Assembly (NCBI GenBank): GCA_024405215.1
Contig: JAKSPB010000018.1
Coordinates: 1 to 62,454 of the forward strand
Direction: 5' to 3'
DNA length: 62,454 nucleotides
Source: Lentisphaeria bacterium
GTDB lineage: Bacteria; Verrucomicrobiota; Lentisphaeria; Oligosphaerales; Oligosphaeraceae
The first letter of the stretch is position 1. Each line of letters opens with the position of its first letter. Positions 1 to 62,454 of this stretch are shown piece after piece. Made by a program: the position numbers and the translations under genes. The notes beneath the pieces were generated by a model. The model was not told the origin of the DNA, did no database searches, and saw nothing but the letters and a program-made list of their open reading frames with translations.

Positions 1-5
1 GTTCC

Positions 6-656
6 ATGGAATACTACCGCAAGGATGAGAACCAGTACTATTTCTTCGGGGAAATAGACGATTCCCTGGAATACGACGAGCAGAAGCAGCCCGGCGATGA
101 AGCGTTCGAGGTGAAGGCGATCGTGCATCCGTATCGCGTCATCTTCGCCTTCAACACGGCCACGGGGGAGTTTGCGGTCACCTCGGCGAAACTTCGCATT
201 AAACAGGCCGATGAGCTTGCAATGTGCCTTGTCCAGCGGCTTCTCGGAAGTCTTCGCGGGATGAGGCGCATCAGCACAAAGAGCAATGACCTGAGGAAGC
301 TCGCCTGCCATGGGCATATCCTTGACGCTTGCAGGAATACAGTCGTCACCCGTGTATATCTGAATGAAGTGAAGTTCTTCACGAAGCTGTTCCCGAACAT
401 CATGATTGCCTTCAACCACAAGCAGCACGGAAGCGTGGCGCAGGCCATCCGCGATTTTGCGGGGATGAACAGCCAGGGGCTGGAAGCGCTGTGCTTTCAG
501 GAAGTCGGACTCGGCGTTGAATACCGCAGCAGCTACAAGACCGAGAGTTTCTCATTCCGCATTACCGAAAACGACACCACGCTGCGGAACCAGCCGGAGC
601 ACCGCAGGAAGATCGGCAGGGAAGTCCTTGAAAGCCTGGGGGTGCAGAGTGCCTGA
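6..656 (+). CDS. Hypothetical protein of mobile element (possibly 5'-partial)
   Basis: A 216-residue soluble protein that I do not recognise. It has an acidic N-terminus, no signal peptide and no membrane segment; the middle (about residues 65-110) is basic (LRGMRRISTKSNDLRK), which could fit nucleic acid contact, but this is weak. The reading frame is open to the left window edge, so the ATG at 6 may be internal. The next gene starts 8 bases before this stop, so both are translationally coupled. Codon use has many more A/T-ending and AGG codons than the genes after 6 kb, in keeping with the recombinase-bearing element it precedes. Function unknown. Confidence 0.6.
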   Translation: MEYYRKDENQYYFFGEIDDSLEYDEQKQPGDEAFEVKAIVHPYRVIFAFNTATGEFAVTSAKLRIKQADELAMCLVQRLLGSLRGMRRISTKSNDLRKLACHGHILDACRNTVVTRVYLNEVKFFTKLFPNIMIAFNHKQHGSVAQAIRDFAGMNSQGLEALCFQEVGLGVEYRSSYKTESFSFRITENDTTLRNQPEHRRKIGREVLESLGVQSA

Positions 657-1629
657 CTTCAATTTCATATCATTTCTGCAGGACAATGCGCGCTTTGAGC
701 AGGAAATCAGTACGGACTGGCTGGAGGGGCAGGAAGGCACTGTCCGCGAAATGCTTCTGGCCGACGGATGGCTCGTCCTAAAAGGGACAGCCGGAAGCAT
801 CTGGCGTGACGGAAACTGCCATACGGTGGAAACCATCATAGACGAGGCGGGAGTTCCCCACTACTACTATAAAGATGAAGACTGCGTCATCTGGTTGACA
901 TCCGAAGAGCTCCTATGCTATTATTTTTCCTTTGCACCGCTGCCGGATTATCTTCGCGGGAAACTTGGCTGCCGCGGATTCGCAAGTGAAATATTCATGA
1001 ACCGCCTCTGGAACATCGGGACCTACGGCCAGGGGGCGCGTGACGTCTATCTTGCCCGCAATCCGGGGACGGACAAAGCCGTCATGGAAAGACTGCGGCA
1101 GGCAACACCCGCCTCGCTTGTCCTACAGTTCGGCAATACATCCGCGGACGTCCCGCTGGACAGCCGCCAGGTATTCGATCTGGCGGGATTGCTGGAATGG
1201 CGGGACGGATGCCTTTCCTTCAATGCATCCCCCATCGCCGCGAACGTGGAAGCCCAGCAGGCCGAGAACCAGTCGAAGGAACGCATGGTCCATGCCAGGA
1301 CGGCGCATCAGGACGGAATCGAAATGATGCTTCGCGGATGGTTCAGGGCAAAATACGAGAATGCCAAGCGATGCGCCAGGGGCGAGGAAGCCAGGGGCGT
1401 GCAGAAACGGTTCGCCTTCTGCACTCAGGAAGGACTGGCGAAGGCGATGAGGATATCCAAGGCGGCCGTCACACGCGCCAAGGCAAAATGGGAGGAAGAT
1501 CTGTTTGGCAGCGGCAGAACCTATCTGGAACTTATCAGGAATATCGACATAGAGGGCACTGACGCCATCCTGGACCTATACTGGAGGCTGAAGCCGGAAC
1601 TTGCGAAGATAGGCATAGAATATGAATAA
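649..1629 (+). CDS. Hypothetical protein with C-terminal helix-turn-helix-like segment
   Basis: A 326-residue protein starting at GTG 649, chosen because it overlaps the previous stop by 8 bases and because the frame upstream of it only shadows the previous gene. No family recognised. The N-terminal half is acidic/aromatic; near residues 245-285 the segment FCTQEGLAKAMRISKAAVTR reads like a helix-turn-helix (EGLAKAMRIS-turn-AAVTRAKAKW), so DNA binding is possible. Cytosolic, no signal peptide. A 13-bp perfect hairpin follows at 1657-1688. Context: first genes of a recombinase-containing element. Confidence 0.65.
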   Translation: MPDFNFISFLQDNARFEQEISTDWLEGQEGTVREMLLADGWLVLKGTAGSIWRDGNCHTVETIIDEAGVPHYYYKDEDCVIWLTSEELLCYYFSFAPLPDYLRGKLGCRGFASEIFMNRLWNIGTYGQGARDVYLARNPGTDKAVMERLRQATPASLVLQFGNTSADVPLDSRQVFDLAGLLEWRDGCLSFNASPIAANVEAQQAENQSKERMVHARTAHQDGIEMMLRGWFRAKYENAKRCARGEEARGVQKRFAFCTQEGLAKAMRISKAAVTRAKAKWEEDLFGSGRTYLELIRNIDIEGTDAILDLYWRLKPELAKIGIEYE

Positions 1630-1656
1630 CATCTGAACCGGCATGGCAGAATGCAG

Positions 1657-1688
1657 CGGCCCCGGAACGAGCAATCGTTCCGGGGCCG
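1657..1688 (+). terminator. Hairpin terminator after the first element genes
   Basis: A 13-bp perfect inverted repeat (1657-1669 with 1676-1688, loop of 6 bases) is followed by TTT and lies 28 bases after the stop at 1629. The U-tract is short, so termination efficiency is uncertain. Confidence 0.65.
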
Positions 1689-1889
1689 TTTGCATTCCGG
1701 GAGGTTTCATGTTTCAAAAAACGCTCCTTGCGAAACCGGAAAACGTAAAAATCAACATTTTTATTTACATACAAAATAAAGGACTTACGAAGAAATTTCA
1801 GTTTCGCGACGCTGAAAATCTGAAACGCCGCGCAGGGTGTCCCCCGGCGAGGTTGCCGTGGGGCGCAAACCCCAAGCGGAGAAAATCAG
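1689..1889 (+). promoter_or_regulatory. Likely promoter/5' leader of the sigma-like gene
   Basis: A 200-base non-coding stretch between a terminator and the sigma-like gene. It starts AT-rich (1730-1790) and ends with GC-rich short inverted repeats (for example GGGG-CGCAAA-CCCC around 1859-1873) and a GGAG ribosome-binding site before ATG 1890. It probably holds the promoter of the 1890-4938 gene block; no convincing -35/-10 pair was found. Confidence 0.35.
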
Positions 1890-2612
1890 ATGCTTCAGCA
1901 GAACAGCAGAAAGGCAGCCGCGGCCTCCAACAGCGGCAATGATTTCCACAATGCCGAACAGGCAACCGAAATCCAGAACGAAAACAGCGCAGCCGCGAAT
2001 GAAGAGTCAAAGTGCTTCTTCCTCAGGGCAATCTACCAGTTCGAGACCACATTCGCAGACGGCATCACGGCCGACAACCTTTTCGACAGTCGCACGGAGA
2101 AGATCATCGGATGCCAGGCCGACCGCCTCGTCCGCACCGGGCTGTTTTTTCAGCATGAACGCGATGACATCCAGCAGACCCTCCGTCTGGCGCTGCTGCA
2201 CGAGATGTCCAACTTTGCTTCTGGTGGCGACCGTTACACATTTGCCGCCAACGTCGTATGCAACTACGGCAAGAACCTGATTGCCAAACGCGCCAGGGAA
2301 CGCGAAGCCACCAACGGTGCCGTCCTCTCCCTGGATGAACCTATGCCGGGTGGCGAGACGTTCGGCGAACTCCTCGAAGACGATGAGGAAATCACCCCGT
2401 ATGAAAATGCAGTCAGGAAAGAGTCCGTAAGACATCTGTTCTCACGCCTTGAGAAAGTCGACAGGGAAATCTGCGCGGGACTGATGAACGGCGAATCGCT
2501 CTACGACATTGCCAGGAAAATCAAAATGTCACGCATGGGCGTCACCTATCGCATCCAGAACTTCATCCGGCCGGTCGCCGCTGAATGCGGTCTTGGCAAT
2601 TTCAACGAATAG
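1890..2612 (+). CDS. Sigma-70-like / region-4 HTH protein of the mobile element
   Basis: A 240-residue protein resembling a divergent sigma factor. Residues about 80-110 (QHERDDIQQTLRLALLHEM) resemble a sigma region 2 helix, and residues about 185-225 (LEKVDREICAGLMNGESLYD followed by IARKIKMSRMGVTYRIQ) read as a region 4 helix-turn-helix in which a 'DREI..L..GES..DIA..' pattern precedes the recognition helix. It may direct RNA polymerase to element promoters, or be a non-sigma HTH regulator; the region 2 match is weak. Start ATG 1890 has GGAG about 10 bases upstream. First gene of the block that includes DUF2924 and the recombinase. Confidence 0.6.
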   Translation: MLQQNSRKAAAASNSGNDFHNAEQATEIQNENSAAANEESKCFFLRAIYQFETTFADGITADNLFDSRTEKIIGCQADRLVRTGLFFQHERDDIQQTLRLALLHEMSNFASGGDRYTFAANVVCNYGKNLIAKRAREREATNGAVLSLDEPMPGGETFGELLEDDEEITPYENAVRKESVRHLFSRLEKVDREICAGLMNGESLYDIARKIKMSRMGVTYRIQNFIRPVAAECGLGNFNE

Positions 2613-2627
2613 AGGGGATGATGCGGA

Positions 2628-2813
2628 ATGAGCAAGGAATCCAAGGTAAAGACGCAGTTCCAGAGTCTTCCTCCGCATCTACGTCAGGCGGTCGAAGTTG
2701 CTGCAGGCATTATCCGGCGAATAGCGGACAGAGGACTGGCTATTCCCGATAAAGATGGTTTAATTAGCAGTGGTACAATCACTTGCGAGGGTTGCAACAA
2801 TGAAGATAAATAA
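2628..2813 (+). CDS. Small hypothetical protein (61 aa)
   Basis: A 61-residue protein starting 15 bases after the sigma-like gene, with GGGGATG-type purines upstream of the ATG. The core (LPPHLRQAVEVAAGIIRRIADRG) is one amphipathic helix; the C-terminus holds a CEGC pair. Its last 14 bases overlap the start of the DUF2924 gene. I do not recognise it; its position in a tightly packed block favours a real gene. Confidence 0.5.
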   Translation: MSKESKVKTQFQSLPPHLRQAVEVAAGIIRRIADRGLAIPDKDGLISSGTITCEGCNNEDK

Positions 2814-3240
2814 AACCGACTTACTCAAACGCCAGCTTAAGGCGCTTGAGACAATGGACATAAAAACGCTTCAGGCAAAATTTCTGGAACTCTATGGCTA
2901 CGAAACGACAGCCAGGAATGTCGATGCCCTGATTCGGCGCGTGGCATATCGCCTGCAGGAATTCCACCTCGGGGGACTTTCCGAAGAGGATGCCGAATTT
3001 CTGGATGAACTGGCGGAAAAGGACGACCTGGCGAATCTGGTGAATGCTCCAGCGGCAAAGGCGAGGAAAAATGCAGGGACGCGCTACGTCCGCGAATGGC
3101 ATGGCAAGACATACGAGGTCATCTTCCGCGAGGATGGAAAATACGAACTGGAGGGGGCGTTCTATTCGTCGCTCTCTGCGGCGGCGTTCGCCATCACCGG
3201 GACTCACTGGAACGGGAAACTCTTCTTCGGGGTAAAATGA
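2800..3240 (+). CDS. DUF2924 family protein
   Basis: A 146-residue protein. Start ATG 2800 is preferred over the upstream 2770 ATG because a GAGGG site lies about 10 bases ahead. The C-terminal 55 residues carry the DUF2924 signature: YVREWHGKTYEV, then a GAFYSSLSAAAFAITGT block and a final HWNGKLFFG. DUF2924 genes are known to sit immediately before recombinase genes in phage and integrative elements of many Proteobacteria and PVC bacteria; molecular function is unknown. The stop overlaps the recombinase start (ATGA), so the two are co-translated. It probably assists or regulates recombination. Confidence 0.85.
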   Translation: MKINKTDLLKRQLKALETMDIKTLQAKFLELYGYETTARNVDALIRRVAYRLQEFHLGGLSEEDAEFLDELAEKDDLANLVNAPAAKARKNAGTRYVREWHGKTYEVIFREDGKYELEGAFYSSLSAAAFAITGTHWNGKLFFGVK

Positions 3241-4553
3241 TGATTAAGAAACAGACCGCAAAAACAGAAGAGCGCGCCGCGATGAAGCGGTGCGCCATCT
3301 ATACCAGGAAGAGCGTAGAAGAAGGACTTGACATGGAGTTCAACTCCCTGGATGCCCAGCGCGAGGCCGGCGAGAACTACATACTGAGCCAGAAAAGCAA
3401 AGGGTGGGTATGTCTTCCGCAGCGCTATGACGACGGTGGCTTCTCCGGAGGAAACATCAACCGGCCGGCCCTGACACAGCTCCTGGTTGACTGCGAGGCC
3501 GGAATGGTGGACGTCATCGTGGTCTACAAGATCGACCGGCTCAGCCGTTCCATATGCGACTTTGCCGACCTCACCAAGAAGTTCGACCGCTGGGGCGTTT
3601 CTTTCTGCTCGGTTACGCAGGATATCAATACGGCGACAAGTTCAGGCCGCATGATGCTCAACATCCTGGTGACTTTCGCGCAGTACGAGCGCGAGATCAT
3701 CGGTGAGCGCATCAGGGACAAGATGGAGGCGACAAGGCGCAAGGGACTGTGGTGCGGAGGATGCGTCGCCACCGGCTATACGCTCAAGGACAGCCATCTT
3801 TATCCGAATCCTGATGAAGTGCCGGTTGTGCAGCGCATCTTCCGGCGCTATGCCGAATGCCAGTCGGCCAAGACCGTTGCGATGGAGCTGAACGCGGAGG
3901 GAATCAAGACCCGGACAGGCTTCGAATGGAACAAGCCGCGGATCTACCGCATTCTCAACAACTATGCCTACATCGGCAAGGTGGAGCACAAGGGAACCGT
4001 CTATGACGGGGTCCACGAGGCAATCATAGAGCAGGAACTGTGGGACAGAGTCCACGAATATCTTGCCGACAACATCAACGGCGAGAGGCCGGACCAGACA
4101 GTCCGCCTGGAAAACATCTCGCCGCTCAAGGGAATCCTGCGGTGCGGCAGCTGCAACGGTCCGATGATAGCCTATTCCAGGAAGAAGAAGGGGAAGGTCT
4201 ATTCCTACTTCAGATGCATCAAGGATTCAAAGCGGGCGGAAAGCACATGCCCTGTCCGTGAAATATCCGCCCCCGTTGTGGAGAAGTTGGTATGCGACCA
4301 GCTGTCTGCCGTGTTCCGCGCGCCCAGGGTGCTTGCGGCCCTCACCGAGATGGCGGGCGTCGAGGCTGCGGCGATCCTGCCCGTCTTTGACGGCGAATTC
4401 TGGCGCGAGGCAACCAGCGCGGAGACCAGGCGCATCATCGGGCTTCTCGTCGCAGGGGCGGCCATTTACGCGGACAGGCTCGAGCTGGAAATCCGAAGCG
4501 AGGGAATCAAATCAATCATGGAGGAAATCGAGAATGAGAACAATCAAGACTGA
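3237..4553 (+). CDS. Large serine recombinase
   Basis: A 438-residue site-specific recombinase. Residues about 17-160 form the resolvase catalytic domain: CAIYTRKS with the nucleophilic serine, the helix motif FNSLDAQREA, and KIDRLSRS. Next is the recombinase DNA-binding domain (about 175-290, including a NNYAYIGKVEHKG segment) and a zinc ribbon with CGSC (near 303) and later C..ESTC cysteines (about 330-340), then a short coiled C-terminus. This family catalyses integration and excision of phages and elements between short att sites. The start at 3237 overlaps the DUF2924 stop by four bases (a second ATG follows at 3240). The usual 450-550 residue length of the family makes this a short but complete-looking member. 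Confidence 0.93.
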   Translation: MMIKKQTAKTEERAAMKRCAIYTRKSVEEGLDMEFNSLDAQREAGENYILSQKSKGWVCLPQRYDDGGFSGGNINRPALTQLLVDCEAGMVDVIVVYKIDRLSRSICDFADLTKKFDRWGVSFCSVTQDINTATSSGRMMLNILVTFAQYEREIIGERIRDKMEATRRKGLWCGGCVATGYTLKDSHLYPNPDEVPVVQRIFRRYAECQSAKTVAMELNAEGIKTRTGFEWNKPRIYRILNNYAYIGKVEHKGTVYDGVHEAIIEQELWDRVHEYLADNINGERPDQTVRLENISPLKGILRCGSCNGPMIAYSRKKKGKVYSYFRCIKDSKRAESTCPVREISAPVVEKLVCDQLSAVFRAPRVLAALTEMAGVEAAAILPVFDGEFWREATSAETRRIIGLLVAGAAIYADRLELEIRSEGIKSIMEEIENENNQD

Positions 4554-4938
4554 ACGGCTGGAAAACGGCAATCTGCTGGTCACCATCCCGATAGAGTTCC
4601 GCCAGACCGCCCAGGGAAGGAAGCTTGTGGCGGAGGATACGGAACAGGACGATGGCGGATGCCGCATGGCGATGTGCCTGGCAATCGCCCGGGCGCGCAA
4701 CTGGCAGAAGCTGATTGACGACGGTGAGATTGCCGGAGCCGACGAGATAGCGAAGCGCACGGGGCGCGACAGCAGCTATGTCAGGCGTATCCTGCGGCTC
4801 TCGACGCTGTCGCCCGAAATCGTGCATCTCATCATCAGCGGGGAGTATCCCCCGAAGCTGTCTCTGACCGTCCTCACCGGGGCGATGCCCAACGACTGGG
4901 ACGAGCAGAAAGAGCAGTTCCTGACCAATCTGAAATGA
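4534..4938 (+). CDS. ParB/KorB-like HTH protein downstream of recombinase
   Basis: A 134-residue protein; ATG 4534 lies inside the last 20 bases of the recombinase gene. The middle (about 66-100, GADEIAKRTGRDSSYVRRIL) is a clear helix-turn-helix like the one in ParB/KorB-type proteins, followed by LSPEIVHLIISGEYPPKLSL, which matches the segment after the HTH in such proteins. No nuclease (ParB N-terminal) motif is present. It could be a recombination directionality factor or a repressor for the recombinase operon. The operon ends with the terminator at 4967-4998. Confidence 0.7.
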   Translation: MRTIKTERLENGNLLVTIPIEFRQTAQGRKLVAEDTEQDDGGCRMAMCLAIARARNWQKLIDDGEIAGADEIAKRTGRDSSYVRRILRLSTLSPEIVHLIISGEYPPKLSLTVLTGAMPNDWDEQKEQFLTNLK

Positions 4939-4966
4939 GAGAAAAACAAATCAAGAAGAACACCTG

Positions 4967-4998
4967 GCCGTCCGGCGGAAACGCCGGGCGGCTTTTTT
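4967..4998 (+). terminator. Rho-independent terminator of the recombinase operon
   Basis: A 10-bp GC-rich stem (4967-4976 with 4983-4992, one G-U pair, 6-base loop) is followed by six T. It closes the 1890-4938 operon. Confidence 0.9.
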
Positions 4999-5493
4999 AG
5001 TGCCGATTTTCCCAGTTCGGTTCTTGCGAACGCTCATCTGCCTGGGCGTTGGCGGCTCGTATGATTTCTCTGGTTTTGCGGCAAAAACACAAGTCACAGG
5101 ACTTGCAGTTCTACACTTTTGGAAGGAAGGATGCCGTAACAGCCCCTTTACCACGTCCCATCATAACATATTATATTTGAAGATATTAAAAGACGGAGAG
5201 AAGAAAAAACAGAAAAATCCGCGTGGGACGGGTGTTCAAATAAGCGGTTTTACGGGAAGCAAATCTCCGCTCGCGGACGAAATTCTCTAGTGAAAATCAT
5301 AAGTATGCACAGAATAAATGGGTTACGCGAGAGAAGGTCACGGGACGCGAGTCCTGCAAGGCAGAGAAAACGGCGCAGGACTTGAGGAAAATCTACGGTT
5401 TTCTGGAGAGAAAACGATTCTCTTGAGAGCAAAATCCCGCAGAGAGAGAAAAGTCACAAGTATCGTTGTTTACGGCATTTAAGCGATACGATT
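4999..5493. other. Non-coding junction between element and tmRNA
   Basis: About 500 bases with no convincing gene. It is rich in short A/G tracts and imperfect repeats (GGACTTGCAG at 5099 and again at 5513; a GTATCG...CGATAC inverted repeat at 5460-5489). Because a serine recombinase lies just upstream, the att site of the element may be in this stretch; no duplicated core can be identified from one side. Confidence 0.4.
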
Positions 5494-5528
5494 AAGCCCC
5501 TGCAATCTCTCGGGACTTGCAGGGGCTT
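5494..5528 (-). terminator. Hairpin downstream of tmRNA
   Basis: A 12-bp perfect inverted repeat (5494-5505 with 5517-5528, 11-base loop) lies 11 bases beyond the tmRNA 3' end on its strand. There is no real U-tract, so it may be a processing or termination structure. Confidence 0.6.
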
Positions 5529-5539
5529 GAGAATTTGAA

Positions 5540-5893
5540 TGGTGGAGGCGGCGGGAGTTGGACCCGCGTCCTAGAGAGACCTCGCGTGAACTTCTACATG
5601 CTTATCCCGAGCTTTGGTCTTAGTCCGTCGATTTGGTGCCGGGCGCCCGTCAACGGAAGCAGCGTGCTGTGCTATCTCGCCTGTGCCCCCCGCCTGCCCG
5701 GGGGCCAATTGCCAGCCTGATGCTTGCGCCTCAGTCCACTATCAGGTATGATGGAGGAGACGTCGCAGAACTAAGCTGCGAGTGCGTACTCAGTGTTCGC
5801 AGTTACTTTTTTGACCGATGATTTAGGAGGCCAACGATCATCCTCCGCATGCTATCCACGGTCTGCCTTTCCAGTCGAGACCGTTTCGCCCCC
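5540..5893 (-). ncRNA. ssrA: tmRNA (transfer-messenger RNA)
   Basis: A 354-nt tmRNA. The 5' end (GGGGGCGAAACGG, 5893-5881) and 3' end (CGCCTCCACCA, encoded CCA at 5540) form a 7-bp acceptor stem with one G-U pair, and the T-arm (GGACGCGGGTCCAACTCCCG) is present next to it. The tag reading frame is at 5800-5771: resume codon GCG, then codons giving the nine-residue tag ANTEYALAA and a TAG stop; the ALAA end is the known ClpXP/FtsH degradation signal. It rescues stalled ribosomes with SmpB. Standard one-piece tmRNA. Because tmRNA genes are common integration targets, its closeness to the recombinase element is notable. Confidence 0.96.
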
Positions 5894-5959
5894 AAAATTC
5901 TGAAATTTAGGGAAACGATAGTAATATAATACAGAAAAAGAAATTGGAGAATTACCAAG

Positions 5960-5990
5960 AAAAAAAGGAACGCGGGACGACGCCCGCGCA
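5960..5990 (-). terminator. Terminator after the UGSC-like gene
   Basis: On the minus strand a GCGCGGG/CCCGCGT stem (5990-5971, 6-base loop) is followed by TTCC and seven T. It lies about 60 bases after the stop of the 6049-8070 gene and before the tmRNA promoter region. Confidence 0.75.
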
Positions 5991-6048
5991 TTTGCACGGT
6001 TTGCCAGGATTCCAGCAAGACGCATGACCATCGACAGACGAGGAACAC

Positions 6049-8070
6049 CTATTGGGCTTGGCGATTGCGCCATTCAGGCCTTCTGCGTGGAGCCGTTGCG
6101 GGATTCATCCGCCGTTGCTCCACATCTCCCCGGACGCCGGGACGGGGAGTGCCTCCGCGCTGGCGCCGCTGCGGCAAATCCGGTTTCAGGTCGGAATCCA
6201 GATAGAACTCCTTGAGCGGCCTGTAGCCACGCAGGGCCATCAACTCGTCCCACTTTTCGGGAAGGACAATCCTGATCGTGGCCGTCCCCCCGCCGGGAAG
6301 GCACATTTCCTTGTTCCGCGCCTCGTCGCCGGTGACCAGGAAGGCGCTCTTTCCCTTCTGCATGGCGGGCACGGTCTCTATGGTCTCCTTTCCAGCCCAC
6401 GCCAGCCAGGGCGGCGTCCGAGTCGTCGCGGCGTTTTCGGCCTGCGCGATCTTCTCCTTGTGTTTCTCCAGGGAATACGTCTCACCCTTGAAGGCGCTTC
6501 CCGGATTTCCCCAGTAATTGGCGAATGCGCGGCTTTCCAGCGGAACCCGTGCCGTCTTGACCAGAGCCTCCTCCAGAGCCTCCTTGGAGGGATAGCCGCA
6601 AGCAAGATTCCGTGCCACATCGGGAGTGAGCAGGAAAGTTCGGTTCACGCAGGGCATTCCGCTGCCAAGGGCCATCTGCTGCTTTTCGACGGCATCCCAG
6701 GCGACCATGTCCATGATTTTCCCGGCATCGGAAGCAGCCGGCACAAGATTGTTGCCCCAGTTGATGGCCGAAGCGGCCGTCAGAGTGGATTCATTCAAGG
6801 CGTAGCCGCACTGCATCTGGTAGGGCTTCCAGCCGATTTTCAGCGCGGCCTCTTCATTCTCCGCGATGCACCAGGGCACCAGATAGCCGACAGTCCCCTT
6901 CCGGTTCTCCTTGACATTGTTCCCGCCAAGATTGATGAGCGCCAGGTTGATGAATCGTCCCAGCACAGCGTTGCGCGGATGGGAGACCTCCCCTTGTCCG
7001 CAGTCGAATCCAAGCTGCCTGGCGACAGGGCCATTGAGCCAGCAGTACGGGGTCCAGGCATGGGTCGAGACAAGCGGCCGCCGGAAATCGCCATTCTTCA
7101 TGGCCTCGACAAAAGCCAGCAAGAGAGGCATGAACTCCGGTGGGCACCCCGCCATCACACCATTGATGGCGACATGCCGCACGGTAACGGAGCGCTGTGC
7201 GGGCGGGATTTCCCCCAGGACCCTCTCGGGCGGAAGATCCGTGAACTCCAGGAACTCCGCCACGGCAGCCTCTGTCGGCGGAATGACAGGCAGCCCATCC
7301 GTCCATCCGGAATCCAGGAAGATCCGCTGGATTTCCGTCAGCGTCCCGGAAAGGTCCCCGAGCCTTTCCGACGTTGCCCCATCCAGTTTTTCGGCTTCCT
7401 CCAAAGGAGTGGTAAGCGCCTGTTTGATCTGCGGCCACAGGATTCGTCGTGTGTTGTCCAGCAATTCCTCATGGGCATGGGAGGCGAATGCCCCCGGATA
7501 CTCGGCCACGCGCAACGCGGCGATTCCGGCAGCGTATGCGGTCTTCTTCGCCTGTTCCACAAAACCTGGTCCTGCGATCATGACACTGGGAATGCCGAGC
7601 ATCTCGGCCGCAATGCAGGAGCCCGTTTCCTTTGGCGTGCACAGTCCGCAGCCGCCATTTCCGGAAATGACGGCATCCACATGCAGCTCCTTCAAGCGTC
7701 GCTGGAACTCGTCCTTCTCGTGGCGCACGACGCCTGGCCTGGGATATGGTCCAGCCGAACCGATTTCCGCAAGAAGATGGACCTTTGCGGTGGGATACTC
7801 CGCCAGCAGCAAGCGCTTCAATTCCGGATGCGTGACCGACGCCATGAAGCTGCCGCCCACAATGGCGACGGTCTTGCCGGCCAGCGTATCCAGCCGCGCA
7901 CCCTGTTCCATAGGCGCGATCTTCGCCTCCGGCACAGGAGCAAGAACTGTGTATTCCGTTTCCGAAGGATTTGCGGCAGGAAGAAAGCACATCCCCTCCG
8001 TACATTCAAGTTCCTGCCCCCAAAGAAGCCCGGTCCATACCAACAAGAGAAACAACGCTGTCTTTTGCAT
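6049..8070 (-). CDS. Exported UGSC-like (CxxC) protein with C-terminal companion domain
   Basis: A 673-residue protein; ATG 8070 is chosen because GGAGG lies 7 bases upstream and it begins a signal peptide (MQKTALFLLLVWTGLLWGQ). Residues about 60-210 resemble the UGSC-type family: GKTVAIVGGSFMASVTHPEL, a predicted Rossmann-like start, and the redox-type motif SGNGGCGLCTPKE, where members of that family have selenocysteine or cysteine in U/C-GSC. The C-terminal half starts with IFLDSGWTDGLPVIPPTE and continues through GVMAGCPPEFMPL, a domain known from proteins encoded beside UGSC selenoproteins; here the two are fused. Enzymatic role unknown. The last about 35 residues are Arg-rich and low complexity. 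Divergent from oadG. Confidence 0.7.
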   Translation of the reverse strand: MQKTALFLLLVWTGLLWGQELECTEGMCFLPAANPSETEYTVLAPVPEAKIAPMEQGARLDTLAGKTVAIVGGSFMASVTHPELKRLLLAEYPTAKVHLLAEIGSAGPYPRPGVVRHEKDEFQRRLKELHVDAVISGNGGCGLCTPKETGSCIAAEMLGIPSVMIAGPGFVEQAKKTAYAAGIAALRVAEYPGAFASHAHEELLDNTRRILWPQIKQALTTPLEEAEKLDGATSERLGDLSGTLTEIQRIFLDSGWTDGLPVIPPTEAAVAEFLEFTDLPPERVLGEIPPAQRSVTVRHVAINGVMAGCPPEFMPLLLAFVEAMKNGDFRRPLVSTHAWTPYCWLNGPVARQLGFDCGQGEVSHPRNAVLGRFINLALINLGGNNVKENRKGTVGYLVPWCIAENEEAALKIGWKPYQMQCGYALNESTLTAASAINWGNNLVPAASDAGKIMDMVAWDAVEKQQMALGSGMPCVNRTFLLTPDVARNLACGYPSKEALEEALVKTARVPLESRAFANYWGNPGSAFKGETYSLEKHKEKIAQAENAATTRTPPWLAWAGKETIETVPAMQKGKSAFLVTGDEARNKEMCLPGGGTATIRIVLPEKWDELMALRGYRPLKEFYLDSDLKPDLPQRRQRGGTPRPGVRGDVEQRRMNPATAPRRRPEWRNRQAQ

Positions 8071-8311
8071 GATTTTTCCTCCGCAGAAGCAAATGACTGA
8101 CTCTTCCCCCAGAAACGCAAAATCCACAAGTTTATTTTCCCATGTAGAAAAGTTTCTTTCCGAAATGTCTGGAGGCGGGGAAAAAAGAGCCCTTGGAGGA
8201 TTATATTGTGAGTTTTCCCAAACGGGCGGACACACACCATCCTGTCCTGCATTTTCCTTTTCTGTCCATACTTATCCTAACTCAAGCCACAACACAAGGG
8301 AACAACACCAA
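8071..8311. promoter_or_regulatory. Divergent promoter region between the UGSC-like gene and oadG
   Basis: A 241-base intergenic region holding the promoters of both transcripts. On the minus strand GGAGG at 8078-8082 is the ribosome-binding site for the UGSC-like gene. An AT-rich box near 8197-8206 (GATTATATTG, TATAAT on the minus strand) is the best -10 candidate; no clear -35 was found. Confidence 0.4.
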
Positions 8312-8542
8312 ATGTTCAAGAGTGCAGCCATCATCATGCTCTTCGGCATGGGCTTCGTCTTCGTCTTCCTGTGCATCCAGGTCGTCATCACCACCGTATT
8401 CGCCAAGCTGGCGGGCAAATTCGCCTATCTTCTGCCCGAGCCGACGAAGGCGGCCCCCAAGAAGCCCGCAGCCGCCAAGAGCGACGATGCCGCCACCGTG
8501 GCCGTGATCGCAGCCGCCCTGAAGCAGAGCGGTCGCCTCTAA
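8312..8542 (+). CDS. oadG: Oxaloacetate decarboxylase gamma chain (Na+ pump)
   Basis: A 76-residue protein with one N-terminal membrane helix (about residues 4-30, SAAIIMLFGMGFVFVFLCIQ), then a Pro/Ala/Lys linker and a short cytosolic tail, matching the size and shape of OadG subunits. OadG holds the alpha (cytosolic carboxyltransferase) and beta (membrane pump) subunits together. AAGGG lies about 9 bases before the ATG. It is the first gene of oadG-oadA-oadB; the gap to oadA is 64 bases. Confidence 0.88.
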   Translation: MFKSAAIIMLFGMGFVFVFLCIQVVITTVFAKLAGKFAYLLPEPTKAAPKKPAAAKSDDAATVAVIAAALKQSGRL

Positions 8543-8606
8543 TTCCCCATTTTCCTCTTCCAATCAATCCACAACCCATTATTCCCTTTCCAGGAGAAAA
8601 TCCATC

Positions 8607-10430
8607 ATGAAAAAGATCCGTTTCCTCGACACTTCCTTCCGTGACGGCTTCCAGTCTGTCATCGGCGCCCGCGTGGTTTCCAAGGACTTCATCCCCGCCA
8701 TCGAGGCGGCGGTCGAAGCCGGCTGGAAGCATCTTGAGGTCGGCGGCGGCGCCCGTTTCCAGAGCCCCTTCTTCTACTGCGGCGAAGATGCCTTCGAGAT
8801 GATGGACACCTTCCGCAAAGTCGTCGGCCCCGAAGTCGAGCTTCAGACCCTGGCCCGCGGCGTCAACGTCGTCGGTCTATCCAGCCAGTCCAGCGACATC
8901 ATCGACCTTCACGCCAAGATGTTCAAGAAGCACGGCATGACCACCATCCGTAACTTCGACGCCCTGAACGACATCCGCAACATCAGCTACAGCGGCACCT
9001 GCATCCACAAAGCCGGCCTGAAGCACCAGACCACCATCACCATGATGGGCCTGCCTCCCAACATGAACACCAAGGCCCACAGCCCCGAGTTCTATGTCGG
9101 CATCCTGATGAACATCCTGAAGAGCGGCATGCCCTTCGACTCCCTGTGCTTCAAGGACGCCAGCGGCACCTGCGCTCCCACGGTCATCTACGAGACCATC
9201 AAGAAGTGCCGCGAGATCCTGGATGCCGAAGGCAAGAAGGACTGCCCGATCGAAATGCACACCCATGACACGGCGGACATGTCCGTCCAGTGCTACATGG
9301 CGGCCATCGAAGGCGGCGCCGAGATCATCGACCTGGCCATGCGTCCCATGTCCGGCGGCACCAGCCAGCCCGACCTGCTGACCATGTGGCACGCCTTCAA
9401 GGGCACCGAATACACCCTGGACCTGGATCCCGAGAAGATCATGAAGGTCGAGGATGTCTTCATCCAGTGCATGTCCAAGTACATGATCCCGCCCGAAGCG
9501 AAGACCACCAACCCCCTCATCACCCTGTGCCCCCTGCCCGGCGGCGCCCTGACCGCCAACACCCAGATGATGCGCGACAACAACTGCCTGGACAAGTTCC
9601 CCGAGGTCGTCGCCGCCATGCGCGAAGTCGTCGAGAAGGGTGGTTTCGGCACCAGCGTGACCCCCGTCAGCCAGTTCTACTTCCAGCAGGCCTTCGCCAA
9701 CGTCATGCAGGGCAAGTGGAAGAAGATCACTCCCGGATACGGCAAGATGGTCCTGGGCTACTTCGGCAAGACTCCCGCCTCCCCCGATCCGGAGATCGTG
9801 AAGCTGGCCGCCGAACAGCTGAAGATGGAGCCCACCACCGAAGATCCCCGCGCCATCAACGACAAGGATCCCAACAAGGGCATTGAGCACTCCAAGAAGG
9901 TCCTCACCGAGAATGGCCTGCCCCTCACCGACGAGAACATCTTCATCATCGCCACCTGCGACGAAACCAGCAACCCCAAGGGCCTGAAGTTCCTGAAGGG
10001 CGAGCGTCCCATGGGCGTCCGTTATGCAGAAGAGGCTTCCGCCAAGAAGGCCGCCCCCGCCGCCGGTCCTGTCACCGTCAACGTCAATGGCACCGCCTAC
10101 CAGGTGAACGCCACCGCCGGCGCCAATGACACCGCCACCGTGGTCGTCAACGGCAAGACCTACAACGTCTCCTTCGGCGCCGCCGCTCCCGCAGCCGCCG
10201 CTCCCGCAGCCGCCGGCGCCGGCCAGACTGTCACCACTCCCCTCCCCGGCACCATCGTCCGCATCAGCGTGGCCGTCGGCCAAGCCGTGAAGAAGGGCGA
10301 CGAGCTGATGATCATCGAGGCCATGAAGATGGAGCAGCCCATCGTTGCTCCCGCCGACGGCACTGTGAAGTCCATCGCCGTCAACGCCGGCGACACCCTG
10401 GAAGCCGGCCAGACCGTGGCCGAGATCTAA
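8607..10430 (+). CDS. oadA: Oxaloacetate decarboxylase alpha chain / pyruvate-carboxylase-type carboxyltransferase with biotinyl domain
   Basis: A 607-residue cytosolic subunit that moves CO2 from oxaloacetate to biotin. Residues about 1-290 form a TIM-barrel carboxyltransferase: [10 protein letters not shown] near the start (usual form RDAHQS), FKDASG with the catalytic lysine near 185, and MHTHDT with the metal-binding histidines near 215. MSGGTSQP follows. The conserved carboxyltransferase domain runs to about 460, then an Ala/Pro-rich linker and a biotinyl domain with EAMKMEQ (biotin on the Lys, near 572). The change of RDAHQS to RDGFQS is unusual. AGGAG lies before the ATG. With OadB it couples decarboxylation to Na+ export. 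Confidence 0.92.
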
Positions 10431-10509
10431 TCGGAAAAGGCATCCTGTCTGGCATCCCGGGTCGTCTGGGAAGACGATGCGGGATGCCGAACAACTCGGA
10501 GAAAACGAG

Positions 10510-12165
10510 ATGAAAAAAACACTCCTCATCCTTTTGGCCGCAATGGTTTTCGGCGCCTTCATGCCGGCCTTTGCGGAGGACATGGCCCCAAGCGCTCTGA
10601 CGCAGGAGTCCGCTTCCCCCATCACCTTCAAGACCAACGACGGCGTCTTCGCCTGTCTCCAGGACAAGGAGACCGGCAACATCACCGTCAAATACGTCTG
10701 GCCCAACCCGGCCATCGTCTATCAGGGCAGCCTTCAGGTGGGCAAGGCCTACAAGCCCGGCCGTTCCATGGGCATCCTGAAGATCAAGGACATCTACAAG
10801 CAGGACGTCAACGGCCAGGAGATCCCCTCCCGAAGCAAGCCTGAGCTGAAGCTTGGCATCGGCGCCACCGTCATCTCCCTGGGCGAGAACTTCAAGCTGG
10901 GCCAGACCCTGAACGCCGGCGACGTGATCTGCGTCATGACTCCCAGCATCGTCACCCACGACTCCATCGCCAAGACCTCTGACGGCTTTACGCTGAACGC
11001 CGGCAAGATGCTGGACAATCTGTGGCAGTCCACGGGCATCAACAACTTCATCGCCATGAGCAAGCTGGAGTGGACCTTGGGCACCGGCCGCCTGATCATG
11101 ATCTGCGTCGGCCTTCTGCTGCTCTACCTGGCCATCTTCCGCGGCTTCGAGCCCCTGCTGCTGGTCCCCATCGGCTTCGGCGCCATCATGAGCAACATCC
11201 CGCTGGCAGGCATCGCCGGTCCCGACGGTCTCCTGGGCATCCTCTTCGAAGGCATCAACCTGGGTCTCTACCCGCTCTTCATCTTCCTGGGCGTCGGCGC
11301 CATGACGGACTTCGGCCCCCTCATCGCCAATCCCAAGACCGCGCTTCTGGGCGGCGCCGCCCAGCTGGGCATCTTCGGCGCGCTCTTCCTGGCAGTCTGC
11401 CTGAGCGAGTGGACTCCCTTCATCAACTTCTCCATGAAGGACGCCGCCTCCATCGGCATCATCGGCGGCGCCGACGGCCCCACCGCCATCTTCCTGGCCA
11501 GCCGCCTCTCCCCGAACCTGCTGGGTTCCATCGCCGTGGCCGCCTACTCCTACATGGCCCTGGTCCCCATCATCTTCCCGCCCATCATCCGTGCCCTGAC
11601 CTCCAAGAAGGAACGCCTCATCAAGATGAGCCAGCTCCGCAAGGTCACGAAGCTGGAGAAGGTCGTCTTCCCCATCGTCATCACCCTGCTCTGCTGCTTC
11701 CTGCTGCCTGACGCCGCGCCCCTCATCTCCATGCTGATGCTGGGCAACCTGCTGAAGGAGTCCATGTGCACCGACCGCCTGAGCGACACCGCCCAGAACG
11801 CCCTCTGCAACATCGTCACCATCATCCTGGGCCTCACTGTCGGCTCCAAGATGTCCGCCGACAAGTTCCTGCAGCCCGAGACCCTCGGCATCCTGCTCCT
11901 GGGCCTCTTCGCCTTCTCCATCGGCACCGCAGGCGGCCTGATGCTGGGCAAGCTGATGAGCAAGCTCTCCGGCGGAAAGATCAATCCGATGATCGGCGCT
12001 GCCGGCGTCTCCGCCGTTCCCATGGCGGCCCGCGTCGTGAACAAGGTCGGCCTTGCCGAGGATCCGCAGAACTTCCTGCTGATGCACGCCATGGGTCCCA
12101 ACGTCTCCGGCGTCATCGGCTCCGCAGTGGCGGCCGGTGTATTGCTGCAGGCCCTGGGGCACTAG
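10510..12165 (+). CDS. oadB: Oxaloacetate decarboxylase beta chain with exported N-terminal domain
   Basis: A 551-residue membrane subunit of the Na+ pump. The C-terminal about 370 residues (from [20 protein letters not shown]) match the OadB family with many membrane helices and the motifs [11 protein letters not shown] (with the Asp involved in Na+ and proton transfer) and [11 protein letters not shown]. Unlike usual OadB (about 370-430 residues), there is an extra N-terminal part: a signal peptide ([20 protein letters not shown]) and about 150 residues of predicted extracytoplasmic sequence, then a membrane helix near residues 195-215. ATG 10510 follows GGAG and is preferred to ATG 10477. 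A terminator lies at 12187-12228. Confidence 0.9.
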
Positions 12166-12186
12166 TTCCCGGTCTCTGATTCCTTA

Positions 12187-12228
12187 AAAGCGCGTGCCTG
12201 TATGCATTTCTTACGGCACGCGCTTTTT
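12187..12228 (+). terminator. Terminator of the oadGAB operon
   Basis: A 12-bp perfect inverted repeat (12187-12198 with 12215-12226, 16-base loop), AAAGCGCGTGCC and its complement, followed by TT; the flanking A and T tracts extend the stem. Confidence 0.85.
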
Positions 12229-12259
12229 AACACCAAAGACATTCTTTTTGAGAAACAAA

Positions 12260-13840
12260 ATGAAAAAGGTTCTCATTCCTACCAAACTGGACAAAGTCGC
12301 CGCCACCTATTTGACCCAGAAAGGCTACCAGGTCGTCCAAGACAGCGAAACCGATCTGATGGCCCTGTGCCAGGCCAACGCCGCTGCCGCGGCGCTGATC
12401 GTCCGCAGCGAGAAGATCACCCCCGAGATCATTGACCTGATGCCCCAACTGAAGGCCATCGTTCGCGCCGGCGCCGGCTTCAACACCATCGACATCAAGT
12501 ATGCCCGGCGCAAGGGCATCGACGTGATGAACACCCCCGGCGCCAACGCCAACGGCGTTGCCGAGGAGGTCTTTGCCATGATGCTTGCCGCCGCGCGCCA
12601 TCGGGTCGAGGCCGATAGCGGCACCCGTGCCGGCGGCTGGAACAAGAAGAAGTGCATGGGTCGTGAAATCACCGGAAAAACCCTAGGCATCGTGGGGCTG
12701 GGCAACATCGGCCAGCTGGTCGCCAAGCACGCGCAGGGCTTCAACATGACCCTCCTGGCATACGATCCCATCGTCGCCAAGAGCCGTGCCGACGAACTGA
12801 ACGTCACCCTGGTCAGCCTGGAGGAGATCTTCCAGAAGTCCGACTACGTGACCCTGCACATCCCCGAGAACAACGAGACCCGCGGCCTCATCAACGCAAA
12901 GCTTCTGGATCAGGCCAAGGACGGCCTGATGCTCATCAACTGCGCCCGTGCCGGCATCGTCGTGGAGGACGACCTCCGCGCCGCCAAGGCCAACAAGGGC
13001 CTGGTCTACTGCAATGACGTCTATCCGGCGGATGTCCCCGGTCCCAAGACCATTGCCGACGTGGCCACCATCATGGTTCCCCACTTGGGCGCCAACACCA
13101 AGGAAGCCAACTTCACGGCAGCCAAGCGCGCCGGCGAAGAGCTGGTGGAGTTCTTCGAGCAGGGCATCACCCGCTATGTCGTCAACAAGGACCTTCCCGA
13201 TGGGCTGGATCCCATCTACCAGCATCTGGCTTTCCGCCTGACCAGCGTCGCCCGCGCCCTGCTGGGCGAGAAGGCCAGCATCTCCGCCATCCGCTGCAAC
13301 TACTACGGCGCCCTGAAGCCCTTCGCCAAGTGGTTCACCGCCCCCATCACCGCCGCCCTGGCCGGAAACGTGGCCATCAACCTGACCGACATCACCCAGT
13401 CCCCCGAAGAGGCCACCGCGGCCCTCCAGGCCACTAGCACGCTTCTGGACGTCCGGGAAGCTGACGAAAGCAAGCACTACGGCAACGCCATGACCATCGA
13501 CCTGGAATCCACCGAAGGAATCGTCTCCCTCCGCGGAACTGTCGCCGAAGGCAAGCTGATCATCTCCCGCATCAATTCCTTCGAGAACATCTACATGCTT
13601 CCCGTGGGCCACCTGCTGCTGGTCGAGTACCAGGACCGTCCCGGCGTCCTCGCCAAGATCACCTCCTGCTGCGGCAATGCGGACATCAACATCGAGGACA
13701 TCCACGCTCCTCACGACACCACCGGCAAACGCTCCCTGGCGATTGTCTACACCGCCAAGCCCGTCCCCCAGGAAATGGTCGCGAAGCTGAAGGCCGACAT
13801 CGACGCCAGCATCGCCCTCTCCATCACCCTGCCGGACTAA
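12260..13840 (+). CDS. serA: D-3-phosphoglycerate dehydrogenase with ACT domain
   Basis: A 526-residue enzyme for the first step of serine synthesis (3-phosphoglycerate to phosphohydroxypyruvate, NAD+). The order is substrate domain, NAD domain with GIVGLGNIGQLVA (near 145), the catalytic Arg in NCARAG (near 232), the catalytic His in VPHLGANTKEA (near 280), an intervening (ASB) domain about 315-445, and a C-terminal ACT domain starting VEYQDRPGVLAKI for serine feedback. This is the long bacterial type (about 525-530 residues). ATG 12260 begins MKKVLIPTKLD; the longer frame from 12194 overlaps the terminator and is rejected. Confidence 0.95.
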   Translation: MKKVLIPTKLDKVAATYLTQKGYQVVQDSETDLMALCQANAAAAALIVRSEKITPEIIDLMPQLKAIVRAGAGFNTIDIKYARRKGIDVMNTPGANANGVAEEVFAMMLAAARHRVEADSGTRAGGWNKKKCMGREITGKTLGIVGLGNIGQLVAKHAQGFNMTLLAYDPIVAKSRADELNVTLVSLEEIFQKSDYVTLHIPENNETRGLINAKLLDQAKDGLMLINCARAGIVVEDDLRAAKANKGLVYCNDVYPADVPGPKTIADVATIMVPHLGANTKEANFTAAKRAGEELVEFFEQGITRYVVNKDLPDGLDPIYQHLAFRLTSVARALLGEKASISAIRCNYYGALKPFAKWFTAPITAALAGNVAINLTDITQSPEEATAALQATSTLLDVREADESKHYGNAMTIDLESTEGIVSLRGTVAEGKLIISRINSFENIYMLPVGHLLLVEYQDRPGVLAKITSCCGNADINIEDIHAPHDTTGKRSLAIVYTAKPVPQEMVAKLKADIDASIALSITLPD

Positions 13841-14033
13841 ATTTTCACAAAAAGCGTCTCTGCGGTAAGAATTTTTACTATTTTACGAGGAAAATTCGCC
13901 GCAGTTTCGTTTGAGTGATTACATTGATACAATTCCATGACTGTAGTCCTCGAAGTGAGTTTTTCCTCCGAGGCTCCGTCCGACAAACGGCATACCCCAT
14001 TGGCGTACAAACGCCACTCTTTTAGGAGAAAAA
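13841..14033 (+). promoter_or_regulatory. 5' region of the HU gene
   Basis: A 193-base intergenic region with AT-rich sequence (13860-13930) and a good ribosome-binding site (TTAGGAG at 14021-14027) before ATG 14034. It probably contains the HU promoter; no consensus pair stands out. Confidence 0.35.
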
Positions 14034-14339
14034 ATGACCAAGACCATGACCAAGCGCAAGATCGCCAACGCGGTCGCTGAGCGCATCGGTATCACCCAGA
14101 GCGCTGCTTTCGATGCAGTCAAAGCCATTCTGGAGACCCTCTCTGACGTCCTGGCGAAGGGCGGTCACATCGAGCTCCGCGGCTTCGGTGTCTTTGAAAT
14201 CGTCACCCAGCGCCAGCGCGTGGGTCGCAACCCCAACAATCCCTCGGTTCCCGTGAAGATCCCCGCCCGCAAGGTCGTGAAGTTCCGTGCCGGCACCGAA
14301 CTGGCCGAACAGGTCCGCAAGCTGGAGCTCAACAAGTAG
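14034..14339 (+). CDS. HU-family DNA-binding protein
   Basis: A 101-residue histone-like protein. The N-terminal helices (KRKIANAVAERIGITQSAAF) form the dimer part; GGHIELRGFGVFEIV leads into the beta-arm with RVGRNPNNPSVPVKIPARKV, and VKFRAGTEL ends the fold, all typical of HU/IHF. The arm tip NPNNP is a variant of the usual NPxTG. Short Lys-rich C-terminus. It packages and bends DNA in the nucleoid. Monocistronic, terminator at 14381-14417. Confidence 0.95.
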   Translation: MTKTMTKRKIANAVAERIGITQSAAFDAVKAILETLSDVLAKGGHIELRGFGVFEIVTQRQRVGRNPNNPSVPVKIPARKVVKFRAGTELAEQVRKLELNK

Positions 14340-14380
14340 TTTTCCGCTACGCCTTCGCAAATTGAGACCTGCGCGTCTCC

Positions 14381-14417
14381 AGACCCCGTTCGCCTGTTCC
14401 AGGAAACGGGGTCTTTG
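14381..14417 (+). terminator. Terminator after the HU gene
   Basis: AGACCCCGTT (14381-14390) pairs with AACGGGGTCT (14405-14414), followed by TTG. The stem is strong and the U-tract short. Confidence 0.75.
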
Positions 14418-14669
14418 CGTTTCCCGGCCAGGGGGAAAAACAGTAAAAAAGGCTATGTTTCCCCCAAGGGTTGTTTGCCGACGAAGCACTTCATGAATCG
14501 TTCCTTCCTGGCAGTCCGCCTGCCGGCGCATGGCCCCAGAAAGACACATACCCCACAAAATGTTTTCTCCTCTTGAAAACAAAGGCCAGGGGAAAAGACC
14601 TTCCTTTGCGTTTTGGTGCATTTTGTGTTTTGTGACTTGCTCCGGGAGGTGCCTCCTGCTGAAGAAGAG

Positions 14670-14705
14670 ATTTGTTTTTCCCTCCAGGAAACCTTCCTTT
14701 TTGAG
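14670..14705. repeat. 36-bp direct repeat, copy 1
   Basis: Positions 14670-14705 are identical to 14732-14767. The unit starts ATTTGTTTTTCCCTCCAGG, continues AAACCTTCCTTTTTGAG and contains a short inverted repeat (AGGAA/TTCCT). A looser match (CCAGGGG.AAAGACCTTCCTTT) lies at about 14587-14609. Confidence 0.9.
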
Positions 14706-14731
14706 TTCATCTTCTCTTCGGTGGTCATTTG

Positions 14732-14767
14732 ATTTGTTTTTCCCTCCAGGAAACCTTCCTTTTTGAG
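14732..14767. repeat. 36-bp direct repeat, copy 2
   Basis: Exact second copy of 14670-14705, separated by a 26-base spacer. Confidence 0.9.
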
Positions 14768-14813
14768 GAACATATCGTTCATTTAGAACAATAATATTGC
14801 CCTGTCCGTAAAA

Positions 14814-15577
14814 ATGACACTTCTCGGCGCATATTGGCACTCCTCTTCCCAACCGGAAGAGTTGCGGAATTTTCTCGCCATCGGGGAAAGCGCCTGCCGG
14901 GAGCCACTTTTTCCCCGGGAAAGTCCCATGCCGTATTCTCCGACGCCCCGGCATTCCGGCTGCCGGAGATTCTATCCCATCTTTCCGACGGCACGGCGGT
15001 TCTTTCCGCGCCCTCCTTCCAGGACAGGCAATTCGTCACAGCCGCCACCCCTCCATGGCCTGACCTTTTTTTCCGACGACCTGGCCTTGCTGGCCAGTCT
15101 CCCCGGCATCTCCCGCCAGGCTTCCCACGAAGCCGTGGCGGACTTCCTCACACTGGGATACATCCCGGCACTACGCACCATCTATCAGGAAATCCGGAAA
15201 ATCCCCGCCGGGCATCAATTTCTCCATGGGGAAATGCGGCGCATTCCCCTTCCCGACACCCTGACGGAATTGCCTATGCATTTTGACGAAGCCATGGAAT
15301 TCTTCCGCAACCGTCTGAAGGCGCTGCCAGGCGAAATCCTGGAACGGCATCCGCAATTGGACGTCATGCTCTCCGGCGGGATTGACTCCGGAACTCTGCT
15401 GGAATTGCTGCAGGAGTTCTATCCTGACGATTCCCGCAAAGCCATCACCGCAGTCTTCCAGGAGAGGACTACAATGAATTCTCCCTGACCGCCTACGCCT
15501 CATTCCAGCGGTTTTGTTCCCAAGAAATGCGCGACGCCCTGCTTTGCCTGAAAACCTGGGAAACCCAGTTCGCCTGA
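14814..15577 (+). pseudogene. Remnant of an asparagine synthetase (AsnB-like)
   Basis: The frame ending at 15488 carries the end of a glutaminase domain and the start of a synthetase domain: EAVADFLTLGYIPALRTIYQ, then RKIPAGHQFL, and LDVMLSGGIDSGTLLELL with the ATP-binding SGGIDS motif. The gene is broken: the N-terminal part moves between frames (a second frame 14834-15286 overlaps), the frame changes again near 15465 (DYNEFSLTAYASF follows in another frame) and the sequence stops at 15577 without the large C-terminal ATP/aspartate region. Intact AsnB has about 550-650 residues. Clearly a decayed gene. Confidence 0.75.
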
Positions 15578-15579
15578 TC

Positions 15580-15885
15580 ATGAAAACATATTCCCGTTTT
15601 TTCCTCGCCCTGCCCTTCGCCCTGTCCTGCCTGTGCGGCTGCCAGTCCACCGTCCGTGTCTCCGGGCACGCCGTCCGTCCTTACGAATATCCCCCCATGC
15701 GCTACGACGGCTGCTGCTGGAAAGAGACCCTCTGGGAAAAAAGCAATACCATCTTCCCGGAGAACAAGCGCCACACGCTGGCTGCCGTCCGCTACCGCAC
15801 CAACTACTTCTATGCCCTGGGCACTGTCCTGACCTTCGGCCTCTGGGCGCCAGTGGACATAGAATGGGAGGAAAACGATGATTAG
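15580..15885 (+). CDS. Small lipoprotein next to DUF2235 protein
   Basis: A 101-residue predicted lipoprotein: MKTYSRFFLALPFALSCLCG ends in a lipobox (LCG-C, lipidated Cys near residue 21). The mature part is about 80 residues with a hydrophobic segment FYALGTVLTFGLWAPVDIEW near the C-terminus. No family recognised with confidence. The last 8 bases overlap the next gene, so they are co-translated. In type VI phospholipase effector systems of the Tle1 (DUF2235) type, immunity proteins are often envelope lipoproteins encoded beside the hydrolase; this pair has that form, but no secretion genes are visible here. Confidence 0.75.
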   Translation: MKTYSRFFLALPFALSCLCGCQSTVRVSGHAVRPYEYPPMRYDGCCWKETLWEKSNTIFPENKRHTLAAVRYRTNYFYALGTVLTFGLWAPVDIEWEENDD

Positions 15886-16756
15886 GAACCTCTGTGTCTT
15901 CATTGACGGCACACGCCAGAACCGTTCCAAGAAGGAAATGGCCACGGACTCCAACGTTGTGCGCCTCTACAATGCCACGCCAAATCGAAACGAAGGCGAA
16001 GTCCAGCAACGCGCATACTATCGCAAAGGCGTAGGCACGCGCGCCCACGAAACCATCACCGGCGGGGCGTTGGGCTTTGGACTGGATGAACGCATCACCG
16101 AAGCCAAGACATGGCTGGACGATGAATGCGCCATCGCCGCCGAGGATGGCGTCACGTCACGAATCTTCCTATTCGGTTTCTCCCGCGGAGCCTTCGCCGT
16201 GCGTGTCCTTGCCTCGCTCCTCCAGCGAGAAGTCGAGTTCCTGGGGGTCTGGGACACCGTCAAGGCCACCCCCGGACAGGACTTCGGCATCGCGGAACTC
16301 CCGCCCTACGTCCACCAGGCCTTCCACGCCATGGCCATTGACGAACACCGGAGCCTCTTCGACGTCTTCCGCTTCGCCCCGCTGGAACGTATCCGGGAAT
16401 GCTGGTTCAGCGGCTCCCATACCGACGTGGGCGGCGGCTACAAGCAACGCGAACTGGCTGACATCACGCTGCGCTGGATGGCAAAGCAGGCCGTCGCCGC
16501 CGGACTCGTCGTCTCGCAGGAGAAAATCCCCCCGGAATCCTCCACACCCTTCCCCGCCGCCCCGCAAATCCACAACGAGGACTCCGGAGGCTGGTGCTTT
16601 ACCAATCTCTTCCGCAAGATGAAATGGAAGACCCAGCGCATCATCGACGTAGGCGACGCCATAGACGACACCGTCCTCTTCATCCGCGACCACTGGAAGA
16701 ACCTCATCAGCAATGCCAGCCTGGCCAAGAACAATATCTACAACCGACAAGGTTAA
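15878..16756 (+). CDS. DUF2235 alpha/beta hydrolase (Tle1-like)
   Basis: A 292-residue protein of the DUF2235 family. NLCVFIDGTRQNRSKK near the N-terminus matches the family's 'FFDGTxN' start; FLFGFSRGAFAVRVLA (near 98-110) holds the nucleophile elbow GFSRG; FLGVWDTVKA and WFSGSHTDVGGGY (His-Thr-Asp, near 185) are further family motifs. Members include type VI phospholipase effectors (Tle1) and cytosolic hydrolases of unknown substrate. No signal peptide. This is shorter than many Tle1 proteins and lacks a large C-terminal membrane part. ATG 15878 overlaps the lipoprotein gene. Confidence 0.85.
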   Translation: MIRNLCVFIDGTRQNRSKKEMATDSNVVRLYNATPNRNEGEVQQRAYYRKGVGTRAHETITGGALGFGLDERITEAKTWLDDECAIAAEDGVTSRIFLFGFSRGAFAVRVLASLLQREVEFLGVWDTVKATPGQDFGIAELPPYVHQAFHAMAIDEHRSLFDVFRFAPLERIRECWFSGSHTDVGGGYKQRELADITLRWMAKQAVAAGLVVSQEKIPPESSTPFPAAPQIHNEDSGGWCFTNLFRKMKWKTQRIIDVGDAIDDTVLFIRDHWKNLISNASLAKNNIYNRQG

Positions 16757-16770
16757 CCACGCCCCGTAAC

Positions 16771-16797
16771 ATCCGTGGCTTTGGCAAAGCCACGGAT
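16771..16797. terminator. Perfect hairpin after the DUF2235 gene
   Basis: ATCCGTGGCTTT (16771-16782) and AAAGCCACGGAT (16786-16797) form a 12-bp stem with a 3-base loop, but are followed by A rather than T on the plus strand. It probably acts as a 3'-end structure for the converging transcripts. Confidence 0.55.
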
Positions 16798-16798
16798 A

Positions 16799-16842
16799 AA
16801 AAAAAAGCCGTTGCCCCTCACCTGGAGGTCCGCAACGGCCTT
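16799..16842 (-). terminator. Terminator of the 16856-17098 gene
   Basis: On the minus strand GCCGTTGC (16839-16832) pairs with GCAACGGC (16814-16807), followed by a run of T from 16806 downward. The plus strand also ends in TTTT, so it may work in both directions. Confidence 0.85.
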
Positions 16843-16855
16843 TTGGCAAGCGCGA

Positions 16856-17098
16856 TTACTGCGCGTTTTCGTTCTTCTTCAGGACACCTGCCTCAACCAA
16901 CTTGTCGATAAGTTGCTGCATGGAATTGAAGGCGGCCAGGAACCCCTGGGGAGGCATGATGACGCGAGCATTCGCCTCGGGAATCGGCGCGGTGCCGTTC
17001 ATGCCGGGTTGCAGGGTCACGAAATCAAAACGGACCATGCCGCCTGCAAAGTGAATCTGTCCCATGCCATCGGCAAAGATTTCTTGTTTGTCAGCCAT
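16856..17098 (-). CDS. Conserved small protein of unknown function
   Basis: An 80-residue cytosolic protein, ATG 17098 with GAGGAAG about 9 bases upstream and its own terminator, so it is an expressed gene. The sequence has the pattern GGMVRFDFVTLQPG in the N-terminal half and RVIMPPQGFLAAFNSMQQLI in the C-terminal half (one amphipathic helix). I recall similar short proteins in other bacteria but cannot assign a function. It is monocistronic and divergent from the FKBP gene. Confidence 0.75.
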   Translation of the reverse strand: MADKQEIFADGMGQIHFAGGMVRFDFVTLQPGMNGTAPIPEANARVIMPPQGFLAAFNSMQQLIDKLVEAGVLKKNENAQ

Positions 17099-17304
17099 TG
17101 TACTAACTTCCTCTAGTTGTGCTTCAAAAGGATTGGAAAGACTTTTGTCAAAAGCCTCAGCGAGAACTGACGTTACTTTAACATCAAATGGAGAATTTGC
17201 CCATTTTCCCTCCAGAAGAGGAACTTTTCCTCCTCCGCAGCCCTGTCAGGCATTACGTTATGGCATTTTCCCACCTCACATACTAAATTCAGGAGAGACC
17301 TCTC

Positions 17305-17955
17305 ATGACCGCACTGAAAAACGACAACCAGAAGACCAGCTACGCGCTGGGCATCAATATGGGCGCACAAATCTCCCAGCTGCCGCTGGAAGTCGACCTC
17401 CCCGCCCTGCTGGATGGCATCAGAGACATGCTGGACGGCGAAAAATGCCAGCTTCCCCGCCAGGAATGCATGGAGCTGCTGGACAAGCTCTTCCAGAAAA
17501 TGGACCATGGCCACCACCACTGCGACGGACACTGCGGCGACGACTGCGACTGCCACGGCGAAGGCAAGAAGAACAAGGAGGCCGGAGACGCCTATCGCGC
17601 AGAAAACGCCAAGAAGGAAGGTGTCCAGACCCTGCCTTCCGGCCTGCAGATCCTGATCGCCGCCCCCGGCGATGCGCGCCATCCCAAGGCCACCGACACC
17701 GTCAAGGTCCACTACACCGGAAAACTCATCGACGGCACTGTCTTCGATTCCTCCGTGGATCGCGGGCAGCCTATCGAATTCCCCCTGAACCGCGTCATCG
17801 CAGGCTGGACGGAAGGAATGCAGCTCCTGGGCATCGGCGGCAAGGCCACCCTGGTGATCCCGCCGGAACTGGGCTATGGCGAAGCCGGCGCAGGCAGCGT
17901 CATCCCGCCCCAGGCCACGCTGATCTTTGACGTGGAACTGCTGGGAATCCGCTAG
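17305..17955 (+). CDS. FKBP-type peptidyl-prolyl isomerase with His/Cys-rich insert
   Basis: A 216-residue protein. Residues 1-70 resemble the FKBP N-terminal dimerisation domain of Mip/FkpA proteins (TSYALGINMGAQI). Residues about 72-92 are a metal-site-like insert, HGHHHCDGHCGDDCDCHGEG, with six His and four Cys within about 20 residues. Residues about 110-216 are the catalytic FKBP domain (VHYTGKLIDGTVFDSS, VIAGWTEGMQLL, GYGEAGAGSVIPP). No signal peptide, so cytosolic. A His/Cys-rich stretch is known from SlyD, where it is C-terminal and binds Ni; here it sits between the domains. AGGAGAG precedes the ATG; terminator at 18011-18053. Confidence 0.93.
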   Translation: MTALKNDNQKTSYALGINMGAQISQLPLEVDLPALLDGIRDMLDGEKCQLPRQECMELLDKLFQKMDHGHHHCDGHCGDDCDCHGEGKKNKEAGDAYRAENAKKEGVQTLPSGLQILIAAPGDARHPKATDTVKVHYTGKLIDGTVFDSSVDRGQPIEFPLNRVIAGWTEGMQLLGIGGKATLVIPPELGYGEAGAGSVIPPQATLIFDVELLGIR

Positions 17956-18010
17956 TCCACCGCGGCATTCTCCTTCCCTCCGTTCCAACAAAGAGGTTTC
18001 CTTATCTTTC

Positions 18011-18053
18011 GCCCCGTCCTTCGGAAACGTCGTTTTCCAGGACGGGGCTTTTT
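18011..18053 (+). terminator. Terminator of the FKBP gene
   Basis: GCCCCGTCCT (18011-18020) pairs with AGGACGGGGC (18039-18048), followed by five T. Confidence 0.88.
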
Positions 18054-18132
18054 GTTGACCATGGCTTGACGGACCTGGAATGGAAAAACGCGACTATAGT
18101 AAAGCAGTTTCCCCGCTTCATTTTTTTCTCCT

Positions 18133-18675
18133 ATGAATACCATCTTTTTCTCCGACATCCATGGTCTTCCCTCCACCCTGGAGAAGCTCTTTGAACAAGC
18201 TGACCTTTTTCATGCAGACCTGCTTGTACTCATGGGCGATGTCCTCTACCACGGCCCCCGCAACGGCGTCCCAGGCGCATACGATCCCAACCGCGTGGCA
18301 ACTCTGCTGAACGGCCGGAAAGACCAGATACTAGCCGTGCGCGGCAACTGCGACTGCGACGTCGACCAGATGCTCCTGGATTTCCCCATCATGTCCGACT
18401 ACGCACAGCTGGCCATTGACGGACGGCGTTTCTTCCTGACCCACGGGCATCTATATCACCGCGACTACATGCCTTCGCTGCCCAAGGGCTCCGTCTTCGT
18501 CCAAGGACATACCCATATTCCTGCCCTGGAGGAACTCTCCACGGGAATCACCTTCCTGAATCCCGGCTCCATCAGCCTTCCCAAAGGCGGCAACCTGCCA
18601 ACCTTCGCCTTCCATGACGGCAAGGAACTGACTCTCCGGCTCCTGGAGGACGGCAGCCTGTATCAGCCGAAATAG
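18133..18675 (+). CDS. yfcE: YfcE-type metallophosphodiesterase
   Basis: A 180-residue calcineurin-like phosphodiesterase, the usual length of YfcE. Metal-binding motifs appear in order: FFSDIHG (Asp, His), VLMGDVLYHGPRN, VRGNCD (Asn), LTHGH (His) and VQGHTHIP (His-Thr-His). It hydrolyses phosphodiester bonds in small molecules; the physiological substrate is unknown. Start ATG 18133 follows TTCTCC rather than a good ribosome-binding site. A TATAGT box lies about 35 bases upstream (18095-18100), a possible -10. Confidence 0.93.
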   Translation: MNTIFFSDIHGLPSTLEKLFEQADLFHADLLVLMGDVLYHGPRNGVPGAYDPNRVATLLNGRKDQILAVRGNCDCDVDQMLLDFPIMSDYAQLAIDGRRFFLTHGHLYHRDYMPSLPKGSVFVQGHTHIPALEELSTGITFLNPGSISLPKGGNLPTFAFHDGKELTLRLLEDGSLYQPK

Positions 18676-18687
18676 ATCATCCGGAAC

Positions 18688-18845
18688 TTTTGCAAAAGTC
18701 CATTTGAAAGCATTCTTCCGGGATTCCGGAGGCGGTTTGCAGCAAACACGGCAAGTCGTAGCAGACACGACGCGAAACGCTTGATGCAAGCCGTCAAGAA
18801 AAAGAGCGAAAAGCAGCCAAAGCGACTTTTGCAGAAGAATCATCT
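18688..18845. repeat. Dispersed intergenic repeat, copy A
   Basis: Starts with the palindrome ACTTTTGCAAAAGT (18688-18701). The core from 18721 (GGATTCCGGAGGCGGTTTGC) to 18844 (GCGACTTTTGCAGAAG) matches the intergenic region 59299-59414 in order and content: both share a GGATTYCRGAGGCKGTTTGC start, a CGACRCGAA...CTTGA.GCAA middle, an AAGAGC.AAAA block and a GCGACTTTTGCA end. Hand alignment only; copy A is about 11 bases longer. No coding role supported. Confidence 0.6.
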
Positions 18846-18873
18846 ATGCCATAGCGCCCTGCCCCGGCCTGTA

Positions 18874-19347
18874 TCACAATCTCGTTTGCCTAAGGTGCTC
18901 CAACAGCTGCTGGCAGCCTTCAAGCACATCCTGGTAGGTCTCCTCGAAATTCCCGGTGTACCACGGATCGGCGATATTCCGCGGATGCGGCGACCAGTCC
19001 AATAGCAGATGGATTCGCCAATGTTCCGAAGCGGGCAGCATCCGTTCCAGGTCCCGTCGATTGTAGCGGTCCATTCCGATCAGCATATCATATTCCCGCG
19101 CCTTCCGGGAATCCAGCAGCCAAGCGGCGCGCGGCAGGAAGGGAATGCCTTCCTGCCGTAGCTTCGCACGAGTCCCCGGATGGATGTCGTTGCCGATTTC
19201 GTCCGTATGCAAGGCACCGGATTCCACCTGGACATTCGTGATGCCCGCCTGCCGCAGCAGCTCCTTCATGACGAACTCCGCCATGGGGCTCCGGCAGATG
19301 TTCCCATGGCAAAGAAAGAGAATGCGGAAGACGGGCTGGGATTCCAT
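18874..19347 (-). CDS. Low-molecular-weight protein tyrosine phosphatase
   Basis: A 157-residue enzyme with the P-loop CHGNICRSPMAE (near 13-24; Cys nucleophile, CX5R) and the acid loop ADPWYTG (Asp near 126), the standard LMW-PTP layout and length. It removes phosphate from protein tyrosines (or arginines, in some members). It starts 9 bases after the stop of the GHL6-like gene on the same strand, so the two probably form an operon. Cytosolic. Confidence 0.95.
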   Translation of the reverse strand: MESQPVFRILFLCHGNICRSPMAEFVMKELLRQAGITNVQVESGALHTDEIGNDIHPGTRAKLRQEGIPFLPRAAWLLDSRKAREYDMLIGMDRYNRRDLERMLPASEHWRIHLLLDWSPHPRNIADPWYTGNFEETYQDVLEGCQQLLEHLRQTRL

Positions 19348-19356
19348 TATTGAGAA

Positions 19357-21381
19357 CTAATAGTGCAGGACAACCATCTGGTGGCAGGCGAATTCCTCGA
19401 CCTGGAAGCTGATGGTTCCGTCGGCTTCGGTTGCAAAGGGCAGCGTAGTGCCCTGAGGCTCCAGCGTGATGCTCTTGACCGGCCTGTCAGGCTTGAAGGA
19501 AACCTTCGTGCCGTGCAAGGGCATCAGCTCCTCGATGACGATGCCATTGCCCCAGAGAACCAGGCCATTGACCGTCTTGTCTCCGCCGCGAGGCACCACA
19601 TTGGCGTAGAGCAGATGGACCACAGAGCGGTTTTCCGCAGGCTGGTCCATGACCGTGATACGTCCCATGGAAGGCAGATTGCAGGCGAGACGGCTCTCGC
19701 CGCCCAGCGCCAGCAGGACCACCTTGCGCAGATACTGCGCCATGGGCACGCATCCCCATCCCTTGTAGATGGTAAAGACAGGATGCGCCAGGTAGGTGAT
19801 ATTCCCATACTGGATGCCCGCCGCATAGCCAGTGGCTTCGGGCCTGTAGGGGGTATGCTGATGGGAACAGAAGTGGTCGTGGTCCGTACGGTTGAAGTAG
19901 GGATCGTAGATGTCGCCCAGGACCTTGGCCTTGGTGGCCTTCACACGCTGGCTCGGGAAGTACATCACCATGGGGGAATCCACGTCCGTTCCCTGCAGTT
20001 CGGGGATGGGCAGCATGTAGTCGACCTTGTAGGGGCTCTCGCCTTCGAACTCCGCGCCGAAATCGAAGAGAGGCTTTCCTGCGGCGTCCAGTCCCGTCCG
20101 TCCGGAAAGGAGGAGGCGTCCGCCTTGGGCCATGTACTCCTTCAACCGCGCCTGCAATGCCGGTCCGATGAGAATGTCGTCGGGCATCACCAGCAGCTTG
20201 TATTGGCTGAAATCGCTCTCCTGGTCAATGATATCAAAGAGGAAATGTCCCTCCAGCAGCACGCGTCCGGCGCCGATGTCGCCGTGCAGTTCCCAAGAGG
20301 AGTTGCCTTCCACGGCCGCCTTGTTCAGGATGGCGATTTCCGCCACGTTCTTCACATTGTCGCACCAGGGTTCCTTCTCCTCCACCTCGGCGTATGCGCG
20401 CCCAATGACGCGATAGGTGGAAGGATCCAGCTTTCCGCAAGGATGCAGCTGGTCGCCGATGCTGGACTTTGCCCCGAAGGCCAGCATGGAGGCGCATTCG
20501 TAGCGCAGGGCATTGGGATGCTTGTAGCCGCCGAACTCGCCCCAGCTGGTGTGGAATTTTCCGGTCATGCCCAGGAAGTCGAAGGGAAGCGTCTTGGCAT
20601 ACTTGGCGGAAAGCGCGAAGTGGTCGTATCCCCAGCCGCCCGTAGGCAGGGACTCCAGCTCCAGGTGGGAGAAATACTTGTTCAAGATGTCACGCTTGCC
20701 AGGAGTGACATGGCCGGAATTATGGAAGACCGGCATGTTGGGGTCTATGTCCCGCACGGCGGCCGTGGTCATGCGGTAGTAGCGTTCCAGACCGATCTGC
20801 GCGACCTTCTTCAAGTCCTCCGGATTATGGGGATCCCAGCCATGTTCGCGCAGGACCTTCATGCAGTGTTCGCAGGCGCAGGGGGACTGGTTGATGATGT
20901 CCAGGAAGATTCCGTCGCAATTGGGATACTGGCGCACCACCTCCTGTATCTCCTTCACCAGGTGATCCACGTAGGGGGAATTGAAGCAGGTCTTGTGGAA
21001 GCCGGGCTCCAGGTTGCTCTGGTTGCCGACCTTCATGGTATTGAGGTCAATGGGCTGGCAGACCCAGTCGGGATGCTCCGCCATCATGGCGTCGTCGAAT
21101 CCCGCGGAGATGTAGATGGGGGCATTGACATCGATTTCCTTGCAGGCGTCGAACTGCGCACGCAGGAGATCGAATTTCAGCTGGGGATGCATGTGCCCCA
21201 CCGCCGTCGTGTTGTAGTGCCAGCCGTGGTGGCATTTGGCGAAGATGGTGATGGAATTGACATGCGCGTCCTTCAGCGTCTGCTGCCACTCCTTCTTGTC
21301 AAAGGCTTCGCCGATTCCGGGAATCTGTCCGGAAGTGTGAAAATCCAGGTGAATTTGACGAAATCTCAAATGATGACCCAT
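19357..21381 (-). CDS. GHL6-like glycoside hydrolase with beta-galactosidase-type trimerisation domain
   Basis: A 674-residue cytosolic protein. The N-terminal half looks like the hypothetical glycosyl hydrolase 6 (GHL6) TIM barrel: VNSITIFAKCHHGWHYNTTA, CDGIFLDIINQSPCACEHC (a likely acid Asp near 155) and FLGMTGKFHTSWGEFGGY. Residues about 370-600 resemble the trimerisation (Rossmann-like) domain of GH42 enzymes: LLVMPDDILIGPALQARLKE, YMAQGGRLLLSG. A beta-sandwich tail follows. Substrate unknown; alpha-L-fucosidase-like or beta-galactosidase-like activity is possible. AAGGAG lies before ATG 21381. Divergent from the GH106-like gene. Confidence 0.8.
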   Translation of the reverse strand: MGHHLRFRQIHLDFHTSGQIPGIGEAFDKKEWQQTLKDAHVNSITIFAKCHHGWHYNTTAVGHMHPQLKFDLLRAQFDACKEIDVNAPIYISAGFDDAMMAEHPDWVCQPIDLNTMKVGNQSNLEPGFHKTCFNSPYVDHLVKEIQEVVRQYPNCDGIFLDIINQSPCACEHCMKVLREHGWDPHNPEDLKKVAQIGLERYYRMTTAAVRDIDPNMPVFHNSGHVTPGKRDILNKYFSHLELESLPTGGWGYDHFALSAKYAKTLPFDFLGMTGKFHTSWGEFGGYKHPNALRYECASMLAFGAKSSIGDQLHPCGKLDPSTYRVIGRAYAEVEEKEPWCDNVKNVAEIAILNKAAVEGNSSWELHGDIGAGRVLLEGHFLFDIIDQESDFSQYKLLVMPDDILIGPALQARLKEYMAQGGRLLLSGRTGLDAAGKPLFDFGAEFEGESPYKVDYMLPIPELQGTDVDSPMVMYFPSQRVKATKAKVLGDIYDPYFNRTDHDHFCSHQHTPYRPEATGYAAGIQYGNITYLAHPVFTIYKGWGCVPMAQYLRKVVLLALGGESRLACNLPSMGRITVMDQPAENRSVVHLLYANVVPRGGDKTVNGLVLWGNGIVIEELMPLHGTKVSFKPDRPVKSITLEPQGTTLPFATEADGTISFQVEEFACHQMVVLHY

Positions 21382-21773
21382 TTTTCTCCTTTAGCTGGAA
21401 AACAATATGCCTAGAAAACAAAAAACTGCGCTGCCACGCAGCGATGGCTTGCCTAATAAGATATCCCCAAAGAAAGAAAACGCAAATCAACAGACGCCAC
21501 CTCGCCGACAGGCGCCACCACTTTTGCTTGACGCGGGAGGGGGGACAGGCAATCTGCCGGGAGAAAAGGGGCAAACCGCGCAGATGCACGGCTTCTCTCG
21601 GCGCGGGAGCATCGCCTCCCCCGCCTTGGCGCGGAAGAAACGCCGGCTACATCTCCTCCCATTCCCCGGAACACCCGCCCCGCTTTATAAAAATCCGCCA
21701 TTTGACCGAACAAACGCCAGGACCTGCCTTACATTAAGATGTTTTAATTCTTCTTCCAACGCACTTCATATCC
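21382..21773. promoter_or_regulatory. Divergent promoter region of the glycosidase cluster
   Basis: A 392-base gene-free region between divergently transcribed glycosidase genes. It holds the ribosome-binding site of the minus gene (21382-21390) and an AT-rich block before the plus gene (21705-21773, with TTGACC at 21709). A GC-rich middle (21520-21670) shows short repeats such as GGGAGCATCGCCTCCC. Operators for a sugar regulator may be here but none can be named. Confidence 0.4.
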
Positions 21774-24700
21774 ATGACCATTTTCGACCAGGCGAAGGAT
21801 TCCGCCAAACGCAACCGCCCAGTTCCCTTCTGGAGCTGGAATGACAAGCTCTCCTCCGATGAATGCTGCCATCAGATCGACCTGATGAACGAGCAGGGCA
21901 TCGGCGGCTTCTTCATGCACGCCCGCGGCGGCCTGCATACCGACTATCTTTCCGACGAATGGTTCCAGGTCACCAAGGCCTGCATCAACAAGGCCCGCGA
22001 GCTTGGCATGAACGCCTGGGCGTATGACGAGAACGGATGGCCCAGCGGCTTCGGCGGCGGCCTGGTCAACGCGAAGGGCCTCTTCTACCAGCAGAAATAC
22101 CTCCGTTACAAGTATGTCATCGGCGAACGGGAGTTCCGGCAGATCCAGCACCCCGTGGCCTGCTACACGGACCAGGGGAAGCCCCTGCCGGAAGGCGCCA
22201 CCATTCCCGACAACGCCCGAAGCCTGATCTGCTATTTCGACGTCAATCCCTATTATGTGGACACGCTGGACGGGCGGGTCATCGCGGAGTTCCTGCATTC
22301 CACCCACCAGAAATATTTCGAATACCTCACTGAAGAAGAGCGCAAGACCATGCGGGGCTTCTTCACCGACGAACCGCAGATCTCCCGCAACGGCCTCCCC
22401 TGGTCATACGTACTGGAGGAAGCCTACCAGGCACGCTTCGGCGAAGCGCTGCGCCCCCGTCTGCCGCAGCTCTTCTTCGACTGGGGCCTCGACTACCGCC
22501 GCACCCGCTACCGCTACTGGCGCGTGATCACCGAGCTCTTCAGCCAGAATTTCATGAAGCAGATCCACGACTGGTGCGAAGCGCACGACTGGGAGCTGAC
22601 CGGGCATCTCGTCCTGGAGGAGAGCCTCCACTACCAGCTGATCGCCAACGGCGCCTGCATGCCACATTACGAATATTTCAGCATCCCCGGAATGGACATC
22701 CTAGGACGAAACCACTCCTGGATCACCCTGCCCCTGCAGCTCTTCAGCGTCGCCGCCCAGACCGGGAAGCGGCAGATCCTCTCCGAGACCTTCGCCCTCT
22801 GCGGATGGGCAGTCTCCTTCGCCGACCTGCAGTGGCTGGTCCAGTGGCAGTTCGTCCACGGCGTCAACCTGATCTGCCAGCACCTGGAGGGATACAGCCT
22901 GCGCGGCATCCGCAAGCGCGACTATCCCGCAAGCCTCTTCCGACACCAGCCCTGGTGGGAATACTACAAGCCTTTCAACGACTACCTCTCCCGCATGGGA
23001 ACCCTTCTGGAAGCCGGCGACGTGAACTACGAAGTGCTGCTCCTGCACCCCATCTCCACCGCACAGATGTGCTATAACGACAGCACCAACGGCGCCCTGG
23101 AGCTCTTCGACAAGGCCTTCAAGGAGACATCCGACTTCCTGGAAAGCCACCAGATCAACCACCACTACGGCGACGAAATCCTGATGGAACGCCATGGCAG
23201 CGTGGAAAACGGCGCGCTGAAGGTCGGCGCCCAGTCCTACCGTCTGGTCATCCTCCCCAAATTGGCCAACCTCTCCTCGGTGCAAGTGAAACTGCTGGAC
23301 GACTTCGCCTCCCAGGGCGGAATCATCCTTGGCCTGAAGAACAACCTGGATCCCATGCCCTTCGCCGTGGACGGCGAGGTCGGCGCAGAAGCGCCGCTGC
23401 TGGGCAGAGTCCGCTGGTTCGACTCCATGGAGGACCTCCTGGAGGCCATCCCGGCGGAGTTCCGCCCCGTGCATGTCGTCCAGGAAAACGGCGGCGCAGC
23501 CACCACCATCAACTGGACCAGCCGGAAATTCGCGGACTTCGACGGCAAGCCCGGCGTCTTCCACTACTTCGTCAACAACGCCCGCTACAACGCCGTGGAG
23601 AGCGTCATCTGCGTTCCCGGCGCGGGAATCGAAGGCTACTGCACCCATAGCGGCGAGCTCTATCCCCTGCCCTATACCACGGACGGCAAGAGCTGCGTTG
23701 TGGCGCGCCACTTCGCCCCCGCCGGCGACTTCGCCCTGGTCGTCCGGGACTACCCGGTGGCCCCGGCGCCGCCCCCCGGCAAGCGTCCGGAATCCCTGAA
23801 GCTGTCAAACGCCTGGAAGCTGGTCAAGTCCACGGAGAACCTATTGACGCTGGACCACTGCCGCTGCTACGCGGAGGGCGAGAAGCTCTTCGAGCACGAG
23901 TACGTCCTCACCGTCAACGACGCGCTTCTTGCCAAGGAGAAGGAAAACCTGCCCCTGGCCCTGGAGTTCGAGTTCACCATCGGCGACGGCTACGACTTCT
24001 CCCAGGATCTCACGCTGCTTCTGGAACATCCAGAACGCCAGAAGATCCTGGTCAACGGCAAGGAGATTGCCAACGTGCCCCAGGGGTACTTCGCGGATCC
24101 GGCCTTCGAGCGCATCTCCATCGGCGGCGCCATCCAGCCAGGCGGCAACATCATCCGCCTGGAATCCATCTACCACCAGGACTCCAGCACCTTCGAATGC
24201 CTCCGGGCGGCAAAGATCTTCGAATCCGAAAGGAACAAGCTGGCGCTGGACAGCGAGGTGGAGTCCGTCTACCTGGCCGGCGACTTCGGCGTAAAGACAG
24301 ACGGCGTTTTCACCCAGCTCTCCGACGACTCCTGCCGCTATGCCGGCGACTTCGTCCTGGGCCAGGCGCCGATTGAGGTACGAGGCGACCATCTGGAAGA
24401 ATGCGGCCTGCCCTTCTTCGCCGGCTCGCTGGTCCTGCAGCAGAACGTGGAGCTCACCGACGAGGAGGCAGCTTCGCCTCATGCGGTGGAATTCGCCATG
24501 CTCTACGGCAATGTACTGGAAGTCCACGTCAACGGCCGGCAGATCGCCACGATCACCCGTCCGGACTACGTCGCGGAGATCCCCGCCGGCCTGCTAAAGG
24601 CGGGCACCAACGAGATCCGACTGAAGCTGGTGACCTCGCTGCGGAACATGCTTGGCCCCCACCACCTGGACGAAGGCGACTGCCATGCCGTCGGCCCCGT

Positions 24701-24794
24701 GCACTTCTACAAGACCGCCGGCGGCCCCTTCACCGCCCACGGCGCACGTCCCTGGAACGACGACTTCTGCTTCGTCCGCCATGGTATCCGCTGA
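21774..24794 (+). CDS. GH106-like glycoside hydrolase
   Basis: A 1006-residue cytosolic enzyme with the layout of alpha-L-rhamnosidase family GH106 and relatives. The N-terminus PVPFWSWNDKLSSDEC followed by MNEQGIGGFFMHARGG and WAYDENGWPSGFGGG is a family hallmark (barrel start with likely catalytic acids), then a large barrel to about 560 (GHLVLEESLHYQL near 280 with two Glu), and C-terminal beta-sandwich domains (about 690-1000) ending in sugar-binding-like folds. Substrate probably rhamnose or a related sugar; not certain. First gene of a run with psd, GH2-like and CBM9-like genes. No good ribosome-binding site before ATG 21774. Confidence 0.8.
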   Translation: MTIFDQAKDSAKRNRPVPFWSWNDKLSSDECCHQIDLMNEQGIGGFFMHARGGLHTDYLSDEWFQVTKACINKARELGMNAWAYDENGWPSGFGGGLVNAKGLFYQQKYLRYKYVIGEREFRQIQHPVACYTDQGKPLPEGATIPDNARSLICYFDVNPYYVDTLDGRVIAEFLHSTHQKYFEYLTEEERKTMRGFFTDEPQISRNGLPWSYVLEEAYQARFGEALRPRLPQLFFDWGLDYRRTRYRYWRVITELFSQNFMKQIHDWCEAHDWELTGHLVLEESLHYQLIANGACMPHYEYFSIPGMDILGRNHSWITLPLQLFSVAAQTGKRQILSETFALCGWAVSFADLQWLVQWQFVHGVNLICQHLEGYSLRGIRKRDYPASLFRHQPWWEYYKPFNDYLSRMGTLLEAGDVNYEVLLLHPISTAQMCYNDSTNGALELFDKAFKETSDFLESHQINHHYGDEILMERHGSVENGALKVGAQSYRLVILPKLANLSSVQVKLLDDFASQGGIILGLKNNLDPMPFAVDGEVGAEAPLLGRVRWFDSMEDLLEAIPAEFRPVHVVQENGGAATTINWTSRKFADFDGKPGVFHYFVNNARYNAVESVICVPGAGIEGYCTHSGELYPLPYTTDGKSCVVARHFAPAGDFALVVRDYPVAPAPPPGKRPESLKLSNAWKLVKSTENLLTLDHCRCYAEGEKLFEHEYVLTVNDALLAKEKENLPLALEFEFTIGDGYDFSQDLTLLLEHPERQKILVNGKEIANVPQGYFADPAFERISIGGAIQPGGNIIRLESIYHQDSSTFECLRAAKIFESERNKLALDSEVESVYLAGDFGVKTDGVFTQLSDDSCRYAGDFVLGQAPIEVRGDHLEECGLPFFAGSLVLQQNVELTDEEAASPHAVEFAMLYGNVLEVHVNGRQIATITRPDYVAEIPAGLLKAGTNEIRLKLVTSLRNMLGPHHLDEGDCHAVGPVHFYKTAGGPFTAHGARPWNDDFCFVRHGIR

Positions 24795-24795
24795 G

Positions 24796-25704
24796 ATGAC
24801 CGAAAATCCGTACTACTACGACCGACCCAGCGGCAAACTCCTGCGGGAGGAGGTCCTGGGCGACAAGTGGCTCCGCCTGGCCTACTGCTCGCCTATCAAG
24901 GGCCTCCTGCAGTGGCCGCTCTTCTCCTGCTCCGTCTTCTCCCGGCTGATGGGCTGGTCCCTGGACCGGCCCGCCTCCATCAAGCGCATTGCCGCCACGG
25001 TGGCACAGCTGGGCATCGACCTCTCCGAGGCAATCATCCCGCCCGGCGGCTTCGCCTCCTTCAACGACTTCTTCGCACGGGAGCTGAAGCCCGGCGCCCG
25101 CCCCGTCCCCCCGGAAGAGGAGGCGCTGCTTTCCCCGGCGGACTGCCGTCTGACCGTCTATCCGCAAATCACGGCGGGAATGGTCGTGCCGGTCAAAGGC
25201 ACACCATACACCATCGAGGAACTGCTTGGCTTTCCCGGAAAACGATACGCGCGGTCCTTTGACGGCGGAAGCCTCATGGTCTGTCGTCTCTGCCCCGCCG
25301 ACTACCACCGGTACCACTTCATCGACGACGGAAAAGTGGAAAGCTACTGGGCGCTTCCCGGCAAGTACCACTCCGTGAATCCCCTGGCGCTTTCCCTGAA
25401 CTACAAGGTCTTCACGGAAAACATGCGCACCGTCCGGATGCTGCGCCTGAAACACGGCGACCTGACGGCCATGGTTGCCGTCGGCGCCTTCGGCGTCGCC
25501 TCCATCCACGACTTCGTCAATGAAGCCGACTTCGAGTTCCGGCGCGGCGGGCAGGCGGGATACTTCACCTTCGGAGGCTCCACCGTCATCCTGGCATTCG
25601 CGCCGGGAGCCTGCACATTCGACGACGACCTGCTCCAGCACAGCGCCGAAGGCATCGAGACCTTCGTGAAGGTCAACTCCCGCATCGGCACCTGGATGAA
25701 ATAA
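24796..25704 (+). CDS. psd: Phosphatidylserine decarboxylase proenzyme
   Basis: A 302-residue enzyme that makes phosphatidylethanolamine from phosphatidylserine at the membrane. Motifs: FNDFFARELKPGARP near 85, the substrate/catalytic His in ADYHRYHFIDDG near 165, and the self-cleavage site FGGSTVIL near 265, where the GGST serine becomes the pyruvoyl cofactor (GGST replaces the LGST of E. coli). ATG 24796 follows the GH106-like stop (24792-24794) by one base; ATG 24781 would overlap it. Its place between two glycosidase genes is odd, since psd usually sits with pssA or membrane genes. Confidence 0.93.
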   Translation: MTENPYYYDRPSGKLLREEVLGDKWLRLAYCSPIKGLLQWPLFSCSVFSRLMGWSLDRPASIKRIAATVAQLGIDLSEAIIPPGGFASFNDFFARELKPGARPVPPEEEALLSPADCRLTVYPQITAGMVVPVKGTPYTIEELLGFPGKRYARSFDGGSLMVCRLCPADYHRYHFIDDGKVESYWALPGKYHSVNPLALSLNYKVFTENMRTVRMLRLKHGDLTAMVAVGAFGVASIHDFVNEADFEFRRGGQAGYFTFGGSTVILAFAPGACTFDDDLLQHSAEGIETFVKVNSRIGTWMK

Positions 25705-25749
25705 CCCCTTTTCTTTCCTTAAAATCCTCATCGCAACCAGAAAACCATC

Positions 25750-28128
25750 ATGGCAAACATCTATCTCTACAGCCAAATCGACAGCGGTCTCCTTCTGGCG
25801 GAAGCCGAACAGCCCCTGACCAACCTCCGAATCGTCACCTTGGACGGCGCGGAAGTCTCCGCCCCCGTCCTCTCCTCCGAGACCCTGGACAACGGCCTCT
25901 GGCGCGCCCGTCTGGACGCATCCGAGCTCTTCTGCTGGTCCCCCGACACCCCCGTCCTCTACCGCTTCCTGGCCGACGGCGGCATCGACCAGCGCTTCGG
26001 ATACTGCGAAATCAAGTGCTTCCAGGACAAGGCGGTGCTCTTCAACGGCGATCCCGTCTACTTCCGCGGCGTCATCCGCGGCATCGAGGCCCACGACCAC
26101 CCGAACATGACGGGCGAAAGCCTCTTTGACGCGGCCGTCAAGTACATCCGCCAGGCCAAGAAATACGGCTTCAACCTGGTCCGCTTCCATTCCACCATCC
26201 CGTGGCCCGAGTTCGTGGACGCCGCCGACCAGGAGGGCTTCTTCATCCACGCGGAAATCGGCTTTGCCTACGACCGCGACGAGAAGGGCGACAAGATCGG
26301 CCTGGCCATGGACCAGACCGCCTGGAGGGAGACCATCCTCAAGTACCGCAACTCCCCCTCCATGGCCATCTTCTGCATCGGGAACGAGATGCACAACTCC
26401 GGCCGCGTCCCCCAGGTCCACGCCATCTACGAGGAAGGCAAGCGCCTGGCTCCCGGCAAGCTGATCATCGACAACTCCGGCTGGGGGGAATACGACCGCA
26501 CCAGCGCCGACATCTTCTCCCAGCACATCGCCTACTTCTTCCCCGAAGGGCACCATGCGGAGATGTTCCATGTGGATGATCCCTGGCGCATCAACGGCTC
26601 CACCTACGAGCAGCCCTTCGACCTCCAGAACGACGCCCCCCGCGCCAAGGCCACCGTCCGCCGCGCCATCGTCCCCATCCGTCCCACCCTGGCCCACGAA
26701 GCCGTCCACTACATCGACGTCCCCGACTACTACGCCCTCCGCGAGAAGTTCGACGCCTTCTGCAAGAAGGTGGGTCCCGAATATCTGGAGAAGAACGGCA
26801 TCAAGCGCCCGAAGTTCCTGGACGCCATGCCCGAGCTCATTGAGCGCAAGGGCCTGAAGGAGCGCTTCCCCGAACTGGTGAAGGCCTCCCAGAAGTTCAA
26901 GCTGGCCTGCCTCAAGAAATACCTGGAGAGCTGCCGTTTCTCCACTCTCTGCGGCTTCGAGATGCTCCAGTTCGCCGACTGCCTCAAGTACGAGAACAAG
27001 AACGGCATCGTGGACTGCTTCGACGACGACAAGTACATCCAGCCCGAGTGGATGCTCCAGTACAACGGCAACGCCGCCCTGCTGGCCCAGACGCAGAAGG
27101 CCGCCTTCTTCTGGAAGGAAGGCCTCAAGACCGCCATCTACGCCTCTGACTTCCTGCCCTCCCCCGCGCGCCTGGGCGACCTGACCGTCACCCTCGCATA
27201 CGCCGACGGCGTCGTCGAGACCGTCTATGAAGGCAAGAAGATCGCCCTGGTCGGCGGACTCCAGAAGCTGGCCGAGCTGTCCATCGTCTTCCCCGAACGC
27301 CAGAGCGCCGAGGAGCTCACGCTGGCCGCCAAGTTCATCACCGAGGACGGCATCGAACTGGCCAACGACTGGAAGGTCTGGGGCTATCCCAAGGCCGAGA
27401 TGCCCGCCCTGCCGGCGGACGCCCTGGTCACCGACGCCTTCGACGAGAAGGTCTTCGCCGCCCTGGACGAGGGCAAGACCGTCCTGCTGACTCTCTCCAA
27501 GCCCCCGGTGAAGGGCCAGGCCGACTACTTCTTCCCCGGCGCCCGCGAGCGCTGCAAGCCCTGCATCTGGGACCGCGGCAGCAACCTGGGCGGCGGCATC
27601 GAGGCGCCCGCCATCCGCAAGGCCCTGGGCCTGGAGCACTACTTCGACCTGAACCTCTTCAACCTCTTCAACGATGCCTACAAGGTCAACCTTGACACCT
27701 TCCCCACCAAGGTCACCGAATGGATGTGGGGCGTGGACAAGCCGGTCCGCGACCGCATGAAGGGCCTGGTCTTCGGCATCAAGCACTTCATCGACGAGGA
27801 CACCCTGCGCAACTTCAGCCACCTCTTCGCCGTCAAGGCCGGCAAGGGCACCCTGGTTGTCTGCACGCTGAACATCTCCCTGCAGCACCCCTCCGAGGAT
27901 CCCGTCATCCGCAACTTCTCCGCCGCGCTCCTCTCCGCTCTCCCGGAACTGGCCCAGACCGACTGCGCCATTTCCGCCGACGACCTGCGCGCCTACCTCA
28001 AGACGGTCCAGGAGAAGGGCCCCAGCAAGGAAGACACCATGAACCACTTCTGGGAAATCGACGACAAGCTGGTGGAAGACACCCTCTTCTGGGAAGAGGC
28101 GAACCTGGACCTGCGCAAGATCGGCTAG
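25750..28128 (+). CDS. GH2-like glycoside hydrolase
   Basis: A 792-residue cytosolic protein of the GH2/beta-galactosidase-like clan. The middle has LFNGDPVYFRGVIRGIEAHD (start of the GH2 barrel), FNLVRFHSTIPWPEFVDAAD and FCIGNEMHNS, where the Glu of GNE is the likely acid/base (near residue 215). The N-terminal about 90 residues form a beta-sandwich. C-terminal about 470-790 is a beta-rich region with no clear assignment. Very strong C-ending codon use suggests high expression. Substrate unknown. In line with the GH106-like and CBM9-like genes. Confidence 0.75.
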   Translation: MANIYLYSQIDSGLLLAEAEQPLTNLRIVTLDGAEVSAPVLSSETLDNGLWRARLDASELFCWSPDTPVLYRFLADGGIDQRFGYCEIKCFQDKAVLFNGDPVYFRGVIRGIEAHDHPNMTGESLFDAAVKYIRQAKKYGFNLVRFHSTIPWPEFVDAADQEGFFIHAEIGFAYDRDEKGDKIGLAMDQTAWRETILKYRNSPSMAIFCIGNEMHNSGRVPQVHAIYEEGKRLAPGKLIIDNSGWGEYDRTSADIFSQHIAYFFPEGHHAEMFHVDDPWRINGSTYEQPFDLQNDAPRAKATVRRAIVPIRPTLAHEAVHYIDVPDYYALREKFDAFCKKVGPEYLEKNGIKRPKFLDAMPELIERKGLKERFPELVKASQKFKLACLKKYLESCRFSTLCGFEMLQFADCLKYENKNGIVDCFDDDKYIQPEWMLQYNGNAALLAQTQKAAFFWKEGLKTAIYASDFLPSPARLGDLTVTLAYADGVVETVYEGKKIALVGGLQKLAELSIVFPERQSAEELTLAAKFITEDGIELANDWKVWGYPKAEMPALPADALVTDAFDEKVFAALDEGKTVLLTLSKPPVKGQADYFFPGARERCKPCIWDRGSNLGGGIEAPAIRKALGLEHYFDLNLFNLFNDAYKVNLDTFPTKVTEWMWGVDKPVRDRMKGLVFGIKHFIDEDTLRNFSHLFAVKAGKGTLVVCTLNISLQHPSEDPVIRNFSAALLSALPELAQTDCAISADDLRAYLKTVQEKGPSKEDTMNHFWEIDDKLVEDTLFWEEANLDLRKIG

Positions 28129-28137
28129 GAGAACAAC

Positions 28138-28809
28138 ATGGACACATACATTGTCAAACGCGTCGCAGCCGACGCCATCCCCGCGCTATCCAACACCTGG
28201 AACGACCCGGTCTGGCAGCAGGCCAACACCGCCAAGCTGGGCTGGTCCTGGCCCGGCAGCGAAGGCGCCCTTCCCGCCGTGGAGGCCCGTGTGCTGCATG
28301 ACGGACACACCATCTACGGCATCTACCGCGTCCAGGACCACTCCGTCCTGGCCAGCGTCACCAAGTTCAACGGCATGGTCTGCCGCGACTCCTGCGTGGA
28401 GTTCTTCTTCCGCCCGCGGCCGGGCGCCGGATATCTAAACCTGGAGATGAGCGCCTCCGGCGCCTTCCTCTGCTACTTCATCCGCAACCACAAGCGCACG
28501 GAGGATGGCTACGAGGACTTCGAGGAGCTCACTCCCGAACTGGGCGCCAAGATCGCCACCATGGGAACCACCGGCGTGGTCCCCGTGGAGGACGTCCGCG
28601 ACCAAACCTGGCAGATGCGCTTCCAGATTCCCTGCGCCGTCCCCGAGCACTACCTAGGGCCGCTGGGCGACCTCTCCGGCCAGACCTGGACCGGCAACTT
28701 CTACAAGTGCGGCGACAAGCTGAAGCATCCCCACTGGCTGGCGTGGCAGGGAGTTCCCGAGCTCAACTTCCACCTGCCAGACAGCTTCGGAACCTTCGTC
28801 TTCGCCTAG
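28138..28809 (+). CDS. CBM9-like carbohydrate-binding protein, cytosolic paralog
   Basis: A 223-residue protein with the CBM9-like beta-sandwich pattern: IYGIYRVQDHSV, then CRDSCVEFFFRPRPGAGYLN and LEMSASGAFLCYFI, and the end DLSGQTWTGNFYKCG. No signal peptide. It starts 9 bases after the GH2-like gene and probably binds the same sugar, or is an intracellular lectin-like partner. The next gene is an exported paralog. Confidence 0.82.
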   Translation: MDTYIVKRVAADAIPALSNTWNDPVWQQANTAKLGWSWPGSEGALPAVEARVLHDGHTIYGIYRVQDHSVLASVTKFNGMVCRDSCVEFFFRPRPGAGYLNLEMSASGAFLCYFIRNHKRTEDGYEDFEELTPELGAKIATMGTTGVVPVEDVRDQTWQMRFQIPCAVPEHYLGPLGDLSGQTWTGNFYKCGDKLKHPHWLAWQGVPELNFHLPDSFGTFVFA

Positions 28810-28837
28810 AAGGGCAAACAAGCCGGCCCTGCGTCCA

Positions 28838-28864
28838 CCGGAGTTTGCGCTCCGGGCACAGGAC
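28838..28864 (+). repeat. Dispersed hairpin element (TTTGCG loop, GCACAGGAC tail), copy 1
   Basis: CCGGAG-TTTGCG-CTCCGG followed by GCACAGGAC, 28 bases after the upstream CBM9-like gene. The same hairpin-plus-tail is seen at 40346-40372, 40411-40437, 50277-50304 and 51384-51412. Confidence 0.7.
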
Positions 28865-28939
28865 GGGGCCGGGCGCCAAAGCCAACCAGCGGCGCCCGCG
28901 CCCAGCCCCGCGTCACCGTAGAACCAGAAAGAAAACTCC

Positions 28940-29764
28940 ATGCTTCGCTCCTTCTGCAACCTGGCCGCCATGATCCTTCTGGCCCTGTGCACCTCCTGTG
29001 CCTCCAAGGCATTCTACTACGAGTATCACCACGACCCGACCCCAGAGGAAGAAGCCCGCATCGGCAACCGCCGGCACGCCCCGAAGCCCGAATCCCAAGG
29101 CATTTACACCATCCGGCGGATAGCCCCGGAAAAACCGCCGCGGCTTTTCATGGAGCCCTCTTGGGAAGCCAAGGTCTGGGATCCAGCCGAACTGGGGTTC
29201 CTCTCCCATGCCTGGCCGACCAGCAAATACAAGGGCGCCCGCGTCTTCTTCAAGATGCTCCATGACGGCGAACGCGTCTACGCCATCTTCTATGGCTATG
29301 ACCGATATATGAGGGCCGTGTACTTCAGACCCCAGACTCTTGCATGCCGCGACAATGCGGTGGAGTTCTTCTTCGCCCCGGCAGGCCTTCCGGGCGGATA
29401 CTGCAATATCGAAATCAGCGTCTCCGGCGCCTATCTCGCGCAGTTCCATCCGGACAGCCAGACAGTCTGGCGAAACGCATCCCCCCTGCGCTCGCCCATC
29501 GAGACCTGTTCCTCCATCAACTGCATCGTCGCCAACGAAGTGAAAGACAACGTGGAGTGGTGCGTCGCCTTCATCTTCAACGCCAAGGACGTCCTCCGGG
29601 AAATGGGATTGGACGACTCGAAGCCACTTTCCGGCCAGACCTGGCAGGCGAACTTCTACCATTGCGCCGAGAACTCCAGCCACAAGCGCTGGTTCAGCTG
29701 GGCGCCCCTCCAGGCGCTCAACTTCCACCGTCCGCAGGATTTCCAGCCTATCCAATTCGAATAG
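28940..29764 (+). CDS. CBM9-like lipoprotein
   Basis: A 274-residue predicted lipoprotein: signal peptide with lipobox (ILLALCTSCAS, lipid Cys near residue 19). The mature part is about 255 residues, with the CBM9-like core in the same order as the previous gene: AVYFRPQTLACRDNAVEFFF, GGYCNIEISVSGAYL and a final SGQTWQANFYHCAENSSHKR. It is thus an exported paralog of 28138-28809. It probably binds oligosaccharides at the cell surface or in the periplasm. The gap of 130 bases from the previous gene holds the hairpin repeat, so transcription may be separate. Confidence 0.82.
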   Translation: MLRSFCNLAAMILLALCTSCASKAFYYEYHHDPTPEEEARIGNRRHAPKPESQGIYTIRRIAPEKPPRLFMEPSWEAKVWDPAELGFLSHAWPTSKYKGARVFFKMLHDGERVYAIFYGYDRYMRAVYFRPQTLACRDNAVEFFFAPAGLPGGYCNIEISVSGAYLAQFHPDSQTVWRNASPLRSPIETCSSINCIVANEVKDNVEWCVAFIFNAKDVLREMGLDDSKPLSGQTWQANFYHCAENSSHKRWFSWAPLQALNFHRPQDFQPIQFE

Positions 29765-29960
29765 CCTGCAAAAAGCCAGGAATAATCCTCCCTTTTTTCC
29801 ATTATAGGTATTTTTTTACGTTTTTTCAAGTTCTTTTAGAAAAATTTAGACACTTTTCGGCATATTTTCCCGTTTTTTGTCTGCCACACAAACGAATGGC
29901 ATTAAAGGTACCTTACTTGACAGATTTTCCTCAAGAACTGAAGTTTTCTACAGCACTTCC

Positions 29961-30497
29961 ATGGGAACCCCGAAACTTTTCATCCTGTCTGACCAGATGC
30001 GCGGTGCCTCCTTCTCCCTCACCTTGGAGAAATACACCGTTGGACGCGCCGACGACTGCAACATCTGCATCACTGACCCCACTGTCTCCTCCCACCACTG
30101 CAGCCTGGTGAAGCTGGATGACGGGACCTTCGCCATTGAAGATCCCGGTTCCACCAACGGTACCAAGGTCAACGACAAGCGCCTCCAGCCCGGCGAGTCC
30201 ACCACTCTGAAGAATGGTGACATCATCCAGGTCGGAAGCATTGAAATTCTCTTTGACGACTTGGAAGGCAACCGGGACGACGGACGCACCGTCTCCGTCA
30301 TCGACCTGGACGACACCGACACCGGCGAAGTCAACAAGACCACCATGAAGAACCTGGGCAACAAGTTCGGTGGAAAGCACACGCCGGTCCTGCGCCCGAA
30401 CAAGAGCCACGGCATGATCTTGAACATCATCCTGGGACTCCTGGCCCTGGCCGTCGTGGTCGTCATCGCCATGGTGCTCCTCAAGGGCGGCAAATAA
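29961..30497 (+). CDS. FHA domain protein with C-terminal membrane anchor
   Basis: A 178-residue protein. Residues about 5-95 are a forkhead-associated (phosphothreonine-binding) domain with YTVGRADDCNI, SSHHCSL and the DPGSTNGTKVND motif. A linker of about 50 residues leads to a C-terminal membrane helix (MILNIILGLLALAVVVVIAM). ATG 29961 is chosen because the FHA domain starts about 5 residues later; ATG 29877 would add an unstructured leader. A TTGACA box lies at 29917-29922. Probably docks phosphorylated partners of a serine/threonine kinase at the membrane. Confidence 0.9.
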   Translation: MGTPKLFILSDQMRGASFSLTLEKYTVGRADDCNICITDPTVSSHHCSLVKLDDGTFAIEDPGSTNGTKVNDKRLQPGESTTLKNGDIIQVGSIEILFDDLEGNRDDGRTVSVIDLDDTDTGEVNKTTMKNLGNKFGGKHTPVLRPNKSHGMILNIILGLLALAVVVVIAMVLLKGGK

Positions 30498-30541
30498 TCC
30501 GCCAGTCCACACCTGCTACTCCGGACGTTTTCTGTCTTTGC

Positions 30542-30577
30542 GGGAGCCGCCTGCCTTAGACGGCTCTCCATTGTTTG
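30542..30577 (+). terminator. Weak hairpin after the FHA gene
   Basis: GAGCCG (30544-30549) pairs with CGGCTC (30561-30566), followed by TCCATTGTTTG. Only a 6-bp stem and a poor U-tract. Confidence 0.4.
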
Positions 30578-30645
30578 TCTATCCATTGCTCCGCCTGGTC
30601 GTCGTGCGCTGAAAACGGCTCGACATCAGGCGTTTTTCCTTTTTT

Positions 30646-32802
30646 TTGTGCACCCCCAACGATCCCGAGAACGTCCAGAAGCCCCAGGAAGAAGAAAAAC
30701 TGCCTGCAGCCCCCGCCACGCCGCCCCCTGACAACCAGGACGCCCAGAAGCGCCCGGAGGAGGGCGAGCCGCCGAAATCCCGCCCTCCCCGTGAACTCCC
30801 CTCCTATCAGCCGGGGAACGACGAGTCAACCGAGAAAGATGCCTCCAAGGACGAAAAATACGAGATGGCTCCCGGCTTCCGGCGCGGCAGCTTCCCCCGC
30901 CCGCCCATGGCGCGCTGGCAATATATCTTCTGGCTGATCCTCCTGGTCCTCATTCCCCTTGCTGGATATTTCCAGATGCGGAACAAGACCGAGTCAGACG
31001 ATTTGACGCAGAAGCGTTTTGAAGACCTGCTGACCCGAAAGCAGATTATTGAAATGGTGACCACGGAGAACTCCGGCGCCATCATGACCATCAGCGGGAC
31101 GTACAACGACCCGGAATCCATTTCCACCGGCGCCCAGCGGAAATTCCGCGTCAAGGTCATCTACAGCGAAGCCCTGGACCGACTGATTCGCGAAAACTGC
31201 CCCAGCTACGCGGCGAAATCCGAATCCGGGGCATTCACGCAGTTCCTCTACATGATGCTGCCCACGGTGCTGCTGATCGCCTTCTTCTACTTCATCTTCG
31301 TCCGGCAGATGCGGAATGGCGGCGGCGCCATGACTTTCGGAAAGTCCCGTGCCCGTCGGCAGGATCCCGACGACAAGGCCCCCATCACCTTCAAAGACGT
31401 AGCCGGATGCGACGAAGCCAAGGAGGACATGAAGGAAATCGTGGACTACTTGAAGGACCCCGCCTCCTTCACCAAGCTGGGCGGCCGCATCCCTCGCGGA
31501 ATCCTGCTTTGCGGCCCTCCGGGAACGGGAAAGACCCTCCTGGCGAAAGCCATCGCCGGCGAGGCCAAGGTCCCCTTCTTCTCCATCTCCGGCTCTGATT
31601 TCGTGGAAATGTTCGTCGGCGTCGGCGCCGCTCGTGTACGCGACATGTTCGACGACGGAAAGAAGAACGCGCCCTGCCTGATTTTCATCGATGAAATCGA
31701 CGCGGTCGGCCGTTCCCGCTTCAGTGGAATCGGCGGCGGACACGATGAACGCGAGCAGACTCTCAACGCGCTGCTGGTGGAAATGGATGGCTTTGAAGCC
31801 AACCAGGGCGTCATCGTCATCGCCGCCACCAACCGTCCCGACGTGCTGGATCCCGCCCTGATGCGTCCTGGACGCTTCGACCGCCAGATCACCGTGGATC
31901 TGCCCGACCTGCATGGCCGTGTCGCCATCCTGAAGGTCCATGCCAAGAAGACGCGCCTGGCCGAAGATGTAGATCTGCGCGTCATCGGACGCGGCACTCC
32001 CGGCTTCTCCGGCGCGGATCTGGAAAACCTCATCAACGAAGCAGCGCTGCTGGCCACCCGCCGCAAGCTGGAAGCCGTTGGAATGCCCGAACTGGAAGAA
32101 GCACGGGACAAAGTCCGCTGGGGCCGCGAACGCCGCAGCCACAAGATGACCGACAAGGTCCGACGCCTCACCGCCTTCCATGAAGCCGGCCATGCGTTGG
32201 TCGAGATGTGCTGTCCCGACGCCATGCCGCTCCACAAAATCACCATCATCCCCCGCGGAATGGCCATGGGCGCAACCATGTCCCTGCCCAAGGATGACGA
32301 ACCCATGGCCTCCAAGCGCCAGATCCTGGACATGATCGCCGTGTGCTTCGGCGGGCGCACCGCCGAGGAACTCACCATGGACGACATCTCCACCGGCGCC
32401 TCCCAGGACATCCGCCAGGCCACCGACCTGGCCAAGAAGATGGTCTGCCAGTGGGGCATGTCCGAACATCTGGGCCTCATCAACTACGCAGGCCGCGAAG
32501 AGCACCTCTTCCTGGGCCGGGAAATCACCCGCTCCGAGGACTTCAGCCCCGAGACCGCCCGGGAAATCGACATGGAGATCCGCCGCATCGTGGACGAGCA
32601 GAAGGCCCGCGCCACAAACATCCTGACGGAGCACCGCGCCGATCTGGAAAAGCTGGCCAATGCTCTGCTGGAAAAGGAAACCATGAATGCACAGCAGGTC
32701 TACGAACTCCTGGGATGGCCCATGCCCGAGGAGGAAAGCACCCAGGACCTCCCGGAAGACGACGCACCGGAGGCCGCAGCCATCCGCGAAGCGCTGAAAT
32801 AA
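30646..32802 (+). CDS. ftsH: ATP-dependent zinc metalloprotease FtsH
   Basis: A membrane-anchored AAA+ protease that degrades misfolded membrane and regulatory proteins. Residues 1-85 form a Pro/Glu-rich cytosolic extension not found in the E. coli enzyme; membrane helices lie at about 90-110 and 205-225. AAA+ motifs: GPPGTGKT (Walker A, near 290), [12 protein letters not shown] (Walker B, near 350) and the second region of homology [20 protein letters not shown]. The zinc site HEAGH is near 510 with a third ligand Asp in the [12 protein letters not shown] region. The frame starts at TTG 30646 without a clear ribosome-binding site; no ATG exists before residue about 72, so the exact start is uncertain. 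Confidence 0.92.
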
Positions 32803-32815
32803 CGCACCTTGCCCA

Positions 32816-32855
32816 GGGCCATGGAGATCATTCCCCATGGCCTTGTACACTTTTC
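32816..32855 (+). terminator. Possible terminator after ftsH
   Basis: GGCCATGG (32816-32823) pairs with CCATGGCC (32835-32842), followed by TTGTACACTTTT. An 8-bp stem with a loose T-rich tail. Confidence 0.45.
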
Positions 32856-32897
32856 CCAAAGCCCCTTTCTATCACTTTATTTTGCTGCAAGCCAGCC

Positions 32898-33995
32898 ATG
32901 AAGAAACGGTTTCTATTGCGCATCCTGGCGGTATTCTGCGTGATGGCCCTCACGATGCTTGTCTTCCGGCGTATCTTTCCGGAAGGCGAGATGCTCCCTG
33001 CCATGCAGCAGCTTGATCCCGGCCTGGAAATCCGCCAGTATGACTTCCTGACCTCCATCTTCAATACGGACTGCCGCTTAAGTCTCTTCGGCACACGGCA
33101 ACAGGTCCACACGGCCTATCGGCGCGTCTCCGAAGAGCTTTTCCGTCTCCACAACGCGTTGAACCGCTTCAACAGGCAAAGCGAAGTCTCGCGCTTCAAC
33201 GCAACTCCGGCAGACACCCCCTTCCCCTGCTCGCCCCAGCTCTGGCGGGCCTTCGAGACTGCGGAAAAGGCATACCAGGAAACCGACGGCGCCTTTGACA
33301 TCACCATCGGTCCCCTGATGGCATTCTGGAAAAAGCACGCAACCGATGCGGAAATCCCCCAGGAAGAATTGGCATCCATCCGCCAGCACGTCGGGTTCTC
33401 GCTGTTGAAGCTGGATGCCGCGGCGCATTCCGTCACCAAGCTGGCCAATGGCCTCCAAGTGGACTTCGGCGGACTGGCAAAGGGCCTGGCGCTGGACATC
33501 GCCCGCGAAACCCTCCAGGCGGAAGGAGTGGAGAACTGCTATCTGGATTTCGGCGGCAACACCTACCAGAACCTCCCCCAGGACCATCCCTACCGTGACC
33601 TCTGCGCCATCAAGGACCTCCGTCCCCTGCCGGACGGATCCTTCCCGTCTGCCCCGCGATGCACGCTGCAAAACGCCGAAAGACGCTTCCTGGGCACCAG
33701 CGCGAACTCCTACCGCGCCATCTCCAAGGATGACGCCAAACCCGTCGGGCACATCCTGGACCCCCAGACCGGCATGCCCGTCGCGCCGGCATACATCTCC
33801 CTTACTGCCATCGCCGACACCGGATGGCGCTCCGACGCCTTCTCCACGGCCGTCTTCGCCAAAGGCGCACCACTTGCCCGGATAATCACGGCCGCGCACC
33901 CCGCCTGCGCCTTCATCTTCCTTCCGCAGACCGACGCCGCACCGGAAATCATTGGCGACGCCCGTCTGCAGAACTCCTCTTCCATCAATCCCTAG
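32898..33995 (+). CDS. apbE: FAD:protein FMN transferase (ApbE family)
   Basis: A 365-residue enzyme that attaches FMN to threonine in flavoproteins such as Na+-pumping NADH oxidoreductase and Rnf subunits. N-terminal membrane/signal segment (FLLRILAVFCVMALTMLVF). Family motifs: EELFRLHNALNRFN, FDITIGPLM, VDFGGLAKGLALDI near 190, and GHILDPQTGMPV with DAFSTAVFA near the end (metal-binding Asp/Thr). ATG 32898 is the natural start. Exported, so it flavinylates membrane or periplasmic proteins. Confidence 0.93.
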   Translation: MKKRFLLRILAVFCVMALTMLVFRRIFPEGEMLPAMQQLDPGLEIRQYDFLTSIFNTDCRLSLFGTRQQVHTAYRRVSEELFRLHNALNRFNRQSEVSRFNATPADTPFPCSPQLWRAFETAEKAYQETDGAFDITIGPLMAFWKKHATDAEIPQEELASIRQHVGFSLLKLDAAAHSVTKLANGLQVDFGGLAKGLALDIARETLQAEGVENCYLDFGGNTYQNLPQDHPYRDLCAIKDLRPLPDGSFPSAPRCTLQNAERRFLGTSANSYRAISKDDAKPVGHILDPQTGMPVAPAYISLTAIADTGWRSDAFSTAVFAKGAPLARIITAAHPACAFIFLPQTDAAPEIIGDARLQNSSSINP

Positions 33996-34009
33996 CCATC
34001 CCCTCCCAC

Positions 34010-35179
34010 ATGTTTCCCTTCCTTGCGAAAAACTTCCTTAGCGCCCTCTGGGGCCCTTTCCGACTCCTGGAGTCACGACTCTTCCTCATCCTGCTTGGCG
34101 CCATAGGCTGCACGATCCTGACCTGGCTCCTCCTTCCCCGTCTCTGGGACTACCTGCCCCACGACCGCGGAAAGGCATTCGTCAAGGGGTCGGAAAAAGC
34201 CAAGGGGAAGCCCACCGGCGCCGGCTTCCTCACCACCATCTTCTTCCTCTTCTGCGCATTCTTCGTCATGCCCTTCTACTGGGAATACGCGCTTGTCGGA
34301 CTCTGCCTCTTCGGAATCATGCTCACGGGATATCTGGACGACCGAAGCACCACCGACTGGGGACAACTCAAGAAAGGCCTGCTGGATTGCGCCATCGCCC
34401 TCCTGGCCGCCTGGGTCATCGGGCACTGGCAGGGAACGCAAATCTGGCTTCCCTTCTATAAAGGCCCCCTCCCCGGCGGCGCCATCCAGCTGCCTTCATG
34501 GCTTTTCGTCATCGGCGGCGCAGCCCTGCTCTGGATCATGATCAACGTCGTCAACTGCTCCGATGGCGTGGACGGCGTGGCAGGCTCCCTGGCGCTCTAT
34601 GGCCTTTTCGCCATGGCCGTCCTCCTCTACGGCGTCATGGGACATGAGAAGATTGCCGAATACCTCCTGCTGCCCCATATCCAAAACGGCGCCTCCTGGG
34701 CGACGCTGCTCTTCACCGCCATTGGCGGCCTGGGCGCCTACCTCTGGTACAACGCCTCGCCCTCCAAGGTCCTCATGGGCGATGCCGGAAGCCGCGCCTA
34801 CGGACTGCTCCTGGGCATCGCCGTACTGGTCTCCGGCAATCCCTTCTTCTTCCTGGTGGCCGCCCCCATCCTCTTCGTCAACGGCGGCGCGGGACTGGTG
34901 AAGCTCATCCTGCTGCGCACCCTGAAGAAATTCGGCTGGGACACCCGCCCGCCACTCTCCATCGTGGTCAACCCCATCCATCCTGAAAACTTCGCCTCCC
35001 CCGAAGACGCAGCGAAACAGCACGCCCTGGTGCGCTTCCTCCACCACTACCGCTTCCCCGTCCACGACCACTGTCGAAAGAATCTGGGCTGGTCCGACGC
35101 CCAGGTGCTGATCCGCTTCATGCTGCTCCAGACCGTCCTGATGCCACTCTTTGCCATCCTGATGATCAAACTACGATAG
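34010..35179 (+). CDS. mraY: MraY-like phospho-MurNAc-pentapeptide transferase
   Basis: A 389-residue integral membrane enzyme (about ten helices) of the MraY/WecA family, making lipid I from UDP-MurNAc-pentapeptide and undecaprenyl phosphate. Signature residues: KPTGAGF, GYLDDRS (Mg-binding Asp pair), NCSDGVDGVAGS, MGDAGSRAYG with the catalytic Asp, and FPVHDHCRKNLGW, where the MraY HHH motif is changed to HDH. The long C-terminal loop fits MraY more than WecA. No other peptidoglycan (dcw) gene is near, which is unusual for mraY; a second paralog elsewhere is possible. ATG 34010 lies 14 bases after apbE. Confidence 0.85.
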   Translation: MFPFLAKNFLSALWGPFRLLESRLFLILLGAIGCTILTWLLLPRLWDYLPHDRGKAFVKGSEKAKGKPTGAGFLTTIFFLFCAFFVMPFYWEYALVGLCLFGIMLTGYLDDRSTTDWGQLKKGLLDCAIALLAAWVIGHWQGTQIWLPFYKGPLPGGAIQLPSWLFVIGGAALLWIMINVVNCSDGVDGVAGSLALYGLFAMAVLLYGVMGHEKIAEYLLLPHIQNGASWATLLFTAIGGLGAYLWYNASPSKVLMGDAGSRAYGLLLGIAVLVSGNPFFFLVAAPILFVNGGAGLVKLILLRTLKKFGWDTRPPLSIVVNPIHPENFASPEDAAKQHALVRFLHHYRFPVHDHCRKNLGWSDAQVLIRFMLLQTVLMPLFAILMIKLR

Positions 35180-35207
35180 CACCACAGCACGGCGTAATTC
35201 TCAATCC

Positions 35208-37586
35208 ATGAAACTCGCCATCCTGACACTCTGCCTCGCCGTCGCCACGCTCCGGGCCGCCACGCCCATTCCCTTGGAGAATCCCGGTTTCGAAGAGGGG
35301 TCCACCGGATGGCTCCAAGTGACGTCCCTATGCAGCTTCCCGGTGGAAGCCGCCCGCACGGGAAAACGCGGTCTGCGCATCACGGACACCAGCGTCGAAG
35401 ACGGCTCCGACATCGTCTCACCGCGCTTCCCCGCCACCCCCGGCGTCACCTACGCCGTGCGCTTCTGGGCCAAGGCCGTTGACGACAAGAACCACCTGGG
35501 CGTCTATCTGCGTTTCTACGATTCCCAGGGCAGGAATCTGACCTCCATGAATGACAACAAGGAGATTCTCCTGGGCATGCCCTCCAACAAGCAGTGGAAG
35601 CAATACACCCTCTGCGGAAAGGCCCCGAAAGGCGCAACCGCCTTCTGCGTCTGGATCCACTCCATTGACGGCCAGACCGCCTGCATGGACTTCGACGATT
35701 TTGAACTCATGGCATTGGAAAAGTCGGAAGAACATACCATCACCACCTCGCGCATCTCCTCCTTCTCCTTTCCAGAAATTTCCGAGAAGCGCATCCGGCA
35801 GCTTGCCGCCATGCTCCCCGCGTCGCCTCGCGGCATGGGCGCACCGATTTCCGACCGGGAAAAATGGTCGGCACTCGCCACGCGGCAGGAATACAAGCGC
35901 GTCTTTCAGCGCGCGGAAAAGTACCTGACCACGCCCATCCCGGACACCTCCGACGAGTTGTATCTGGAATATCTGGAAAACGGCAACCGCAACCACTACG
36001 AAGACGCCTATTTCCTGCGCACGGACATGCTCGTGAATCTCGCCATGGCGGAATGCATGGAAAACCAGGGACGCTTCCTGCCCAAGCTGGAAGAGATCAT
36101 CCGCGCCATCCTGGCGGAACGGAGCTGGGTCCTCCCGGCCCATGACGGCTCCCTCACCAACTTCCATGGCACATCGCTCTATGCCGACCTGGGATGCAGC
36201 ACCCGCGCAGCCGAACTGGCGCAGGCGGACTGGTTCCTCCAGGACCGGCTTCCCCAGGAACTGCGGGAGGCCATCCGCCGGGAAATCATGCGCCGGGCAT
36301 ACATCCCCTACCGGAACACCATCCGCAACCTGGAAATCCAGCGCGGAAGTTCCTGGATGATCGCCACCAACAACTGGAACGCCGTCTGCACACGCAACAT
36401 GGTGGTCGTCGCCTTGAATCTCGTGGACGATCCCCTGGAACGCGCCGAAATCCTCGCCGCAGCCGAAATCTCCGCAAAATTCTTCGTCTCCGGATTCACC
36501 CCGGACGGCTATTGCAGCGAGGGCGTGGGATATTGGGACTACGGCTTCGGATACTTCATGATGATGAACGAATACATCCTGGACGCCACGGGCGGACAGC
36601 TTGACCTCCTGGCGGAGTTCCCCTCCCTGAAGGCCGTCTGCGAATACGCGAAGAACATCATGATCGACGACGGACTGGCGCCCTACTACGCCGATGGCGG
36701 CGGCAATCCCGGACACGGCACCCTGGCGCTGATCCAGCGACACTACCCAGAATTGCTCCGGAAGCGCGTCTCGAAATTCCACCCGCAGAACTCCCTCGTC
36801 GCCGCAGCCTGCCACCTCTTCCAGGACGACGACGCCTGCCGGGAACGCGCTCCCGAAAAGACCGTCCGCGATCCCCGGTCGTATTTCGACGCGGCGGGGG
36901 TGCTCATCTGCCGCCTGCCAAAGGCCTCCGCCGGACACTTCGGCGCCGCCATCAAGGCGGGAAACAACGCCGAAATGCACAACCACAACGACGTGGGGTC
37001 CTATGTCATCGCCCTGGACAGCATCCCCTTGGTTCTGGATCCGGGCGGCGAGGTCTATACCCAACGGACCTTCAGCCCGAAGCGCTACGAGAGCAAGATG
37101 CTGAACTCCTACGGGCACGATGTCCCCATTGTCGCCGGAAAGCTCCAGAAGCCTGGCGCAGGCGCCAGAGGAATCGTCACGGAGACCCGCTTCTCCGATG
37201 AACAAGACCGCATGGTCATCGACATGACCTCCTGCTACAAAGTCCAGGAACTGGTCAAGCTCACCAGGACCTTCGTCTTCGACCGGAAAAATCCCCAGGT
37301 CGTCATCACGGACGAAGTGGACTTCTCCTCCCCGCAGACCTTCCAGGACGCCATCGTCACCTATTCCCCATACGACATCGCCTCCCCGGACAGCCTGCGC
37401 ATCTTCCAGGGAAAGCAGGCCCTTCAGGTGAAGATTGCGGTGGAAGGCGCGGAAAGCTGGAGCGTCACTCCCGAAACCATCGAGAATCCAGGACGACGCT
37501 CCCCCACGCGCCTGGCCATCGACCTCCCGCAGCCCGTCCTCCACGCCAAAGTGACCATCACCTACACGCCGCAGAAGGAGGAATGA
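35208..37586 (+). CDS. Secreted heparinase II/III-type polysaccharide lyase
   Basis: A 792-residue exported protein. Signal peptide MKLAILTLCLAVATLRAA; residues about 20-165 are a carbohydrate-binding beta-sandwich (ENPGFEEGSTGWLQV, ACMDFDDFEL). Residues about 200-520 form the alpha/alpha toroid with SSWMIATNNWNAVC, and the heparinase II/III domain (about 540-790) carries NAEMHNHNDVGSYVIALDSI and LVLDPGGEVYT, the hallmark of the family. Such lyases cut uronic-acid polysaccharides (alginate, heparinoids or similar) by beta-elimination. The next two genes degrade hexuronates, which supports a uronate-containing substrate. Exact PL family cannot be set. Confidence 0.88.
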   Translation: MKLAILTLCLAVATLRAATPIPLENPGFEEGSTGWLQVTSLCSFPVEAARTGKRGLRITDTSVEDGSDIVSPRFPATPGVTYAVRFWAKAVDDKNHLGVYLRFYDSQGRNLTSMNDNKEILLGMPSNKQWKQYTLCGKAPKGATAFCVWIHSIDGQTACMDFDDFELMALEKSEEHTITTSRISSFSFPEISEKRIRQLAAMLPASPRGMGAPISDREKWSALATRQEYKRVFQRAEKYLTTPIPDTSDELYLEYLENGNRNHYEDAYFLRTDMLVNLAMAECMENQGRFLPKLEEIIRAILAERSWVLPAHDGSLTNFHGTSLYADLGCSTRAAELAQADWFLQDRLPQELREAIRREIMRRAYIPYRNTIRNLEIQRGSSWMIATNNWNAVCTRNMVVVALNLVDDPLERAEILAAAEISAKFFVSGFTPDGYCSEGVGYWDYGFGYFMMMNEYILDATGGQLDLLAEFPSLKAVCEYAKNIMIDDGLAPYYADGGGNPGHGTLALIQRHYPELLRKRVSKFHPQNSLVAAACHLFQDDDACRERAPEKTVRDPRSYFDAAGVLICRLPKASAGHFGAAIKAGNNAEMHNHNDVGSYVIALDSIPLVLDPGGEVYTQRTFSPKRYESKMLNSYGHDVPIVAGKLQKPGAGARGIVTETRFSDEQDRMVIDMTSCYKVQELVKLTRTFVFDRKNPQVVITDEVDFSSPQTFQDAIVTYSPYDIASPDSLRIFQGKQALQVKIAVEGAESWSVTPETIENPGRRSPTRLAIDLPQPVLHAKVTITYTPQKEE

Positions 37587-37680
37587 CACGTCGGACCGGT
37601 CGGACACGCCGGACTTCCTGAGAATAGTTATGTTATGCACGCTTCTGCATAACGCCTATTTCTTGTTTTCTAAAACCGCA

Positions 37681-38985
37681 ATGCAACTCCTGACTCGCCA
37701 AACTCCCTTGAACCGTCCCGTGCGCATCCTCCAATTCGGCGAAGGCAATTTCCTTCGCGCCTTCGTGGACTGGATGGTGGAGCGCATGAACCGCGCCACG
37801 GATTTCAACGCCGCCGTGCAGATCGTAAAACCGCGCGCCACGCCAGGCGGCACCGGCGAAATCCTGAATCGACAGGGCGGCGTTTACCATGTGGTTCTTC
37901 GAGGTGTCCAGGACGGAAGAAACGTGGAGGAAATCGAACCCATCACCTGTGTAAAAGGCTGCCTCAACCCCGCTACGGACTGGGACGAAATCCAGAAATG
38001 CGCTTGCGATCCCGCCCTGCGCTTCGTCGTCTCCAACACCACCGAAGCCGGCATTGAATATCGTCCTGGCGAGGACACCTTCCCCGCGAAAGTCGCCCGC
38101 GTGGTGACGGCGCGTTGCCAAGCCGGCCTGCCGGGACTGGTCTTCCTGCCTTGCGAACTCATCGAGCACAACGGCGACATGCTGCGCGAATGCACCCTGA
38201 AATATATAGAAGACGATGCTGTTCGCCGCTATGTGGAAACACAATGCATCTTCTGCAACACCCTGGTGGACCGCATCGTCGCCGGTTTCCCCAAGGATGA
38301 CGCGCCGCGTTACTGGGAACGCCTGGGGGTGCAGGACGACCTCATCGTCTGCGGCGAGCCCTTCTTCTTCCTCGCCATCGAGGGACCGGCTTCCGTAGAG
38401 GCGGAAATCCCGGCGAAAGCCTGTGGGCTGAACGTGGTCTTCACACAGGACCTGACTCTCTACCGTACACGCAAAGTCCGCTTCCTCAACGGTGCGCACA
38501 CAGCCAGCGTCCTAGGCGCACATAGGGCCGGCCTGACCTTCGTGGACGAAATGGTCCGCGACTCCGAATTCGGGAAATTCCTTCGGCAGGTTCTCTTCGA
38601 GGAGGTCATGCCCACCGTGGATCTCCCCGAAGAGGAGAAGCGCGCCTATGCGGAAAGCGTCCTGGAACGTTTCGCCAATCCCTACGCCCAGCATCGTCTG
38701 CTTTCCATCGCCTTGAACTCCGTCTCGAAATGGAAGGTCCGCGTGCTGCCCACGCTGCTTGACTATCAGAAGAAATTCGGCAAGTTGCCGCCCTGCCTCA
38801 CCAGATCCATGGCCTATCTAGTGAAATTCTACCGCACCTGCGAAATCAACGACAGCCCGCAGGTGAAGGAGTTCTTCGCCGGCCACCCCACCTTGGAACA
38901 GATTCTTGGAAACACGGACTTCTGGGGAATGGACCTGAACACCATCCCCGACTTCACCGCAACCGTCGGAGAGTTCCTCGCATGA
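37681..38985 (+). CDS. uxaB: Tagaturonate reductase (altronate oxidoreductase)
   Basis: A 434-residue NADH enzyme of the mannitol dehydrogenase family. N-terminal PVRILQFGEGNFLRAFVDW is the UxaB start (NAD-binding GxGNFxRA), and VRFLNGAHTASVLGAHRAGL near 265 is the catalytic region (Lys/Asn/His) typical of this family. It reduces D-tagaturonate to D-altronate in galacturonate breakdown. ATG 37681 is the start; four bases (ATGA) overlap with uxaA, so both are translated together. The lyase gene ends 95 bases upstream. Confidence 0.95.
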   Translation: MQLLTRQTPLNRPVRILQFGEGNFLRAFVDWMVERMNRATDFNAAVQIVKPRATPGGTGEILNRQGGVYHVVLRGVQDGRNVEEIEPITCVKGCLNPATDWDEIQKCACDPALRFVVSNTTEAGIEYRPGEDTFPAKVARVVTARCQAGLPGLVFLPCELIEHNGDMLRECTLKYIEDDAVRRYVETQCIFCNTLVDRIVAGFPKDDAPRYWERLGVQDDLIVCGEPFFFLAIEGPASVEAEIPAKACGLNVVFTQDLTLYRTRKVRFLNGAHTASVLGAHRAGLTFVDEMVRDSEFGKFLRQVLFEEVMPTVDLPEEEKRAYAESVLERFANPYAQHRLLSIALNSVSKWKVRVLPTLLDYQKKFGKLPPCLTRSMAYLVKFYRTCEINDSPQVKEFFAGHPTLEQILGNTDFWGMDLNTIPDFTATVGEFLA

Positions 38986-40334
38986 TCATCCATCCTGACG
39001 ACAACGTGGAAGTCCGCGACGACGGCCATAAATATGCCCGCTGCCCCATCGCGGCAGGGGAGAACATCATCAAATACGGCATGCCCATCGGCCATGCCAC
39101 GAGGGACATCGCATCCGGCGAACACGTCCACACAGACAATCTCGCCACAAATCTGTCGGGACAACTGGAATACGCCTACACGCCGGACTTCCGGGAAATT
39201 CCCGTGCACTGCACCCGGACCTTCCAGGGCTATCGGCGCCCCGACGGCCAGGTCGGCATCCGGAACGACGTCTGGATCATCCCCACTGTGGGTTGCGTCA
39301 ACAGCCTGGCCAGGAAACTGGCCGATACAGCCGGCGCCATCGCCCTGACGCACCCCTACGGCTGCTCCCAGTTGGGAGACGACCACGACACTACCGCCAA
39401 CCTGCTGGCCGCCCTGGCGCACAATCCCAACGCAGGCGGCGTGCTGGTCCTGGGGCTCGGCTGCGAAAACAACACCATGAAGAGCTTCCGGGAACGACTC
39501 GGCGACGTGTCGAAGCTCAACATCCGCTTTCTGGTGGCGCAGGAGGCGGAAGATGAACTCGAGGAAGGACTGGGACTGGTGGCGGAACTCCAGGCAGCCC
39601 GTGTCAACCACCGGGAGGAAGTGCAGCTCTCCGAACTGCGCGTGGGATTCAAGTGCGGCGGCAGCGACGGCTTCTCCGGCATCACCGCCAATCCCCTCGT
39701 CGGACGATTCTCCGACTGGCTGGTCGCCCAGGGGGGCACTGCCGTCCTCACGGAAGTCCCTGAGATGTTCGGCGCGGAGACGCTCCTCATGAACCGATGC
39801 ATCGACCGGCAGGTCTTCAACCGATGCGTCCAGATGATCAACGGCTTCAAGGACTACTTCCAGCGGCACGGCCAGGCCATCTACGAAAATCCCTCCCCGG
39901 GCAACAAGGCCGGCGGCATTTCCACCTTGGAGGACAAGTCCCTGGGATGCGTCCAGAAAGGCGGCAGCGCACCGGTCATGGACGTGCTGCCATACGGTGC
40001 GCGCCTGAAACGCCACGGACTCAATCTCCTGACCGCCCCCGGAAACGACATGGTCTCTTCCACCGCGCTGGCGGCTGCCGGATGCCAGATGCTTCTCTTC
40101 ACCACGGGTCGGGGCACCCCCTTCGGAACCGTCATCCCAACCGTCAAGATCGCGACAAATACCCTGCTGGCCACCAGAAAACCACATTGGATCGACTGGG
40201 ACGCCATGGCGCACCCCAACGAGCTCCGCCTGGCGGAACGCGTCATCCAGATCGCCTCCGGGGACTACCTGGCCCAGAATGAACTCCGAGGAAACCAGGA
40301 CATCGCCATCTTCAAGGACGGCGTGACCCTGTAG
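38982..40334 (+). CDS. uxaA: Altronate dehydratase
   Basis: A 450-residue enzyme converting D-altronate to 2-keto-3-deoxygluconate. The N-terminal SAF-like domain (about 1-75) precedes the large catalytic domain: GVRN-type QVGIRNDVWIIPTVGCVN, THPYGCSQLGDDH, VLGLGCENNTM (Fe-S-type cysteines), GFKCGGSDGFSGITANP and PGNDMVSSTALAAAGCQ. Together these match UxaA/GarD. It is slightly shorter than the E. coli enzyme (495 residues). Ends the hexuronate operon; convergent with the AraC gene. Confidence 0.95.
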   Translation: MIIHPDDNVEVRDDGHKYARCPIAAGENIIKYGMPIGHATRDIASGEHVHTDNLATNLSGQLEYAYTPDFREIPVHCTRTFQGYRRPDGQVGIRNDVWIIPTVGCVNSLARKLADTAGAIALTHPYGCSQLGDDHDTTANLLAALAHNPNAGGVLVLGLGCENNTMKSFRERLGDVSKLNIRFLVAQEAEDELEEGLGLVAELQAARVNHREEVQLSELRVGFKCGGSDGFSGITANPLVGRFSDWLVAQGGTAVLTEVPEMFGAETLLMNRCIDRQVFNRCVQMINGFKDYFQRHGQAIYENPSPGNKAGGISTLEDKSLGCVQKGGSAPVMDVLPYGARLKRHGLNLLTAPGNDMVSSTALAAAGCQMLLFTTGRGTPFGTVIPTVKIATNTLLATRKPHWIDWDAMAHPNELRLAERVIQIASGDYLAQNELRGNQDIAIFKDGVTL

Positions 40335-40345
40335 TTCATGGCTTT

Positions 40346-40372
40346 GCCCTGTTCTCGGGCGCAAGTCTCGGG
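40346..40372 (-). repeat. Dispersed hairpin element, copy 3b
   Basis: Minus strand: CCCGAGACTTGCGCCCGAGA then ACAGGGC, in the uxaA-araC convergent gap. Weaker stem than copy 1 but the same TTGCG loop and ACAGG tail. Confidence 0.55.
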
Positions 40373-40410
40373 AAATGCCACGTCTGCACAGGAATTGACG
40401 GCATCGTCTT

Positions 40411-40437
40411 GTCCTGTGCTCGAGACGCTAGCCCCGG
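40411..40437 (-). repeat. Dispersed hairpin element, copy 3a
   Basis: Minus strand: CCGGGGCTAGCGTCTCGAG followed by CACAGGAC, 38 bases from copy 3b in the same gap. The two neighbouring copies point the same way. Confidence 0.6.
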
Positions 40438-40483
40438 AAAAACGACATGCCGGGGCACCCAAGGAACCAAAGAATGCAATTCT

Positions 40484-41368
40484 TTATTTTTTTCGGAAGG
40501 CAGAGGGGGATTTCCCATAGAATTTCTTAAAGCACTGCGTAAAATAGCATGGTTCGCAGAAGCCGCACCGAATGGATATCTCCTTGGCCAAAAGCGAGGT
40601 GTTCTGCAGCATTTCCCGAGCCTTCTCCAACCGGAACTGCAGGAGATAATCGCGGGGAACCTTGCCCGTCGCCAATTGAAAATCCGCAGTGAAGAGCTTG
40701 CGGGGCTTGCCATAGATCTTCGCCAGCTCCTGACAGAAAATCGGCTCACCAAAATGGAGTTCGATATGCCTGAGCACCTCAGCCATTTTCAGCATCTCGT
40801 TTTCCGTTTCCTTGACTTTTTCGGAAAAGAAACGGCATAGCTGCGCAAGAAGGCAACGCAGAAGGGAATGCATGATGGTGACGTAGTGCGGTCCTCGGTT
40901 GAGGTTCTCCCAATTCATCAACTGCCAATAGCCAACCAGCGTCTGGAGCTCCTCCTCGGAAAGGTGCAGGAGATACTGAAATTTATAACGCTGGTGGAAC
41001 CGCGGCTCCATATCCAGAAAACACCGCAAGGCGGGTTCCACCAGTAATTCCGGAAAGCCGCGAATGACTTCGTTGTTCTGCAGCAACACATTATACACCA
41101 AAAGACTATTTGGGGGATAATAACGGTGGGCGTAGTTGCAAGGAATCAAAAAGACATCACCGCGTCGGATGGAAAAATTTTCCGTCGCCGTGGCGTAGAA
41201 GCCATTGCCGCCACCGATGATGGCTATCTCCAGAAAATCATGCGTGTGAAGAGCCAACGGCTTCTTGCTGTAAAAGTCCTTGGCAACATTGATGGGACAC
41301 CCCTCCCCGGCTACACGCAAGGTCAAGGGACAATCCCAGTTGTAATTTCTGATCAGTGTATCTGGCAT
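40484..41368 (-). CDS. AraC-family transcriptional regulator
   Basis: A 294-residue regulator. Residues about 10-130 form a cupin-like sugar-sensing domain (LALHTHDFLEIAIIGGGNGF, GDVFLIPCNYAHRYYP); the last about 100 residues are two helix-turn-helix units, with IFCQELAKIYGKPRKLFTAD and the family signature KEISIRCGFCEPCYFTQCFK...GKSPSAFRK. ATG 41368 is preferred; an upstream frame to 41440 lacks a ribosome-binding site. It probably controls the neighbouring uronate and rhamnoside genes; operator not identified. Divergent from the pseudopilin gene. Confidence 0.93.
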   Translation of the reverse strand: MPDTLIRNYNWDCPLTLRVAGEGCPINVAKDFYSKKPLALHTHDFLEIAIIGGGNGFYATATENFSIRRGDVFLIPCNYAHRYYPPNSLLVYNVLLQNNEVIRGFPELLVEPALRCFLDMEPRFHQRYKFQYLLHLSEEELQTLVGYWQLMNWENLNRGPHYVTIMHSLLRCLLAQLCRFFSEKVKETENEMLKMAEVLRHIELHFGEPIFCQELAKIYGKPRKLFTADFQLATGKVPRDYLLQFRLEKAREMLQNTSLLAKEISIRCGFCEPCYFTQCFKKFYGKSPSAFRKK

Positions 41369-41556
41369 AAAAGGAAGAATTCTAATACAATCATTGAACA
41401 CACGGATTAATATACCCCCGCAATCCAAAAAACTAAACAAAATCCCAAAAAACTATATTTTTTACATCCAGAAATTTGCTATAATTTGGATATTGACGGA
41501 AATTGCCCCGTCTGCTTTCCTTGTTTTTCCCTCAACTCCGCTCCTTGTTTTGCACC

Positions 41557-42417
<861 letters not shown>

Positions 42418-42439
42418 CGGAAATTCACATTCCTGAGGC

Positions 42440-42484
42440 AAAAGGCTGTTGCAGAACCTCAACTCGAGGCGGCAACGGCCTTTT
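42440..42484 (+). terminator. Terminator of the first pseudopilin gene
   Basis: AAGGCTGTTGC (42442-42452) pairs with GCAACGGCC (42472-42480, one mismatch), followed by TTTT. Confidence 0.82.
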
Positions 42485-43012
42485 CCGTTCTTCCCCTGCC
42501 TGTCGCAATGGGAAAACGGCCTCCTGCGCATCGCGGCCCTCGCGGGAGAGTATTCGCTGTTCTTTCGTTCCGATTCAGAACGGGATTGAAAAACGATGCA
42601 CGCAAATGGACACCAAAATCATCCACTTGCCCGTTCAGGCTGATGACACTACAGAAGCGTCTGTTTTCCTGTTTTCGTCCGCCAAAGAAGCCTTGGCTTT
42701 TCCTATGGACGAAAAAGAGAAAACGACGGTCCTTCGAGGACCGCCAGCCTGGACGCCATTCGTGTTCATTCGGAGGTCAAGGCGTTCCTTCTGAACAGAT
42801 GCAAGATTCCGGTTTCCGCGTTTTTCCATGTATTCCGTGCTCTCAAAAACCTCACCGCTTTGAACAGACAATGTTCTTTTATGCAATTTATATATCTTTT
42901 CCACCTAGTTTTGAAGTATTTTGCCTAAACTTATCATTCTATCGCCCCGCATTCCCATCCATCAATATATTATCACGTTTACCCTTTCCTGTTCATCTTT
43001 CTCTTTTACTCC
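42485..43012. other. Long 5' gap before the GH78 gene
   Basis: About 530 bases without a supported gene; a 62-codon frame at 42606-42794 has no ribosome-binding site and no recognisable product. A short hairpin (CGGTCC-TTCGA-GGACCG) lies at about 42728-42744. The last 120 bases are AT-rich and probably hold the GH78 promoter. Nothing else was seen. Confidence 0.45.
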
Positions 43013-45706
43013 ATGGAACACAAGTCCTGCCATTGTCACGACGAGCATCCGACATTCCAACCAGAGCCGACGCCCTGCGATCTGCGCGTGGAATACAAGT
43101 CCAACCCCTTGGGAATGGACGAGCCCACGCCACGCTTCAGCTATCAGCTCTTCGGTGTAATCGCACAGACCGCCAGGCAGCTCCAGCTCTTTGAGGAAGG
43201 CGCCAAAGCCCCCCTTTGGGACACGGGCTGGGTCGACGATTCCTCCTCCCAGCAAATTGCCTATGAGGGAGCACCACTGAAGCCCTTTACCCGTTACGAA
43301 TGGCGCGTGCGCATCAAGGACGAAAATGGCGAGACCAGCCAATGGAACTCAGACAAGGCTTTCTTCGAGACTGGCTTCCTGGGCGCTCCCTGGAAAAACA
43401 GCACTTGGATTTTCCATAAGGGAGGCATACGCATCAACCAGCATCCATGCCTCTTCTTCCGGGAGTTCACCCTGCCTGCCAAGAAAAAACTCCTAAAGGC
43501 ACGTCTCTACGCCACCGCGCTTGGCGTATATGAAGCGGACCTGAACGGCACCGTGGTTTCCTGGCCTATGGCACCCGGCTGGACCAGCTACAGACAGCGT
43601 ACGCAATATCAGGCGTATGACGTCACGAAACTCATCAAAAAACAAAACACCCTATGGCTCACCCTGGGGGCCGGATGGTATTCCGGACGTATCGCCGTCC
43701 TTTGGAATGGCGGCCGCCCGCAATATGGCGACCATGATTTCGTCCGCGCGGAACTCCACCTGACCTACACGGACGGCACTTCGTCCGTCATCGGCACCGA
43801 CAAGGAGTTCTGTACCGTCGGCTACGGCGGCCCCATCCGTTCCAGCGACATCTATGACGGAGAACTCTATGAAGCCTGGCGCACACGCGAAGTCGCAAAA
43901 GCCCTTGGTCCAGTTGCCCCGGCAGCCACCATGGCGGATGCGTATGGGACGGAAGAGAAGATGCCCGATGTCAAAATCACCTGGACGAGCGGCGCACCTG
44001 TGGCGCGTCTGCAGACCCTGGAACCAGTGAAGATCACACGCCGTTGCCCCGGAACGTATATTGTGGACTTCGGACAAAATTTCGCAGGCAGGGAAATCCT
44101 CCATTTGAAGAACACCGTCAAAGGCGCAACCGTCGTTGTGAAACACGGTGAAATGCTGAACCCGGACGGGTCCCTCTATACCGCCAACTTGCGAAGCGCA
44201 AAGGCGATAACGACATATATCTGCGATGATGCGAAGATGGCCGACTACGAGCCGACCTTCACATTCTACGGCTTCCGCTACCTGGAAATCTCCGGATGGC
44301 CTGGCACTCTCACCAAATCCAGCGTTCAGGCGTCAGTCCTCTCCAGCGACCTGCGCCGCACAGGCCTCTTCACCTGCGACAATCCGCTGATCAACAAGCT
44401 CTTTGACAACGTGGGATGGGGCTTGCGCTCCAACTTCCTGGACGTGCCCACCGACTGCCCGCAACGGGACGAGCGCTTCGGATGGACCGGCGACACGCAG
44501 GTCTTCTGCAATGCGGCGACCTACTGCGTCAACGCACCGGAGTTCTACACGAAATGGCTCATTGACTTGAACCTGGACCAGACACCCGAAGGCGACTACC
44601 CGCACGTCTGCCCCACGCCCACGCCAATGTATCCCCCGGCGCCTCCCGCTCCCGCCTGGACGGACGCCGCCATCATCGTCCCCTGGCAGCTCTACCGGAA
44701 ATATGGCGACAAACGCATTCTGGAGAAGTATTTCGACCAGATGGACCGTTTTATCCAACGGGAAATCGAACTGACCCATGGCACGCTCATCCAGGAACCG
44801 GTCAACTACGGCGACTGGCTGAACATTGATGCGCCGACCACAAAATCTTTCATCGGAACCGCATATATGGCAGGCTCGACTGCCCTGCTGGCAAAAATCG
44901 CCAATGTGCTGGGCCGCACCAAGGATGCCAAACGGCTGTCCACGCAGGCGAAAGCCATCACCGCAGCCTTCCTGAAGCGTTTCTTTGACCCGAAGAGAGG
45001 GCTGAAGGAAACGCCCCAGGCCGCTTGTCTGCTGGCCCTGCATTTCAATCTGCTTCCCAAGGAATGGATTCAGAAGACTGTTGAAACTCTGGTGAAGGAC
45101 ATCCGGGTCAACCGGAAGCTCCATCTTTCCACGGGCTTCATCGGAACACCGCTTCTGCTTCCCGTCCTTACACGCTTCGGCCATGCGGACCTGGCCTACG
45201 AACTGCTCTGCCAGACCACCTATCCCAGCTGGCTCTACCCTGTCACACAGGGGGCAACTACCATGTGGGAACGCTGGAACAGCTATACCAAGGAAACCGG
45301 CTTCGGCGATATTGACATGAATTCCTTCAACCACTATGCCTACGGCGCAGTGGCCGAGTGGTTCTTCGAAACCATCGCGGGAATCCAACCCATTGACGAC
45401 GATCCCACAGCCGCTGCGTTCAAACGCTTCCGACTGGCGCCGACAATCGGGAAAAAACTCAATCATGCCTTCGCCGCATTCTGCTCACCCTACGGAGTCA
45501 TCTCCTCCACTTGGGAACGCATTCAGGAAGACGGAGAAAACCACCTGGTGTGGAATTTCGCCGTGCCGGACAACACCGTCGCCGAAATCACCCTGCCTGA
45601 CGGCAAGCTGGTTGACTTCACAGGCGCCATCGAATTCCAGCACGATGACAACGGCAAGATCATCGCACTGCCCGGAGAATACACGCTTCTCTTTGAAGAA
45701 AAATAG
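43013..45706 (+). CDS. Alpha-L-rhamnosidase (GH78)
   Basis: An 897-residue enzyme that removes terminal L-rhamnose. Domains: Cys/His-rich start (SCHCHDEH), an N-terminal fibronectin-like part (CDLRVEYKSNPLGMDEPTPR), two beta-sandwich parts (about 130-430) and an (alpha/alpha)6 barrel with DVPTDCPQRDERFGWTGD (acid residues near 480), TTMWERWNSYTKETG and NSFNHYAYGAVAEWFFE, then a C-terminal beta domain. These are GH78 signatures. No signal peptide, so rhamnosides must be imported. Length fits the family. Pseudopilin and AraC genes lie upstream. Confidence 0.94.
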   Translation: MEHKSCHCHDEHPTFQPEPTPCDLRVEYKSNPLGMDEPTPRFSYQLFGVIAQTARQLQLFEEGAKAPLWDTGWVDDSSSQQIAYEGAPLKPFTRYEWRVRIKDENGETSQWNSDKAFFETGFLGAPWKNSTWIFHKGGIRINQHPCLFFREFTLPAKKKLLKARLYATALGVYEADLNGTVVSWPMAPGWTSYRQRTQYQAYDVTKLIKKQNTLWLTLGAGWYSGRIAVLWNGGRPQYGDHDFVRAELHLTYTDGTSSVIGTDKEFCTVGYGGPIRSSDIYDGELYEAWRTREVAKALGPVAPAATMADAYGTEEKMPDVKITWTSGAPVARLQTLEPVKITRRCPGTYIVDFGQNFAGREILHLKNTVKGATVVVKHGEMLNPDGSLYTANLRSAKAITTYICDDAKMADYEPTFTFYGFRYLEISGWPGTLTKSSVQASVLSSDLRRTGLFTCDNPLINKLFDNVGWGLRSNFLDVPTDCPQRDERFGWTGDTQVFCNAATYCVNAPEFYTKWLIDLNLDQTPEGDYPHVCPTPTPMYPPAPPAPAWTDAAIIVPWQLYRKYGDKRILEKYFDQMDRFIQREIELTHGTLIQEPVNYGDWLNIDAPTTKSFIGTAYMAGSTALLAKIANVLGRTKDAKRLSTQAKAITAAFLKRFFDPKRGLKETPQAACLLALHFNLLPKEWIQKTVETLVKDIRVNRKLHLSTGFIGTPLLLPVLTRFGHADLAYELLCQTTYPSWLYPVTQGATTMWERWNSYTKETGFGDIDMNSFNHYAYGAVAEWFFETIAGIQPIDDDPTAAAFKRFRLAPTIGKKLNHAFAAFCSPYGVISSTWERIQEDGENHLVWNFAVPDNTVAEITLPDGKLVDFTGAIEFQHDDNGKIIALPGEYTLLFEEK

Positions 45707-45771
45707 ATAGGATGGTATAATAGATAGTTTGTGTATAGCGAATAGCTAGAAAATCCTTTTTCCACTTCGCC

Positions 45772-45801
45772 CTATACAGAAACTATACAGAAACTATACA
45801 C
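45772..45801. repeat. Short tandem repeat (CTATACAGAAA)
   Basis: Two full copies of the 11-mer CTATACAGAAA and a partial third (CTATACAC) lie in the convergent gap between GH78 and aroE. Possibly polymorphic; no function seen. Confidence 0.75.
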
Positions 45802-45804
45802 CCG

Positions 45805-46632
45805 CTATTGATTTTCCCGCAATCCCGCCCGCATGGCCGTTTCAGGGGCCTGGCGTCCCGTCCAGAGGCGGAAGCTCTCCATGCCTTGTTGCAATAGCAT
45901 CTCCAAGCCAGCCGACAGGGGATTCCCCTGTCGGATCAGGGCATCGCGAAATGCCGATGGCGTATAGACAAAATCAAAGACCGGCATTTTCGCCGGAATC
46001 TCCGTTGGTTCCATCGGCATCGCATCCCCGGGATGCAACCCAAGCGACGTGCATTGGAACACTATATCGCACTGTCGCACAACTGTTTTTGCTTCTGTCA
46101 AAGGCATCGCATGCACCCGGCACTCCGGCGCGGCCAGGCGAATTCGTTCCGCCAGGTTCTCCGCCCGGGGAAGCGTCCGGTTGGCCAGGAAGATTTCCCT
46201 GGCGCCATGCCTGGCGCAATAGACCGCAGCCGCCTGCGCTGCACCGCCTGCGCCAAGATACAATTGCCGTGCAGGGAGTTCCGTAAATCCAAAGTCATGA
46301 CGCAAGGCACGGTCCACGCCTATGCCGTCCGTGGAATAGCCGAACATCCGTCCATCCCGCACCACGACCGTGTTGACGCTATGGGCCGCACGGGCCTCTT
46401 CCCCCGCCACCTCATCGCAGCAAGCAAACATACGTTCCTTGTGCGGAACCGTGACATTCCACCCGCAGACCCCCGATGCTGCCAGCCGTTTCACCGTATC
46501 TGAAAACTCCTCCGGCGGCACGGCCAGACACTCGTACGAGGCAGAGATCCCGCAGGCATTGAACCCCGCCATCTGCATCTTCGGAGAACGGGAATGGCCG
46601 ACTGGCCAACCTAATAGGACATAACGATCCAT
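45805..46632 (-). CDS. aroE: Shikimate dehydrogenase
   Basis: A 275-residue NADP+ enzyme (3-dehydroshikimate to shikimate) in aromatic amino acid synthesis. Motifs: LLGWPVGHSRSPKMQMAGFN at the start (shikimate site), GWNVTVPHKERM (catalytic Lys), YSTDGIGVDRAL (Asp), LGAGGAAQAAAVY (NADP loop) and NRT after it. Last gene of the rbgA-truB-ribF-aroE minus-strand operon, directly adjoining ribF. Confidence 0.95.
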   Translation of the reverse strand: MDRYVLLGWPVGHSRSPKMQMAGFNACGISASYECLAVPPEEFSDTVKRLAASGVCGWNVTVPHKERMFACCDEVAGEEARAAHSVNTVVVRDGRMFGYSTDGIGVDRALRHDFGFTELPARQLYLGAGGAAQAAAVYCARHGAREIFLANRTLPRAENLAERIRLAAPECRVHAMPLTEAKTVVRQCDIVFQCTSLGLHPGDAMPMEPTEIPAKMPVFDFVYTPSAFRDALIRQGNPLSAGLEMLLQQGMESFRLWTGRQAPETAMRAGLRENQ

Positions 46633-47586
46633 TTATTTCCTCTCCAAGGCATGATGTGCATTGACCATATCGGTCTGAATCTGCTTCATCAAGGCATCGG
46701 CATTGGCAAAAACGCGACTCTCCCGCAAGAACATCACGGGTTCCACGGAAATGGCCTCGTCATAGAGATTTCCTTTAAAATCAAAGAGATGCAATTCTAC
46801 AACGGGATGACCGTTCCCTACGCCGCGAATGGTCGGCGCATCCCCGATATAGACAATGCCGTCCAGCACCCGTCCGTCCTGGAGGCGCGTCCGCGCCGCA
46901 TAGACGCCGTAAGGCGGCAGCTGCAACATCTCGTCCACCAGATTTGCGGTCGGGCACTCCAGCATTTCCGTGGCAATGCCATTTCCATGCACCACCTTGC
47001 CCCGCAAGGCATAGGGCCGTCCCAGAAGACGGGCCGCCAACTCCAGTTCTCCCTGCGCGACAGCCTTGCGAATCCGGCTGCTGGAAATCCACTCCCCCTC
47101 CTCCTGCAGTCCAGCCACGGCCGCAACCTCAACGCCAGCCGGCGCAAGCACGTCTTTCAGCAAAGCCACGTCACCGCGATTCTCCGCCCCGAAGCGGAAA
47201 TCTTCGCCAACGCAAATGGAAAGCACTTGAAGCGTTTCCGTGGAAAGAAGGTACCCATGGATAAAATCTATTGCCGGAAGCGTTGCCAATGCCAAGTCAA
47301 ACGGCATTTCCACCACGACCTCCACGCCGCATTCCCCCATGCGGACGATCTTCTCCTCAAGAGAGGTCAGACAGCCCAGCGGACGATCCGGATGAAGCAC
47401 CTGCCGAGGAAGCGGCTGGAAGAAAAGTGCCACAGGAACCGCGTCAAATTTGCGCGCCAGTGCCATCAGCCGCGCAAAAACCGCCTGATGTCCGCGATGG
47501 AGACCGTCAAAGGCCCCGATCGCCAGCACAATCCGTCCGGACAACTCCGCCAAAGAAGAAACGACTCTGGGAACTCTTCCCGTCAT
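46633..47586 (-). CDS. ribF: Bifunctional riboflavin kinase / FAD synthetase
   Basis: A 317-residue enzyme making FMN and FAD. N-terminal adenylyltransferase domain: AIGAFDGLHRGHQAV (nucleotidyl HxGH) and later VGEDFRFGAENRGD, ISSSRIRKAV (SSSxIR). C-terminal riboflavin kinase: LRGKVVHGNGIATEMLECPTANL (variant GRxxGFPTAN) and VVELHLFDF...LYDEAISV. ATG 47586 overlaps the truB stop as ATGA; longer frames upstream are shadows of truB. Spacing to aroE is zero bases. Confidence 0.94.
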   Translation of the reverse strand: MTGRVPRVVSSLAELSGRIVLAIGAFDGLHRGHQAVFARLMALARKFDAVPVALFFQPLPRQVLHPDRPLGCLTSLEEKIVRMGECGVEVVVEMPFDLALATLPAIDFIHGYLLSTETLQVLSICVGEDFRFGAENRGDVALLKDVLAPAGVEVAAVAGLQEEGEWISSSRIRKAVAQGELELAARLLGRPYALRGKVVHGNGIATEMLECPTANLVDEMLQLPPYGVYAARTRLQDGRVLDGIVYIGDAPTIRGVGNGHPVVELHLFDFKGNLYDEAISVEPVMFLRESRVFANADALMKQIQTDMVNAHHALERK

Positions 47587-48299
47587 TCCGCCAAAGTCTC
47601 CAACGGCTGCATACGCGCCTTCAGCTCTTCCAGATTCCAGGCCTTGAGCTCCTCGACCGTCACCGCGCCCTCGACCCCATGGTCGCCGCTGCGCTGACGC
47701 CGCAATGCCGTAAGATGCGCCCCGCAACCAGCCTTCCGCCCGAAATCCGCGCCTAGCGTGCGGATATAGGTCCCCTTGGAGCACTCCACCGTGAAATCCA
47801 CATCCGGCAGACGGAGATTTGACAATTCAAAACGGTCGATATGCACAGGACGCGGCTTGCGCTCCACCTCCTGGCCCTTGCGCGCCAGCTTGTACAACGG
47901 CTGGCCATTGATCTTGATGGCAGAGTGCATGGGAGGAAGCTGTTCGATGTCCCCCAGGAACGACGATGCGATCTTCTGGAACTTCTCCAGCGTCCAGGCA
48001 GGCACATCCGCCGTGGCGATGACTTCGCCGGTCAAATCCTCCGTGGATGTCTCCACGCCCAGCCGGATGGTCCCGGTATAGCACTTCTGCTGTGCCATCA
48101 GGGAATCCTGCAGGCGCGTGGCTTTCCCTAGAAGCACCACCAGCAACCCCGTGGCGAAGGGATCCAGCGTCCCGCAATGCCCGGTCTTGTCCAGCCAGAA
48201 ATGTCGTTTCACCAGATTGACCACATCGAAGCTGGTCCAGTCCGCCGGCTTGTCCACCAGCAGAAGGCCGTCCACATGATTGTATTCCTTCTTGGCCAT
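47583..48299 (-). CDS. truB: tRNA pseudouridine-55 synthase
   Basis: A 238-residue enzyme that forms pseudouridine 55 in the T-loop of tRNAs. GLLLVDKPADWTSFDVVN and GHCGTLDPFATGLL, with the catalytic Asp near 46, are family signatures; later motifs are YTGTIRLGVETSTEDLTGE and SKGTYIRTLGADFG. No C-terminal PUA domain beyond about 230, so this is a short form. Translationally coupled with ribF; starts 1 base after the rbgA stop. Confidence 0.95.
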   Translation of the reverse strand: MAKKEYNHVDGLLLVDKPADWTSFDVVNLVKRHFWLDKTGHCGTLDPFATGLLVVLLGKATRLQDSLMAQQKCYTGTIRLGVETSTEDLTGEVIATADVPAWTLEKFQKIASSFLGDIEQLPPMHSAIKINGQPLYKLARKGQEVERKPRPVHIDRFELSNLRLPDVDFTVECSKGTYIRTLGADFGRKAGCGAHLTALRRQRSGDHGVEGAVTVEELKAWNLEELKARMQPLETLAE

Positions 48300-48300
48300 G

Positions 48301-49221
48301 CTACTCTTCCTCCTGCGTCACCGTCTCCGCCATCTCTTTCGCGACAGGTGGATTCTCCAATGTGAAATACCCAAGCGCACCCGCACGGAAATCCTTCAGG
48401 AACCCCTGTGCGGCATTGACAACCGAAGGCTTTCCGCCCGGCAGCAGCATCCCCCGGCGCAGGGCCATCGTCTCCAGGAACTCCTGGGGATCCTCGGGAA
48501 GTTCGTCGCCCAGATTCAAGGCCCGGAAAGGATTGCGGATAGGCAGCTGCCGCAGACGATGAATGACGAAGCCGGCGGTCAGAACAGGATCCGTCGTATC
48601 ATCGGGGATATTCCCCAGGGCGGTCAGAAGAAGTTCATGCTCCTTGTCCCGCAACTGCGGCCACAGAACACCGGGAGTGTCCAGCAGCTCCACTTTTCCG
48701 CCCGCCAGATTCACCCACTGGTTCGAGCGGGTCACGCCGGGATGGTTGGCGACTTTCGCCACGTTTTTCACACGCAAACGATTCACCAGCGTGGATTTGC
48801 CGATGTTGGGAATGCCCACGATCATGATACGGACAGGGCGCATCAGAGGCCGGGTGGCGCCGCGTTCCTCGCGTCCGCGCAGGACAAGCTCCCGCCAGCG
48901 CTCCGCCAGGAGTTCCGGATGACGCAGATGCGCGGCATCCAGAAAATCCGTCGGCTCGCCCTTCTCCTCGAACCACGACTTCCACTTCCGGTTCTGGGCT
49001 GCATTGGCCAGGTCGGCCTTGTTGGCGATCAACGCATGGGGCTTCTGGATCAGGCGGCGCTCCAGGCGCGGATTCCGCGTGGAAAGCGGCGCGCGCGCGT
49101 CCACCAAGATGAGCACAAGGTCCACCAGGGAAAGCGCCTCTTTCATCGCCTTCTCGGCCTTCAGCATGTGTCCCGGAAACCACAACGACCGGGCAGAATT
49201 TTCGTAGATATTTTCAGACAT
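48301..49221 (-). CDS. rbgA: Ribosome biogenesis GTPase RbgA (YlqF)
   Basis: A 306-residue circularly permuted GTPase for late 50S assembly. G motifs run in the order G4 (ANKADLAN), G1 (VGIPNIGKSTLVN), G2-like (PGVTRS) and G3 (LLDTPG), as in YlqF. N-terminal WFPGHMLKAEKAM is typical. A C-terminal helical domain follows. First gene of the operon; its promoter is in the short gap to the riboswitch. Confidence 0.94.
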   Translation of the reverse strand: MSENIYENSARSLWFPGHMLKAEKAMKEALSLVDLVLILVDARAPLSTRNPRLERRLIQKPHALIANKADLANAAQNRKWKSWFEEKGEPTDFLDAAHLRHPELLAERWRELVLRGREERGATRPLMRPVRIMIVGIPNIGKSTLVNRLRVKNVAKVANHPGVTRSNQWVNLAGGKVELLDTPGVLWPQLRDKEHELLLTALGNIPDDTTDPVLTAGFVIHRLRQLPIRNPFRALNLGDELPEDPQEFLETMALRRGMLLPGGKPSVVNAAQGFLKDFRAGALGYFTLENPPVAKEMAETVTQEEE

Positions 49222-49262
49222 GCGGATAATTTAATTCTCCAAAACCAGACGGACGCGCTTAT

Positions 49263-49400
49263 ATTATCCGCAACCGGTGAATCGCGGTGAAAATCCGTGG
49301 CTGTCGTGCAACCGTCATAGTCGGATCCCGGGGACTGGGCACAACAAGGCTTCCAGTCGATTCCAACATTCCCATTGTGCACGTAACGCAAGGAGAAAAA
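49263..49400 (+). ncRNA. Cobalamin (B12) riboswitch before a pseudopilin gene
   Basis: The conserved cobalamin riboswitch core is present: CGGTGAAAATCCG (49284-49297 area), then GGCTGTCGTGCAACCGT (49299-49315), with a GAATC segment just before. A closing stem is possible (ATCCG 49266-49270 with CGGAT 49322-49326), and GACTGG (49333-49338) pairs with CCAGTC (49353-49358). The L5 loop sequence CGTGCA (49305-49310) is the exact complement of TGCACG (49378-49383), which lies 6 bases before the ribosome-binding site AAGGAG (49390-49395). This is the known L5-L13 kissing-loop design for switching translation. The downstream gene begins at 49401. Confidence 0.85.
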
Positions 49401-50165
49401 ATGCGCACCCCCAAAAAACATGGGCATCGCCGTGCCCTTTTCACCCTGATCGAACTTCTCGTCGTCATCGCCATCATCGCCATTCTGGCGGCGATGCTCC
49501 TCCCTGCATTGTCCAAGGCCAGGGGCAAGGCCAGGCGCATCGCCTGCACCAGCAACCTGAAGCAAATCGGACTCTGCCAGATCCTATACACGATGGACTC
49601 CGATGACTACTTCTGTCCCTTCAGCATGTATGACGGCGGCTGGGACGCCTGCTACGACGCCAACTGGAACATGTCCGAACCCGGCTATCTGGCCCGGGGA
49701 ATCTCCAGCGGAAGCCGAGCGGATTCCGCCGATGGCTCAAAACTCTATCAATGCCCGGAAGCCAGCGGCTACACCCAGAGCTATACCACTAAATACGCCG
49801 GATACGGCTACAACGAATGCCTGGGCGCGGACGTCTACCGCACGGTCAATCCCGCCGGGAAGCGCATCAGTTCCGTGAAGACCCCCACGAAGATCCTCCT
49901 CAATGCCGACGCCGGCTATCGGGATGCCTACACCCTCAAATATGAAGTCACCAGCTACCTCCGCACGCCGGAAGTCGAAAAAGGCTATGGCTCCCTCCGT
50001 GAATACGGCACCGTGGATTTCCGACACGACAAAAGCGCGGTGATTGTCCACGTGGACGGCCATACCGAAAACTACACCACCATCCACGTGGTCGACGGCG
50101 CAGGCGATGGTCTCCGAACCGGCTTCATCAGCAAAGACAACTCCGCCTACGATCCGGAAAAATAG
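49401..50165 (+). CDS. Pseudopilin under a cobalamin riboswitch
   Basis: A 254-residue pseudopilin. Leader of about 13 basic residues ([11 protein letters not shown]) then [19 protein letters not shown] (prepilin helix), [14 protein letters not shown] and [20 protein letters not shown] as in other PVC pseudopilins. [19 protein letters not shown] holds the H-X9-DG motif (near residues 205-222). ATG 49401 follows AAGGAG, which the riboswitch can mask. Known targets of such riboswitches are B12 uptake, synthesis or B12-independent enzymes, so a pilin-like protein is unexpected; it could be a surface B12-capture factor, or a product needed when B12 is scarce. Cysteine and tyrosine content is high in the middle domain. 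Confidence 0.9.
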
Positions 50166-50190
50166 CCGGCGAGGCATTGCTCCCCACGTC

Positions 50191-50210
50191 CCCGCGCAAC
50201 CATGCGCGGG
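50191..50210 (+). terminator. Hairpin after the B12-linked pseudopilin gene
   Basis: CCCGCGCA (50191-50198) pairs with TGCGCGGG (50203-50210) with a 4-base loop; the tail is TTGTCCC, not a clear U-tract. Confidence 0.45.
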
Positions 50211-50276
50211 TTGTCCCATCCCCCCAAAAAGGGAATTACATCCTAAAATTTCCTGCGTGTTCTGTTGCTGCGTTTT

Positions 50277-50304
50277 CCCGAGGTTTTCGCCTCGGGCACA
50301 GGAC
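50277..50304 (+). repeat. Dispersed hairpin element, copy 2
   Basis: CCCGAGG-TTTTCG-CCTCGGG followed by CACAGGAC in the gap after the pseudopilin gene. The stem is perfect (7 bp). Confidence 0.7.
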
Positions 50305-50398
50305 AATTCCATATCGTCTATCAATAACGGCAACTCAAGGTATATTGTTCTCCTGCTTCCACGGCCAATGCATTTGCCAATCCGGCTTTACCTTTGGC

Positions 50399-51334
50399 TT
50401 ATTCCACCTTCTCGAGCCTTTTTTTCGGCAGCGGCACCTGCGCCAGAATGACCGCGGCGAAGATCAATGCGCAACCCAGCACTTCTCGCCGGGAGAGCTC
50501 TTCGTGCAAAATCAGCCATCCGCCAATGGCACTGAAAACAGACTCCAGGCTCATCACCAGCGTTGCCACCACGGGATGGACATATTTTTCGCCCACATTC
50601 TGCAACGTGTAGGCCACGCCACTGGACATGACGCCGCAGAAAAGCAACGGTCCCCATCCTTGGCAGACCGCGCTCCAGGAAATCGTCTCGCTGGTAAATG
50701 GAAACGCGATGGCGGAGACCAGCGCGGCAACGAAGAACTGGAGGCAGGAGAGCCGCACGCAGTCCGTCAGGCAGACATATTTCGCCACCACGAGAATCTG
50801 CAAGGCAAAGCCTGCCGCGCAGCCTATCAGCCACCAGTCGCCGGCCTGAAGGCCGCCATTCCAGGAAACATTGCAAAGCAAGGACATCCCATATAGCGCG
50901 ACCAGCGCGGCGAACCAGACCAACGGCGATGTCCGGTGTTTCAGAAAAGCGCCGATGATCGGTACGAGAATGATATACAACGCAGTCAGGAAGCCGGCCT
51001 TTCCTGCTGTGGAATACAGCAGGCCAACCTGCTGAAGCAGGCTGGCGACGCCAAGGGTCAGGCCGCTCAGGATGCCGCCCAGGCAAAGCGCCCGGCGAGA
51101 AACCTTGTCGCGCACGTCTCCCCAGAAGGACGGCTTGCGCTTGTTCAGGCAATCCAGCAACGCAATGCCGGGAATCAGGGCCAGACCGCCAATCACCGAG
51201 CGTAAGGCATTGAAGCCGCAGGGCCCCATATAGTTCATGCCGAGACTCTGCGCGGAAAAGGCAAAACCCCAGATCGACGAGCAAACCAGCAACGCAACAA
51301 CGCCCCAACGACGACTTGAAACCGAATTTTCCAT
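50399..51334 (-). CDS. EamA/DMT-family transporter
   Basis: A 311-residue membrane protein with about ten helices arranged as two five-helix repeats, characteristic of the drug/metabolite transporter (EamA) family. N-terminal WGVVALLVCSSIWGFAFSAQ and FNALRSVIGG are typical; the second repeat ends with VATLVMSLESVFSAIGGWLI and VLGCALIFAAVILAQ. Substrate not predictable. ATG 51334 is preferred to a GTG at 51373 inside a dispersed hairpin. Monocistronic or weakly linked to manC. Confidence 0.9.
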   Translation of the reverse strand: MENSVSSRRWGVVALLVCSSIWGFAFSAQSLGMNYMGPCGFNALRSVIGGLALIPGIALLDCLNKRKPSFWGDVRDKVSRRALCLGGILSGLTLGVASLLQQVGLLYSTAGKAGFLTALYIILVPIIGAFLKHRTSPLVWFAALVALYGMSLLCNVSWNGGLQAGDWWLIGCAAGFALQILVVAKYVCLTDCVRLSCLQFFVAALVSAIAFPFTSETISWSAVCQGWGPLLFCGVMSSGVAYTLQNVGEKYVHPVVATLVMSLESVFSAIGGWLILHEELSRREVLGCALIFAAVILAQVPLPKKRLEKVE

Positions 51335-51383
51335 GTAGAACGACTGCCAACGCGGCGATGAATCGCCGGACACAGGCCCCCTC

Positions 51384-51412
51384 GTCCCCTATGCCCGGGA
51401 GCGCAAACTCCA
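51384..51412 (-). repeat. Dispersed hairpin element, copy 4
   Basis: Minus strand: TGGAGTTTGCGCTCCCGGG followed by CATAGGGGAC, in the gap between manC and eamA. Tail is less well matched (CATAGGGGAC). Confidence 0.6.
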
Positions 51413-51485
51413 GGCTCTTCTTGCTAGCCGACGCATTTCTCGGGCGGGGCCGGCGCGCCCCGCGCAAGAGAGCAATACGGGAATT

Positions 51486-52592
51486 TTAGAGCTGTTTGGC
51501 AGAACGGGCGCGAAGGGCGGCGACCACATCGCGGACATCCTGGGTGCGGGTCTTGGGCATGATCAGCACGGCATCATCGTCCACCACCACCACCATGTCC
51601 TTCAGGCCGACAGCAGCCACGGCGATCTTGTTCTGTCCGGGAGAATTGTAGATGATGCTGGAGGCGCAGTCCATGACCACGGGATTTCCAAAGGACACGT
51701 TGCCTGCGTTGTCTGGCGGGAACGTGCGCTGGATGACCTCCCAGTTGCCCAGGTCGTCCCAGAGGAAGTTTCCAGGAATCACGGAAATGCGGTCGGTCTT
51801 TTCCATCAGGGCGTAGTCGATGGAGATGTCTGGCATGGCATCGAAGATCAACTGTGCCCGGCGCTCGTCGTTGGCCATGATGGCGTCGGACAAATCCTCC
51901 AGAGTCTCGGCCAGGATGGGATTGGCGCGGTTGAACTCGTTCTGGAAAGTGGAAATACGCCAGAAGAACATACCGGAGTTCCAGTAGCAATGGCCGCTGG
52001 CGATGTACTTCGCCGCCATCTCCGCAGAGGGCTTCTCGTGGAAGGCATCCACTCTGTAGAGGGGGAACTTGTCGTTCTTGTTCAAGGACTTGTCCGTCTT
52101 GTCCACCTGCAGGTAGCCATAGCCGGTCTCAGGACGGACGGGCTGGATGCCGATGGTGACCAGAGTGTCGTTGCTCTCAGCCTCGTCCAGCGCGGCGGTG
52201 ATCGTCTCGACGAAGGGGGCCACGTCGGGGATGCGATGATCGGCGGTCAGAACCGCCATGGTGACGCCTTCGGGGCCCGTCTGGGGATAGCGGGCCATGA
52301 TGGCGGCGGAGGCGTAGATCAGGCATCCTGCGGTATTGCGCTTGGAGGGCTCGGCCAAGATGTTCTCCTCCGGAATGCCAAGCTTGGAGTCAATGATCAG
52401 GGGACGGAGCGCCTGGCTGGTGGCGATGAAGATGTTCTCGACCGGCATCACCGCCTTGGCGCGCCCCACGGCCTCGGCCAGCAAAGACTGTCCACTGCTC
52501 GTCAGGGTAAGAAGCTGCTTCGGACGGGATGCGCGGGACAAAGGCCAGAAACGATCGCCGGTACCACCGGCCATAATGACAATCACTCTCAT
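51486..52592 (-). CDS. manC: Mannose-1-phosphate guanylyltransferase
   Basis: A 368-residue enzyme making GDP-mannose. VIVIMAGGTGDRFWPLSRAS (nucleotide loop), SRPKQLLTL, MAVLTADHRIPD, FHEKPS, YWNSGMFFWR, SIDYALMEKTD and GNFLWDDLGNWEVIQ (catalytic Asp/Trp motifs) fix the family. It has only the nucleotidyltransferase domain, not the phosphomannose isomerase domain of the long bifunctional form. Precursor for fucose and other mannose-derived cell-surface sugars. Same strand as rsfS, 41 bases downstream. Confidence 0.94.
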   Translation of the reverse strand: MRVIVIMAGGTGDRFWPLSRASRPKQLLTLTSSGQSLLAEAVGRAKAVMPVENIFIATSQALRPLIIDSKLGIPEENILAEPSKRNTAGCLIYASAAIMARYPQTGPEGVTMAVLTADHRIPDVAPFVETITAALDEAESNDTLVTIGIQPVRPETGYGYLQVDKTDKSLNKNDKFPLYRVDAFHEKPSAEMAAKYIASGHCYWNSGMFFWRISTFQNEFNRANPILAETLEDLSDAIMANDERRAQLIFDAMPDISIDYALMEKTDRISVIPGNFLWDDLGNWEVIQRTFPPDNAGNVSFGNPVVMDCASSIIYNSPGQNKIAVAAVGLKDMVVVVDDDAVLIMPKTRTQDVRDVVAALRARSAKQL

Positions 52593-52633
52593 AATGGGCT
52601 ATCTCCTATGTTTCTATGGTCAAAAAAACAACA

Positions 52634-53053
52634 TCAGCGTGCGGAGGAAAAACCGGGCGCCGGCTTGGCAGGAGCGGAACGATAGATGACCTTCGATTCG
52701 TCCCAAAGTTCTTCCAGTTGATAGAAATTCCGCATTTCAGGCTCCAGGACATGCACTAGCACCAGGCCGTAGTCCAGAACCATCCAACGGCTTTCCGGAT
52801 CGCCGTCCACGCCGCAGGGACGAAGTCCAGACTCCACAAGCGTCCGCTTCACATGGTCCGCGATGGCGCGGATGTGAGGCATGGAAGTGCCGCTGCAGAC
52901 GATGTAGTATTCGGCTACCATGGTCTGTCGCTCCCGAACGTCGAAGAGCAGGATGTCCTGTGCCTTGGTATCCTCGCAGGTTTGGACACACAGCTTCGCA
53001 ATGTCCAGGGAATCCAGATCCTTTTTCATTTCAGTTTGTTCCATGGATGTCAT
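52634..53053 (-). CDS. rsfS: Ribosomal silencing factor RsfS
   Basis: A 139-residue protein that binds L14 on the large subunit and blocks subunit joining in stationary phase. Conserved pieces: AQDILLFDVRERQTMVAEYY, CSGTSMPHIRAIADHVKRTL, VDGDPESRWMVLDYGLVLVH and FYQLEELW. The ATG at 53053 overlaps the nadD stop as ATGA; a second ATG at 53044 (three residues later) has better spacing to AGAAGG. Encoded with nadD in the normal bacterial order. Confidence 0.93.
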   Translation of the reverse strand: MTSMEQTEMKKDLDSLDIAKLCVQTCEDTKAQDILLFDVRERQTMVAEYYIVCSGTSMPHIRAIADHVKRTLVESGLRPCGVDGDPESRWMVLDYGLVLVHVLEPEMRNFYQLEELWDESKVIYRSAPAKPAPGFSSAR

Positions 53054-53865
53054 GCCTTCTGATAGAGTTTGTGTTCCTGGATGTATTTCCAGACGGATGG
53101 GGAAAGATACTCGGAGAAGTCTCCGCCGCGCGCCACGCCATTGCGGATATCCGTGGAAGAAAGATCCCACACGGGGAGATCCTCGGCGGAAAGCCGCGCC
53201 CGGACCAATTTGGCGCCAAAGACCCGGTAGATGCGGATCAACTCAACGTCGTTGGGGCCCGGAACACCGGGACGCGGATAGATGATGAAGTCGAACTCCT
53301 TCAGCAAGGCGCCCGCCTGATACCACTTCTGCAAGTCAACCAGGTTGTCCGTTCCCATGAGGAACTTCAGCTCCACGTCGGGATAGACGCGACGCAACGT
53401 GGTCATGGTGTCGTAGGTATAGGAGTAGTCGCCTTCCCGCTGCAACTCCATGTCGGACACGCCGAAACGATAGACCTTCTTGACCTCCTTGCCGGTCCTG
53501 AAGTCCGGGGCAACGTATGTCGGCTTCTCCTCCATGGCGTCCTTCAACGCCAGATTCAGCATCTCCATGCGCACCGCGCCGGAATCCATCTGCCCGGAGG
53601 CCTTGAAGGGAGAACGCTTCGCGGGAACGAAAAGCACCTCGTCCGCCAGATTGCGTTCAAGCACCTCACGCGCCAGCTGGACATGTCCCAGATGCACGGG
53701 ATCAAAGGAACCGCCGAAAACCGCCATACGCCACTTTCTGGCGAAAGGAAGCCCCTCGTTGGGGTTGACCTCGTCAACCACATATTCTTCACGCGGCAGC
53801 CAACTGGACGGACCGTCCGGACGCTTTCGGCGCATCGGGCGCTCTGAAAAATTGTCTTCTACCAT
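53050..53865 (-). CDS. nadD: Nicotinate-nucleotide adenylyltransferase
   Basis: A 271-residue enzyme making nicotinic acid adenine dinucleotide. MAVFGGSFDPVHLGHVQLAR (HxGH nucleotidyl motif), VLFVPAKRSPFK, KFLMGTDNLVDLQKW and VWDLSSTDIRNGV (SSTxIR) are standard. It carries an extra N-terminal stretch of about 45 residues before the catalytic fold, absent from typical NadD; the ATG at 53865 begins it. The ATGA overlap with rsfS couples the two. Confidence 0.93.
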   Translation of the reverse strand: MVEDNFSERPMRRKRPDGPSSWLPREEYVVDEVNPNEGLPFARKWRMAVFGGSFDPVHLGHVQLAREVLERNLADEVLFVPAKRSPFKASGQMDSGAVRMEMLNLALKDAMEEKPTYVAPDFRTGKEVKKVYRFGVSDMELQREGDYSYTYDTMTTLRRVYPDVELKFLMGTDNLVDLQKWYQAGALLKEFDFIIYPRPGVPGPNDVELIRIYRVFGAKLVRARLSAEDLPVWDLSSTDIRNGVARGGDFSEYLSPSVWKYIQEHKLYQKA

Positions 53866-54007
53866 AGATTTGAAAAACAACTCCTCCTGAATGGGGAGAA
53901 AAAGCAAAGGCAAAGGGAAAAAAAAGTCAGGTGCCGTACTATATCGCGCCTGATGTTCCCCGGCGTCCGTCCAGCGGACAAACCGGGGATTGCAGGAACG
54001 AAAAGGA

Positions 54008-56035
54008 CTATTCTTCCTCTTCCTCTTCCTTGGCGGCAGCCTCCTGGATCTTCTTGGCGATGGCGGAGGGAACCGGATCATAGCGGTCGAACTTCATGCT
54101 GAAGGAACCGCAGCCCTTGGTCATGGAGGTCAACTGGGTCGGGTAGGTGTAGACCTCGGAGAGCGGCAGCTCGGCGGTCAGGACCTGCTGGCCGTCCTTC
54201 ATCTCCATGCCCAGGATGCGCCCGCGACGGGTGTTCAAATCACCCTGGATGGTGCCGGTGTAGACATCGGGGAACTCGATGGACAGGCTCATGATCGGCT
54301 CCAGCAGCTCAGGCTTGGCCTGCGCCATGGCGGCCCGGAAGGCGCCGCGGGTGGCGATCTTGAACGCCATTTCGGAAGAATCCACGGGATGGTACTTGCC
54401 GAAGAAGACGACTGCCTTGAAGTTGATGCACTTGGAATGGGAGAGAGGACCGGAGAGGCGGGTCTCCGCGACGCCCTTCTCGATGGCGGGGATGAAATTC
54501 TTCGGGATGGCGCCGCCAGTGACTTCGTTGCCGAACTGGTACTCTTCCTCGGCAGTGCCCTGGAAGGGCTCCAGGCGCATATGGACTTCGGCGAACTGGC
54601 CGTGGCCGCCGGACTGCTTCTTGTGGCGGAACTCGGCGGATCCCGTTCCCTTGACGGTCTCGCGATAGGCGACACGAGGAGTGTTCAAGGCGACCTGGAC
54701 CTTGAAGTCGTTCTGCATGCGGCCCTTCAGCAGGTTGATCTGCTGATCGCCCATGCCGCAGACGATGGTCTCGTGGGTCTCGGCGTTGCGCTCCATCTTC
54801 AGGGTCTTGTCTTCCGCCAGCATACGATTGAGGGCGGCAGCCAGCTTGTCATCCTCGCCCTTGGCAACGGCGGAGATGGCATACATGGTGACGGGCTGGG
54901 GATAGTTCACAGGCGCATAGACGATGTCCGTGGCGCCAGTGGAGAGGACATCCAGCATTCCCGTGTTCTTCAGCTTGGCGACGGCGACGATCTCGCCGGG
55001 GCCGGCCTCTTCGATCTTCTCCTGGTTCTTGCCCTGGATGCAGAGCAGGTCGCCCATGCGCTCCTTGCCCTGGGTGCTGGTGTTGGTGAAGTCCATGTCC
55101 TTCTTGAAAGTGCCGGAGAGGACGCGGATGTAAGTCATCTGGCCGATAAAGGTGTCGTTGACGGACTTGAAGACATAGCCCACGGCGTCGCCGCTGGTGC
55201 GGTCGATGGAGCCGCTGGCCAGCTTCGCGGGAACGGGGTCGGTGGGCATGGGGCCGTAGTCGGCGATGAAGTCCAGAAGTTCGTTGACGCCCAGATCCTT
55301 GGCGACAGAACCGGCGAAGACGGGAACGATGTTCTCGTTCAGGACGGCCTTGCGCAGACCGTGCAGGATGTCCTCGTCGGAGAGGGTGCCCTCGTCCATC
55401 CACTTCATCATCAGTTCCTCGTCGGAATCGGCGATGCACTCGATCAGGGCGTTGTGGTTCTCTTCCGCCTCGGCGCTCTTGGAGGCATCGGCCTGGGTGA
55501 TGACGCTGGCGACGCCAGACATCTTGGCCTTCTGGCCAACAGGAATGGTGATGGCGACGCTGGCCTTCTTGATGCAGCAGGTCTTCAGCTGCTCGATGAC
55601 GCCCTCGAAGTCCGCGTCGTCGCGGTCGCAGCCGTTGACAAAGACCATGCGGGGGAGATGCAGGTCGCGGGCCAGGCGCCAGGCGCGGATGGTGCCGGGG
55701 CCGATGCCCTGGGCGGCGTCAACCACCAGGACCAGAAGGTCGGTGGCGTTGATGGCATTCAAGGCGTCGCCGCAGAAGTCGGTGCTTCCGGGAGTGTCCA
55801 CGAAGAAGAAATGGCCATCCTTCCAGGGAGTGTTCAGGATGGCGGAATAAATGCTGACCTTGCGCTCCTGCTCTTCCTTGCGGAAGTCGGAAACGCTGGT
55901 ACCGGCATCCACGCTGCCCTGACGGGAGACCGCGCCGCCCTTGAACAAAATCAAGTCGGCCAGCGAGGTCTTGCCGGCACCCGTCTGGCCAGCCAACACG
56001 AAGTTACGAACGCGATCCGTAGAACACTTTTTCAC
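54008..56035 (-). CDS. Elongation factor G paralog
   Basis: A 675-residue EF-G-family GTPase. GTG 56035 is chosen because AAGGAG lies 6 bases upstream; the frame extends further but starts at no ribosome-binding site. GTPase motifs: GQTGAGKTSL (P-loop; usual EF-G is AHxDAGKT), EEQERKVSIYS, FFVDTPGSTDF (G3) and NGCDRDDADF, where the G4 NKxD has Gly in place of Lys. Domains II-V follow, with VAYRETVKGTGSAEFRHKKQ SGGHGQFAEV and the acidic C-terminus. It resembles EF-G-like (FusA2-type) paralogs more than the main factor; role unknown. Precedes nadD on the same strand. Confidence 0.88.
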   Translation of the reverse strand: MKKCSTDRVRNFVLAGQTGAGKTSLADLILFKGGAVSRQGSVDAGTSVSDFRKEEQERKVSIYSAILNTPWKDGHFFFVDTPGSTDFCGDALNAINATDLLVLVVDAAQGIGPGTIRAWRLARDLHLPRMVFVNGCDRDDADFEGVIEQLKTCCIKKASVAITIPVGQKAKMSGVASVITQADASKSAEAEENHNALIECIADSDEELMMKWMDEGTLSDEDILHGLRKAVLNENIVPVFAGSVAKDLGVNELLDFIADYGPMPTDPVPAKLASGSIDRTSGDAVGYVFKSVNDTFIGQMTYIRVLSGTFKKDMDFTNTSTQGKERMGDLLCIQGKNQEKIEEAGPGEIVAVAKLKNTGMLDVLSTGATDIVYAPVNYPQPVTMYAISAVAKGEDDKLAAALNRMLAEDKTLKMERNAETHETIVCGMGDQQINLLKGRMQNDFKVQVALNTPRVAYRETVKGTGSAEFRHKKQSGGHGQFAEVHMRLEPFQGTAEEEYQFGNEVTGGAIPKNFIPAIEKGVAETRLSGPLSHSKCINFKAVVFFGKYHPVDSSEMAFKIATRGAFRAAMAQAKPELLEPIMSLSIEFPDVYTGTIQGDLNTRRGRILGMEMKDGQQVLTAELPLSEVYTYPTQLTSMTKGCGSFSMKFDRYDPVPSAIAKKIQEAAAKEEEEEE

Positions 56036-56570
56036 AACAGACTCCTTGGATTTTTTTGGGGGTTGTGCAAAATTTTCCGGCAACGCCTCCGGAGAGATTT
56101 TAACGGGTAAAACGTCAATTCAAGACAAAACCCGTCAAAACATTCCAGAAATGTGCAGACCTTCTTCTTTTGCAGGTATTTAGACTATGCGACGACAAAA
56201 CAAATCAATCCATTTTCCGTAATGTAATACCCACCATGCCACTTTTGCAACTCTCCACTGGAAAAAAAACGGAAAAAGGAAAGCGTACAAACAGTAGCTG
56301 GCGCTTATTATGGAGGCGATGCAACCCGTCACCAGGCAAGAACACTCTCGTCCAGTTTCTGCCGGATGCACTCCTCCCAACGAGGACGGGCGTTTTCAAT
56401 GCGAAAACGTGGCGGAAGAGAAATATTCAACGTTGCAATTTACTTAACATGATGCAGATGCAGAAAATATTCCATTGACAATGGAACATTGACAATGGAA
56501 CATTTTCTGGCAAACACAGGGACAATTTACCAGATCTTATTTCAAATAAATTAGTTATACAATTACCACC
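56036..56570. other. Gap between the EF-G paralog and a broken glycosidase
   Basis: About 535 bases without a gene. It includes the EF-G ribosome-binding site, a TTGACG...TTAAAAT pair upstream of it (about 56100-56122, minus), and a short tandem repeat ATTGACAATGGAAC at 56474-56501. Frames here are short and have no ribosome-binding site. Confidence 0.45.
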
Positions 56571-59103
56571 CTACCAGCGGACAGAGAAATCCCGTTGCGT
56601 AAGCGTCAGGGTCTCGGCGGAGGGATCGTAGGAACCGCCCTGCACTTCCGCCGGGACGCGTGCTCCCTGGGGATGCGGCAGGCGGATGCGCAGGAAACAT
56701 CCGGGGCGCTCTACGGAAGCGGCACCGGCGACGCAGCCGTTCCGGCACTTCAGCGTGAGTTCCGTCTTTCCGAAGCGGGTGGCAAGGCCGTGGATCTCGA
56801 TCTCTTTTCCTTCCGCAAGCCAGCGTCGGGGGACGCCTTTCAGGAGCGTCAGGCCGCCCCGCTCCTCCAGTGCAAGCATCCACCGGCACTGCATGAGGAA
56901 CCACCCCTCCTCGTGGGTCTTGTGGCTGGTGACATGGAAGTAGTGCTCCCAGAAAGTGTAGCTCTGGCGGTCCTGCAAGGAGACGAACTGGTTGTAGAAG
57001 CACTTGAGGAAGAGCTTCGTCTCCCCTCGGCGCAGATGGGCGATGTCATGCCGGAAGTAGTATGGTTGGGAAAGACCGGCGTTTTCGCGGAAGTGCGGAT
57101 GCTGGTGGCTCTTGAGGACCAGCTCCATCAGCGTGTCCTCCACGGGCAGCGCATCCGTGAGGAAGAGCGCCATGGCGCCGCTGTCCAGGCGTCCGAAGAT
57201 GGTTCCATGGCTGAACCATTCACCGCCGTCGGCATGATAGGCCACATTTCCGTTGGTCCCCGGCCAGGGTCCCAAGGCTGGCGTCCAGGAACCATCCAGC
57301 AGCGGCACCAGCGGCGACTCCATGGCGGACTGTTCCAGCCCCTTGCGAATGTCATCGCGATACCCCCGGGCGTCGGCTGCCAATTCCGCCGCCAGCGCGG
57401 GATCCACCTCCTGCAGCGCCTCGGCCAGGCCGGCAATCCCCAGATAGATTCCTGCATTCAGGAAAAAAGCGCAAGTATCGTCCTTGGGATCGGAGCACTT
57501 CCCCGCCACCAGGCCGCCGCTTTTCGCCTTCGCCGCATTGCGCTGGGATAGAAGGAAGCGTGCGCTTTTCGTCAAGGCGGGAAGATTTTTCCGCAGCCAC
57601 GCCTCGTCCCGGGAAATGCGGTAATGCTCCGCCGCGCACCAGAGGACGGGCCCCGTCTCGCTCTCATAGTCGCCGTAGCTGTTGATATATCCGCGATCGT
57701 CCTGCCGGGAAAGGAACCACTCGATGCAGCGTCCCGCCGTCTCATGCTGCCCCATGGCGTCAAGGAAGAGAATCATGGGACTGCTCTCCGTGCCGATGGG
57801 AGCGTATTCGCCCACGGCCGCGCAGAGCGGCCCCGCGCCGTCGGCGCGTCCCATGGTATTCAGTTCCAGATGGAGCAAGCCCGCCTGGATGCGTTCCTGG
57901 ATGCCTTGTTCCGGCACACGGATCCGCGCCGCCCGGCCCAGCATGGCCCGCCAATAGGCCAGGGCGCCGTCCAGATGCGCCTGGTAGTCGGCCTGCCGCA
58001 ATGCCGCGCTCCTTGGAGATGCAGCCATGCGTCATGCGCCAGTCGCAGACCACGCGCCCGCCGGCCGGGACCAGCACAGCCATCTCGCGCTGAGGCATGG
58101 GCTTGCCGTCCAGCGTGGCGGCGCAGACCACTCCCGTGCCGCCATACGCAGTGAGGCCATCCTCGAAGGAGCATTTTTCGACGCTGAGATGGGCGACACG
58201 CAGGAAGGCGTATGCGGGAGTCTGCGTGCGGTTGACCGCCTCGACGTGCAGCCAGCAGACCATGGCGTCCTCCTGGTCGCCCAGCCCCTTCTGGACTGCT
58301 TCCGGCGTCAGAGCCGCCTTCTCCGCCTCCCGCAGATTCGGCCAGCCCATCTGGGAATAGGCAAGCACGGCCTCCGTGCCGCCCTGGCGCAGGTCCTCCA
58401 CGCCCAGCGGACGCGTCTCGCGGGTGGCGAAGAAGGTCATTTCGTAGTCGATGGTCTGCTCCTTCTGGACCACGTGCAGGATGGGCAGGCAGCCGTCATG
58501 GAGGCGTTTGGAAACCTGATGGCATCCATGGGAGCCTGGTCCGACCTCGAAGATGAAGCGCATCGGGTCCTGGGAATCCGGCAGGCACTGCGGATTCGTA
58601 TGGTTCCAGACCGTGACCTCCCCCCAGCTTCCCAATTCCATATATAGATGACGGTTGGCCCGGAAGAACCGCGCATCCCGGGCGATGCCCAGCCAGACCG
58701 GCACATCCGGATCCTTGGTGCTGCGGCGGCAGGCGCCCTCGTAGGTCTCCTCCTCCTCCGCGCACATCCGCTCCGCATCCGTGAGAAGCCCCTGTGCGCG
58801 GATGGCCTCCGACACCTCCGCGTAGGACCGTCCGTCCGCCTCCGGAAGCACGGCGCACTGCGCCAGCGGATACCACAGCGGCGAACCGCAACTCACATCG
58901 CGCAGGAAGAAAGTGAAGGGGTGCTCTCCGCGCATGACCCGGACCAGCGTGGGGAAATCCCCCGGCGACACCTTCTCCCCGCGAATCTCCGCCGTGAAGA
59001 CAACGGCCTCCGCCGGAATCTCCGCGCTGCCGACAAATTCCCCGCCACGGATTTCAAGATGTCCCGCGCCCTGCGGCGCCTCCCAGACCACTCTGATTTT
59101 CAT
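56571..59103 (-). pseudogene. Frameshifted (alpha/alpha)6-barrel glycosidase-like gene
   Basis: One gene in two frames. Frame 1 runs from ATG 59103 with a beta-rich N-terminal half (IRVVWEAPQGAGHLEIRGGE, VWLGIARDARFF, VTVWNHTNPQCLPDS) to DWRMTHGCISKE near 58000; after this its residues turn low-complexity. Frame 2 from about 58028 to 56571 continues with QADYQAHLDGALAYWRAML, EYAPIGTESSPMILFL, GYINSYGDYESETGPV and FFLNAGIYLGIAGLAEAL, an (alpha/alpha)6-barrel glycosidase (about 485 residues). Joined length would be about 845 residues. A one-base indel near 58000-58040 explains it; sequencing error cannot be excluded. The family is not certain. Confidence 0.7.
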
Positions 59104-59605
59104 TGTTGCAACTCCTTTGAAGATTCTATGGATAGAACAGCATTTCCCTAATCGTAAAATGCCGTTTTCTTCATTTTCCCTCTTTTCGTAGATTTTTGCA
59201 GGTTCCTGCCGAAATCCTCAATCGCCAACCCGGCGCACTCCGAGGGGAATGACTTGACGGGACTTCACCCCTATAGTCCATACGAAGGCTTTTTTCAAGG
59301 ATTTCAGAGGCTGTTTGCTTCAAGTGCGCCAAAGCGCAGTCCGCTACGACACGAAGCCCTTGAAGCAAAATACCCCGAAAGAGCAAAAAATGGGCAAGGC
59401 GACTTTTGCAAAAGGCTCGGAAAATACCAAAAGATACTTCCTTTCAGGCATTTCGCACTGCGAAAGGAAAATTTCCGTTAGAAGCCAAGAATTTTTTTTG
59501 TTTTTTTGCCTGGCATCGGGAAAAAATGGAAAACAGGAATATATTAAGCTTCATTGTCGAAGTCCGACAAAGATTTCTCAAGAGGTTTTTCATTCAATTC
59601 TGAAC
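59104..59605. other. Gap upstream of the aromatic leader, with dispersed repeat copy B
   Basis: About 500 bases without a supported gene. It holds a TTGACG...TATAGT stretch (59253-59276), repeat copy B and long T runs (59480-59500, not followed by a stem). It probably contains the promoter of the leader-aroF-pheA transcript. Confidence 0.45.
59299..59414. repeat. Dispersed intergenic repeat, copy B
   Basis: Matches copy A (18721-18847): GGATTTCAGAGGCTGTTTGC start, CTACGACACGAAGCCCTTGA middle, AAAGAGCAAAAAA and GCGACTTTTGCAAAAGG end. Contains the inverted repeat TGCTTCAAG...CTTGAAGCA (59317-59367) that could fold. Not coding. Confidence 0.6.
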
Positions 59606-59689
59606 ATGCAGAAGCGATTTTACTATTTTTGGCGCAAAAACGACCGGGGATTACGATCCGCTGGGCTGTTGTGTCATGGAATAGCCTGA
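59606..59689 (+). CDS. Aromatic amino acid attenuator leader peptide
   Basis: A 27-residue frame beginning MQKRFYYFWRKNDRG with five consecutive aromatic codons (TTT TAC TAT TTT TGG at 59618-59632): Phe, Tyr, Tyr, Phe, Trp. It ends at TGA 59687-59689, about 35 bases before the terminator. Such a run is the design of a leader peptide whose ribosome stalls when charged aromatic tRNA is scarce. No strong ribosome-binding site precedes ATG 59606. The genes behind it make the common aromatic precursor and phenylalanine. Confidence 0.75.
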   Translation: MQKRFYYFWRKNDRGLRSAGLLCHGIA

Positions 59690-59723
59690 TGTTTTGAATT
59701 GAGAAAATCGAGCACAAGACAGA

Positions 59724-59766
59724 AAAAAAGCGAATCCCCCGGAAAAAGGGATTCGCTTTTTCTTTT
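59724..59766 (+). terminator. Attenuator terminator before aroF
   Basis: GCGAATCCC (59730-59738) pairs with GGGATTCGC (59748-59756), flanked by A-run and T-run (TTTTTCTTTTT after). Strong intrinsic terminator 39 bases before the aroF start, in a place with no upstream gene to end. Confidence 0.88.
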
Positions 59767-59804
59767 TCCAGGGGATTCATAAAAACGAGATAAGGAGAAA
59801 AACA

Positions 59805-60821
59805 ATGATCATCCTTGTTCGCCCCAATGCAGACCCGAAGCAAGTCGAGAATCTTTTGACCTTGCTCCGTTCCAAGAATATCTCACCCAATGTATCCGTC
59901 GGATGCCATCAGACCGTCATCGGATGCGTTGGGGATGTCACCCACCTGGACACCAACCTGATTGAAGCGCTAGACGTGGTTGAAGGTGTCCGCCATATTC
60001 AAGAACCCTACAAGGCGGCAAACCGCCTGTTCCATCCCGACCCCTCGGTTATTGCCCTCCCGGACGGTGCCATTGGCGGCGGTCATTTCGCTGTGATGGC
60101 AGGCCCCTGCAGTGTAGAATCCGAAGAACAAATCATCGGCATTGCCCGCGCAGTCAAGGCCGCAGGCGCAAATGTCCTGCGCGGCGGAGCTTTCAAGCCC
60201 CGCACTTCCCCCTACTCCTTCCAGGGACTGGGTGCAGAGGGCTTGCGCATGCTATCCGTCGCCAAGAAGGAGACTGGATTGCCCATTGTCACCGAGTTGA
60301 TGGAAATCAAAGACATCGAACTCTTCAACGATGTGGACATCATCCAAATTGGTGCGCGGAACATGCAGAATTTCAATTTGCTGAAAGAAGTCGGCAGTTA
60401 CACCAAAAAGCCAATTCTGCTGAAACGCGGCATGTCCTCCACGCTCCAAGAACTCCTGATGAGTGCGGAATACATCATGTCCTCGGGCAATCCCAATGTG
60501 ATTCTTTGTGAACGAGGCATCCGCACCTTCGAAACCGCACTTCGAAATACCATGGACCTGGGTGTCGTACCTGTCCTCCATCGCCTTTCCCACCTCCCTG
60601 TGATGGTCGACCCCTCGCATGCCACAGGCTACGCTCATCTGGTAGAACCCGTCGCGACCGCAGCAACCGCCATTGGAGCGGACGGTCTTATCATCGAAGT
60701 CCACAACGACCCCGCACACGCAAAATGCGATGGCGTCCAGTCGCAGACACCAGAGACATTCGCCCGGACTATGACCAAGATCAAGGCCTTGCGGGAATTG
60801 GTCGACAAGAAAATTCTATAA
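59805..60821 (+). CDS. aroF: 3-deoxy-7-phosphoheptulonate synthase (DAHP synthase)
   Basis: A 338-residue first enzyme of the shikimate pathway (PEP + erythrose 4-phosphate). The N-terminal about 70 residues form a ferredoxin-like regulatory domain (MIILVRPNADPKQVENLL), the type I-beta layout seen in Thermotoga. Catalytic barrel: MAGPCSVESEEQI, RGGAFKPRTSPYSFQG, IQIGARNMQNF (Arg, metal Cys), KRGMSSTLQE, VDPSHATGY (His) and GLIIEVHNDPAHAKCDG. AAGGAG precedes the ATG. Under attenuation by the leader. Start of the aroF-pheA pair (gap 29 bases). Confidence 0.94.
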   Translation: MIILVRPNADPKQVENLLTLLRSKNISPNVSVGCHQTVIGCVGDVTHLDTNLIEALDVVEGVRHIQEPYKAANRLFHPDPSVIALPDGAIGGGHFAVMAGPCSVESEEQIIGIARAVKAAGANVLRGGAFKPRTSPYSFQGLGAEGLRMLSVAKKETGLPIVTELMEIKDIELFNDVDIIQIGARNMQNFNLLKEVGSYTKKPILLKRGMSSTLQELLMSAEYIMSSGNPNVILCERGIRTFETALRNTMDLGVVPVLHRLSHLPVMVDPSHATGYAHLVEPVATAATAIGADGLIIEVHNDPAHAKCDGVQSQTPETFARTMTKIKALRELVDKKIL

Positions 60822-60850
60822 CTCAACATCTCACAAAGGGAAAAACACTT

Positions 60851-61996
60851 ATGAACACATTAGACACCATCCGGAAAGACATAAACTCGGTTGACCAGCA
60901 AATTGTGGAACTGATGAAGCAACGCTTTGCCTTGTCCCGGCAGGTCGCCGATGCCAAGAAAGGCACAGGACTTCCCATCCACGACCCCGCACGGGAACGC
61001 TACATTCTCAATCAACTCTGCGACCAGGCCGGCACGGAATACGCGACGGAAATCCGCATGCTCTACGCCAAGGTATTCGCCTTGTCCAAGGCACGCCAAC
61101 GAGCGCATTTGAATCAAGGACACGAACTTATCGATGAAATCAAGGACGCACTCCAGAAATCCGCACAATTTCCCCAGCGCACCCTAGTCGCCTGCCCTGG
61201 CCTTGAAGGCGCCTATACCCAGCTGGCGACAACGAAATTCTTCCCCTTGCCTACGATTCTCTTCTTCAACAATTTCGAGAAGGTGTTCGAGGCAGTGGAA
61301 CAAGGTCTCTGCCCCTATGGCGTCCTCCCTGTGGAAAACACCGCGGCAGGTTCCGTCATCCCCGTCTATGACGCAATGATGCAACACAAATTCCACATCG
61401 TAAGGAGTTGCAGAATGCGCATCGACCATGTCCTGCTTGGCAAACCAGGCGCGACCTTAAAAGACATCCAGCATGTCTCCAGCCATCCCCAGGCACTGGC
61501 CCAGTGCACGCATTTCTTGAAAGAACACCCCTCCTGGAGTGTCACGCCTTCCTCAAATACCGCCGTCGCAGCCAAGAAACTGTCCGAGGAAGGCACAGTA
61601 AATCAGGCCGTTATTGCCTCAAAGGAATGTGCGGAACTCTACGGGCTGACTATTTTGGCAGATAATCTGTCAGATACGACGTTGAATTACACGCGCTTCA
61701 TCTGCATTTCACGGAATCTCGAAATCTTTGACAACGCCCGAAAGTTGTCCCTGATGCTGGAGTTGCCACACACGCCTGGATCCCTCAGCGATTTGCTGGA
61801 CCGCTTCGCCGTTCTGGACATGAATCTGACGAAACTTGAATCCCGTCCCATCCCCGGCAGGGATTTCCAGTTCCTCTTCACTTTCGATTTCGAGGCATCG
61901 CCCAAGGATCCCAAGACCCTCCTTCTTCTGGAAGAACTCGCTTCAGATCCCCAAATCACACACTTCACCTTCCTGGGCGCCTATGATGAAAACTGA
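60851..61996 (+). CDS. pheA: Bifunctional chorismate mutase / prephenate dehydratase
   Basis: A 381-residue enzyme for phenylalanine synthesis. Residues about 1-85: AroQ-type chorismate mutase (IRKDINSVDQQIVELMKQRF). Residues about 110-290: prephenate dehydratase (ACPGLEGAYTQLA, FEKVFEAVEQGLCPYGVLPV, ENTAAGSV, SHPQALAQC, YGLTILADNLSDTTLNYTRF with the Thr-Arg-Phe motif). Residues about 300-381: ACT domain (SLMLELPHTPGSLSDLLDRF and LTKLESRPIPG) for Phe feedback. Conserved and complete. Co-transcribed with aroF. Confidence 0.95.
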   Translation: MNTLDTIRKDINSVDQQIVELMKQRFALSRQVADAKKGTGLPIHDPARERYILNQLCDQAGTEYATEIRMLYAKVFALSKARQRAHLNQGHELIDEIKDALQKSAQFPQRTLVACPGLEGAYTQLATTKFFPLPTILFFNNFEKVFEAVEQGLCPYGVLPVENTAAGSVIPVYDAMMQHKFHIVRSCRMRIDHVLLGKPGATLKDIQHVSSHPQALAQCTHFLKEHPSWSVTPSSNTAVAAKKLSEEGTVNQAVIASKECAELYGLTILADNLSDTTLNYTRFICISRNLEIFDNARKLSLMLELPHTPGSLSDLLDRFAVLDMNLTKLESRPIPGRDFQFLFTFDFEASPKDPKTLLLLEELASDPQITHFTFLGAYDEN

Positions 61997-62102
61997 TTTG
62001 CTCATCGCGATTGCTGGAATGAGCCTGATTGGCGCCACGCTCTAAAAGACAACCATCAATACAGGCTATTCCGCCAATGGCATCGGCAAATCCGATTAGG
62101 TT

Positions 62103-62130
62103 GTTCCCATAATGACAGCATTATGGGAAC
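62103..62130. repeat. Perfect inverted repeat GTTCCCATAATG
   Basis: GTTCCCATAATG (62103-62114) and CATTATGGGAAC (62119-62130) form a 12-bp stem with a 4-base loop; GTTCCCATA is repeated again at 62131-62139. It may be a regulator site or a terminator-like hairpin, though no U-tract follows. Confidence 0.7.
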
Positions 62131-62309
62131 GTTCCCATAAACGCGCCGAGATGGACGACAACCACGCCGGTCTGCAGGCGCGTCTCATGCCCCAGGCACC
62201 GCGCAAACTCACGTCCATGGTCGCCAAGACGAACACCTGCGTCATCTTCACCAACCTCCCGTCATGCCTGATTCTAGTGTTTCTGCAAAAAGCAGCCCTC
62301 CAAAAAACT

Positions 62310-62338
62310 TGACATTTTCCAAGGGGGGCACTAGCGTC
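62310..62338 (+). promoter_or_regulatory. Possible promoter at the right edge
   Basis: TTGACA (62310-62315), 17-base spacer, then TAGCGT (62333-62338), a poor -10. The transcript would begin near 62345 and run into GC-rich hairpins; its gene would be beyond the window. Confidence 0.35.
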
Positions 62339-62395
62339 TAGGGAAACAAGGAAAACTATAGATGTAACGTTCTAGAAATCAACATAGTAAAAAAT

Positions 62396-62441
62396 CCGCC
62401 CCCCAGAGGGGGCGGCTTTGGAATGCCCCCCATAGGGGGGC
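62396..62441 (+). other. Two adjacent GC-rich hairpins
   Basis: CCGCCCCC (62396-62403) pairs with GGGGGCGG (62408-62415), followed by CTTT; and GCCCCCC (62425-62431) pairs with GGGGGGC (62435-62441). The first could be a terminator; the second is a hairpin of C/G tracts of unclear role. Confidence 0.6.
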
Positions 62442-62454
62442 CGAATGCCGTGGC

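Follow-up and report, generated by a model that had tools for sequence, protein, structure and literature searches.

A probably exported fusion of a UGSC domain with its companion in Lentisphaeria, and profile support for a distant kinship of UGSC with the selenocysteine domain of GrdB/PrdB

UGSC proteins rank with the commonest selenoproteins of marine metagenomes. They have been counted since 2008 as a major family of selenoproteins, with no function assigned (PMC2398784, PMC13188914). PMC2398784 (Zhang and Gladyshev 2008) describes a UGSC/Unknown_1 fusion and a supposed thioredoxin-like fold; on this showing the fusion of UGSC as such is already known, and Unknown_1 is a candidate match for the domain that we here call the companion. 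PMC13188914 places UGSC among thioredoxin-like-fold proteins with largely uncharacterised functions, and PMC9312934 lists UGSC without a function. Thioredoxin reductase and thioredoxin feed glycine reductase (PMC3091704). The open-licence literature, which covers few subscription journals, yielded neither a link between UGSC and GrdB/PrdB nor an exported form of UGSC.

The protein described here is encoded in a 62,454-nucleotide stretch of Lentisphaeria DNA (the window; contig JAKSPB010000018.1) and differs from each of its closest described relatives. Like the UGSC family (PF24696/NF041046), which has been fused to a conserved domain before, it carries its catalytic pair at the same position, but it is probably exported, has CGLC in place of U/C-GSC, bears an N-terminal Cys pair and scores under the NF041046 cut-off. 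With GrdB, PrdB, GrdF and GrdH (PF07355; the glycine, D-proline, sarcosine and betaine reductases) it appears to have a Sec/Cys domain in common by descent, aligned on UGTC, whereas its companion is unrelated to the pyruvoyl subunits, its predicted location is extracytoplasmic and it gives no PF07355 score. Cytosolic pairs in haloarchaea, Roseovarius, Arthrobacter, Variovorax and Paracoccus have the same two domains, adjacent or fused; unlike the exported protein they have no signal peptide by eye, often lie among TrxR-like, transporter and CoA-metabolism genes, and in some cases contain Sec.

The fusion gene occupies positions 6049..8070 of the minus strand, exactly where the first-pass annotation of this DNA had placed it, and encodes 673 amino acids followed by a stop codon; its own genome holds one copy. 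Read by eye, a clear ribosome-binding site (GGAGGAAAAATC, with GGAGGA) lies 5′ of the ATG at 8070. Residues 1–18 (MQKTALFLLLVWTGLLWG; 8017..8070, minus strand, as are all features of the gene) look like the signal peptide claimed in that annotation, given a best 12-residue hydropathy mean of 2.5 and a hydrophobic N-terminus in 30/30 distinct orthologue rows, and export of the protein is likely on these grounds. Directly after the signal peptide comes ECTEGMC with the Cys pair C23/C28 (7987..8007), followed by the UGSC domain (residues 42–220; 7411..7947), the companion domain (residues ~246–638; 6157..7335) and a basic tail rich in Arg, Pro and Gly (residues ~639–673; 6052..6156). The tails of several orthologues are similar in kind and unalignable. 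The protein contains 13 Cys in total.

Directly downstream of the fusion gene lies a tmRNA gene (tag ANTEYALAA; 5540-5893, minus strand), with a serine recombinase gene (Resolvase, Recombinase and Zn ribbon; 3096-4553, plus strand) nearby, which may mark an element integrated at this tmRNA site. Running divergently from the fusion gene, the plus strand at 8312-13840 encodes a sodium-pump decarboxylase in an operon (OAD gamma, biotin-bearing alpha and OAD beta) and, after it, a D-2-hydroxyacid dehydrogenase that bears an ACT domain. An AdoCbl-II riboswitch at 49265-49334 (plus strand) scored barely above the gathering score.

The UGSC domain matched Pfam PF24696 with 56.8 bits (E 4e-15) against a curated cut-off of 25 bits, confirming the family membership proposed from the sequence alone. 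Its 43.3 bits against the NCBIfam equivalog NF041046 (UGSC_fam) fall under that model's cut-off of 125, and the protein thus lies inside the domain family and outside the narrow NCBI group. GGCGLC, residues 139–144, is in register with the UGSC/CGSC of canonical members, as had been proposed, and its CGLC (C141-x-x-C144; 7639..7650) keeps both Cys of the U/C-x-x-C pair, with Leu for Ser. The supposed change from UGSC to CGLC needs qualifying: it does give a CxxC pair, but the U → C part is nothing special, since the first motif position is Cys in most homologues examined, and the real change, peculiar to the exported fusion, is Ser → Leu/Ile followed by TPKE.GSC. The Cys of GSCIAAE (C152; 7603..7623) is largely kept in the exported clade and is not general among other UGSC proteins; one orthologue (L011) has GSS in place of GSC. 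The codon for the first motif Cys is TGC in 36/43 exported loci and TGT in 4/43, duplicates included, with 3 loci lacking coverage, and an in-frame TGA occurs there in 0 of the 40 exported-clade loci whose motif can be read. No tRNA-Sec scored above the cut-off in the protein's own, 96.8%-complete genome, which has seven sub-threshold places; this is in line with the Cys form of the motif.

The first hint of the domain's ancestry was a sub-threshold NCBIfam match of the fusion protein to PrdB (E 0.054); a haloarchaeal UGSC protein matched GrdB, also sub-threshold, over the final ~90 model positions (E 0.0091). In an NCBIfam scan of 17 UGSC members, sub-threshold matches to glycine reductase B occurred in 6/17, to PrdB in four, to GrdF in three and to TIGR01918 and GrdH in one each, selenoprotein-B families making up five of the ten non-self families. 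The unrelated family TsaE was matched by one member at E 0.0017, which beats the best GrdB match (0.0054), and other unrelated families were likewise matched by single members. For profile comparison, GrdF, GrdH, PrdB and two alphaproteobacterial relatives were taken from plasmid records. In hhalign, the UGSC profile (17 sequences) aligned with the Sec-domain profile of GrdB/PrdB (9 sequences) at 95.2% probability (E 2.7e-8, score 59.7), which places CGSC over UGTC and Sec/Cys in register, and the exported clade alone reached 93.3% (score 60.8). With the CxxC motif masked, the scores were 43.9 (83.2%) for the UGSC profile and 40.3 (45.6%) for the exported clade; the maximum among 100 column-shuffled decoys was 22.9 and 25.2, respectively, and reversed profiles gave 16.0 and 16.2. 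As controls, UGSC matched the TrxA profile at 1.4%, the TrxB profile at 0.4% and the Gly_reductase family GrdG/PrdA at 19.6% with a score of 31.6, the last indicating that alpha/beta similarity of a generic kind can bring scores to about 30. Taken together, these profile comparisons give good support to a distant homology between UGSC and the domain that bears Sec in GrdB/PrdB, with the catalytic Sec/Cys at corresponding positions. PF07355 itself did not match the fusion protein at E up to 10; it matched 0/288 in the protein's own phylum, where the controls were also silent, so this count carries no claim of absence. A PDB sequence search returned nothing useful for either the UGSC or the companion profile.

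In the full-length structural model (pLDDT 75.7) strands and helices alternate in the UGSC region, and C141/C144 lie in a loop that follows a strand. Foldseek alone gave no match to this model with an E as low as 0.001. Rossmann, CheY, B12-binding and PurE-like folds account for the top 50 structural rows (Z 8.4–11.2; rmsd 2.7–4.0 over 112–151 residues), and there is no thioredoxin fold among these 50, a list from which absence is no proof against a family. The TrxA profile, the Rossmann-like model and these rows make a thioredoxin fold for UGSC improbable. Of the ‘thioredoxin-like’ CGLC suggested earlier, the CxxC spacing stands, and a relationship to thioredoxin beyond it is not supported.

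To place the two domains among cytosolic relatives, we turned to plasmid records. By tblastn, the fusion protein found 24 records and a Paracoccus companion query also found 24. Of the 24 companion records, 22 were also matched by a UGSC query (E up to 10), which gave two further records at chance level; the Sporomusa record, outside those 22, contains a UGSC domain according to Pfam, and UGSC is therefore fused or adjacent to the companion in 23/24, Haladaptatus having a companion with no UGSC nearby. The companion is a near-constant genetic partner of UGSC. Among 19 plasmid loci examined, 12 have the two as adjacent genes, in agreement with the earlier statement that the domain with DGLPVIPPTE is elsewhere a separate gene. 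Six are fused (Acidovorax, Variovorax boronicumulans, Sporomusa, Vibrio and two Neorhizobium), in the order UGSC → companion in 6/6, and one has the companion alone; four haloarchaeal loci show a companion-UGSC-companion arrangement. Homologues with Sec at the motif position, envisaged in the first-pass annotation, do exist: an in-frame TGA occupies the first motif position in 2/19 loci, Paracoccus L053 and Acidovorax L046. In Paracoccus, selB lies ~3.3 kb beyond the companion, and the SECIS-like fold after the TGA is unremarkable (z −1.3). A TrxR-like gene is present in 9/19 loci, a raw count with no background rate in which several of the nine are interrelated, and trxA in 1/19; the Arthrobacter gene order is trxB-trxA-companion-UGSC. 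The Sporomusa and Vibrio fusions lack the motif Cys altogether (DMGTS).

Several further features of plasmid loci were noted in passing. The Cys-less Sporomusa and Vibrio fusions (L049 7323-9047, L051 7419-9104) adjoin genes for aconitase X and DUF126. The Arthrobacter UGSC protein (L058 9054-9869) has an extra C-terminal part that is NifU-like by eye, and a phosphosulfolactate synthase gene occurs in the Arthrobacter L058 and Natrinema zhouii L059 clusters. The Roseovarius L050 companion (gene end 9059) ends in DCADGVCAL, similar to the N-terminal DCxDGxC of many exported fusions, which suggests that the N-terminal arm may have a counterpart elsewhere. On a Peptoclostridium acidaminophilum plasmid (L074 7000-8985), a PrdA-like region (PF09338) and PrdB share one frame up to a TGA, which is in frame within the TAG-U-GTC motif of PrdB; from their sequence PrdA and PrdB look fused or overlapping here, a possible parallel to the UGSC-companion fusion.

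The companion, spanning the C-terminal ~390 residues, matched no Pfam, NCBIfam or PHROGs model. Viral and phage collections gave no relative. Ten diverse companions share the D, G, P, P and T of DGLPxxPPT (DGLPVIPPTE in the fusion, residues 258–267; 7270..7299), the Cys and Pro of MAGCxP (MAGC with C309; 7144..7155), the Gly of NGP, the N and R of NxxxGR, one Glu and a late Gly; in Neorhizobium L052, outside the ten aligned, the companion Cys is replaced by Ala. We rejected the companion as a pyruvoyl subunit of the PrdA/GrdE type (GrdG/PrdA profile only 0.1%) and as a GRDB relative (0.5% by profile). The residue ahead of the companion Cys is Gly, and the GrdG examined has at this place an Asn-Cys, which we take to be the processing site. 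Modelled alone, the companion gave a poor structure that matched no fold (pLDDT 63.8; best Foldseek E 2.2, best Z 4.3), and assignment to class I fumarase or the cyclic-amide hydrolases was rejected, with Z at most 3.7 on this model.

We next consider the distribution of the exported form. A search of relatives recovered the fusion in 11/59 genomes (its own included), all of the same family, and a UGSC search across the phylum was positive in 16/145 genomes (own included), each with a frame of at least 446 amino acids. Genome contigs yielded 15 loci, mainly from rumen and gut MAGs. Some carrier MAGs are labelled Thermoguttaceae, planctomycete or Bacteroidales; in the phylum of the Thermoguttaceae MAG that genome alone scored above the cut-off (1/199). 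The closest named relatives of the genome that encodes the fusion described here are ruminant MAGs of the Victivallales. Orthologues are 46–73% identical to the fusion protein and keep the motif and both domains, a conservation that, at such identity, points to more than chance. GGCG[LI]C is present in 40/40 loci covering it (43 loci in total). The N-terminal Cys pair occurs in 38/39 rows, the lone exception being truncated, and in 30/30 distinct rows, that is, the 39 minus 9 duplicates, with rows lacking the motif or the N-terminal half skipped. The L011 orthologue has by eye a lipoprotein-like leader (VITTAC).

In a companion-domain tree of 46 rows, 23/23 exported rows fall on one side of a branch with 100/100 support, and this branch is present in 100% of 200 bootstrap trees: the exported fusion forms one clade. 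The tree left out 20/43 exported loci, mostly duplicates or partial, and L023 and L027 were dropped from A3 as frameshifted or truncated. The nearest cytosolic row, Variovorax L048, sits on a long branch and its placement is unsure. The tree was used for the exported clade only; counts of changes for its two cytosolic groups were set aside because the ‘fused’ labels of L044_1, L058 and L060 are readthrough artefacts of a TGA that acts as a normal stop. Five fusion copies (L023, L027, L030, L035 and L052) are broken by frameshifts or an assembly gap, which may be real or assembly error. No conserved neighbourhood was found around the exported gene, and no TrxB or TrxA gene occurs near it in any of 16 loci (5.9–16.1 kb each).

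We propose that the fusion represents a two-component thiol/selenol enzyme brought together in one chain and exported, which works like the B component of glycine/D-proline reductase, a reading to which we give an even chance. The companion would bind a small substrate and position it at the UGSC active site, where the thiolate of C141 (Sec in relatives) would attack the substrate and break a bond reductively, and C144 would resolve the intermediate as a disulfide. Since C141/C144 are placed like the Sec-x-x-Cys of GrdB/PrdB, we infer, by reasoning from the analogy, a reductase mechanism of the same logic: attack, resolution and dithiol re-reduction. Electrons would enter by dithiol exchange, in cytosolic relatives presumably from the thioredoxin system. 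An exported protein would be out of reach for a thioredoxin of the cytosol. In the exported form, the N-terminal C23/C28 arm would be the donor, recharged by an extracytoplasmic route such as a DsbD-type protein, a natural guess given the Cys pair itself and the one DsbD_TM protein encoded in the genome. The genes for CoA-transferase and TRAP/TTT transporters beside cytosolic relatives weakly suggest small carboxylates or organic acids as substrate. Several observations count against the GrdB-like reading. The companion is unrelated by profile to pyruvoyl GrdG/PrdA, which means that the group known to activate the substrate is missing; the Cys-less fusions of Sporomusa and Vibrio indicate that the fold can serve without a thiol; the companion Cys is lost in Neorhizobium; and no TrxR or TrxA gene stands beside the 16 exported loci, which also share no neighbourhood. 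On the same side stand the lack of a PF07355 match, the score of 31.6 reached by generic similarity and the TsaE match that beats the best one to GrdB.

The Cys-less fusions beside aconitase X and DUF126 genes also lend themselves to another explanation, namely that the protein is a non-redox carboxylate enzyme (an isomerase, epimerase or hydro-lyase) to which the UGSC domain would contribute a general-base thiol or none, and which export would direct at an extracellular acid. Genes for CoA-transferase, CoA-ester lyase, enoyl-CoA hydratase and transporters beside other cytosolic relatives would suit such an enzyme, as would the very weak resemblance of the companion model to class I fumarase and cyclic-amide hydrolases; values of Z so low on so poor a model, however, may mean a common arrangement only, and the recurrence of Sec and of TrxR genes favours redox chemistry. 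We consider this explanation rather unlikely. A CxxC pair in an exported protein, with more conserved Cys at its N-terminus, could instead belong to a thioredoxin-like disulfide oxidoreductase whose CGLC exchanges disulfides with other extracytoplasmic proteins, and UGSC is called Trx-fold-like in PMC2398784 and grouped with Trx-fold proteins in PMC13188914. The profile probabilities (1.4% for TrxA versus 95.2% for GrdB/PrdB), the Rossmann-like model with CGLC in a loop after a strand, the Rossmann/CheY/PurE-like best 50 rows and a near-constant partner of 390 residues, which is not typical of a thioredoxin, make it improbable. Finally, the thirteen Cys and Arg-rich tail might suit a surface protein binding a soft metal or metalloid through the N-terminal Cys pair, CGLC and C152, with a structural companion, but we noticed no metal genes adjoining in the window or the loci examined (where most neighbours have no family annotation), UGSC relatives keep the CxxC alone and lie within carbon-catabolic clusters, and we regard this as very improbable.

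Returning to the GrdB-like reductase, a broader version of it can be put forward as speculation, with the chances clearly against it: UGSC would be a second branch of GrdB/PrdB-type reductases in which the pyruvoyl subunit was swapped for an undescribed partner, and one gut and rumen lineage would have joined the pair in a single chain, gained a dithiol arm and exported the product, giving an extracytoplasmic Stickland-like reductase. The finding is of more interest for the ancestry of UGSC than for the fusion itself. The placement with GrdB/PrdB, the near-constant partner and the recurrent TrxR neighbours offer a concrete, testable mechanism for the family, and the fusion, as a two-domain protein in one chain, is convenient for testing it. 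If the exported version is active, anaerobes of the rumen and gut would carry out GrdB-like chemistry outside their cytosol; and if it is indeed a Stickland-like reductase there, these organisms would dispose of electrons onto a substrate that is never imported.
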